DNA of 32,138 nt, taken from the NCBI GenBank assembly GCA_017883165.1, contig JADGOC010000030.1:1-32138 (forward strand). Reading direction: 5' to 3'. Shown here one piece after another: positions 1 through 32,138 of the stretch. Every line of letters begins with the position of its first letter. Within the stretch, counting starts at the first letter, position 1. The translations under genes and the position numbers were made by a program. Source of the stretch: Acidobacteriota bacterium (GTDB lineage: Bacteria > Acidobacteriota > Vicinamibacteria > Vicinamibacterales > CAVVIG01). The notes beneath the pieces are model-generated. The model did no database searches. It was not told the origin of the DNA and was given only the letters and a program-made list of their open reading frames with translations.

Positions 1-1032
1 CCAGCGCTGGCGCCGCTCGACGAATTCGTGTTCTGGGCGCACCCGCTGGCGCCGCGACCTCTCTCGGCGGCCTCCAATGCACGGGAAGTGACGATCCGTA
101 CAGCGCCGAACTCGCCACTGTCTACGCTCTGGCCACGTTGGCATGCGACATTCGACGGACTGGACCTGTTTCATAATCCGCAAAACATCCTGCCGCGGGG
201 CGTGACGTGCGCCAGCGTCGTGACGGTCCAAGACGTGCTCGCGATCGACTTTCCGCACCTTCATCGACGCGGGCTCGACCGCTTCAAAGGCCTGTACTAT
301 CCGCACGCGGTGCGCCGGGCGCTGCGAAACGCGACTCGACTCATCGTTACGACGGCGGCGACTGCGGATCGGGTGCTCGCCTTCGAACCGGGCGCGCTTC
401 CCCGCCTGCGGGTGATTCCGCTGGCGCCCGACTCCTGCTTCAAGCCACCGGATGACCCGGATGCCGCGCGCCGGCGCGCTTCGTCGTTGATCGGAGTGGA
501 CGCGCCCTACATGCTCGTCGTCGGAGAAAACAGTGCGACGAAACGTCACGACATCGCGGTGCGCGCGTTTGCCGCGGTGCTGCCACCGCCGTGGCGGCTG
601 GTCTTGCTGCAACGGCTGGGGACGCGCGGGCCTTTGAGGCGGCTGGCGCGCGGCTTGCGCCTGACCGATCGCATCGTTTGGCTCAGGAACCTGCCGCGCG
701 ACGACGTCGCGGCACTTGTGCAGGGCGCGGACGCGCTCATTCAGCCGTCGATTTACGAAGGCTTTGGATTGCCCGTCGTGGAAGCGTTCGCGTGCGGCTG
801 CCCGGTCGTAGCCAGCGACATTCCAGCCTTGCGAGAGGTGGCTGGCGGCGGCGCCATGCTGGTGCCGCCCGCAGATGTCAATCGGCTCGCCGCCGCACTG
901 TGTGAACTCGTCGGATCGCCCGATCTCCGGCGCTCACTTGCGGAGCGGGGCCTGCTGCGTGCGCGCGATTTCTCGTGGGACAGGACGGCGCGCGAGACGA
1001 TCGCCGTCTATCACGAGACGGCCACTCGCTAG
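1..1032 (+). CDS. Glycosyltransferase family 4-type (GT-B), 5' end outside the window
   Basis: Probably transfers a sugar from a nucleotide-sugar donor during surface polysaccharide or glycolipid synthesis in the cytoplasm. The reading frame is open to base 1, so the true start lies to the left; a GTG at 28 is the first possible start inside the window but need not be real. The C-terminal half has the GT-B donor-binding pattern: a VVGENSATKRHD strand-helix that opens the second Rossmann domain, then YEGFGLPVVEAFACGCPV, which carries the EX7E glutamate pair of GT4 enzymes, then SDIPALREVAGGGA. It ends 15 nt before the convergent radical SAM gene. The donor and acceptor cannot be told from sequence. 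The family call is firm; the pathway is inferred. Confidence 0.9.
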   Translation, partial: PALAPLDEFVFWAHPLAPRPLSAASNAREVTIRTAPNSPLSTLWPRWHATFDGLDLFHNPQNILPRGVTCASVVTVQDVLAIDFPHLHRRGLDRFKGLYYPHAVRRALRNATRLIVTTAATADRVLAFEPGALPRLRVIPLAPDSCFKPPDDPDAARRRASSLIGVDAPYMLVVGENSATKRHDIAVRAFAAVLPPPWRLVLLQRLGTRGPLRRLARGLRLTDRIVWLRNLPRDDVAALVQGADALIQPSIYEGFGLPVVEAFACGCPVVASDIPALREVAGGGAMLVPPADVNRLAAALCELVGSPDLRRSLAERGLLRARDFSWDRTARETIAVYHETATR

Positions 1033-1047
1033 GAGAAGGGTTTTCGA

Positions 1048-2073
1048 CTAGAAGCCGGCGGTCGCCGACGCTGGAACAAGCGCACGTTTGACCCGTGACT
1101 TCACCTCGCGGCCGATGACCCTGAGGGGATGCTCGTAGATGAGAGACGTGCTGACGCAGCAGTACACCCCACAGCCGTCCTGACACGACTTGGCCTTGTT
1201 GTTCTCGAGCAGGTCCTCGTGCGTGACATCGAGGATGTGCTGTTCGGTATGACGCATGCTGCAGAGCCAGAAATTCCCCTGCGCCGACACGAAGAAAATC
1301 TTGAACCCCGCGGTGCACGTCCAGTCGACCCTCTCATGTCTCAGCAGGCTCAACTGGTAGTCCAGGATCGCGTCGTTCGTGTGGATCTTGACGCCCGAAG
1401 CCTTCGCGTCCTTCATCCACTCGATGAACGCTTCAAGATCGCGGGTTGCCCCGGGATCGACGCGGAAGTGCGAGTCCGGATCGGCGTGCACCATCCGCAC
1501 TTCAGTCGGCACGTTGCGCTCGAGGCCCGTCTTGAGCACCGCTCGGCTCTCGCCCATCGTGTCGGCGCACAACACGCCGGTAATGTGCAGGTTGATCCGC
1601 GAACCCCGAAGCAGATCGAGCTTCGGCAAAACGGTCTTGAACGACTTGCGCGTCACCGCGCTCGGCGTCATCCTATCGACGCTGACTTGCATGACCTCCA
1701 GGCCCGCCTCGTCGAGAGCCTGCACCAGCGCCTTCGTGAGCAGGAACCCGTTCGTCGTGAGGCTCGTTGCCAGCCCGATGGCCCGGGAGTGACGCACGAC
1801 CTCGGCGATGTCGGGGTGCATCAGCGGCTCGCCGCCGACGAGGGCCACGCGCACGGTGCCGAGCGCCCGGATCTTGTCCAGCCAGCTCTTGAGATCGGCG
1901 AGAGACGGATGACGCTTACTGTTGTCGTACTCCGTGCAATACGCGCAGTCGAGGTTGCACTGGTCGGTCACGTACAAACTGCACTGCAGTGGCTTGTCGT
2001 CGAATAGCCGTCTGGCGGTTTCGAGATAGCGATAACCGCGCAGCTCGCGCATCGCATCCTTGAGACCGCTCAC
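1048..2073 (-). CDS. Radical SAM protein with extra C-terminal cysteines (SPASM-like)
   Basis: A radical S-adenosylmethionine enzyme. The 4Fe-4S site is CNLDCAYC (Cys39, Cys43, Cys46), followed by the SAM-binding GGEP motif (residues 80-83) and a TTNG strand near 106. The C-terminus has further cysteines (253, 271, 297, 301, 305, 306) spaced like an auxiliary-cluster (SPASM/twitch-type) domain. Such proteins modify peptides, sugars or small molecules; no precursor peptide gene is evident beside it, so the substrate is unknown. The first start is GTG at 2073. An in-frame ATG at 2052 has AAGGA just ahead of it and may be the real start (334 aa). The neighbouring glycosyltransferase converges on it, so they do not share an operon. 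Confidence 0.88.
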   Translation of the reverse strand: MSGLKDAMRELRGYRYLETARRLFDDKPLQCSLYVTDQCNLDCAYCTEYDNSKRHPSLADLKSWLDKIRALGTVRVALVGGEPLMHPDIAEVVRHSRAIGLATSLTTNGFLLTKALVQALDEAGLEVMQVSVDRMTPSAVTRKSFKTVLPKLDLLRGSRINLHITGVLCADTMGESRAVLKTGLERNVPTEVRMVHADPDSHFRVDPGATRDLEAFIEWMKDAKASGVKIHTNDAILDYQLSLLRHERVDWTCTAGFKIFFVSAQGNFWLCSMRHTEQHILDVTHEDLLENNKAKSCQDGCGVYCCVSTSLIYEHPLRVIGREVKSRVKRALVPASATAGF

Positions 2074-2391
2074 TACGCGACCGCCATCGACAATCCTCGT
2101 ACGCGCTCAGTCACGCTCGTACGTTCCGCCTATCTGCAACCTCTTGTCAAGGTCGACACCCGCCCCTCCTGCGCTATGGAATCCTTATCACCACGTCCGA
2201 GAACGGCAGTGTGATTTGCGAGAAGCGGGTTACGCCAGGTAGCGATTCCCCGTACCGGTACCATCAAGGTTGCAACGTCGGCGATTCCAGCGAACATCCC
2301 GCCGAGCGCAGCCAAGAGTCGCCCTCAATTGGAGCCTTTTGTCGGCGCGACGAATGACAACACGCGGCGTGCGCGCGAAGATCTTTTCGGA

Positions 2392-2408
2392 TGTGCGAGC
2401 TCCGCACA
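2392..2408. promoter_or_regulatory. Inverted repeat, candidate enhancer site for a sigma-54 activator
   Basis: TGTGCG-AGCTC-CGCACA is a perfect 6-bp inverted repeat with a 5-bp centre. Its centre lies about 78 bp before the start point predicted from the -24/-12 element, a usual distance for a bacterial enhancer-binding protein site. The link to a particular activator is inference; PrsR-type regulators are the known partners of RpoN in PEP-CTERM systems. Confidence 0.35.
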
Positions 2409-2452
2409 CTGTGAATTCCGTGTTTTGTTAGATCTTGCGGTCGGCGTCACTC

Positions 2453-2466
2453 GGCACCTAACTTGC
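2453..2466 (+). promoter_or_regulatory. Sigma-54 (-24/-12) promoter
   Basis: The sequence GGCAC-CTAAC-TTGCT has the invariant GG (2453-2454) and GC (2465-2466) separated by exactly 10 nt, with -24 GGCAC and -12 TTGC cores. Transcription would start near 2478, giving a leader of about 30 nt with a good ribosome site (AAAAAGGAG) before the ATG at 2508. It would drive the tail-collar-like gene and perhaps the PEP-CTERM gene behind it. Confidence 0.6.
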
Positions 2467-2507
2467 TCTTCCACAACCAAGTGGCTTTGAGCAAAAAGGA
2501 GTATTCC

Positions 2508-3098
2508 ATGCGACGGTTGAAGATCGCCTTGACGGTTCTGCTGGCTTCAGTCGGTCTACTGGGCGCGTCCAGGACGGCGTCAGCGCAGGAGCCCTTCCTC
2601 GGTGAAATCCGGTACGTAGCCTTCACGTTCGCGCCCCAGGGCTGGGCAGAATGTAACGGCCAGGTCATGTCCATCTCGCAGAACACGGCGCTCTTTTCTC
2701 TTCTGGGCACCACCTACGGAGGCGACGGGCGATCAACCTTTGCGTTGCCCGATATGCGCGGGCGTGTACCCATTCACGCGGGGCAAGGTCCTGGGTTGCA
2801 GGACTACTTCCAAGGAGAGGTCGCCGGCCTCGAGAGCGAGACACTCTCCGTCAACCAGATGCCCACCCACATCCATCCGCTCGGCGCGAACTCCGGGGAG
2901 GCGGCCTTGGTTTCGCCGACCGGCAACGTGCTGGCGGCGAAGCAGCGCGTCCCGCTCTACAACGCCAGCCAGGATACCGTGATGGGCCCAAACGCCATTG
3001 GACCGGCGGGCGGCAACCAACCGTTCGACAACCGACAGCCGTTCTTGGTCATGAAGTGCATCATCGCCGTCACAGGCATCTTCCCGCCGCGACAGTAG
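2508..3098 (+). CDS. Secreted phage-tail-collar-domain protein (microcystin-dependent protein family)
   Basis: 196 aa. A signal peptide (about residues 1-26, ending TASAQ) precedes a tail collar domain: FLGEIRYVAF, then GWAECNGQ, NTALFSLLGTTYGGDG, FALPDMRGRVP and GQGPG over residues 30-97. Downstream are a conserved QMPTHIH (118-123) and a C-terminal core ending in GIFPPRQ. This architecture is known from phage tail tips and from chromosomal COG4675-type proteins of unknown job. The signal peptide and the lack of any phage genes nearby argue for a cell-surface or extracellular role. I chose the ATG at 2508 over an upstream in-frame TTG because AAAAAGGAG sits just before it. The sigma-54 promoter lies directly upstream. 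The next gene, 48 nt downstream, is a PEP-CTERM protein. Confidence 0.88.
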   Translation: MRRLKIALTVLLASVGLLGASRTASAQEPFLGEIRYVAFTFAPQGWAECNGQVMSISQNTALFSLLGTTYGGDGRSTFALPDMRGRVPIHAGQGPGLQDYFQGEVAGLESETLSVNQMPTHIHPLGANSGEAALVSPTGNVLAAKQRVPLYNASQDTVMGPNAIGPAGGNQPFDNRQPFLVMKCIIAVTGIFPPRQ

Positions 3099-3146
3099 CG
3101 ACTCGGCAGGCTGCGGGCGCGTGCTGCCGTGTGGTGTGAGGAGTTT

Positions 3147-3836
3147 ATGAAATCGACCTATGCCGTTCGGATTGTGTTGTCAGTCATGGCCAGCGTGCTC
3201 TACACGACGTTGGCCACCGCCAGCCCGCTCACCTATACCGACCGGGCCACCTTCGACGCGGCGACATCAGGCCTGTCGGGGATGAACACGTTGGATTTCG
3301 ACTCCCTGCCCGTCGGTCCACTCGGGGCGGGCCCATTCCAAGGCATCTCGTTCGCGTTCAGCATTGGCGGCGGATTCGTCGCGAACGTCGTCGATTTCTA
3401 CGACACCACCTCCGGAGCCAACGCCCTGGGCACGAATGGCGACAGCACCTTCCTCGCTGGCGATTCATTCACCATGTCGTTTACGAATCCCACGGAGGCA
3501 GTTGGCCTCTACGTGATCGCCTCCGACATTCTGTTCCCTGGTGACTTCGTGCTTACCGAGCCCGGCGGCAGCGTCGGAAACGCGGGGAGCCCGTCGTTCA
3601 CGCTTCCCGATACTGGCAAGGTGTTCTTTCTGGGGTTGTACGATCCGGGGCAACCGTTCTCGACGGCGACGCTGACCAGTAACGCCTCGGCGGATTTCCT
3701 GTTCAACGTCGACGACATCCGAGGCCAGATCGACGCCGCCGGCCAATCACCCGTCCCCGAGCCGTCGTCTCTGATCCTGCTCGGAACCGGGTTGCTGGGC
3801 GCGGCGCGCCGCTACCGGCATCGCCTCGCCAAGTAG
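3147..3836 (+). CDS. PEP-CTERM sorting-domain protein
   Basis: 229 aa. An N-terminal signal peptide (ending about LATASP, residue 27) leads into an Asp/Gly-rich beta-type region without recognisable catalytic residues. The C-terminus has the full PEP-CTERM signal: VPEPSS (203-208), a hydrophobic segment LILLGTGLLGAA, then a basic tail RRYRHRLAK. Such tails are recognised by exosortase (EpsH family), which removes the anchor as the protein passes to the surface, usually in bacteria that make extracellular polysaccharide. No exosortase is in the window, so it must be elsewhere in the genome. The ATG at 3147 is preceded by GTGAGGAG; an in-frame GTG 18 nt upstream lacks such a site. It is likely co-transcribed with the tail-collar gene and is followed by a strong hairpin. 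Confidence 0.92.
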   Translation: MKSTYAVRIVLSVMASVLYTTLATASPLTYTDRATFDAATSGLSGMNTLDFDSLPVGPLGAGPFQGISFAFSIGGGFVANVVDFYDTTSGANALGTNGDSTFLAGDSFTMSFTNPTEAVGLYVIASDILFPGDFVLTEPGGSVGNAGSPSFTLPDTGKVFFLGLYDPGQPFSTATLTSNASADFLFNVDDIRGQIDAAGQSPVPEPSSLILLGTGLLGAARRYRHRLAK

Positions 3837-3863
3837 AGTCAGATTCGAGCGTTTCCAGGAATC

Positions 3864-3895
3864 GGCCCGACGAACGTCGCCCCGTTCGTCGGGCC
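3864..3895 (+). terminator. Rho-independent-type terminator hairpin
   Basis: A perfect 13-bp inverted repeat, GGCCCGACGAACG and CGTTCGTCGGGCC, encloses a 6-nt loop. It is followed by a pyrimidine-rich CTTCCTATTCT rather than a clean T run. It lies 27 nt after the PEP-CTERM stop codon, the right place to end that transcript. Confidence 0.75.
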
Positions 3896-3904
3896 CTTCC
3901 TATT

Positions 3905-3941
3905 CTACGGGTTGAAGGTTCGATTCCTTCCTGGCTCACCA
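3905..3941 (+). pseudogene. 3' remnant of a tRNA gene (T-arm, acceptor strand and CCA)
   Basis: GAAGG-TTCGATT-CCTTC (3914-3930) is a perfect T-arm with a 5-bp stem and the 7-nt TTCGATT loop. It is followed by a 7-nt acceptor 3' strand CTGGCTC, a discriminator A and an encoded CCA (3939-3941). The matching acceptor 5' strand (GAGCCAG), D-arm and anticodon arm are absent upstream; the terminator hairpin is there instead. This is therefore only the end of a tRNA. The acceptor strand resembles many bacterial tRNA-Lys genes, but the identity cannot be fixed without the anticodon. tRNA 3' ends are the usual crossover sites for integrases, so this may be an attachment-site scar. Confidence 0.8.
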
Positions 3942-3976
3942 TTCCATTCACAGCACTTAGCGTTTTCGCGATTTGT

Positions 3977-4345
3977 GTGATCGACGTGTTCTGGGAGTTG
4001 CTCAACGAAGGCATCGTCGCGCCGTACTTCGTGGCGGACGCGCCGCCGCTCGGCAAGGCCGGCGACGGGATGGTTTTCCAGACGTGCATTCCGGATCTCG
4101 GAAGCTTTCAGGTGAACGGGAGTGGCAAAGAGCGCAAGGCCGGCCCTATGCCCGATGCGGGTCTGATCCTCAACACGGATCAGGGATCATTCGCCGCGAG
4201 CGGCGACGCGGCGACCCGCGTCACGGTTGGCGCGGACCTCTTCAGCGCGAACGTGAAGGCGTCCCTGCAGCCGATTCGGAGGCCGAAGCCAGGCGAGAAG
4301 GCACAAACCTTCACGATCGAGGCGAAGTTCGCTTGCGGAAAGTGA
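3977..4345 (+). CDS. Unrecognised ORF, possibly a 5'-truncated gene
   Basis: 122 aa from GTG. I do not recognise the family. The N-terminal part (VFWELLNEGIVAPYF) could be a helix from inside a larger domain. The rest is Gly/Lys/Ala-rich with beta character and ends EAKFACGK. There is no signal peptide, membrane segment or Shine-Dalgarno sequence. The frame stays open upstream through the tRNA remnant, as expected if a longer gene was cut at that point. The nearest gene downstream (S53 peptidase) is convergent. It may be a decayed fragment rather than a working gene. Confidence 0.45.
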   Translation: MIDVFWELLNEGIVAPYFVADAPPLGKAGDGMVFQTCIPDLGSFQVNGSGKERKAGPMPDAGLILNTDQGSFAASGDAATRVTVGADLFSANVKASLQPIRRPKPGEKAQTFTIEAKFACGK

Positions 4346-4426
4346 CGACCTGCCATGCGCATCACTCTTTAGTTCGTAACCCGGCCTCCCTGCGACCGGC
4401 GCTTCGCTGCGAGTGAGCGGGCGGCC

Positions 4427-4454
4427 GCGGTCCCAAAGAAGAAGATGGGACCGC
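4427..4454. terminator. Hairpin between convergent genes
   Basis: GCGGTCCCA and TGGGACCGC form a perfect 9-bp stem around a purine-only loop (4436-4445). It lies 26 nt past the stop of the leftward S53 gene and 82 nt past the rightward ORF. No T run follows on either strand, so intrinsic termination is uncertain; it may stabilise transcript ends instead. Confidence 0.4.
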
Positions 4455-4479
4455 AGCGGCCATGGCGCGAACGGCTCGA

Positions 4480-6408
4480 TCAGTGCTGGTCGCGGTGCTC
4501 GTGATGCTCAGGCTCGCTTTCGCTTCCGACGGCGGTCGCGAGTTTGGCGACGTTGAGCACGCCGAGCCCGGCGCCCGGCTCGTAGCCCGGCACGCCGTTG
4601 TAGAACCAGTTATTGCCGGCGACGATGTCGACGAACGGCGACGAGGCGGCGTGGCCGTGGATCTTCTTGAAGCGGTAGAGCATCGGATTCCACAGACCCA
4701 GACGGCCTCCGGTCACTTGCGACAGCAGGGCGCTGACGCCGTTGAGCTGCGGCGCGACGAAGCTCGTGCCGCCGAAGCCGTCGAGTAGCCCCCCGTCCTC
4801 CGTCGAGTAGAGCAGGAAGCCGGTGAATGGATCGGCGTCGAGCGAAACGTCGGGCACATTGCGACCCGCGAAGCCTGCCGGGAGATCGAGCAGATCCTCG
4901 GGGCCGGAACCGCTATCGAAGATGATGCTCTGCCCGGGCTCGCTCTTGCGGATACCAGCCGTCCCGTCCTGGTAAGCCGGTCGCGCCCAGAAAATGCTGA
5001 CGCCGCCGCCGCCGCCAATGGGGAACAGGAAGTTCTGGAACGACGGCCCGAGGAACCGGACGAAATAATTCTGAATGTAGTCCCAGCTCCAGACTCGCTC
5101 CGTCGGCACGACGAGATCGGGCGCGCTGGCCGGAAATCCCCCGAACCTCAATCTGACCGGCGTGGTGGTGCCGCCCGCCGCCGTAATCGCCGGATCCGCG
5201 GCAGGCGCGTCCACCGTGAGCACGTTGTTCACCGGATCGTTGAAGGCGTCGTTGATGTCGTACGCACCGTTGTCGCCCGAGGATGCGAAGAGCGAAATGC
5301 CCTGCGCGGCCGATTCGAGAAACGCCTGATGGAGCGCAAGCAACTGGCCGGTGCGGTCGACGCCGACGACGGCCTCGGAGTAGAACTCCTCGGCGCTGCC
5401 CCAGCTCACCGACAGGCTGTCGACCAGGTTGTCGGACGCCGCCTTGTAGAACAGATCGATGAACCCGGGATCGTTGTTGGGCGCGTCGTAGACGATGATC
5501 TTTGCGCCCGGTGCAATGCCGCCCGATTGTTCGACGTCCAGCGAAGTCTCGCCCGAGCCGGCGTTCGCGCTGAGGTCGCCGCCACCGTCCACGTGCACCT
5601 GCGTGATGCGGTTCGGATCGGTGGGGAGCCCGATCAAATTCCAGTACGTGAACGCATCGTCGGGAATGAAGTTGGCGAGCGTCGCGATTCCGACGGTGTG
5701 GCCCGCGCCGTTGATGTGCGACTGGTAGAGCGGGTTGATGTTGTAGAGGTTGGCGACGTCGCCGACCGTGAAATCCCCTGGCACACCTGTCGCGATGACG
5801 CCACCGGACGGCAGCACCGGCGACCGGTGCGCAAGCGACGTCAGCGCCGCGCGCACGTGCATGGGGTGGAACCGCGCTTCGTCGCTCGGGCCGACGACGG
5901 CCACAAGCAGATCGCGAAGCAGCAGCGGAATCTTCGGCGCGTGCCGCGGTCGATGGAAGTGCCGCGGGCCGTCGGCAAACGAGTGCAGGTCCACCGCGAA
6001 CGCCCGGTTGAACGCGTCGGCGGTGCCGGTCGCTTTGAGGAGCAGATGGTCCGCGTAAACGTCCGTCACCGTGATGCCGAATTGATCGAGGTATCGCGTG
6101 ATCGTCGTGATGTCGCTTGAGCTCGGTGCGAACCGCGAGATGAACTCCTGAAGGGAGACGAACCGATGAAACGAGTCCGAGTCCGGGTCCTGCGTCTGCG
6201 CGACCAACGCTTCGAGCGCTTCGGGGTGGCGAACTCTGAGGACGAGCGAAGCGGTGACCGTCTGCGTGGCCGCGGTTGGGCCGAGGTCCTGTTGTTGCGC
6301 GGCTGGGCGCTGGGACGTGCGAGCCGTCACCCGCGCGCCGAGGAAGACGATGACGACTGCAGCGGCGATTGAGGCGGGGATGGCGAGGGGCCGAAGCGTG
6401 CGGGCCAT
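4480..6408 (-). CDS. S53 family serine-carboxyl peptidase (sedolisin/kumamolisin type), exported pro-enzyme
   Basis: 642 aa. Digests proteins outside the cytoplasm, normally at acid pH, after self-removal of its propeptide. An N-terminal hydrophobic segment (about 11-28) serves for export. Residues about 45-185 form the pro-kumamolisin activation domain. The peptidase domain has Glu287 and Asp291 in GSGETSLDVEQ, the oxyanion Asp379 in SSGDNGAYD, and the nucleophile Ser549 in GFGGTSFVAPQ. A calcium-site region near the end has DIVAGNN (from Asp594) and GYEPGAGLG. All catalytic residues are present. The tail is His/Glu-rich (EPEHHEHRDQH). An AGGAGG site 8 nt before the ATG fixes the start. The M13 peptidase gene lies upstream on the same strand, separated by 145 bp with its own promoter candidate. 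Confidence 0.95.
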   Translation of the reverse strand: MARTLRPLAIPASIAAAVVIVFLGARVTARTSQRPAAQQQDLGPTAATQTVTASLVLRVRHPEALEALVAQTQDPDSDSFHRFVSLQEFISRFAPSSSDITTITRYLDQFGITVTDVYADHLLLKATGTADAFNRAFAVDLHSFADGPRHFHRPRHAPKIPLLLRDLLVAVVGPSDEARFHPMHVRAALTSLAHRSPVLPSGGVIATGVPGDFTVGDVANLYNINPLYQSHINGAGHTVGIATLANFIPDDAFTYWNLIGLPTDPNRITQVHVDGGGDLSANAGSGETSLDVEQSGGIAPGAKIIVYDAPNNDPGFIDLFYKAASDNLVDSLSVSWGSAEEFYSEAVVGVDRTGQLLALHQAFLESAAQGISLFASSGDNGAYDINDAFNDPVNNVLTVDAPAADPAITAAGGTTTPVRLRFGGFPASAPDLVVPTERVWSWDYIQNYFVRFLGPSFQNFLFPIGGGGGVSIFWARPAYQDGTAGIRKSEPGQSIIFDSGSGPEDLLDLPAGFAGRNVPDVSLDADPFTGFLLYSTEDGGLLDGFGGTSFVAPQLNGVSALLSQVTGGRLGLWNPMLYRFKKIHGHAASSPFVDIVAGNNWFYNGVPGYEPGAGLGVLNVAKLATAVGSESEPEHHEHRDQH

Positions 6409-6449
6409 GTGTCGGACCTCCTGTTGTCGGTGTTGTCGTGCGCGCCGGC

Positions 6450-6478
6450 AGTGTCTCGGATGGCCATGAGCGTGTCAA
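6450..6478 (-). promoter_or_regulatory. Candidate sigma-70 promoter for the S53 peptidase
   Basis: Read leftward, a perfect -35 TTGACA (6478-6473) is followed after 17 nt by a weak -10 GACACT (6455-6450). Transcription would begin about 35 nt before the start codon at 6408. The -10 match is poor, so the call is tentative. Confidence 0.35.
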
Positions 6479-6553
6479 GAAGATCCAGCCGCTCGTGACG
6501 TGGTTTCGTGAAAGCACTACGTCAATCTGGATCTCGCCTCGTTCCTGTGGCCA

Positions 6554-8596
6554 TCACCAGACTTTACACGCCGGCTCCTTCACCATCGGCTGGCCAGCCT
6601 GGCAGGCGAACGCCTTGCTGAACTCCGTCATGTTGCTCACCACGCCGTTGGTCCGGTATTTCTCCGGCGAGTGCGGGTCGGTGACGGCGCGCATCCGCAG
6701 CGTCTCAGGACGCGTGTTCGAGCACCAGCTCTGGCCGTAGCCGACAAAGAAGCGCTGTGACGGCGTCAGCCCGTCCTTCGCGTCGAGCTTCTTGTTCGCC
6801 GTCTCCTCGAGCCACGCGCGATAGGCCAGGATCAATCCGCCCAGGTCCGCCACATCCTCGCCGAGCGTGAGCTTGCCGTTCACATGGACGTCGTCCACTG
6901 CGACATAGCTCGAGTACTGGTCGCTGATGCAGCTCGCCCGGCGCTCGAACTCCTTACCGTCGGCCTCGGTCCACCAGTCGCGCAGGTTGCCCCTGGCGTC
7001 GAAGCGGCGGCCTTCGTCGTCGAAGCCGTGCGTGAGCTCGTGTCCGATGGTGCCGCCGGTGTTGCCATAGTTTGGCGCGTCGTCCATTTTCGGATCGAAG
7101 GCGGGAGGCTGCAGGACGCCCGCGGGAAAGTTGATCTCGTTCATCTGCGCATCGTAGTTGGCGTTCACCGTCGGCGGGGTCATGTACCACTCGCCGCGGA
7201 CGAGCGGCTTGCCGATCTTGTTCAGATGCCGCCGCACTTCGAAGGCCATGGCGCTGGTAGCGTCGCCGAAGAAGTCGCCGGCGGCGATCGTGACCGTCGA
7301 ATAATCCCGCCACGTATCCGGGTGCCCGATCTTGTTGGTCACGCCATGCAGTTTCTCGAGCGCCTGTTTCTTGGTGGCCGCCGACATCCACTCCAGCGAA
7401 TTGACGTCCTCTTCCATCGCCGTCTCGATTTGTTTCACCATGCGCAGCGTTCGCGCGCGGGTGTCCGCGGTGAAGTATTTCTCGACATATACCTGGCCGA
7501 GCGCCTCGCCCAGGTGACGGTCCACGCGGTTCACGCAGCGCTTCCACCGCGGCTGCAGTTCCCTGGCGCCTGCCAGCGTCTTGCTGAAGAAATCGAAGTC
7601 CGCGTTGACGAAGGCGGCGCTGAGATACGGAGACGCCAGCAGGGCGGTGTGCCACCGCAGATAGGTCTTCCAGTCGTTCAACGGGACGGAGGTCAGCTGC
7701 GTTTCGAGCGTTGAGAAGTATCCCGGCGACGTGACGTTCAGGTCTGTGATTTCGGCCATGCCCATCTGCTCGAAGTAACGGTCCCACGGCCACGAGGGCG
7801 TCATTTCTTTCAGCTTGCCGCGCGGCATGCGGTGGTACACGTTGTCGGGATTGCGCCGGTCGACGCGCGACATGTGTCCTTTGGCCAGTTCCGTCTCGAT
7901 GCGCAGCACCGTATGGGCCCCGGCAGCGGCCTGTTCCGGCGTGTCGCCCAGCAGCTGCAGCACGCGCGCCACGTGATCGACGTAGCGGTCGCGCAGCTCC
8001 TTCGACTTCGCGTCATCTTTGAGATAGTAGTCGCGGTCGGGGAGGCCGAGTCCGGACTGGTCCACGCCGGCGATGGTTTCTGTCGAATCTCTGGCATCCT
8101 GTTCAGCGTCCACGCTGAACAGCATGGAGCGGAGCGCAACCACTCGGGCGTGGCTGTCCGCCACGATCCTCGCCATGTCGGAAATCGACTGCATGTTCCT
8201 GATGGCTTCGAGCTGGGGCGCGAGCGGCGAGGCCCCGCGTCGTTCGATGGCGGGCTCGTTCATGCAGGCGCCGTAGTAGTCGCCGATCTTCTGCTGGTTG
8301 GGTGTGCGGGTGGCTCCGGCTTGCGCCGCCTGCTCGAGCAGGGCGCGAAGCAGCGTGCGGTTCTCGTCCTGCATCTTCCCGTAGGCCGACCAGCTGGACT
8401 GGTCCGCCGGGATCGGGTTGTTCTTGACCCATCCGCCGCACGCGAACTGGTAGAAGTCGACGCACGGGTTGGCCGTGCGGTCCATCGCCGTCAGGTCGAG
8501 CGAGGGCGTGTATGGCAACTGAGGGTCAGCGCCCTGCGCGGCCAGCAAGGATGTCAGGAACACCAGGCTGATGGATACGCGCATAGTGGAGTGCAT
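6554..8596 (-). CDS. M13 family (neprilysin-like) zinc metallopeptidase
   Basis: 680 aa from the ATG at 8596. A zinc endopeptidase of the neprilysin/PepO group that cleaves small peptides, here exported by the N-terminal signal (RVSISLVFLTSLLAAQG). The M13 N-terminal domain starts at MDRTANPCVDFYQFACGGW. The catalytic region has NANYDAQMNEINFPAG, the zinc motif HELTH (519-523) in GGTIGHELTHGFDDEGRRFD, and the third ligand Glu in GEDVADLGG (Glu580). It ends with the family's CKVW tail. Length and motif order are normal. A GTG 24 nt upstream would lengthen it, but GGGAG lies 8 nt before the 8596 ATG. It faces the MscS-type gene divergently. Confidence 0.95.
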   Translation of the reverse strand: MHSTMRVSISLVFLTSLLAAQGADPQLPYTPSLDLTAMDRTANPCVDFYQFACGGWVKNNPIPADQSSWSAYGKMQDENRTLLRALLEQAAQAGATRTPNQQKIGDYYGACMNEPAIERRGASPLAPQLEAIRNMQSISDMARIVADSHARVVALRSMLFSVDAEQDARDSTETIAGVDQSGLGLPDRDYYLKDDAKSKELRDRYVDHVARVLQLLGDTPEQAAAGAHTVLRIETELAKGHMSRVDRRNPDNVYHRMPRGKLKEMTPSWPWDRYFEQMGMAEITDLNVTSPGYFSTLETQLTSVPLNDWKTYLRWHTALLASPYLSAAFVNADFDFFSKTLAGARELQPRWKRCVNRVDRHLGEALGQVYVEKYFTADTRARTLRMVKQIETAMEEDVNSLEWMSAATKKQALEKLHGVTNKIGHPDTWRDYSTVTIAAGDFFGDATSAMAFEVRRHLNKIGKPLVRGEWYMTPPTVNANYDAQMNEINFPAGVLQPPAFDPKMDDAPNYGNTGGTIGHELTHGFDDEGRRFDARGNLRDWWTEADGKEFERRASCISDQYSSYVAVDDVHVNGKLTLGEDVADLGGLILAYRAWLEETANKKLDAKDGLTPSQRFFVGYGQSWCSNTRPETLRMRAVTDPHSPEKYRTNGVVSNMTEFSKAFACQAGQPMVKEPACKVW

Positions 8597-8622
8597 GTGT
8601 GGGTCTCCCGTGCCCCGCACCG

Positions 8623-8652
8623 ATTATCGTCTCAATTCGTCCACGGTTTGAA
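8623..8652 (-). promoter_or_regulatory. Candidate promoter for the M13 peptidase
   Basis: On the minus strand, TTCAAA (8652-8647) and GATAAT (8628-8623) are separated by 18 nt. The -10 matches 5 of 6 consensus bases and the -35 matches 4 of 6. It would start transcription about 20 nt before the ATG at 8596. Confidence 0.35.
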
Positions 8653-8679
8653 CCCCATGCATGACCGGGGCTTTTTTGT

Positions 8680-8685
8680 TACCAT
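8680..8685 (+). promoter_or_regulatory. TANNNT hexamer ahead of the MscS-type gene
   Basis: TACCAT ends 8 nt before the ATG at 8694, with no ribosome site between. This fits the leaderless pattern seen at several other genes in the window. Confidence 0.3.
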
Positions 8686-8693
8686 CGCGCACG

Positions 8694-10115
8694 ATGTTCG
8701 CCGGCCTCGCCCTGCTCGTGGCCACGCTCGTCCTTCGGGGCGCGACGGCGAAGAACCGCCACATCCGGGCCAAGCTTGTTGTGTCGGCCGCCGTCTTCGC
8801 CGTGTATGCCGGCGTGGCGATCCTTCTCCGCTACGGCGCGCTCGACGCTGAATTGCAGTCGCAGCTCGCCGTGTTTCAGCCGCTGCTGCTGCTGTTCGGC
8901 CTGATCAATCTCCTCGTCGCCCTCGTCATCAACCCGTGGCGCGAGGATCGGCGGCCGGATCGTTTTCCCAACATCGTTCAAGACGCGATCGTCTTTCTGC
9001 TGTTTGCCGTGGCCGCCGCGCTGATCCTGCGCGACCGCGTGCTCGCCGTGACCGCCGCCGGCGCCGTCGTCCTCGGCTTTGCGCTGCAGGACACGCTCGG
9101 CAACCTCATCGCGGGCCTGGCGATTCAGATCGAGAAGCCGTTTCGCGTGGGCCACTGGGTCAGCCTCGGCAACCACGACGGCTTGGTGAGCGAGATCACG
9201 TGGCGGGCGACGAAGATCCGGACCAAGGCGGGCAACTTCGTGATCGTGCCGAACAACGTCCTCGCGAAAGACACGATCACCAATTACTCGGAGCCGACCT
9301 CGCATACGCGCGTCGAGCTCGAGGTCGGCGCCAGCTACGACTCGGCGCCGAACGAGGTGCGCGCGGCGATTCTCGACGCGATCCGCGACGAACCGCTGCT
9401 CGCGCGCGACCGTCAGTCCGAGGTGCTGGTGGCCGATTTCGGCGCATACGCCGTCACCTATCTGATTCGCGTATGGACGACCGACTTCAGCGCCGATCAA
9501 ATCATCCGCGATCGGGTCCGCACGGCGATCTATTACGCGTTCAGGCGGCGCGGCATCACGATTCCGTATCCGGTCCAGGTGCAGATGGAGCGCGAGTGGA
9601 CCGCGCCGGCGGTCGATCGCGGCGCCCTGGCCGCCGCGCTGGCCGCCGCGCAGATCTTCGCCGCGCTGACCGACGTGCAGCGCGACGCGGTGGTCCGCAC
9701 CGCGCGGCCAAGCCTCTACGGCCGCGGCGAGGCGATCGTGCGCGAAGGCGACGCGGGAAGCTCGATGTACGTCGTCGCCGGCGGCGAAGCGGCGGTGACG
9801 CTGGGCCAGTCGAAGGAACCGGTGGCGCGCCTGCGCGCCGGCGATTTTTTCGGCGAGATGTCGCTCTTGACGGGCGATCCGCGCTCGGCGACCGTCACCG
9901 CCGTCACCGATTGCGACGTCATCGAGTTGACAGCCGAAGGCTTCCGGAACGTCGTGATGGCCGAGCCGGTCGTCGCCGATCTCGTCTGCGCGGCCGTTGA
10001 CGCGCGGCGCACTGCGCTCGAGCAGCACCGCGCCGCCGCCGCCCTCGAGTCATCGCCGGACGCGGCCGCACCGCGCTCGCTCATGACGCGCATGCGCCAA
10101 TTCCTGCGGCTGTGA
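8694..10115 (+). CDS. MscS-family mechanosensitive channel with C-terminal cyclic-nucleotide-binding domain
   Basis: 473 aa from the ATG at 8694. Four or so N-terminal membrane helices lead into the MscS pore helix and beta domain (LGFALQDTLGNLIAGLAIQIEKPF, split as LGFALQDTLGNLI and AGLAIQIEKPF), then VPNNVLAKDTITNYS. After the MscS C-terminal region is a cyclic-nucleotide-binding fold (about 325-425) with the phosphate-binding cassette FGEMSLLTGDPRSATV, including the Glu and the Arg-Ser that hold the nucleotide phosphate and ribose. It would release solutes on osmotic down-shock, possibly tuned by cAMP or cGMP as in bCNG-type channels. An ATG at 8661 would add 11 residues encoded by a T-rich stretch; I prefer 8694, though neither start has a Shine-Dalgarno site. 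Confidence 0.92.
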   Translation: MFAGLALLVATLVLRGATAKNRHIRAKLVVSAAVFAVYAGVAILLRYGALDAELQSQLAVFQPLLLLFGLINLLVALVINPWREDRRPDRFPNIVQDAIVFLLFAVAAALILRDRVLAVTAAGAVVLGFALQDTLGNLIAGLAIQIEKPFRVGHWVSLGNHDGLVSEITWRATKIRTKAGNFVIVPNNVLAKDTITNYSEPTSHTRVELEVGASYDSAPNEVRAAILDAIRDEPLLARDRQSEVLVADFGAYAVTYLIRVWTTDFSADQIIRDRVRTAIYYAFRRRGITIPYPVQVQMEREWTAPAVDRGALAAALAAAQIFAALTDVQRDAVVRTARPSLYGRGEAIVREGDAGSSMYVVAGGEAAVTLGQSKEPVARLRAGDFFGEMSLLTGDPRSATVTAVTDCDVIELTAEGFRNVVMAEPVVADLVCAAVDARRTALEQHRAAAALESSPDAAAPRSLMTRMRQFLRL

Positions 10116-10194
10116 CGTTGATCTGACGGCCGACTACCGCCGGTACTCGCGGTACCCTGCCGTGCCTCACTCCTTCATCGAAGCCGTTCTTATG

Positions 10195-10707
10195 TCATTC
10201 CGTCCAGATGAGCACCCGCGCGCCGGCGCGCGGGTCGGTGCCGTCCATGAGCAGGCCCGGCCCGGCGCGTTCGAGATCGTCGATCGTGAGGTGCATGCGC
10301 TCGGTGTCGAACTCGAATCCCTGCCCGCCGCTCCCGACGTTGAAGCGCCTCCCCGGCGCCATCCGCAGCAGCCAGAAGGGAATGCTCACACGCACGATCT
10401 TTCCGGCTCGCGGATCGAAGGCCAGGATCTGCAATGTCTGCAACGGGACGGTGGAGCTCGCCGTGCGGCGATGAATGAGCGGCTGGTCGTGCTCGCGCAT
10501 CTCGATGAGCGGCTCCTGGCCGGCAAACCGCGCGCGCTCGTGCTCGAACGCCTCGCTCCCGATCGCCGTCGTCACAAACTCCGAGTGGATGTGGCGCCGG
10601 ACGTAGAAGATCGCGCTACCCACGAGCACGACCGCCATCATGAACAGGACGACCAGGATCGCGACGACAATCGAGATCCACGTGCGCTTCGTTTTCGTAT
10701 CAGCCAT
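10195..10707 (-). CDS. Small membrane-anchored protein, unrecognised
   Basis: 170 aa. One N-terminal membrane helix (about 9-31, WISIVVAILVVLFMMAVVLV) after a short basic head MADTKTKR, then about 135 residues predicted to be outside the membrane. No catalytic motif is visible. The region KIVRVSIPFWLLRM and the closing segment GARVLIWTE look like beta strands. I do not recognise the family. The frame is open for 33 codons upstream of the ATG at 10707, but those codons overlap the TPR remnant in another frame, so the later ATG is preferred. It is convergent with the MscS-type gene. Confidence 0.7.
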   Translation of the reverse strand: MADTKTKRTWISIVVAILVVLFMMAVVLVGSAIFYVRRHIHSEFVTTAIGSEAFEHERARFAGQEPLIEMREHDQPLIHRRTASSTVPLQTLQILAFDPRAGKIVRVSIPFWLLRMAPGRRFNVGSGGQGFEFDTERMHLTIDDLERAGPGLLMDGTDPRAGARVLIWTE

Positions 10708-10741
10708 ATGAGTATTCGTGGGCGGACCTGCGTGTCGGCCC

Positions 10742-10830
10742 CTATCCGAGTAATCGGCGGGCCTCGTCGGCCCATGCGGCGTCATTATCGCTCTCGTAGA
10801 GCGCAAACGCCGCCTGAAATTCCTTCTGCG
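10742..10830 (-). pseudogene. 3'-terminal remnant of a TPR-protein gene
   Basis: Translating 10828 to 10742 on the minus strand gives 28 codons and a TAG stop. Starting QKEFQAAFALYESDNDAAW and ending ARRLLG, it matches the last residues of the TPR protein at 13066-14247 (QKEFQAAIALCESDNDAAW, ending ARRLMR). Homology stops abruptly at 10830, so only the tail survives. It is copy A of the 76-bp repeat. Confidence 0.8.
10755..10830. repeat. Direct repeat copy A (76 bp)
   Basis: Matches 13079-13154 at 71 of 76 positions with no gaps, in the same orientation. Together the copies bracket the beta-helix gene at 10878-13055. The sequence is the end of the TPR coding region. Confidence 0.85.
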
Positions 10831-10832
10831 GC

Positions 10833-10867
10833 CGGACCGGTGCGAAACGCGCGTATTATCCGGTCCG
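10833..10867 (+). promoter_or_regulatory. Inverted repeat around a -10 element, before the beta-helix gene
   Basis: CGGACCGG (10833-10840) and CCGGTCCG (10860-10867) are perfect 8-bp arms 19 nt apart. Between them TATTAT (10854-10859) matches five of six -10 bases and ends 18 nt before the ATG at 10878. This could be an operator or a transcript-leader hairpin; no regulator is identifiable. Confidence 0.4.
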
Positions 10868-10877
10868 TGGCTGCGCG

Positions 10878-13055
10878 ATGACGCGGAGGCTGGCCTCGGT
10901 CTTCCTCGCCTTGGCTCTTTACCTCCTGCCCTTTGCCCTGCTGTCGCCCTCTGCCCGTGCCGCCCTGCCAGTGCAGTCGCTTGTTGTCCTCACCCCCGGC
11001 ACCATCATCGATCATTCAGTCCGCGTGCGGCCGGACACCTATCGGCTCCCGAGCGCGTCGCTCGACGCGCCCGCGCTGCGGATTCGCGGGGACGACGTCA
11101 CGGTCGACCTCACGGGCGTGACGCTTGAGGGCGCCGACCCGTCGGCCGATCCCGACACGCTCGCCGGCGTCGGCATCCTCGTCGAAGGCAGCGCGCGGGT
11201 GACGGTTCGGGGCGGCGCGGTTCACGGCTTCAAGGTCGGGCTGCTGGGCCGGCGCGCGCCGAAGCTGCACGTCACTGGCGCCGACTTCAGCTACAACTGG
11301 AAGCCCCGGCTCTGGAGCGGCATCGAGAAGGAAAGCCTGGTCGACTGGCTGACCTATCACCACAACGATCAAGACGAGTGGCTGCGTTACGGCGCGGCCA
11401 TCTACCTTGCCGAATGCGACGACGCGGAAGTCGATCACACGCGCGCGGTGCAGGGGCAGAACGGCCTGATGGTGACGCGGTCGGCGCGCCTGGCGATCTG
11501 GAACAACACGTTCTCCTGGCTCTCGGGAGTCGGCCTGGGCCTGTATCGCACGACCGACAGCGTGATCGAGTCCAACAAGCTCGATTGGGACGTGCGCGGC
11601 TACAGCCACGGGTTCTACAACCGTGGACAGGACTCGGCCGCGCTGCTCATGTACGAGCAGTCGAGCCGCAACACCGTCGCGCGCAACTCGGCGACGCACG
11701 GCGGAGACGGCTTGTTCTTGTGGGCCGGCCAGTCCACGATGGACACGGGGCAGGGCGGCGTCAACGACAACGTGTTCTTCGGCAACGATTTCAGCCACGC
11801 CGTCGCCAATGGCATCGAGGCGACCTTCAGCCGCAACCACTTCGAACAGAACCGGCTCGACGACTGCTGGCACGGGGTCTGGGGCGGCTACAGCTACGAC
11901 AGCGCCTTCATCGGCAATACATTCTCCGGCAACACCGACGGGATCGCCATCGAGCACGGCCAGAACATCACGATCGCCGGCAACCGGTTTGCGGGCGACG
12001 AGACGGCGATTCGGCTGTGGGCGAACGCCTCGCAGGATCCGAACTGGGGCTACGGGAAGGCGCGCGACACGCGCAGCCGCGACTACGTCATCACGCAGAA
12101 CGAGTTTTCGGGGAACAAGACGGCCCTCAACGTCCTGCGCACGACCGGCGTCCGCGTCGAGGGCAACGCCTACGCCAACGTCGCCACGCCACTCCAAACC
12201 GGAGTCGAGGTCCATGCGCTGAACTTCGAGCCGTTGTCTGGCCGTCCCGCGCCCGTCGAGGCCATGACGGTTCCCGCCAACCCGCACGCGATGAACGCGA
12301 AACTGCCCGACGGTGCGATGCGCGGCCGATCGACCATCATCGTGGACGAGTGGGGGCCGTACGACTACCGGTCGCCGAAGCTCTGGCCCTCCGGCAAACC
12401 CGGTGACCGCCCGCTGAAGCTGCGAGTGCTCGGCCCGCCCGGCAAGTGGACGCTGAAGTCGATTCGGGGCGGGACGGCGGGCGCTCGGGCCGGGGACGTC
12501 CCCGGCGAGTTGACGGTCGCGCTGACCGGGCGCGGCCGCGACGTGCAGGTCGCGCTCGAGTACGTCGGCGGCGAGGTTGTCATGCCGCGTGGCGCCGTGA
12601 TTCAGGCGGGCGCGCCGGTGGCCTTTTCGTACACGGCGTTCGATCCGGTGATCGACTGGACGGTGAAGTACTGGTCGTTCGACGTGGCCTCCGACCCGAT
12701 GGCCGCGCCGGAAGCCTTTGCCGCGCGCCTGCGTGGCGTCCCCGTGAAAACAGAGCACGTCCCGCACCTCGACTACCTCAGTTCCGGCGCCATCGCGCCC
12801 GGCGTACCTTTCGACCGGGTCGCGCTGCGAGCGGAGGGCGATGTACGGCTGCCCGCGGGCTCCTTCGAGCTCACGGTCATCAGCGATGACGGCGTGCGCG
12901 TCTGGATCGACGATCGGCCGGCCGTCGATCGCTGGTCGGTGCACGAGTCGGCGATCGACCGCGCCGCTGTCGCGGGAGGACCGCACCACTTGCGCGTGGA
13001 GTACTTCGAGATGACGGGCTGGGCCGAGCTGCAGCTGCGCTTCACACGGAAATAA
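10878..13055 (+). CDS. Exported right-handed beta-helix protein with C-terminal PA14-like domain
   Basis: 725 aa. A signal peptide (about 1-28, ending SARAALP) is followed by a NosD/pectate-lyase-like parallel beta-helix with Asn-rich turns over roughly residues 60-440; examples are RNHFEQNRLDDC, GNTFSGNTDGIAIEHG and QNEFSGNKTALNVL. After a linker, the last 90 or so residues (SDDGVRVWIDDRPAVDRW to WAELQLRF) resemble a PA14/GLEYA carbohydrate-binding fold. Such proteins bind or cleave polysaccharide outside the cell. Catalytic residues of known lyases cannot be assigned, so enzyme activity is unproven. The gene is bracketed by direct repeats derived from a TPR gene and runs against its neighbours, which suggests it was inserted or left behind by a rearrangement. 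Confidence 0.88.
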   Translation: MTRRLASVFLALALYLLPFALLSPSARAALPVQSLVVLTPGTIIDHSVRVRPDTYRLPSASLDAPALRIRGDDVTVDLTGVTLEGADPSADPDTLAGVGILVEGSARVTVRGGAVHGFKVGLLGRRAPKLHVTGADFSYNWKPRLWSGIEKESLVDWLTYHHNDQDEWLRYGAAIYLAECDDAEVDHTRAVQGQNGLMVTRSARLAIWNNTFSWLSGVGLGLYRTTDSVIESNKLDWDVRGYSHGFYNRGQDSAALLMYEQSSRNTVARNSATHGGDGLFLWAGQSTMDTGQGGVNDNVFFGNDFSHAVANGIEATFSRNHFEQNRLDDCWHGVWGGYSYDSAFIGNTFSGNTDGIAIEHGQNITIAGNRFAGDETAIRLWANASQDPNWGYGKARDTRSRDYVITQNEFSGNKTALNVLRTTGVRVEGNAYANVATPLQTGVEVHALNFEPLSGRPAPVEAMTVPANPHAMNAKLPDGAMRGRSTIIVDEWGPYDYRSPKLWPSGKPGDRPLKLRVLGPPGKWTLKSIRGGTAGARAGDVPGELTVALTGRGRDVQVALEYVGGEVVMPRGAVIQAGAPVAFSYTAFDPVIDWTVKYWSFDVASDPMAAPEAFAARLRGVPVKTEHVPHLDYLSSGAIAPGVPFDRVALRAEGDVRLPAGSFELTVISDDGVRVWIDDRPAVDRWSVHESAIDRAAVAGGPHHLRVEYFEMTGWAELQLRFTRK

Positions 13056-13065
13056 CCGTGTCCGG

Positions 13066-14247
13066 TTATCTCATCAACCGGCGGGCCTCAGCGGCCCATG
13101 CGGCGTCATTATCGCTTTCGCAGAGCGCAATCGCCGCCTGAAATTCCTTCTGCGCCGCGGCCTTCTGGCCAGCCTTGAGCGCCAGCTTCCCGAGCTCCAG
13201 ATGCGTCCGGCCGTACACCCATCCGCGGCCCTGGGCGGCCAGGGCGGCCACAAAGTCCAACCGGGCGTCCTGGTCGCGGCCGATCGCGGCCCGCGCCGTG
13301 CCGCGCTTGTAGTGCCAGAGCGCGTCTTCGCCGAACATGCGCGGGCGATTGTCGGCGGCGAATCGGCTCATGCCTTCTTCGAGGGCACGGTCCGCATCGG
13401 CCGGCCGTCCCGCGCGCAGATTCGTGGATCCCATTTCCAGCCACACCAGGCGGTCGCGCGGGTAGCGGTCCCGCAGAATCGCGAGCTGCTTCAGCGCGTC
13501 GTCGAACCGCTTTTCGCGGTTGTACAGAAGGATCAGCGCGAAGCGTGCTTCGGTCTGGCTGTCGCTGGGATAGGCGGCCGCGTCTTCAATCAATTTCAGC
13601 CCTTTGGCGCTATCGCCGCCGAAGCCGGCGACGTAGGCCACCCACCGCAGGGGCAGCGCCAGCGCGGCCACCACATATCGATACGTGCCGACGATGAGGC
13701 CGGCGTCCTTGCGCCGGGGGTCGAGCTGCAGTACGCGCTCGTGCTCGTCATACGCCTCGCGCGCGGCGCGAAATGCGCCGAGGACGCTTCCGTCGACCGT
13801 GGCCGTGTATGAGGCCCGCAGGCCGACGGCCGCGCCGAGCTGGTAGTGGGCGTCGGCGTCTTGCGGGTTCCGAGCGATCCGCGCGCGGGCGAGCGTCAGC
13901 GCGTGATCGAGCGCGTCTCGAAAGGCCGCCGTGGTTTCCGCCGGCGGTGGGGGCGCCTGGCTGGCTGGCCGCGTCACCTTGCCGATGTAGTCGTCGACGG
14001 TCATGCTCCCGCGGCGGAAGGTGATGCTCAGCCACAGTCCGCTCGCGAGGCCGCGATACGCGGCGGCGTCCTGCGGGTCGGCGGTGATGGCTTGCCGGTA
14101 CGTCGCGATCGCCAGGTCTCGATCGAGGTTGTATATCTGATCGGCGGCGCGGGCCCGCAACGCGTCGGACGCGCTGTTGGCCCGGGCGGCGGCCGGCGCC
14201 GCCAGCAGGGCGATCACGGTGATTCGCGCCCATTGCGGGAGGTTCAT
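13066..14247 (-). CDS. Exported TPR-repeat protein
   Basis: 393 aa. An N-terminal signal (ITVIALLAAPAAARANS) is followed by degenerate tetratricopeptide repeats: AIATYRQAITADPQDAAAYR (about 46-65), ARIARNPQDADAHYQLGAA, a YDEHERVLQLDPRRKDAG segment, and later FDDALKQLAILRDRYPRD and LGKLALKAGQKAAAQKEFQ. TPR arrays form protein-binding scaffolds; the partner is unknown, but it probably acts in the periplasm. It is divergent from the oxidase operon with only 66 bp between. The 3' 76 bp recur at 10755-10830. A TAAGAT hexamer 6 nt before the start suggests a leaderless message. Confidence 0.88.
   Translation of the reverse strand: MNLPQWARITVIALLAAPAAARANSASDALRARAADQIYNLDRDLAIATYRQAITADPQDAAAYRGLASGLWLSITFRRGSMTVDDYIGKVTRPASQAPPPPAETTAAFRDALDHALTLARARIARNPQDADAHYQLGAAVGLRASYTATVDGSVLGAFRAAREAYDEHERVLQLDPRRKDAGLIVGTYRYVVAALALPLRWVAYVAGFGGDSAKGLKLIEDAAAYPSDSQTEARFALILLYNREKRFDDALKQLAILRDRYPRDRLVWLEMGSTNLRAGRPADADRALEEGMSRFAADNRPRMFGEDALWHYKRGTARAAIGRDQDARLDFVAALAAQGRGWVYGRTHLELGKLALKAGQKAAAQKEFQAAIALCESDNDAAWAAEARRLMR
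13079..13154. repeat. Direct repeat copy B (76 bp), within the TPR gene
   Basis: The partner of 10755-10830, with five mismatches and no gaps. This copy is the intact 3' end of the TPR gene. Confidence 0.85.
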
Positions 14248-14253
14248 CCTGCG

Positions 14254-14259
14254 ATCTTA
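14254..14259 (-). promoter_or_regulatory. TANNNT hexamer ahead of the TPR gene
   Basis: TAAGAT on the minus strand ends 6 nt before the ATG at 14247, leaving no room for an ordinary leader. It is one of several such cases in this window. Confidence 0.3.
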
Positions 14260-14273
14260 CGCCCTCGCATGAC

Positions 14274-14303
14274 TTGCGCGCCCTTGCACCTTCTGCATAC
14301 AAT
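14274..14303 (+). promoter_or_regulatory. Promoter of the cytochrome oxidase operon
   Basis: TTGCGC (14274-14279) and TACAAT (14298-14303) are 18 nt apart; the -10 matches five of six consensus bases. It ends 10 nt before the coxA ATG, so the message would have almost no leader. No Shine-Dalgarno sequence precedes the ATG, in keeping with this. Confidence 0.45.
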
Positions 14304-14313
14304 CCCTTCACCT

Positions 14314-16125
14314 ATGGACAAGGCAGCGACGATCGGGGCGATGGCTCCTGGCCACGCCCACGAGCACGAGCATGAAGAGCTGGGGTTCTGGCGGACGTAC
14401 GTCTTCTCGCAGGACCACAAAGTCATCGGCATCCAGTACACGATCACTGGCCTGCTGTTCCTGCTCTTCGGCTTCACGCTGATGATGATCATGCGGTGGC
14501 AGCTGGCGTATCCCATGCGGCCGATCCCGTTCGTCGGAAACTGGTTCGGCGCCGCCAACGCGCCCGGCGGCGTGATGCTGCCCGAGTTCTACAATCAGCT
14601 CGGCGCGATGCACGGCACCATCATGGTGTTTCTCGGCGTCGTGCCGCTGGCGGTCGGCGGCTTCGGCAACTTCGTGATGCCGCTGCAGATCGGCGCGCCC
14701 GACATGGCGTTCCCCAAGCTCAACATGATGAGCTACTGGGTGTACTTCATCGGCGGCGTCGCGATGCTCACCGGCTTCGTGATGCCAGGCGGCGCCGCGC
14801 AGTCCGGCTGGACGTCGTATCCGCCGCTCTCCGACATCGCGACGACGGGCCAGACGGTGTGGCTCATCGGCATGATCTTCCTGATTACGTCGTCGCTCCT
14901 CGGGTCGATCAATTTCATCGTCACGATCGTGCAGCTGCGCGCGAAGGGCCTGACCTTCATGCGCCTGCCCTTTTTCGTCTGGGCGCAGTTTGTGACGTCG
15001 TTTCTCCTACTGCTCGCGTTTCCGCCGCTCGAGGCCGCGGGCGTGCTGCAGCTGATGGATCGGCTGGCGGGCACGAGCTTCTTCCTGCCGAGCGGACTCG
15101 TGGTGAGCGGCAGGCCGCTGCTGGTGTCCGGCGGCGGCAGCCCGCTGCTGTGGCAGCACCTGTTCTGGTTCCTCGCGCACCCTGAGGTCTACGTCCTCAT
15201 CCTGCCGGCGATGGGCATCGTCGCCGAGGTGATCGCGAACAACACGCGCAAGCCGCTGTGGGGCTATCGCGCGATGGTCTATTCGGTGGCCTTCCTGGGC
15301 TTCATGTCGTTCATCGTGTGGGCGCACCACATGTTCATGACCGGCATGGGCACGACGATGGCCGCGTTCTTCCAGACGACGACGATGATCATCTCGATCC
15401 CGTCGGTGGTCATTCTGACGGCGCTCCTGCTGTCGCTCTGGGGCGCGTCGATTCGTTTCACGACGCCGATGCTGTTCGCGCTCGCGTTCCTGCCGATGTT
15501 CGGCATCGGCGGCCTGACGGGGCTGCCGCTCGGACTCGCGCCCTCGGACATTCACCTGCACGACACCTACTACGTCATCGGCCACTTCCACTACGTCGTC
15601 GCGCCCGGGACGATCTTCGCACTCTTCGCGGGGGTGTATTACTGGTTCCCCAAGGCGACCGGCCGTAAGATGAACGAGACGCTCGGCGCGATCCACTTCT
15701 GGGGATCGTTCATCTGCATCAACTTCGTGTTCATGCCGATGTTCATCCAGGGCCTCGGCGGCATGAACCGCCGGATGTACGACGGCGGCGCGCAGTACAT
15801 ACACAACGCCGGGCTCCTCAAATGGAACATCGTGATCGGCTTCGGGGCGTGGGGCCTGGGGCTGTTCCAGATTCCGTTCATCATCAATTTCTTCTCGAGC
15901 ATCAAGGGCGGCAAGCGCGTCGGCGACAATCCGTGGGACGCGACGACGCTCGAGTGGTCGGCGCCGTCGCCGCCGGGGCACGGCAACTTCCTGACCGAGC
16001 CGATCGTCTACCGCGGCCCGTATGAATACAGCGTGCCGGGCGCTGACAAGGATTTCACGCCGCAATTTGAGCCGGACAAAGAGAAGCCGGGGCAGAGTGG
16101 CGTGGGACGCGGGGGACAGAATTGA
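14314..16125 (+). CDS. coxA: Cytochrome c oxidase subunit I (heme-copper oxidase, A-type)
   Basis: 603 aa integral membrane catalytic subunit that reduces O2 to water and pumps protons. Heme and copper ligands are all present: His100 (AMHGTIMVF), His289 with Glu291 and Tyr293 (AHPEVY), His338/His339 (WAHHM), and His424/His426 (GHFHYV). The D-pathway aspartate is Asp130 (IGAPDMAFP), and an Arg pair is at 486-487. The segment normally reading IPTGIKVFSW is IPSVVILTAL here, so Ile367 sits where the K-pathway lysine is expected. The N-terminus is His/Glu-rich (GHAHEHEHEELG). The frame is open far upstream, over the TPR gene on the other strand; I chose the ATG at 14314 from the promoter and from family N-termini. 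It is the first gene of the operon. Confidence 0.95.
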   Translation: MDKAATIGAMAPGHAHEHEHEELGFWRTYVFSQDHKVIGIQYTITGLLFLLFGFTLMMIMRWQLAYPMRPIPFVGNWFGAANAPGGVMLPEFYNQLGAMHGTIMVFLGVVPLAVGGFGNFVMPLQIGAPDMAFPKLNMMSYWVYFIGGVAMLTGFVMPGGAAQSGWTSYPPLSDIATTGQTVWLIGMIFLITSSLLGSINFIVTIVQLRAKGLTFMRLPFFVWAQFVTSFLLLLAFPPLEAAGVLQLMDRLAGTSFFLPSGLVVSGRPLLVSGGGSPLLWQHLFWFLAHPEVYVLILPAMGIVAEVIANNTRKPLWGYRAMVYSVAFLGFMSFIVWAHHMFMTGMGTTMAAFFQTTTMIISIPSVVILTALLLSLWGASIRFTTPMLFALAFLPMFGIGGLTGLPLGLAPSDIHLHDTYYVIGHFHYVVAPGTIFALFAGVYYWFPKATGRKMNETLGAIHFWGSFICINFVFMPMFIQGLGGMNRRMYDGGAQYIHNAGLLKWNIVIGFGAWGLGLFQIPFIINFFSSIKGGKRVGDNPWDATTLEWSAPSPPGHGNFLTEPIVYRGPYEYSVPGADKDFTPQFEPDKEKPGQSGVGRGGQN

Positions 16126-16706
16126 TTATTCCGTACACAGTCGAAGCCCGTCCCGACACGGGGCTGCACAACGGCAAGCTCGGCATCTGGCTGTTCCTCG
16201 CGTCGGAGGTGATGCTCTTCGGCGCGCTGTTCTCGTCCTACATCCTGCTGCGCGTCGGCGCGCCGGAGTGGCCGCACCACGAGCTGAGCGTGAAACTCGG
16301 GGCGATCAACACGATCATCCTCATCAGCTCGTCGGTGACGATGGTGATGGCCTGGGCGTCGCTCAAGATGAACGACTTCAAGAAGCACCGGCTGTACCTG
16401 CTTGCCACGTTCGCGCTGTCGGCCTTCTTCCTGGTCAACAAGTACTTCGAGTACAGCGAGCACTTGAGCAAAGGCGAAGGTCCGTGGCACAGTACGTTCT
16501 TCGCGATCTACTTCACGATGACGGGGCTGCACGGCCTGCACATCCTGGGCGGCATGGTCGTGATGGCGTACTTCCTCGGGCCGGGCGCGGGGCTCTGGAA
16601 GAAGAATCCGGAACAGTTCACGAATCGCATCGAGATTACGGGGTTGTACTGGCACTTCGTCGACCTCGTGTGGATCTTCCTGTTCCCGGTGCTGTATCTG
16701 TTGTAG
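16122..16706 (+). CDS. coxC: Cytochrome c oxidase subunit III
   Basis: 194 aa, about five membrane helices, the short bacterial form of subunit III. Typical segments are GIWLFLASEVMLFGALFSSY (helix with the conserved Glu), the FALSAFFLVNKYFEYSEH helix, FTMTGLHGLHILGG, and the closing GLYWHFVDLVWIFLF. It begins at a TTG that overlaps the coxA stop codon (TTGA), with GGGGGA 5 nt ahead; no ATG or GTG fits the conserved N-terminus better. Overlap with coxA points to coupled translation. Subunit III stabilises subunit I and helps proton uptake in this family. Confidence 0.93.
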   Translation: MIIPYTVEARPDTGLHNGKLGIWLFLASEVMLFGALFSSYILLRVGAPEWPHHELSVKLGAINTIILISSSVTMVMAWASLKMNDFKKHRLYLLATFALSAFFLVNKYFEYSEHLSKGEGPWHSTFFAIYFTMTGLHGLHILGGMVVMAYFLGPGAGLWKKNPEQFTNRIEITGLYWHFVDLVWIFLFPVLYLL

Positions 16707-16714
16707 GGGGATCG

Positions 16715-17020
16715 ATGCATTCTGATCAGGCCGAAGTCAAGAAAAGCGTCCGCAGCTACATGACGGTGTTCGTCATGCTGATGGTGTTCACCGTCCTGAC
16801 GGTGGCCGCCTCGCGGTTTCACCTCGCGGTGCCCGTGGCCATCACCCTCGCGCTCGTGATCGCGGCGATGAAAGGATCGATGGTCGCCAGCGTGTTCATG
16901 CACTTGAGCCACGAGAAGCGGGCCATCTACGGCGCGCTCCTGCTGACGATTGTCTTCTTCCTCGTGCTACTGTTCATCCCGGTCCTCTCGATGATGGACC
17001 ACATCGGGACGCCGAAGTGA
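16715..17020 (+). CDS. coxD: Cytochrome c oxidase subunit IV (prokaryotic COX4 type)
   Basis: 101 aa with three membrane helices (about 17-35, 37-58 and 72-95). The pattern FMHLSHEKRAIY followed by a hydrophobic helix ending PVLSMMDHIG is typical of bacterial subunit IV. It starts at ATG 8 nt after coxC, with GGGGGA just upstream. It assists assembly of the oxidase. It is in the same operon, and its stop codon overlaps the next start. Confidence 0.9.
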   Translation: MHSDQAEVKKSVRSYMTVFVMLMVFTVLTVAASRFHLAVPVAITLALVIAAMKGSMVASVFMHLSHEKRAIYGALLLTIVFFLVLLFIPVLSMMDHIGTPK

Positions 17021-17217
17021 TGTCGCTCCGGATGTTTCACCTGTTCTTCATCGTGATGTCGGTGGCGCTGGCGGCGTTTGTCGCCGCCTGGGCGACGGGG
17101 CAGTACCGGGTGGGGCACGACGCGACGTATCTCGCGGCGGGCGCCAGCGCGCTCGTCGGAGCCGCGGGGCTGGCCGTGTACGGCGCGATGTTCCGGCGGA
17201 AGACGAAAAATCTATGA
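17020..17217 (+). CDS. Small two-helix membrane protein in the oxidase operon
   Basis: 65 aa, two hydrophobic segments (FHLFFIVMSVALAAFVAAWA and YLAAGASALVGAAGLAVYGA) with a short polar link and a basic tail FRRKTKNL. The family is not recognised. The start is ATG at 17020, sharing one base with the coxD stop (TGATG), so translation is likely coupled. Its place between coxD and coxB suggests an oxidase accessory or assembly role, but that rests on context alone. Confidence 0.8.
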   Translation: MSLRMFHLFFIVMSVALAAFVAAWATGQYRVGHDATYLAAGASALVGAAGLAVYGAMFRRKTKNL

Positions 17218-17462
17218 TGCACAAGATCTTGATCGCCGGGCTCACTGTGCTCCTGCTGCTCACGCCGCGCGTCGCGCTGGCGTGCCCGGTGTGCTTCGGC
17301 CAGAGCGACTCGCCGATGGCGTCGGCCGCGAATCTGGCGATTCTCGTCATGCTCGTCATCGTCGGCGGGATGATCGCGGCGTTCGCGAGCTTTTTCATTT
17401 ATCTGATGCGGCGCGCCAGGCTGGTGGGCGACGACAGCCAGCCGCATGAGGGGACTGCATAG
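17214..17462 (+). CDS. Small membrane protein with CPVCFG motif in the oxidase operon
   Basis: 82 aa. A signal-like segment (LIAGLTVLLLLTPRVALA) ends at CPVCFGQSDSP, then a second membrane helix (LAILVMLVIVGGMIAAFASF) and a polar C-terminus. The CxxC pair would face the outside just after the first helix, where it could bind copper or act in thiol exchange; this is inference from topology. The cysteine could also be lipidated, although the residues before it fit a lipobox only loosely. It overlaps the preceding gene by 4 nt (ATGA) and abuts coxB. A CuA-delivery role for subunit II is an attractive but untested idea. Confidence 0.8.
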   Translation: MMHKILIAGLTVLLLLTPRVALACPVCFGQSDSPMASAANLAILVMLVIVGGMIAAFASFFIYLMRRARLVGDDSQPHEGTA

Positions 17463-18248
17463 ATGCTGAACTATCTCGGCCTTCCGGCGGCGGCATCGAG
17501 CCACGCCGGCGACATCGATCACATGCTCGTGTTAGTGCACTGGCTGATGCTGGTGCTCTTTGTCGGCTGGGGCACGTTCTTCCTCTTCGTGCTGGTCCGC
17601 TTCCGCCGCGGCGCGAACCCGCACGCGAGCTACACCGGCGCCAAAGGCAAGTTCGCGAAATCGACGGAAGTCGTGGTCGCGATCGTCGAGATCATCCTGC
17701 TCGTCGGTTATGCGATTCCGGCGTGGGCGATGCGCGTGCAAACCTATCCGGCGGAAAGCGACGCGGTGGTCATCCGCGTCACCGGCGAGCAGTTCGCCTG
17801 GAACGTCCACTATCCCGGGCCGGACGGCAAGTTCGGGCGCACCAGCATCAAGCTGGTGAGCGCCGACAATCCGCTCGGCCTCGACAAGACCGATCCGGCC
17901 TCGAAGGATGACATCACCACGATCAACCAGTTGAACATTCCGGTCGATCGGCCGATTCTGATCCATCTGTCGACCAAGGACGTCATCCACAGCTTCGGGC
18001 TCTACGAGATGCGCGTGAAGCAGGACGCGATTCCGGGAATGGACATCCCGGTGTGGTTCGTGCCGACGACGACGACCGACGACATGCGCAAGAAGCTGGG
18101 GAAGGCCGATTTCGACTACGAGATCACGTGCTCTCAGCTGTGCGGCCTCGGCCACTTCCGCATGCGCGGCTTCGTCACCGTTCAGACCCAGGCCGACTTC
18201 GACAAATGGCTCGCCGATCAGGAAAAGGAACTGCGCGCGGGGAATTGA
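17463..18248 (+). CDS. coxB: Cytochrome c oxidase subunit II
   Basis: 261 aa. Two N-terminal membrane helices (about 20-46 and 68-90) anchor a cupredoxin domain that takes electrons from cytochrome c. CuA ligands are complete: His176 (DVIHSFG), then Cys223, Cys227, His231 and Met234 in CSQLCGLGHFRM. The aromatic entry strip is EQFAWNVHYPG. There is no fused cytochrome c domain, so this is aa3-like rather than caa3. The helix segment STEVVVAIVE keeps a glutamate near the usual K-pathway entrance. It starts immediately after the CPVCFG gene stop, with GAGGGGA upstream. Subunit II last in the operon is unusual; it commonly precedes subunit I. Confidence 0.95.
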   Translation: MLNYLGLPAAASSHAGDIDHMLVLVHWLMLVLFVGWGTFFLFVLVRFRRGANPHASYTGAKGKFAKSTEVVVAIVEIILLVGYAIPAWAMRVQTYPAESDAVVIRVTGEQFAWNVHYPGPDGKFGRTSIKLVSADNPLGLDKTDPASKDDITTINQLNIPVDRPILIHLSTKDVIHSFGLYEMRVKQDAIPGMDIPVWFVPTTTTDDMRKKLGKADFDYEITCSQLCGLGHFRMRGFVTVQTQADFDKWLADQEKELRAGN

Positions 18249-18253
18249 CGTTT

Positions 18254-18297
18254 GGGCCGAGCCCTTCGCTGACGCTCAGGACAGGCAAGCTCGGCCC
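18254..18297. terminator. Hairpin between convergent coxB and ornithine-cyclodeaminase-like gene
   Basis: GGGCCGAGC (18254-18262) and GCTCGGCCC (18289-18297) are perfect 9-bp arms around a 26-nt insert containing CCCTTCGCTGACGCTCAGG. The arms start 5 nt after the coxB stop and touch the stop of the opposite gene. There is no T run. It may act as a bidirectional terminator or be a short interspersed palindrome. Confidence 0.5.
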
Positions 18298-19305
18298 CTA
18301 CATCGTCAGCTCGCGGCCGATGCCTCGCTCGCATGCCCGCCGGTAGGCCAGATCGGCGGCCGCCACGTCTTCCACAGCCAGCCCCAGCGACTTGAAGATC
18401 GTCACCTCGGCGTCGGAGCGGCGTCCCGCCGCGCCGTTCACCAACTCGCCGAGCTCCGCGACGATGTGCTCGGTGCCGAAGCGTCCTTCCTTGATGCCCA
18501 TCACGACATCACCCGATTCGACGAGCGCCGCCGCGCGCGAGTCGACGAACAGCCGCGCGCGCGCGGTGAGCGCGGGATCCATTTCGCGCTGAGTCGGGCG
18601 GCACGCGCCGACCGAGATCACGTGCGCGCCGGGCTTCACCCATCCGCTTTCGACGACCGGCTCCGGCGATGAGGTGGCGAGGACGATGATGTCGGCACCG
18701 ACCACGGCCTCGCCCGCGTGACTGACGGCCTTGATGTCGGGCCCGCGACCCGAGCCCGAGAGCCGCTGTTTGACGAACGTTTCTCTCCGCTGCGCGTTCG
18801 GACTCCACACCGTCACCTGGCGGAGCGTGTGGACGCGCGACAGCGCGTCGAGATGGCTCCCCGCCTGGACGCCGGACCCGATGATCGCGAGCGACGCGGC
18901 GTTTTTGCGCGCGAGGAGCCGCGATGACACCGCCGACACCGCCGCCGTGCGCGACTCGGTGATGTAGCGGCCGTCCAGCAGCGCCAGGAGCGCCCCGGTC
19001 TCGGGATCGAGCAGCACGATCGTGGCGAGGTGCGTGTGCAGGCCGCGCGCGGCGTTGCCGCCGAACACGGTGACGAGCTTCGCGCCGAGCGCCGCGCCGT
19101 TGCCCTTCTCCTCCGCGTGCACGTACGCAGGCATGGACGCGAACAATGCGTCTGCGGCACCGACGGGAATCACGGCCCGCACGGGCTGGATGACGCGCCC
19201 GGTCGAGAATCGCTTCAGCGCCGACGCCATCGTGTCGATGAGATCGTCCATGGTCAGGACGGCCTTGACGTCAGCTTCGGTCAGGAGGCGGAAGGGAAGG
19301 GACAT
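18298..19305 (-). CDS. Ornithine cyclodeaminase / mu-crystallin family NAD(P)-dependent enzyme
   Basis: 335 aa, normal length for the family. The N-terminus (LLTEADVKAVLTMDDLIDTM) and the Rossmann motif IGSGVQAGSHLDAL (about 148-161) are diagnostic; GRYITESRTAAVSAV carries the conserved Arg-Thr of the substrate site. Family members include ornithine cyclodeaminase, alanine dehydrogenase and Delta1-pyrroline-2-carboxylate reductase. Its divergent partner, a proline-racemase-family gene, makes a role in hydroxyproline or cyclic imino acid breakdown the best guess; pyrroline-2-carboxylate reductase is likelier than true ornithine cyclodeaminase. Exact substrate cannot be read from sequence. The start codons of the two genes are separated by only 18 bp. 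Confidence 0.9.
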   Translation of the reverse strand: MSLPFRLLTEADVKAVLTMDDLIDTMASALKRFSTGRVIQPVRAVIPVGAADALFASMPAYVHAEEKGNGAALGAKLVTVFGGNAARGLHTHLATIVLLDPETGALLALLDGRYITESRTAAVSAVSSRLLARKNAASLAIIGSGVQAGSHLDALSRVHTLRQVTVWSPNAQRRETFVKQRLSGSGRGPDIKAVSHAGEAVVGADIIVLATSSPEPVVESGWVKPGAHVISVGACRPTQREMDPALTARARLFVDSRAAALVESGDVVMGIKEGRFGTEHIVAELGELVNGAAGRRSDAEVTIFKSLGLAVEDVAAADLAYRRACERGIGRELTM

Positions 19306-19309
19306 GCGC

Positions 19310-19315
19310 TAAAGT
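19310..19315 (+). promoter_or_regulatory. TANNNT hexamer ahead of the proline-racemase-like gene
   Basis: TAAAGT ends 8 nt before the ATG at 19324, inside the 18-bp divergent gap. A leaderless message would explain how this gene is transcribed from so small a space. Confidence 0.3.
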
Positions 19316-19323
19316 TCTACCGC

Positions 19324-20397
19324 ATGATCCGGCTAAAAACAATCGACGCGCACGCCGCGGGGGAGCCGCTCCGGCTGATCGTCGACGGTTTTCCCGCGCC
19401 GCATGGCAAGACGATGCTCGACAAGCGGGAGTGGGTGAGGAAGAAGGCCGATCACCTGCGCCGCGCCCTGATGCTCGAGCCGCGCGGGCATGCGGACATG
19501 TACGGCGCGGTGCTGACCGAGCCGGTGTCGCCGGGCGCCCACGCCGGGGTGCTGTTCATGCACAACGAGGGCTACAGCACGATGTGCGGGCACGGCGTCA
19601 TCGCGGTGACGACCATCGCGCTCGAGCGCGGGCTGATCCTGCCCGGCCCTGAGACGACGATTGTGTACGACTCGCCGGCGGGCACGATTCGCGCGCGCGC
19701 GACCATGGCGCCTGCGGCCACGCCTCGCGCGCAAGCGTTAGAACGCGAGGCGTCGGCGAGCGGGGGTGGGGCCCCGCGAGAAAGTGGAGAATGCCGTGAC
19801 AGAGTGGCCAGCGTCGCGTTCGTCAACGTGCCGTCGTTCGTGCTGCACGGCGGGCTCGCGGTGAAAATCGGCACGCGCCAGATCCGCGCCGACGTCGCGT
19901 TCGGCGGCGCGTTCTACGCCATCGTGGACTGCGAGGCCGTCGGGCTGCCGATCGACGCCGCGCACCTGCCGGAGCTCCGGCGGGTCGGCATGGAGATCAA
20001 GCACGCGATCGAAGCCGCGCAGACGATCGCGCATCCGCTCGACCCCGGCCTGGGGGGCATCTACGGCACGATTTTCACGGGTCCACCCAACAACCCGAAG
20101 GCCGACCTTCGGAACGTGACGATCTTCGCCGACGCTGAGGTCGATCGCTCGCCGTGCGGCACCGGGACCGCGGCGGTCATGGCGGTCATCGATGCGATGG
20201 GCCTGCTCGACGAGAACAAACCGTTCGTCCACGAAAGTCTGATCGGCACGCTGTTCACGGGCCGAACGGCCGGACGTACGGTCGTGGGTGAATGCCAGGC
20301 GATCGTGCCGGAGATCGAAGGATCGGCGTGGATCACCGGGGAGCACACGTTCCTGGTCGACGAGGACGATCCGCTGAAGAACGGCTTTCGCCTGTAG
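19324..20397 (+). CDS. Proline racemase / 4-hydroxyproline epimerase family protein with an internal insert
   Basis: 357 aa. Two-base isomerase fold with both catalytic cysteines: Cys88 in STMCGHG and Cys278 in DRSPCGTGTAA. A Cys/Cys pair is what racemases and hydroxyproline 2-epimerases have; trans-3-hydroxyproline dehydratases carry Thr at the second site. N- and C-terminal family motifs are intact (TIDAHAAGEPLRLIV; GSAWITGEHTFLVDEDDP). Residues about 129-159 (Ala/Pro/Arg/Glu/Gly-rich) interrupt a region where the family normally runs straight from the RARA strand to VASVAFVNVPSFV. At DNA level this insert is palindromic (see 19714-19800) and keeps the frame. It may still be active, since the insert lies away from both cysteines. 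It is divergent from the ornithine-cyclodeaminase-like gene. Confidence 0.88.
   Translation: MIRLKTIDAHAAGEPLRLIVDGFPAPHGKTMLDKREWVRKKADHLRRALMLEPRGHADMYGAVLTEPVSPGAHAGVLFMHNEGYSTMCGHGVIAVTTIALERGLILPGPETTIVYDSPAGTIRARATMAPAATPRAQALEREASASGGGAPRESGECRDRVASVAFVNVPSFVLHGGLAVKIGTRQIRADVAFGGAFYAIVDCEAVGLPIDAAHLPELRRVGMEIKHAIEAAQTIAHPLDPGLGGIYGTIFTGPPNNPKADLRNVTIFADAEVDRSPCGTGTAAVMAVIDAMGLLDENKPFVHESLIGTLFTGRTAGRTVVGECQAIVPEIEGSAWITGEHTFLVDEDDPLKNGFRL
19714..19800. repeat. Palindromic element inserted in frame within a coding region
   Basis: It contains a perfect 10-bp inverted repeat, ACGCCTCGCG and CGCGAGGCGT (19720-19729 and 19744-19753), followed by a second hairpin GCGGGG / CCCCGC (19760-19765 and 19772-19777). 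The limits are set by where the encoded protein departs from its family and are approximate. It looks like a short interspersed palindromic element. Confidence 0.55.
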
Positions 20398-20407
20398 TCG
20401 CGCCGAA

Positions 20408-20420
20408 GCCGCGAAGCGGC
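20408..20420. repeat. Short hairpin between convergent genes
   Basis: GCCGC-GAA-GCGGC lies in the 33-bp gap between two convergent stop codons, within a GAAG-rich context (CGCCGAAGCC and GCGAAGGCGG). It could be a weak terminator or part of a small repeat family. There is no T run. Confidence 0.35.
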
Positions 20421-20430
20421 GAAGGCGGAC

Positions 20431-22143
20431 CTAAAACCCGATCGCGAGGCCGTCCTTGCGCGGATCCGAGCCGCCCATCAGGACGTGCGTCTTCGGATCG
20501 ATCAGAATCCCCTGAAAGCCGCCGAACGCGCTGCCGGGCGAGGAAACCACGTGATGTCCGAGCGCGGTCAGCGCCGCGCGCACGTCGGCCGGGATGACCG
20601 AGTCGACGAGCACGTTCGTACCGGCGTGCCGGACGCGCGAGGCCTCGCCGGCTTCCTGCACGTTCATGCCGAAGTCGATCAGGTTGACGAGCACCTGCGC
20701 GTGCCCCTGCGGCTGCATGTCGCCGCCCATGACGCCGAACGACAGCCACGGCTTGCCGTCCTTCATCACCATCGCCGGCACGAGCGTGTGAAGCGGACGC
20801 TTGTGCGGCGCGATCTGATCGGGGTGTCCGGGCCTGAGGTTGAAGAGGCTGCCGCGGTTCTGCAGCAGGATACCGGTGTCGCCGGCCACGATGCCCGAGC
20901 CGAAGTCGTCGAAGAGCGATTGAATGAGCGACACGACGTTGCCCTGGCCGTCGGCGGCGGTCAGGTAGACGGTGTCGCCAAGGTCGCGGCCGGTCAGGTC
21001 TTCGTTGATCCGTTCGGGCGCAGAGGCGGTGCCGGCGAGCTGCATCGGCTTGTAATCGGCCGCCGCATGCGCGGGATCGATCTCCTTGCGCCGCAGCGCG
21101 GCGTACTCTTTGGAGATGAGCGTCTTGATGACGCCAGGCGGAACGGAGCCGGCATCGGCCAGATACGCCGCCCGATCGGCGAACGCGATCCGCTTCGCCT
21201 CGACCACCAGGTGCAGATACGCCGCCGAATTGTGTCCGAGCGACTTGAGATCGAAGCCCTCGAGGATGTTCAGCATCTCGAGCGCGCAGAAGCCCTGCGT
21301 GTTCGGCCCCAGCTCGTACACGTCGTAGCCGCGATAACTGGTCGCGATCGGCTCGATCCACTCCGAGGTGTGCTCGGCGAAATCGCGCGCGTCGAGCAGC
21401 CCGTTCCGCCTCTTCATGTCCGCGACGATGGCCGCCGCGATCGACCCTTTATAGAAAGCGTCCCGTCCGCCGGCCGCAATCTGCTCGAGCGTGGCCGCGA
21501 GCGTCGGATTCGCGAAGAGGTCGCCGGGCTTCGGCGCGTGGCCGCCGGGAAGGAACGTCGCCGCCGTCACGGGATCGGCTGAGAGCTTGCGCTCGCTGGC
21601 CTGCCACTGGCCGCTGATGATCTCCGACACGGCGTAGCCGTTCTTCGCGTACTGGATCGCCGGCGCGACCGCGCGCGCGAGCGGGATCGTGCCGTGCGCC
21701 GCCAGCAGCGTCGCCCAGCCGTCGACGACGCCGGGCACGCTCACCGACAGCACGCCGGACCCTGGAATCGTCGTCAGATTGCGCGCCTTGAAGACGTCGG
21801 GCGTGGCGGCATACGCCGATCGCCCGCTCGCGTTCAGCACGTGCAGCTTCCCGCTTTTCGCGTCGTACACGATGGCGAACAAATCGCCGCCGACGCCATT
21901 CATCGACGGCTCGACGACGGAGAGCACGGCGGCCGCCGTAATCGCGGCGTCGACGGCGTTGCCGCCGTCCTGCAGCACCTTGAGGCCGGCGGCGGAGGCG
22001 AGCGGCTGGCTCGTGGCGATCATGCCGCCGCGGCCCATGACGACCGATCGCGTGGAGCGCGGGTTGGCGGCCGGTCGATCGCCAGGAATCTGCGTGTATG
22101 AAAAATTCATGACAAGAAGTGCGGCCGCGGCGAGCTGTTTCAT
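20431..22143 (-). CDS. Gamma-glutamyltransferase-family N-terminal nucleophile hydrolase
   Basis: 570 aa precursor, exported (MKQLAAAALLVMNF signal). The enzyme cleaves itself into two chains and hydrolyses or transfers gamma-glutamyl groups, for example from glutathione. Family motifs: ATSQPLASAAGLKVLQDGGN, DAAITAAAVLSVVEPSMNG, GGDLF, then the processing site GRDLGDTVYLTAADGQGN where Thr391 should become the nucleophile, and GVMGGDMQPQGHAQV near the end. The GDTVYL form fits the GGT-like subgroup that also includes acylases, so true glutathione activity is not certain. The frame is open 31 codons further upstream, but those overlap cyaY; the ATG at 22143 overlaps the cyaY stop (ATGA), indicating coupled translation. 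Confidence 0.93.
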   Translation of the reverse strand: MKQLAAAALLVMNFSYTQIPGDRPAANPRSTRSVVMGRGGMIATSQPLASAAGLKVLQDGGNAVDAAITAAAVLSVVEPSMNGVGGDLFAIVYDAKSGKLHVLNASGRSAYAATPDVFKARNLTTIPGSGVLSVSVPGVVDGWATLLAAHGTIPLARAVAPAIQYAKNGYAVSEIISGQWQASERKLSADPVTAATFLPGGHAPKPGDLFANPTLAATLEQIAAGGRDAFYKGSIAAAIVADMKRRNGLLDARDFAEHTSEWIEPIATSYRGYDVYELGPNTQGFCALEMLNILEGFDLKSLGHNSAAYLHLVVEAKRIAFADRAAYLADAGSVPPGVIKTLISKEYAALRRKEIDPAHAAADYKPMQLAGTASAPERINEDLTGRDLGDTVYLTAADGQGNVVSLIQSLFDDFGSGIVAGDTGILLQNRGSLFNLRPGHPDQIAPHKRPLHTLVPAMVMKDGKPWLSFGVMGGDMQPQGHAQVLVNLIDFGMNVQEAGEASRVRHAGTNVLVDSVIPADVRAALTALGHHVVSSPGSAFGGFQGILIDPKTHVLMGGSDPRKDGLAIGF

Positions 22144-22466
22144 TTGTCGGCTCCAAGATGCATCCGCGCGAGACGATCGAGCAGCTGCGGCAGCGTCTCC
22201 CCGTCCAGCGCGAAACTGCCCAGCTCGGCCGCCCACGAGAGTTTATAGCTCCTGGCCATCGCCGAGACCCAGATCTGCCTGACGGGCGCGTTGGGCGACA
22301 CGACAAATCGCGCGTCGGACGGCTCTTCGAACTCCAGGTTGAGCACGCCGTTCTGCAGTTCGACTTCGAACTCGCGACTGTCCGCCAGTGGCAGAAGCGC
22401 ACGGCGTGCGGATTCGAGCGCTTCGTCGCTCTTCATGCGGAATTCCTGTTCCGTGAGGGCAATCAT
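22140..22466 (-). CDS. cyaY: Frataxin-like iron-binding protein CyaY
   Basis: 108 aa, the size of bacterial frataxin. An acidic first helix (TEQEFRMKSDEALESARRAL) is followed by the strand FEVELQNGVLNLEFEE, the RQIWVSA strand that holds the family's conserved Gln-(Ile/Val)-Trp, SYKLSW, and the final LDGETLPQLLDRLA helix; the order matches E. coli CyaY throughout. Frataxins bind iron and regulate cysteine-desulfurase-driven Fe-S cluster assembly in the cytoplasm. It is the promoter-proximal gene of a two-gene unit with the gamma-glutamyltransferase. No isc or suf genes are in the window. An FTR1 iron permease gene lies 1.9 kb away, though not in the same operon. Confidence 0.85.
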   Translation of the reverse strand: MIALTEQEFRMKSDEALESARRALLPLADSREFEVELQNGVLNLEFEEPSDARFVVSPNAPVRQIWVSAMARSYKLSWAAELGSFALDGETLPQLLDRLARMHLGADK

Positions 22467-22529
22467 GGCCTGTTAAACCTTTCGCCGTTCCCGTCCGTCT
22501 AATTCTGGATGAAAGGTAGGGAACACGCG

Positions 22530-22616
22530 ATGTACGAATGGACGTTTTCGGCGACGGCGGAGTGGGTAGTCGGTGCGCTGCTGGTCGTGGCCATCTTGGC
22601 GACGATGTTCGTGTAG
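22530..22616 (+). CDS. 28-residue single-helix membrane peptide (candidate small gene)
   Basis: ATG at 22530 to TAG at 22616. It is preceded by AGGTAGGGA, with about 8 nt to the ATG. The product starts MYEWTFSATAEW and continues as one hydrophobic helix VVGALLVVAILATMFV. It lies in the otherwise empty 152-bp gap between cyaY and the VWA gene, on the opposite strand to both. A good ribosome site, a clean helix and the lack of overlap with other genes support it, but 28 codons are too few for a coding-statistics test. Function unknown. Confidence 0.5.
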   Translation: MYEWTFSATAEWVVGALLVVAILATMFV

Positions 22617-22618
22617 GG

Positions 22619-23530
22619 CTATTTGTCGCTGATCTGAAACTTGTCGGCGACCGCCACGTAACTGCGTCGCGCTCGTGCCGTCATTCCCGGCTGCTTCATC
22701 CGCAGCGTCAGCTTGTGCACCTTGCTATCGAGCAGCGTCGGCGTGAAGCCCAGGACATACTGGCTGTGGAGCTCCTGCGCGACGCGCGTGAAGGTCGGCG
22801 CGAGCTCGCTGGTCGTCTTCAGCTCGAAGTAGCCGCCCCCGGTTTCGTCCGCGATCTTGCGCAGTCCGCTGTCCGGCTGGCTGCGGACCATCCGCTGGCC
22901 GTTGAAGTAATGGCTCTCCAGCCCGATCGCATAGATCATCACTTCGTCCGCCCGCGCGCGATCGATCACCTTGCCGAGGCCGATGTGGCTCTCCGTGTCG
23001 TCGCCGTCGGTGAAGACGAGCACGACGCGGCGCCCCTCGATGCCTTTCAGCTCTTCGAGGCTCGCGTCTGTCGCATCCCACAACCGCGTGCCGTTCCCGT
23101 AATCGAGATCCTTGAGATCGGCGACCAGCTCGTCGCGGTCCGCCGTGAAGCGCGAGCTGAATTGAATCTTGTCGTTGAAGGCGCCGACGCGCCCTTTGTC
23201 GGCCGGCAGCAGACGAAGCACGAACTGTTCCGCGGCCGCGCGCAGGAGCGGGATGCTGGCCGTCATGCTCCCGCTCGTGTCGAGCATGGCGACGACGGTG
23301 ATCGGCTGGACTTCGTTTTGGAAGAACGCAATCGGCTGCGGCTTGTCGTTGTCGAAGATCTCGAAGTCTTCCTTCGTCAGGTCCGGAACGAGACGTTTTT
23401 GCGCGTCGGTCACGGTGGCGAAGAGCGACACGATTTGCGTGCCCGACTTGAACTGCGGCTGCTGAGCGAGGGTGAGCGCCGAGGCCGCGCACAGAGCCGC
23501 GGACGCGAGTAGAGCGGGCGTGGGGCGCAT
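22619..23530 (-). CDS. Exported VWFA-related protein of the acidobacterial family
   Basis: 303 aa. A signal peptide (to about residue 22, LTLAQQPQ) is followed by a short beta region ATVTDAQKRLVPDLTKEDF-EIFDNDKPQPIAFF, typical of the 'VWFA-related Acidobacterial domain' proteins, and then a von Willebrand A domain. The metal site is DTSGSM (Asp84, Ser86, Ser88), with Thr148 in GNGTRL and Asp175 in FTDGDD. These proteins are very numerous in Acidobacteriota and are thought to bind proteins outside the cell; no enzyme activity is known. It is the best taxonomic marker here. The SGNH hydrolase gene lies 9 nt upstream on the same strand. A TATAAG hexamer lies 8 nt before the ATG, and there is no Shine-Dalgarno site. 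Confidence 0.92.
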   Translation of the reverse strand: MRPTPALLASAALCAASALTLAQQPQFKSGTQIVSLFATVTDAQKRLVPDLTKEDFEIFDNDKPQPIAFFQNEVQPITVVAMLDTSGSMTASIPLLRAAAEQFVLRLLPADKGRVGAFNDKIQFSSRFTADRDELVADLKDLDYGNGTRLWDATDASLEELKGIEGRRVVLVFTDGDDTESHIGLGKVIDRARADEVMIYAIGLESHYFNGQRMVRSQPDSGLRKIADETGGGYFELKTTSELAPTFTRVAQELHSQYVLGFTPTLLDSKVHKLTLRMKQPGMTARARRSYVAVADKFQISDK

Positions 23531-23538
23531 GGGTACAG

Positions 23539-23544
23539 CTTATA
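23539..23544 (-). promoter_or_regulatory. -10-like hexamer ahead of the VWA gene
   Basis: TATAAG on the minus strand (5 of 6 consensus bases) ends 8 nt before the ATG at 23530 and overlaps the stop codon of the SGNH hydrolase gene. It could give the VWA gene its own leaderless transcript. Confidence 0.3.
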
Positions 23545-24271
23545 GCAACGGGTGTGCCTTCGCGAGAGCGCGCTTGATCGCCGGTTCGAGGGCGAGCGCC
23601 ATCAGCCTGTATCCGTCCGGTGACGGATGCAGGCCATCGGGCGAGGACACGAGACGATCGGGCGCACCGGGCGCGCCGACCGCCGCGCGCGTATCGCAGA
23701 AGGCGACGTCGGCATGTCGCGCCGCGTAGTCGCGAATCCAGTTGTTGACCTGATGCATCCGCCGGTTCTCAGCGTCCGCCGCCGTGTTGTAGGGCATGAT
23801 GGTGCCGGCGACGACCGGAATCGCCGCAGTACGCGCGGTGTCGTACATCCCTTCCAGCTCGCGCTCGATCGCTTCCGCGGTCCGCCCCTGATAGATGTCG
23901 TTGACGCCGGCGATGATCACGACGAGACACGGAGGGCGCCCGTTCCTGCGTTCCGCGATCACGTCGCGCGCGAACCGTGCGCGGATCTGGTCGCTGCGTT
24001 CGCCGTTGACGCCGCGATTGAGCACCTGCCAATCGGGGTGGGTTTTCATCAGCCAGTAGGCGTACTGGCTTTCGGCGTTGCCGGCGCCGTTGGGGGGCGC
24101 CTCGAGCGGCGACGTGAACGCCGGCGTCCCCGCCGTGGTCGAGTCGCCGAGCGCGATAATGAGGGGGTCGGGAGCCTTTTGCACAATTTGCCAACTTATC
24201 GGGCAAATTATGCAAAAGGCTCCCGACCCCCTCAATAGGCGACTTGACCGGTCGGATATGCCGAAGTACAC
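23540..24271 (-). CDS. SGNH/GDSL-type esterase, 5' end altered by a palindrome
   Basis: Up to 243 aa. SGNH hydrolases remove acyl or acetyl groups from sugars or lipids. Block I is ALGDSTTAG with the nucleophile Ser44 (counting from 24271); block III is IIAGVNDIYQG; block V is SSPDGLHPSPDGY, with the catalytic Asp and His. The enzyme core begins only at PLIIALGDS, about residue 36. All codons before that lie in or upstream of the 24161-24233 palindrome, so no normal signal peptide is encoded. Starts available are GTG at 24271 or a GTG inside the palindrome near 24184; neither has a ribosome site. The original 5' end was probably replaced when the palindrome arrived. It may be poorly expressed. 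Confidence 0.8.
   Translation of the reverse strand: MYFGISDRSSRLLRGSGAFCIICPISWQIVQKAPDPLIIALGDSTTAGTPAFTSPLEAPPNGAGNAESQYAYWLMKTHPDWQVLNRGVNGERSDQIRARFARDVIAERRNGRPPCLVVIIAGVNDIYQGRTAEAIERELEGMYDTARTAAIPVVAGTIMPYNTAADAENRRMHQVNNWIRDYAARHADVAFCDTRAAVGAPGAPDRLVSSPDGLHPSPDGYRLMALALEPAIKRALAKAHPLL
24161..24233. repeat. Long perfect palindrome (REP-like)
   Basis: Arms 24161-24192 and 24202-24233 pair over 32 bp with one mismatch; the outer 23 bp are perfect (GAGGGGGTCGGGAGCCTTT plus TGCA, and their complement). The loop is 9 nt. It is too long and regular for chance and lies exactly at the 5' end of the SGNH gene, 85 bp before the FTR1 start codon. It resembles bacterial REP/MITE-type interspersed palindromes; no second copy is in the window. 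On the plus strand it could also act as a strong hairpin. Confidence 0.8.
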
Positions 24272-24272
24272 T
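24244..24272 (+). promoter_or_regulatory. Candidate promoter of the FTR1 gene
   Basis: TTGACC (24244-24249, 5 of 6) and TACACT (24267-24272, 4 of 6) are separated by 17 nt. Transcription would start near 24279, just before the Fur-like site at 24285-24299. Confidence 0.4.
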
Positions 24273-24284
24273 CAATCCTCATTC

Positions 24285-24299
24285 TGAGACTGAATCTCA
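24285..24299. promoter_or_regulatory. Fur-box-like operator
   Basis: TGAGACTGAATCTCA is a 7-1-7 inverted repeat matching at six of seven arm positions. Read on the other strand with its flank it is AAATGAGATTCAGTCTCA, close to Fur-family ATGAGA-type boxes. It lies between a putative promoter and the ATG of an iron permease, so iron repression of that gene is the natural reading. Confidence 0.5.
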
Positions 24300-24318
24300 T
24301 TTTAGACCGCTGGTTCAC

Positions 24319-25098
24319 ATGTATCAGGCGTGGTTTCAGGCCTTCGTGATCACCCTTCGAGAAGGGCTCGAGGCCTTTCTCATCGTCGCCATCAGCCTCG
24401 CCTACCTGCGCAAGGCTGGACGCCAGGAGCTCGTCCCCGCCGTCCGCTGGGGCATCGGAATCTCCATCCTCATCAGCATCGGCGGCGCGTTCCTGTTTCA
24501 GCGCGCGGCCAATCACGCGCTGTGGGAAGCGGTCCTCTGCGTGGCCGCCGCGGTCTCGGTCGCGACGCTGACGATCCACATGTGGCGCACCGCCCGGCGC
24601 ATCAAGAAAGACATCGAAAGCAGCCTCTTCAGCTCGACCATGAAGACCGGACGAGCGGCCTTCGTCGGCGTCTTCCTCTTCACGCTGCTGATGATGACGC
24701 GCGAGGGCATGGAAACGGCGCTGCTCACCGGCACGCTGCTCTTTCAATCGACCGGCATCAGCGTCGTCGCGGGCTGCGTCGTCGGCACCTTGTCCGCGGC
24801 GTTCGTCGCGTGGCTCTGGTCGCGTTATGGCCACCGCGTGAACCTGGGACTGTTCTTTCAGGTCACCGCCATTTTCCTCCTGGTCTTCGTCGTCCAGCTG
24901 CTCATCTACGGCTTTCACGAGCTGATGGAAGCCAACATCTTTCCGCACAGCGGGCCGCTGCACGCGGCGACCGAACCATACGGCCCGGATGGCATCTACG
25001 GCCAGTACCTCACCTATCTTCTCGTGCTGCTGCCGCTCGGCTGGCTGGCTGTGACCGCGCTTCTGCCCAGGCGCGCGCAACAATCAGCCGCCCGCTGA
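24319..25098 (+). CDS. FTR1-family high-affinity iron permease
   Basis: 259 aa, about seven membrane helices. Both signature iron-transit motifs are present: REGLEA (residues 14-19) and REGMET (128-133). The N-terminus has no periplasmic EfeO-like or cytochrome domain, so it is the permease alone. Bacterial FTR1/EfeU proteins import ferrous iron after or during oxidation, normally with an oxidase partner; none is encoded next door. An open frame reaches 25 codons upstream, but those overlap the Fur-box-like site, and family N-termini match the ATG at 24319. Iron control through the Fur-like site is likely. Confidence 0.92.
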   Translation: MYQAWFQAFVITLREGLEAFLIVAISLAYLRKAGRQELVPAVRWGIGISILISIGGAFLFQRAANHALWEAVLCVAAAVSVATLTIHMWRTARRIKKDIESSLFSSTMKTGRAAFVGVFLFTLLMMTREGMETALLTGTLLFQSTGISVVAGCVVGTLSAAFVAWLWSRYGHRVNLGLFFQVTAIFLLVFVVQLLIYGFHELMEANIFPHSGPLHAATEPYGPDGIYGQYLTYLLVLLPLGWLAVTALLPRRAQQSAAR

Positions 25099-25129
25099 CC
25101 GCCGCGCTCGCGCGACGGCCGCCTTCCGT

Positions 25130-25135
25130 TACAAT
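25130..25135 (+). promoter_or_regulatory. TANNNT hexamer ahead of the OsmC-like gene
   Basis: TACAAT (5 of 6 -10 bases) ends 6 nt before the GTG at 25142. No good -35 is seen at the right spacing and there is no ribosome site, which fits a leaderless start. Confidence 0.35.
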
Positions 25136-25141
25136 CAGCAC

Positions 25142-25552
25142 GTGCCATCCAAACCGCCGACGATCGGCGACCTGACGTGGATCGGCGACCTGAAATTCTC
25201 CGCCACGATCGACCAGACATCACTCGTCTTTGACAGCAGCGGCGCCGCCGGGCCGTCGCCGGTCCAGGCGCTGGCCGGGGCGCTGGCTGCCTGCATGTCG
25301 ATGGACGTGGCGCACGTCCTGACGAAGGGCCGCCATCCGCTGCGCGCGCTTCGCGCGCACGTGGCCGGCCAGCGCGCGCAGGAGGATCCGCACCGCTTTC
25401 TGCGCATCGATCTCCACTTCACCGTCGAAGGCGGCGTGCCGAAGGACGCGGTCCAGCGCGCGATTGCGTTGTCGCGCGACAAGTACTGTTCGGTGTGGCA
25501 CTCGATGCGGCAGGATATCGATTTCGTGGTGACGTTCGAGAGCCGTGACTAG
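25142..25552 (+). CDS. OsmC-family protein (organic peroxide / redox type)
   Basis: 136 aa. The OsmC/Ohr fold is recognisable from GPSPVQALAGALAACMSMDV, with Cys51 at the family's first active-site position, and SRDKYCSVWHSMRQDI, with Cys116 at the second. With both cysteines a thiol peroxidase activity against organic hydroperoxides is possible; many stand-alone OsmC-like proteins of this YhfA/SirA-linked size have unproven substrates. It starts at GTG; no ATG lies nearby. Its last bases overlap the next gene by 8 nt, so the two are probably one transcript. Confidence 0.88.
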   Translation: MPSKPPTIGDLTWIGDLKFSATIDQTSLVFDSSGAAGPSPVQALAGALAACMSMDVAHVLTKGRHPLRALRAHVAGQRAQEDPHRFLRIDLHFTVEGGVPKDAVQRAIALSRDKYCSVWHSMRQDIDFVVTFESRD

Positions 25553-26627
25553 ACGCCGCTACATCGATTGGGCGCGGGCGGTCGCCGTCCTCGTGATGAT
25601 CGAGGCGCACACGCTTGATTCCTGGACCCTGACGTCAGTGCGGCGGTCAATCGCATTTCGGGACGCCCAGATCCTCGGCGGCTTCGCGGCGCCTCTCTTT
25701 CTCTGGCTCGCCGGCGTCTCGCTCGTGCTGTCCGCGTCGAATGCGGCGCGCCGCCAGGGAAGCCGCGCGGCGGCGGTGGACGCCGTCTGCCGGCGCGGCC
25801 TCGAGGTGTTCGTGCTCGCCTTCCTGTTCCGCCTGCAAGGCTTCATCGTCACACCAGGCGGAGCGACCGTGTCGCTCTTCCGCGTGGACATTCTGAACAT
25901 CATGGGGCCGGCCATCGTCGCCGCCGCCATCGTGTGGGGGCTCAACACACGGACCGACAGGCTCGTCGCCTCGTATGCCGCGATCACGCTGGCCTTTGCG
26001 ATGCTGACGCCGACCGTGCGCGCGATGCCGCTGGTCGATCGGCTGCCGATGTGGGTCCAGTGGTACATCCGTCCGTCGGGCGACATGACGCTCTTCACCG
26101 CGTTTCCCTGGGCGGGGTTCGTGTTCGCGGGAGCGGCCGTGGGTGCGCTCGTCGCCGCGGTGGAGGATCCGGCGGTCGAGCGCCGGTTGCAGGGGTGGCT
26201 GGCCGCCGCGGGCGCCGCGTTCATCGTGGTGGGGTTCTACACGGCCAGCCTGCCGACGATCTACAGCCGGTCGTCGTTCTGGACCAGCTCACCGACGTGG
26301 TTCGCGATTCGCGTGGGCGTCCTCATGGTGACGTTTGCCGCGATCTATCTCTTCGCGCAGATCGCGGAACGGCACGGCATCGCGCTCGTGCCGCTCGAGC
26401 GGTTCGGCCGCAGCTCGCTGTTCGTCTACTGGATTCACGTCGAGCTCGTCTACGGCTACGCGAGCTGGCCCGTGCACGGGAAGCTGCCGCTGTGGGGCAC
26501 GGCCATCGCCTATGTGGCCTTCTCTGTGCTGATGTACAAGGCGATCGACGTCAGGGACCGGACGGTTCGATGGTTCAAGACGCGCGGCGGCGCCGGGTCG
26601 CCGGTCCCGGTTAGCTTTACAACATAA
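25545..26627 (+). CDS. DUF1624 / heparan-acetyltransferase-like membrane protein
   Basis: 360 aa with about nine or ten membrane helices. The N-terminus RRYIDWARAVAVLVMIEAHT is the typical opening of DUF1624/HGSNAT-catalytic and related acyltransferase-3-like families, with Asp-Trp-x-Arg and a His (His22) in the first helix that serves acyl transfer in relatives. A second conserved piece is GRSSLFVYWIHVELVYGYA. It may acetylate surface sugars or another acceptor across the membrane, but the acceptor is unknown. It starts with GTG inside the end of the OsmC-like gene. Confidence 0.8.
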   Translation: MTRRRYIDWARAVAVLVMIEAHTLDSWTLTSVRRSIAFRDAQILGGFAAPLFLWLAGVSLVLSASNAARRQGSRAAAVDAVCRRGLEVFVLAFLFRLQGFIVTPGGATVSLFRVDILNIMGPAIVAAAIVWGLNTRTDRLVASYAAITLAFAMLTPTVRAMPLVDRLPMWVQWYIRPSGDMTLFTAFPWAGFVFAGAAVGALVAAVEDPAVERRLQGWLAAAGAAFIVVGFYTASLPTIYSRSSFWTSSPTWFAIRVGVLMVTFAAIYLFAQIAERHGIALVPLERFGRSSLFVYWIHVELVYGYASWPVHGKLPLWGTAIAYVAFSVLMYKAIDVRDRTVRWFKTRGGAGSPVPVSFTT

Positions 26628-26645
26628 AGTGCATTGCGGTAGAAT
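26616..26645 (+). promoter_or_regulatory. Promoter before the small membrane gene
   Basis: TTTACA (26616-26621, 5 of 6) and TAGAAT (26640-26645, 5 of 6) are 18 nt apart. The -10 ends 6 nt before the ATG at 26652, so the transcript should begin at or next to the start codon. Confidence 0.5.
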
Positions 26646-26651
26646 GGCCCT

Positions 26652-27023
26652 ATGCGAACCGCACTCGTTGTCGTCTCCGGCGTCACCATCGCTGCCGCCT
26701 GTGTCCTCGCGTTTTCCTACGTGGCGCTGAAAGGCACGGCCGACCTGCAGCCGCTCGGCGGCCTCGCGGTGTTCGTCGGCTTGAGCGCGGTCAGTCTCGT
26801 TGCCTGCGCGGCGCCGCGGTCAGCCGCGTGGGCGGTGATGCCCGTCGCCTCCGGCGCCGCGATCGTCTGGGTTGGGTGGACCAGCATTTCGCACACGCTC
26901 TCGGGGCCGCACTTCGAGGGCTACGCGCTCGTCATGGGCGCCCTCGGCATCCTGCAAGGGATCCTGGCGGTGACGCTCACCTGCTCGCACCTGTGGGTGA
27001 GGGTGGCGGCGCATCGCTCTTGA
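26652..27023 (+). CDS. Small four-helix membrane protein, unrecognised
   Basis: 123 aa, nearly all hydrophobic: helices at about 3-25, 36-53, 61-79 and 92-115, with the only polar stretch SISHTLSGPHFEGYA between helices three and four. No known motif. It has its own promoter and no ribosome site. Its last 47 bp overlap the end of the convergent M14 peptidase gene. Function cannot be inferred. Confidence 0.75.
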   Translation: MRTALVVVSGVTIAAACVLAFSYVALKGTADLQPLGGLAVFVGLSAVSLVACAAPRSAAWAVMPVASGAAIVWVGWTSISHTLSGPHFEGYALVMGALGILQGILAVTLTCSHLWVRVAAHRS

Positions 27024-29940
27024 TGTCGTTGAAGTTCAGCACCGCGTTGAACAGCATGTTGAACTCGCCGAAGTTCTGCCAGCGGTAACACGGATTCCCG
27101 GCAAACAGAATGACCCGCCCCTTGCCGCTCGGCATGTCGATGATCGCCGGACGGTTGCGGATCTCGTTCGCGCCGCGCATCAGGCCGCTCAGCACATGCT
27201 CGTCCCCGCCCGGATAACGCATCAGGATCCCCGGCGCCGCGGGACCAGCGACTCCTCCTGGCGCGTCAGCACTCCCAGGCGCGTCAGGCCCGCCCGGCCC
27301 GCCGCGGCCGCCGCCGACCGCCTGTATGGTCAAGAGCGGTCCGTTCCCATAGCGCACCGGCACCGTCCGCTTGTCGTAGCCGTAGAAAATCGGATGATCG
27401 GGACGGACGATGTCCGCGTCGACGATCGGACCAGGCGCGTAGAATTGCGCCGACGTGCGCGCGGCGTCCACGCGCGGCGTCAACCCGAATTCGGCGGGGA
27501 AGTAGCTCGCCGTACCGAGCGTGATCAGCACGCCGCCGGCTTTGACGAACTTGTCGAGTTCGGTGACGCCCTCGAGGCCCATGCCCCCCGTGATGTTGTC
27601 CGACTCGCCGTACATGCCCAGATTCTTGAACGCGTCGCTCTTCTTGTATTCGATCGGCGTACTGCGCGGCTCGACGTCGAACACCAGGCGCTTCGCCGTG
27701 CCTGCCTGATTCGGAATCACGATCACGTCGTACGCGCTCTTGAGATCGCCCTTGCGGACGCGCTCCTTGTAGATGAGATCGTAGGCCACCTCGAACTTGT
27801 CGAACGCGTACCGCACCCAGCCGACGTCCTGCGTGCTGCTCCAGGTGCTGAACACCGCCAGGCGCGGCAGATCGAGATCGTGCACCGCCACCGCCGGCGC
27901 CGCCGGCAACCCCACCGCCGTGAGTCCGAGCGGCTCGATCGCCGCCTTCACCTTCGCCGCGTCACCGGAAATGATGAATGACCCGGCGGGAAACGTCGTG
28001 TCGCCCTGTTTGAATTCCTTCTCCACGGCCTGCACTTTCAGATCCTTCAAGCGGTACCGCAGCGCGATCATGTTGTTCGATCCGTTGTGCGCCACCGCGA
28101 AGAGGGTCCCGGCCCCGGTGACGACGCCTGCCGGCTTCAGCTCGCTCACCGGCTCGACCGCCACGTCGAGCACGGTCTTGTCCTGAATTTCCTTCACATC
28201 GGCCTGGCTCATCATTCCCAAGGTCCACGCCGCATCGTCGTAGGTGCGGAGCGTCGGATCCGGATACACCTGCTTCTCGAGCAGGATCTTCGCGAGCCGG
28301 CCGTACGGTTGATCGCGCTTGACGATGAAGGAGCCGGAGGGGAAGGCGCCTTCCTTGAGCTTCACCTCAGAGGTCGCGCGGCCGACCTCGATGCCCTGCA
28401 TGCGCAGCAGGTTGACGAGCGTCGCGACGCGCGTCATGTCACGCTGGCCGGCCGGAATCACGTAGCCGGCCACGGCGTCCTTGCGTCCGGCGTCAATCGA
28501 GTTGCGCGATTTCTGATAGAAGTTCTCGAGAATGATCTTCGAGAACATCGACGTGTACTGGAGCGCCGTCAGCACGCCCGTTTCGCCGTAGTTGGTGTTG
28601 TTGCGCAGCGACCAGTCGAACTCGCCGGTGGCCGGCCATGGCCGATACCATTCGCGCTGGCTCTGCCCGCCGCCGCCGAACGCGGCGGGAGCCGCCGCTT
28701 CGACAGGCGCGGCCGCCGCTTGATCCGCGGCCGCCGGTGCGCCGGCTGGCGCTGCCGCCACTCCGCGTCCACCGCGGCCGCCGTCGGGAGCCGCCGCGCC
28801 ACCACGCCCGCCGGCTCCTCCAAGGCGCATGTGCTGCGTGTTCGCGCCGCTGAACCCCTGTATCTCGTACATCCGAATCATGCCGTTGTGGTTCGACGAC
28901 ATGAACGCGAGATAGCCGGGCGACCACATGTCGACGAAACCGTGCGTCCACACCCCCGGCATGCCGTACTTCGCGAACTGCGCCATCTCGAAGTTCGCCA
29001 TCATCGGCATCTCGCCGTAGAGAATCGGATCGAGCGTCGGGTTCTGCGGCGCCTGTCCGCTGAAGGTGTAGAGCAGCGTCTGTGCCTGATGGAGGTCGTG
29101 CATGATCGGCGGATGCCACTGCAGGTACCAGTCGAGCAGCGCGCGCATCTCCATCTGCGAGTAGTTGATGTCGCGGTTGTCGTCATGGAACACGTACTTG
29201 CCCCAATACGGCACGGCGGCGCCGTTGCCGCGGCCGTCGGCCGGTTCCTTGATGCCGTACTTGTAGTACCAGTCGACGTTGCGATCGCGGCCGTCGGGAT
29301 CGGCCACCGGTGTGATCGACACGATCACGTTGTCGCGAATCTGTTTGACGAGCGGCGAATCCTCGGTGGCGACGCGGTAGGCGAGCTCCATCAGCATTTC
29401 CGACGGCCCGACTTCACCGCTGTGCAGGCCGCCTATCACGTGGTAGATCGGCTTCGCCTTCGCGATGATCTCTTTCACCTGCGCATCGGTGAGATGGCGC
29501 GGATCGGCCAGCTGGCCGAGGTACGTCCGGTACTGTTCGAGGTTCTTGATCGACTCGTCGGACCCCACGAAGACGACGACCAGCTCGCGTCCTTCGTCGG
29601 TTTTGCCGATCGTCAGCACCTTGACGCGCGGCGATTTCGCGGCGAGCGTGCGATAGTAAGTGAGGATGTCCGCATAGTAGGTCAGTTTTTTTGGCTCACC
29701 GATGTAGTGCCCCAGCACGTCTTTCGGGCTGGGGATGCCGGCCACTTTGGGCAGATGATCCACCAGCGGACTCATAAAGTCCGGCCGCGTCGTCCACTCT
29801 TTCACGAGGCGTGCAAACTCTTCGTCGTTTCCAGTAACTGCTTTGTTTTGAGATGATTGCGCGAGAATACCAGAGCTGATTACGGCCACGAGCGCCAGGA
29901 CGATGGCGAGGAGCCGGGAGTGGCGCTTCAACGATGACAT
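26977..29940 (-). CDS. Large exported M14-family zinc carboxypeptidase-like protein
   Basis: 987 aa, much larger than a single M14 domain. A signal peptide (about 1-27, LLAIVLALVAVISSGILAQ) precedes the peptidase domain. Zinc ligands are His173 and Glu176 in GGLHSGEVGPSEM, and probably His284 in HDLHQAQ; substrate-binding candidates are in DPDGRDRNVDW and NRDIN. A Gly/Ala/Pro/Arg low-complexity segment (about 373-427) splits the peptidase region from a long C-terminal part, which includes a DVIVIPNQ-type and GGVLITLGTASYF region like a glutamine-amidotransferase-like fold. A second Gly/Pro-rich patch is near 885-912. It likely trims peptides outside the cell. AAGGAG lies before the ATG. The 3' end overlaps the convergent gene by 47 bp. 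Confidence 0.9.
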   Translation of the reverse strand: MSSLKRHSRLLAIVLALVAVISSGILAQSSQNKAVTGNDEEFARLVKEWTTRPDFMSPLVDHLPKVAGIPSPKDVLGHYIGEPKKLTYYADILTYYRTLAAKSPRVKVLTIGKTDEGRELVVVFVGSDESIKNLEQYRTYLGQLADPRHLTDAQVKEIIAKAKPIYHVIGGLHSGEVGPSEMLMELAYRVATEDSPLVKQIRDNVIVSITPVADPDGRDRNVDWYYKYGIKEPADGRGNGAAVPYWGKYVFHDDNRDINYSQMEMRALLDWYLQWHPPIMHDLHQAQTLLYTFSGQAPQNPTLDPILYGEMPMMANFEMAQFAKYGMPGVWTHGFVDMWSPGYLAFMSSNHNGMIRMYEIQGFSGANTQHMRLGGAGGRGGAAAPDGGRGGRGVAAAPAGAPAAADQAAAAPVEAAAPAAFGGGGQSQREWYRPWPATGEFDWSLRNNTNYGETGVLTALQYTSMFSKIILENFYQKSRNSIDAGRKDAVAGYVIPAGQRDMTRVATLVNLLRMQGIEVGRATSEVKLKEGAFPSGSFIVKRDQPYGRLAKILLEKQVYPDPTLRTYDDAAWTLGMMSQADVKEIQDKTVLDVAVEPVSELKPAGVVTGAGTLFAVAHNGSNNMIALRYRLKDLKVQAVEKEFKQGDTTFPAGSFIISGDAAKVKAAIEPLGLTAVGLPAAPAVAVHDLDLPRLAVFSTWSSTQDVGWVRYAFDKFEVAYDLIYKERVRKGDLKSAYDVIVIPNQAGTAKRLVFDVEPRSTPIEYKKSDAFKNLGMYGESDNITGGMGLEGVTELDKFVKAGGVLITLGTASYFPAEFGLTPRVDAARTSAQFYAPGPIVDADIVRPDHPIFYGYDKRTVPVRYGNGPLLTIQAVGGGRGGPGGPDAPGSADAPGGVAGPAAPGILMRYPGGDEHVLSGLMRGANEIRNRPAIIDMPSGKGRVILFAGNPCYRWQNFGEFNMLFNAVLNFNDIKSDAPPPSPTGASR

Positions 29941-30028
29941 GACAGAACTCCTTACTTACGTGATACTTAGCTGATGCAGTGGGGCCGCCGAACTCGCGCC
30001 GATACCGCGAGCGGTGGCGAAAAAACCG

Positions 30029-30058
30029 TTGAGATGCCCGCCGTCCGCTCGGTACAAT
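30029..30058 (+). promoter_or_regulatory. Promoter of the DGQHR gene
   Basis: TTGAGA (30029-30034) and TACAAT (30053-30058), each 5 of 6 consensus bases, are separated by 18 nt. Transcription from about 30065 gives a leader of some 48 nt. It probably also serves rmlB, which follows the DGQHR gene by 8 nt. Confidence 0.5.
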
Positions 30059-30112
30059 TCGTCTCTTCGATCTCCTCGGTGAGCCAGATAGAGGCGTTCG
30101 GGACAGAAACCT

Positions 30113-31255
30113 ATGATTAACGTTGCCGCGATTCGGATGCAGCAGTTCGGCGTGCAATTCTACCAAGCTTCGTTGACCGCCAGCGACATCGATAAACTCG
30201 TCCGATTCGAGGTGCTCAATTACGGCGACGGCGCGCAGCCGCCCGTTCGCGGCGGCAAACAAAAAGGCGGGGCCCCTCCATCGAAAGTGAACTGGGACGT
30301 CCTCGAGCGCCGCATCGCGTCGAGCGAGAAGGCGTACCAGCGCCAGATCATCCGCCGCAAGATCGACGAGCTCGTGCAGTACTACGAACAGTGCCGGCAG
30401 GCGCGCGATCTGCCGTCGATCCCGGGCGCCGTCATCATTTCCTGCGACGAAAAACTGACGTTTCAGCCCTCGAGCGACGACGCGCGCGTCGGCATACTGA
30501 AAGTGCCGGAGCGCGAAGGGATTCTGCGCGCGATCGACGGCCAGCACCGGCTGCTCGCGCTGCACGCCGACATCGATCGCTTTCGCGGCGAGGATTTCAG
30601 CGTCCCGGCGATCATCTTCGACCGGCTGCCTGAAGACCACGTCGTCCAGATGTTCGTGACGATCAACGCGAAGCACACGCGGCTGAACGCATCGCATCTG
30701 GTCAGCTTGTCGGGCCGCCAGCTCTATCGCGACGAGAACCTCGCGACGGGCCACGACGTCGTGCGGGCACTCAACGACCGCGAGGACTCGCCGCTCTACG
30801 ACGAGATCAAGCTGCTCGGCGTCGGCCGCGGGCGCGTCGCGCAGGCGCCGCTCGCCCAGGAGCTGAAGAAGCTCTTCGCCACGGACGCCTTCGGCGGCGC
30901 GCGCAAGTCGGGCGATATGCACGAGGAGGCGAAGAAGTTCTTCGTCAGCTACTTCAAGCAGATCGCCCTCGTCTTCAGCGGCGCCTGGAACGGCCGCAAG
31001 TACAGCATTCGGTCGGCGTCGGCGCTTCGCGCGTTCATCCGTGTGGCGCCCGACGTCATCCGCCGGCTCGACCAGGAGCACGCCGACCGCGGCGATTTCC
31101 GCGCCATCGGGCGCGTCATCGCGCCGTGGGGCCGCCGCATCGGCGACCTGCGGTTCGAGACCGAAGGCGCATGGAAGCGCAGCGGGACGACCGTCGATTC
31201 GCTCGCCAAGGAATTGCGGCTCGCGCTGATGTATCCGGAAGGTGCGGCCGTCTAG
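30113..31255 (+). CDS. DGQHR-domain (DndB-like) protein, stand-alone
   Basis: 380 aa cytosolic protein. The name-giving motif is at residues 142-146 within ILRAIDGQHRLLAL, followed by FVTINAKHTRLNASHLVSL, which corresponds to the conserved N-x-K region of DndB/ParB-like folds. A basic, coiled-coil-prone stretch is at 60-95. Family members include DndB, the regulator of DNA phosphorothioation, and related proteins in other DNA-modification clusters. No dndACDE, methylase or nuclease gene is in the window; the downstream neighbour is rmlB after 8 nt. It may be an orphan regulator, a DNA-binding protein, or part of a gene set not yet described. Start is the ATG at 30113. Confidence 0.88.
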   Translation: MINVAAIRMQQFGVQFYQASLTASDIDKLVRFEVLNYGDGAQPPVRGGKQKGGAPPSKVNWDVLERRIASSEKAYQRQIIRRKIDELVQYYEQCRQARDLPSIPGAVIISCDEKLTFQPSSDDARVGILKVPEREGILRAIDGQHRLLALHADIDRFRGEDFSVPAIIFDRLPEDHVVQMFVTINAKHTRLNASHLVSLSGRQLYRDENLATGHDVVRALNDREDSPLYDEIKLLGVGRGRVAQAPLAQELKKLFATDAFGGARKSGDMHEEAKKFFVSYFKQIALVFSGAWNGRKYSIRSASALRAFIRVAPDVIRRLDQEHADRGDFRAIGRVIAPWGRRIGDLRFETEGAWKRSGTTVDSLAKELRLALMYPEGAAV

Positions 31256-31263
31256 CGGCGGCT

Positions 31264-32138
31264 GTGAGCACGCTCCTCATCACGGGCGGCGCCGGATTCA
31301 TCGGCTCGAACCTCGTTCAGCACGCGCTGGATCGCACAGCCGATCGCCTCGTCGTCGTCGACAAGCTGACCTACGCCGGGAGCCTCGCGAATCTCGAGGG
31401 GCCGCTGAAGGATCCGCGCGTGACGTTTGTCCGCGCCGATATCGGCGATCGCGCGGCGATGACGCGCCTCTTCGACGAGCACCGGCCGGACGCCATCCTC
31501 AATCTTGCCGCCGAGACGCACGTCGATCGATCCATCGACAGCCCGCAGGCCTTCATCGACACCAACGTCGTCGGCACCTTCGTGCTGCTCGAGACGGCGC
31601 GTCAGTTCGTGGCGCGCGGGCGCGACGCGTTCAGGTTTCTGCACGTGTCGACCGACGAGGTGTACGGCACGCTCGGCCCGAGCGGCCAGTTCAGCGAGGA
31701 GACGCCATATGCCCCGAACTCGCCGTACGCGGCGAGCAAGGCGTCGGCCGATCATCTCGTGCGCGCGTACTTCCACACCTACGGGCTCCCGGTCCTCCTC
31801 ACCAACTGCTCGAACAACTACGGGCCGTTCCAGTTTCCCGAGAAGCTGATCCCGCTGATGATTCTGAACGCCGTCGAGGGGCGTCCGCTGCCGATCTACG
31901 GCGATGGCGGCAACGTCCGCGACTGGCTCCACGTCGAGGATCACTGCGAAGGGATTCTGCTGGCGCTGCACAAGGGGCTTCCGGGCGAGAAGTACAATAT
32001 CGGCGGGGGCAACGAGCGCACGAATCTGCAGATCGTGGATCAGGTCTGCGAGCTGGTGGACCGGATGAAACCGGCGGCGACGAGCCGCCGCGCGCTGAAG
32101 ACGTTTGTCCCCGATCGCCCCGGGCACGATCGGCGCTA
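31264..32138 (+). CDS. rmlB: dTDP-glucose 4,6-dehydratase, 3' end outside the window
   Basis: 291 codons are visible, about 85-90% of the usual length; no stop occurs before the edge. Converts dTDP-glucose to dTDP-4-keto-6-deoxyglucose, the second step towards dTDP-L-rhamnose and other deoxysugars. The NAD site is TGGAGFIGSN (7-16). The catalytic set is STDEVYG (Thr130, Asp131, Glu132) and SPYAASK (Tyr155, Lys159). Also diagnostic are NLAAETHVDRSI, NCSNNYGPFQFPEKLIPLMI and GNVRDWLHVEDHC, and the last visible residues PDRPGHDRR. It begins at GTG, 8 nt after the DGQHR gene, without a clear ribosome site, so it is probably translated from the same message. Other rml genes should lie to the right. 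Confidence 0.95.
   Translation, partial: MSTLLITGGAGFIGSNLVQHALDRTADRLVVVDKLTYAGSLANLEGPLKDPRVTFVRADIGDRAAMTRLFDEHRPDAILNLAAETHVDRSIDSPQAFIDTNVVGTFVLLETARQFVARGRDAFRFLHVSTDEVYGTLGPSGQFSEETPYAPNSPYAASKASADHLVRAYFHTYGLPVLLTNCSNNYGPFQFPEKLIPLMILNAVEGRPLPIYGDGGNVRDWLHVEDHCEGILLALHKGLPGEKYNIGGGNERTNLQIVDQVCELVDRMKPAATSRRALKTFVPDRPGHDRR

Follow-up and report, generated by a model that had tools for sequence, protein, structure and literature searches.

A REPIN-like palindrome at the start of an SGNH hydrolase gene and its sister copies in an Acidobacteriota genome

The window, the whole 32,138-nt stretch of an Acidobacteriota genome analysed here, contains a divergent pair of genes with a long palindrome at the 5' end of one of them. 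The coding region of an SGNH/GDSL hydrolase runs on the minus strand (23540..24166, counted from the inner edge of the palindromic element, with the stop codon at 23542-23540), and its core matches the Pfam family Lipase_GDSL_2 (1.9e-29). The divergent neighbour, at 24319..25098 on the plus strand, encodes an FTR1-family iron permease. The palindrome at 24157-24237 has 36-nt arms that are 94% complementary and are separated by a 9-nt gap. The arm closest to the hydrolase (24157..24192) is an inverted REP-like unit with the core GGGGTCGGGAGCCTTTTGC at 24164-24182. The loop is at 24193..24201, and the distal arm (24202..24237) has its core at 24212-24230 on the minus strand. A first-pass annotation of this DNA had reported a palindrome with 32-bp arms forming the 5' end of the hydrolase gene, in a span (24161-24271) that covers most of the palindrome and an upstream in-frame GTG at 24271-24269. 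The palindrome is real and its arms, as measured, are 36 nt. As that annotation also held, the enzyme core, judged by the Lipase_GDSL_2 match, starts directly outside the palindrome, and the DNA before the core consists of the palindrome and of DNA that is intergenic in an orthologous locus (G009), and of nothing else.

The palindrome stands out from the rest of the window. With up to 2 mismatches and a loop of less than 20 nt allowed, its 36-nt stem is the longest observed, whereas 40 dinucleotide-shuffled versions of the window gave no stem above 18 nt. The core GGGGTCGGGAGCCTTTTGC occurs twice, with 0.00 occurrences expected. If inverted repeats are counted from 22 nt upward, with arms no more than 100 nt apart, the window has two: this palindrome and a self-overlapping repeat of 23 nt (74%) at 19678-19715.

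The palindrome belongs to a repeat family. When the genome (4.24 Mb, 334 contigs) was searched with window positions 24161-24271, many further sites were found. The 13-nt core GGGGTCGGGAGCC has 38 exact copies in the genome, versus 0 for a reversed control, and 22 elements of one family were recognised. Of these, 21 are short inverted pairs of 55-97 nt. The remaining pair is long, its two core starts being 741 nt apart, and encloses the only Y1_Tnp match of the genome. Seventeen of the short elements, placed side by side, have their outer ~20 nt in common with few mismatches and differ in their loops. The family REP/TIR unit is approximately GGGGGTCGGGAGCCTTTTGCAGTTTCTGC, the inner part of which has diverged in the SGNH copy. 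Unit ends read GGGGTCGGGAGCC, and the GT[AG]G foot of canonical REPs is absent. The exact 17-nt core is present in 3 of 162 genomes of the order; the same core together with a related transposase is also present in genomes G058 and G023. Counting the copies, as the first-pass annotation had proposed, has borne out its view of a dispersed element.

That annotation had also proposed looking for a REP-associated tyrosine transposase. One Y1 transposase is present, located between purM and purN (L022) and flanked by inverted copies of the core of the SGNH element. The protein has 221 aa with the HWH and Y motifs 62 residues apart, and Pfam finds Y1_Tnp alone in it, the single match in the genome at E <= 0.001. 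Its score against the NCBIfam model REP_Tyr_transpos is 64 bits, which is below the cut-off of 80. Transposase and dispersed pairs together are organised like a RAYT and its REPIN-like satellites, minus the GT[AG]G foot.

Two described systems resemble this arrangement. The REPIN/BIME elements with their RAYT, in the available text of PMC3116915, share with it the inverted hairpin pair, the many dispersed copies and a Y1 transposase with the same repeat. Unlike them, the present family has no GTAG/GTGG foot and was found as 22 elements, and whereas REPIN/BIME are usually extragenic, 8 of the 22 lie inside ORFs. Several of the TIRYT/TIRtron systems come from the same phylum, and the available part of PMC3733652 describes TIRs starting GGGG(T/A)(C/G), dispersed TIR dimers, and Y1 transposases flanked by TIRs, some of them GGGGWSAS and one group being in Acidobacteria. 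Compared with GGGGWSAS, the sequence here, GGGGTCGG, fits except for a G in place of A. The C-terminal DnaA-like/HTH domain that the consulted portion of PMC6006769 gives for TIRYT subclass 2.1 was not found here by Pfam.

Where do the sister copies sit? Placement of the 22 elements was judged by codon signal, Pfam domains and inspection of starts and stops. Eight are in frame inside ORFs, eight more form or overlap gene ends, and six are intergenic (L005, L006, L014, L016, L053 and L054, with L053 at a contig end). The in-ORF copies are in genes for an APH-aminotransferase (L004), an ATP-grasp ligase (L013), UvrC (L015), a gyrase/topoisomerase-IV A subunit (L009), a membrane protein with a YfhO match below Pfam's cut-off (L055), a MidA-type methyltransferase (L017), a uracil-DNA glycosylase (L011) and a DPPIV-like protein (L008). 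Seven are flanked on either side by coding signal in a single frame. The eighth, in the DPPIV-like protein, is in the N-terminal region, with possible starts both before and inside the element. If frames were random, the probability of all 7 of the 7 clean in-gene copies being in frame would be 0.0005, an improbability that points to selection for survivors. Four of these seven placements (L004, L013, L009 and L055) are based on domain order and codon signal, without an insertion-free orthologue, and the matches from solved-structure searches for L009 and L013 did not settle the question of insertion. For the MidA-type protein, comparison with 4f3n revealed no clear net insertion. With copies inside so many unrelated genes, a purely extragenic REP reading was rejected. 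The ATP-grasp gene, which is L-amino-acid-ligase-like, lies on contig C304 and has an element just upstream (L006) in addition to the in-frame one inside it (L013).

Gene 5' ends are formed or overlapped by four elements, at the SGNH hydrolase, a histidine kinase (L056), purN (L022) and possibly MPG (L007), where a TTG is also present after the element. In the histidine kinase and in purN, an in-frame ATG is followed directly by repeat-encoded codons, GCA GAA ACT GAA/GCA AAA GGC TCC CGA CCC. Seven elements form or overlap a gene 3' end, three of which are also among those counted for 5' ends. Four of the 3'-end stops are TAG codons made at the element edge, of the form TAG followed by GGG(G)TCGGGAG. 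In another location (L003:1495-1570), the CtaA frame runs on into the element, which is read as the protein's C-terminal tail and finishes at an ATGA that overlaps the start of CtaB.

Intragenic palindromes have precedents. The consulted sections of PMC3733652 report REPs inside ORFs, many of them in DNA synthesis and repair genes, including, as here, the excinuclease ABC group. They also report TAG stops supplied by REPs, as well as REPs at N-termini, and in the authors' view many of the N-terminal ones go untranslated. The available portion of PMC6006769 describes REPs inserted in frame in transposase genes. The Rickettsia palindromic elements, covered in the accessible text of the review PMC2229807, are likewise palindromes in frame inside conserved proteins. 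Unlike these elements and the other intragenic REPs, the family described here has a matching transposase in the same genome, and some of its copies apparently form gene starts.

The purM-transposase-purN arrangement is found in 4 of 26 family genomes and, outside the family, in G058. Loci with a related transposase were compared at one per genome for 30 of the 43 genomes with a match. Both purM and purN are present at 8 of the 30, in three families, purN alone at 3, and neither gene within the examined flank at 19. The Y1 transposase between purM and purN is seen at L022, L095, L182, L191, L201 and L205, in several genera and three families. As read by eye, the PurN N-terminus is repeat-encoded in 7 of the 26 family genomes (G000, G023, G008, G026, G011, G012 and G009), the start being less clear in G012, where no ATG appears in the inspected part of the PurN frame. 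In twelve of the other 19, the same PurN core is preceded, at a distance of exactly four codons, by an ATG or GTG, for example GTGAACCGC. Repeat-like scars are present at the coded PurN N-terminus of three genomes free of the transposase (L145, L149 and L160). The purM-transposase-purN locus did not surface in our literature search, which is a weak negative.

The copy in UvrC can be compared with relatives across 20 genomes, this one included. The loop that holds it is 90 nt long here versus 18 nt in G003 and G004, a net gain of 72 nt. Other repeat-like inserts, identified by eye, are present in this loop in at least six family genomes (G023, G012, G013, G026, G016 and G009), and it looks like a permissive landing site. 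The loop precedes DDFAAMHEVV (L103-L122); its in-frame inserts differ by genus, with types GGGATT, TGGCTGG and TTCGACAGGCTCAGGACGAGC, and it is minimal in G003 and G004. In the uracil-DNA glycosylase, the linker is repeat-encoded in this genome and, by eye, the linkers of relatives are similar in length. The same linker in G023 (L131) holds that genome's own inverted pair, AAAAGGGGGACGGGAGCCCTTTT.

For the hydrolase gene itself, the most informative relative is G009. Its SGNH hydrolase has 72% protein identity, and the divergent FTR1-SGNH arrangement is as in the window (58% identity in FTR1), with no palindrome. A 65-nt stretch of its intergenic DNA is conserved in the window at 24240..24304 with 83% identity (E 1.4e-16), and there represents a native intergenic remnant. 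In G009, ATG ATT ACG directly precedes IVAIGDS, the ATG thus being 9 nt before it, at the place where the window has the element. The order in the window is the conserved upstream stretch, CCTAT, the element and then ATTATCGCG. Because G009 has the ATG, the conserved flank and no palindrome there, we infer that the element replaced the native SGNH start, and the earlier proposal that the gene's 5' end had been overwritten is supported. The exact ancestral start is a reconstruction, since the nearest palindrome-free orthologues are 72-73% identical in protein. The spacer at SGNH is 79 nt in the window, 77 nt in G009 and 39 nt in G020. With 79 versus 77 nt in G009, a simple insertion is not established at this site; replacement, or insertion plus deletion, is possible at the element sites. 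FTR1 was not found at 11 other orthologue loci, most of them covered with 1.5-4 kb of flanking DNA (L087, in this comparison, is the same locus as that of G009).

The first-pass annotation had further supposed that a signal peptide was lost with the start. It had named orthologues that naturally start near the GDS core as evidence to the contrary, and this is largely what was found. Ten of 13 orthologues, read by eye, have an ATG no more than 14 codons before IVALGDS. Two of the ten (G049 and L088) have an additional hydrophobic stretch further upstream in frame, and the other three orthologues (G029, L090 and L091) have no clear ATG before the SGNH core, again by eye. Read in this way, the 5' ends do not support the loss of a signal peptide, while the replacement of the start stands.

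Which codon could start the gene now? A GTG inside the arm (24182..24184, minus strand) is one candidate and would give MQKAPDPLIIALGDS (MQKAPDP-LIIALGDS). No clear Shine-Dalgarno sequence was seen by eye before it. Among the 29 arms caught by the pattern, this position is CTG in 20 and ATG or GTG in 4, namely the two of the SGNH element and both of one other, so that a start codon here may be due to chance. A second GTG (24269..24271, minus strand) is upstream of the element and would involve read-through of the whole element, giving 243 aa; it is preceded by TGAGG, 5 nt away. The G009 stretch homologous to this upstream region is not coding (GTG TAA). A TTG at the outer edge of the element (24233..24235, minus strand) is in frame and is a weaker candidate.

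We consider it probable that the palindrome is a RAYT/TIRYT-type miniature element on the SGNH start and that the gene reads its N-terminus from the element. Such an element would be REPIN-like, two REP/TIR units head to head around a variable loop, and would probably be mobilised in trans by the one Y1 (HUH) transposase of the genome. One copy would have landed over the translation start of a signal-peptide-free SGNH hydrolase, replacing the original start codon along with a few residues and leaving the reading frame open. The enzyme is then most likely still made with an element-encoded N-terminus, starting either at the arm GTG or by read-through from the GTG at 24271, and the hairpin may lower its level. 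This reading builds on the repeat family, the transposase with its flanks, the palindrome-free orthologue, the open frame and the in-frame sister copies, all of which are observed; it is the last of these, the in-frame sister repeats in other genes, that favour a translated SGNH start.

The alternative that fares best, although we hold it to be considerably less probable, is that the insertion silenced the gene. The native start and ribosome site would be gone, the hairpin would block initiation, and the intact ORF would be that of a recent pseudogene. The native start region has indeed been lost, and the predicted fold of the element is a strong hairpin of -66.7 kcal/mol that would hide the arm GTG and hinder initiation there. 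The insertion may also be recent, given the agreement of the outer arms with the family. Against silencing, the frame has neither frameshift nor stop and the GDS, GVND and DGLHP motifs are kept. Nor is the branch long (0.17 versus 0.24 for G009, with the node joining both weakly supported), though a recent loss would leave no trace of these kinds. In-frame GTG codons are available, and sister repeats keep the frame in conserved genes, among them that for PurN, where this is seen in several genera.

Somewhat more doubtful is the idea that the palindrome acts mainly as RNA or DNA, as an mRNA stabiliser, a promoter or a regulator of FTR1-SGNH, with its coding being accidental. REPs are often held to act post-transcriptionally, according to the available text of PMC3733652, and the element has a sigma-70-like match on its minus strand, one of 3 in the region versus 0.3 expected. 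On the other side are the copies inside many unrelated genes. A T-run terminator was not found at the palindrome, and a terminator role was rejected on that basis. Rfam returned no family for the palindrome at its gathering score; microRNA-precursor matches, far below their gathering scores, reflect only the long hairpin and were rejected.

A further proposal, which we regard as unlikely, is that the transposase lineage has evolved coding-compatible palindromes that are stop-free in six frames, with ATG or GTG in or near the arm and a TAG at the edge. By landing at operon joints or in protein loops, such palindromes would rebuild a stop upstream, a start downstream or a peptide read through the element, and the gene would not be destroyed. 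The starts of SGNH, PurN and the histidine kinase would then be supplied by mobile elements, and that of PurN kept across genera. The 21 short elements have a mean of 4.4 of 6 frames open, against 2.5 in their shuffles, an excess that palindrome sequence symmetry and survival bias could explain. Like the arm itself, 1,581 of 5,000 mononucleotide shuffles of the arm are stop-free in six frames, and with so many shuffles equally stop-free, selection for coding compatibility is not established.

An assembly artefact or chance palindrome, to which a draft genome of 334 contigs might be prone, is very improbable given copies on many contigs with different loops and flanks, a control pattern with 0 matches, and the recurrence of the core, along with a related transposase, in G058 and G023.

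Both REPs within genes and Y1 transposases flanked by TIRs have been published before, as the consulted sections of PMC3733652 document. Specialists may be less prepared for an orthologue that lacks the palindrome where a start was replaced, for the recurrent purM-transposase-purN locus in which repeats encode the start of PurN, and for the UvrC loop. The SGNH case provides a palindrome-free comparison for a mobile palindrome taking over a gene start, and the genome links in-frame palindromes to a transposase with matching repeats. Through the recurrent purM-transposase-purN locus and the UvrC loop, it becomes testable whether such repeats continue to be translated. There is also a warning for annotation, as start codons near REP-like repeats are easily mis-called.

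On the permease side of the intergenic region, the inverted repeat TGAGACTGAATCTCA at 24285-24299, which we take to be Fur-box-like, lies ~20 nt upstream of the FTR1 start, inside the stretch conserved in G009.
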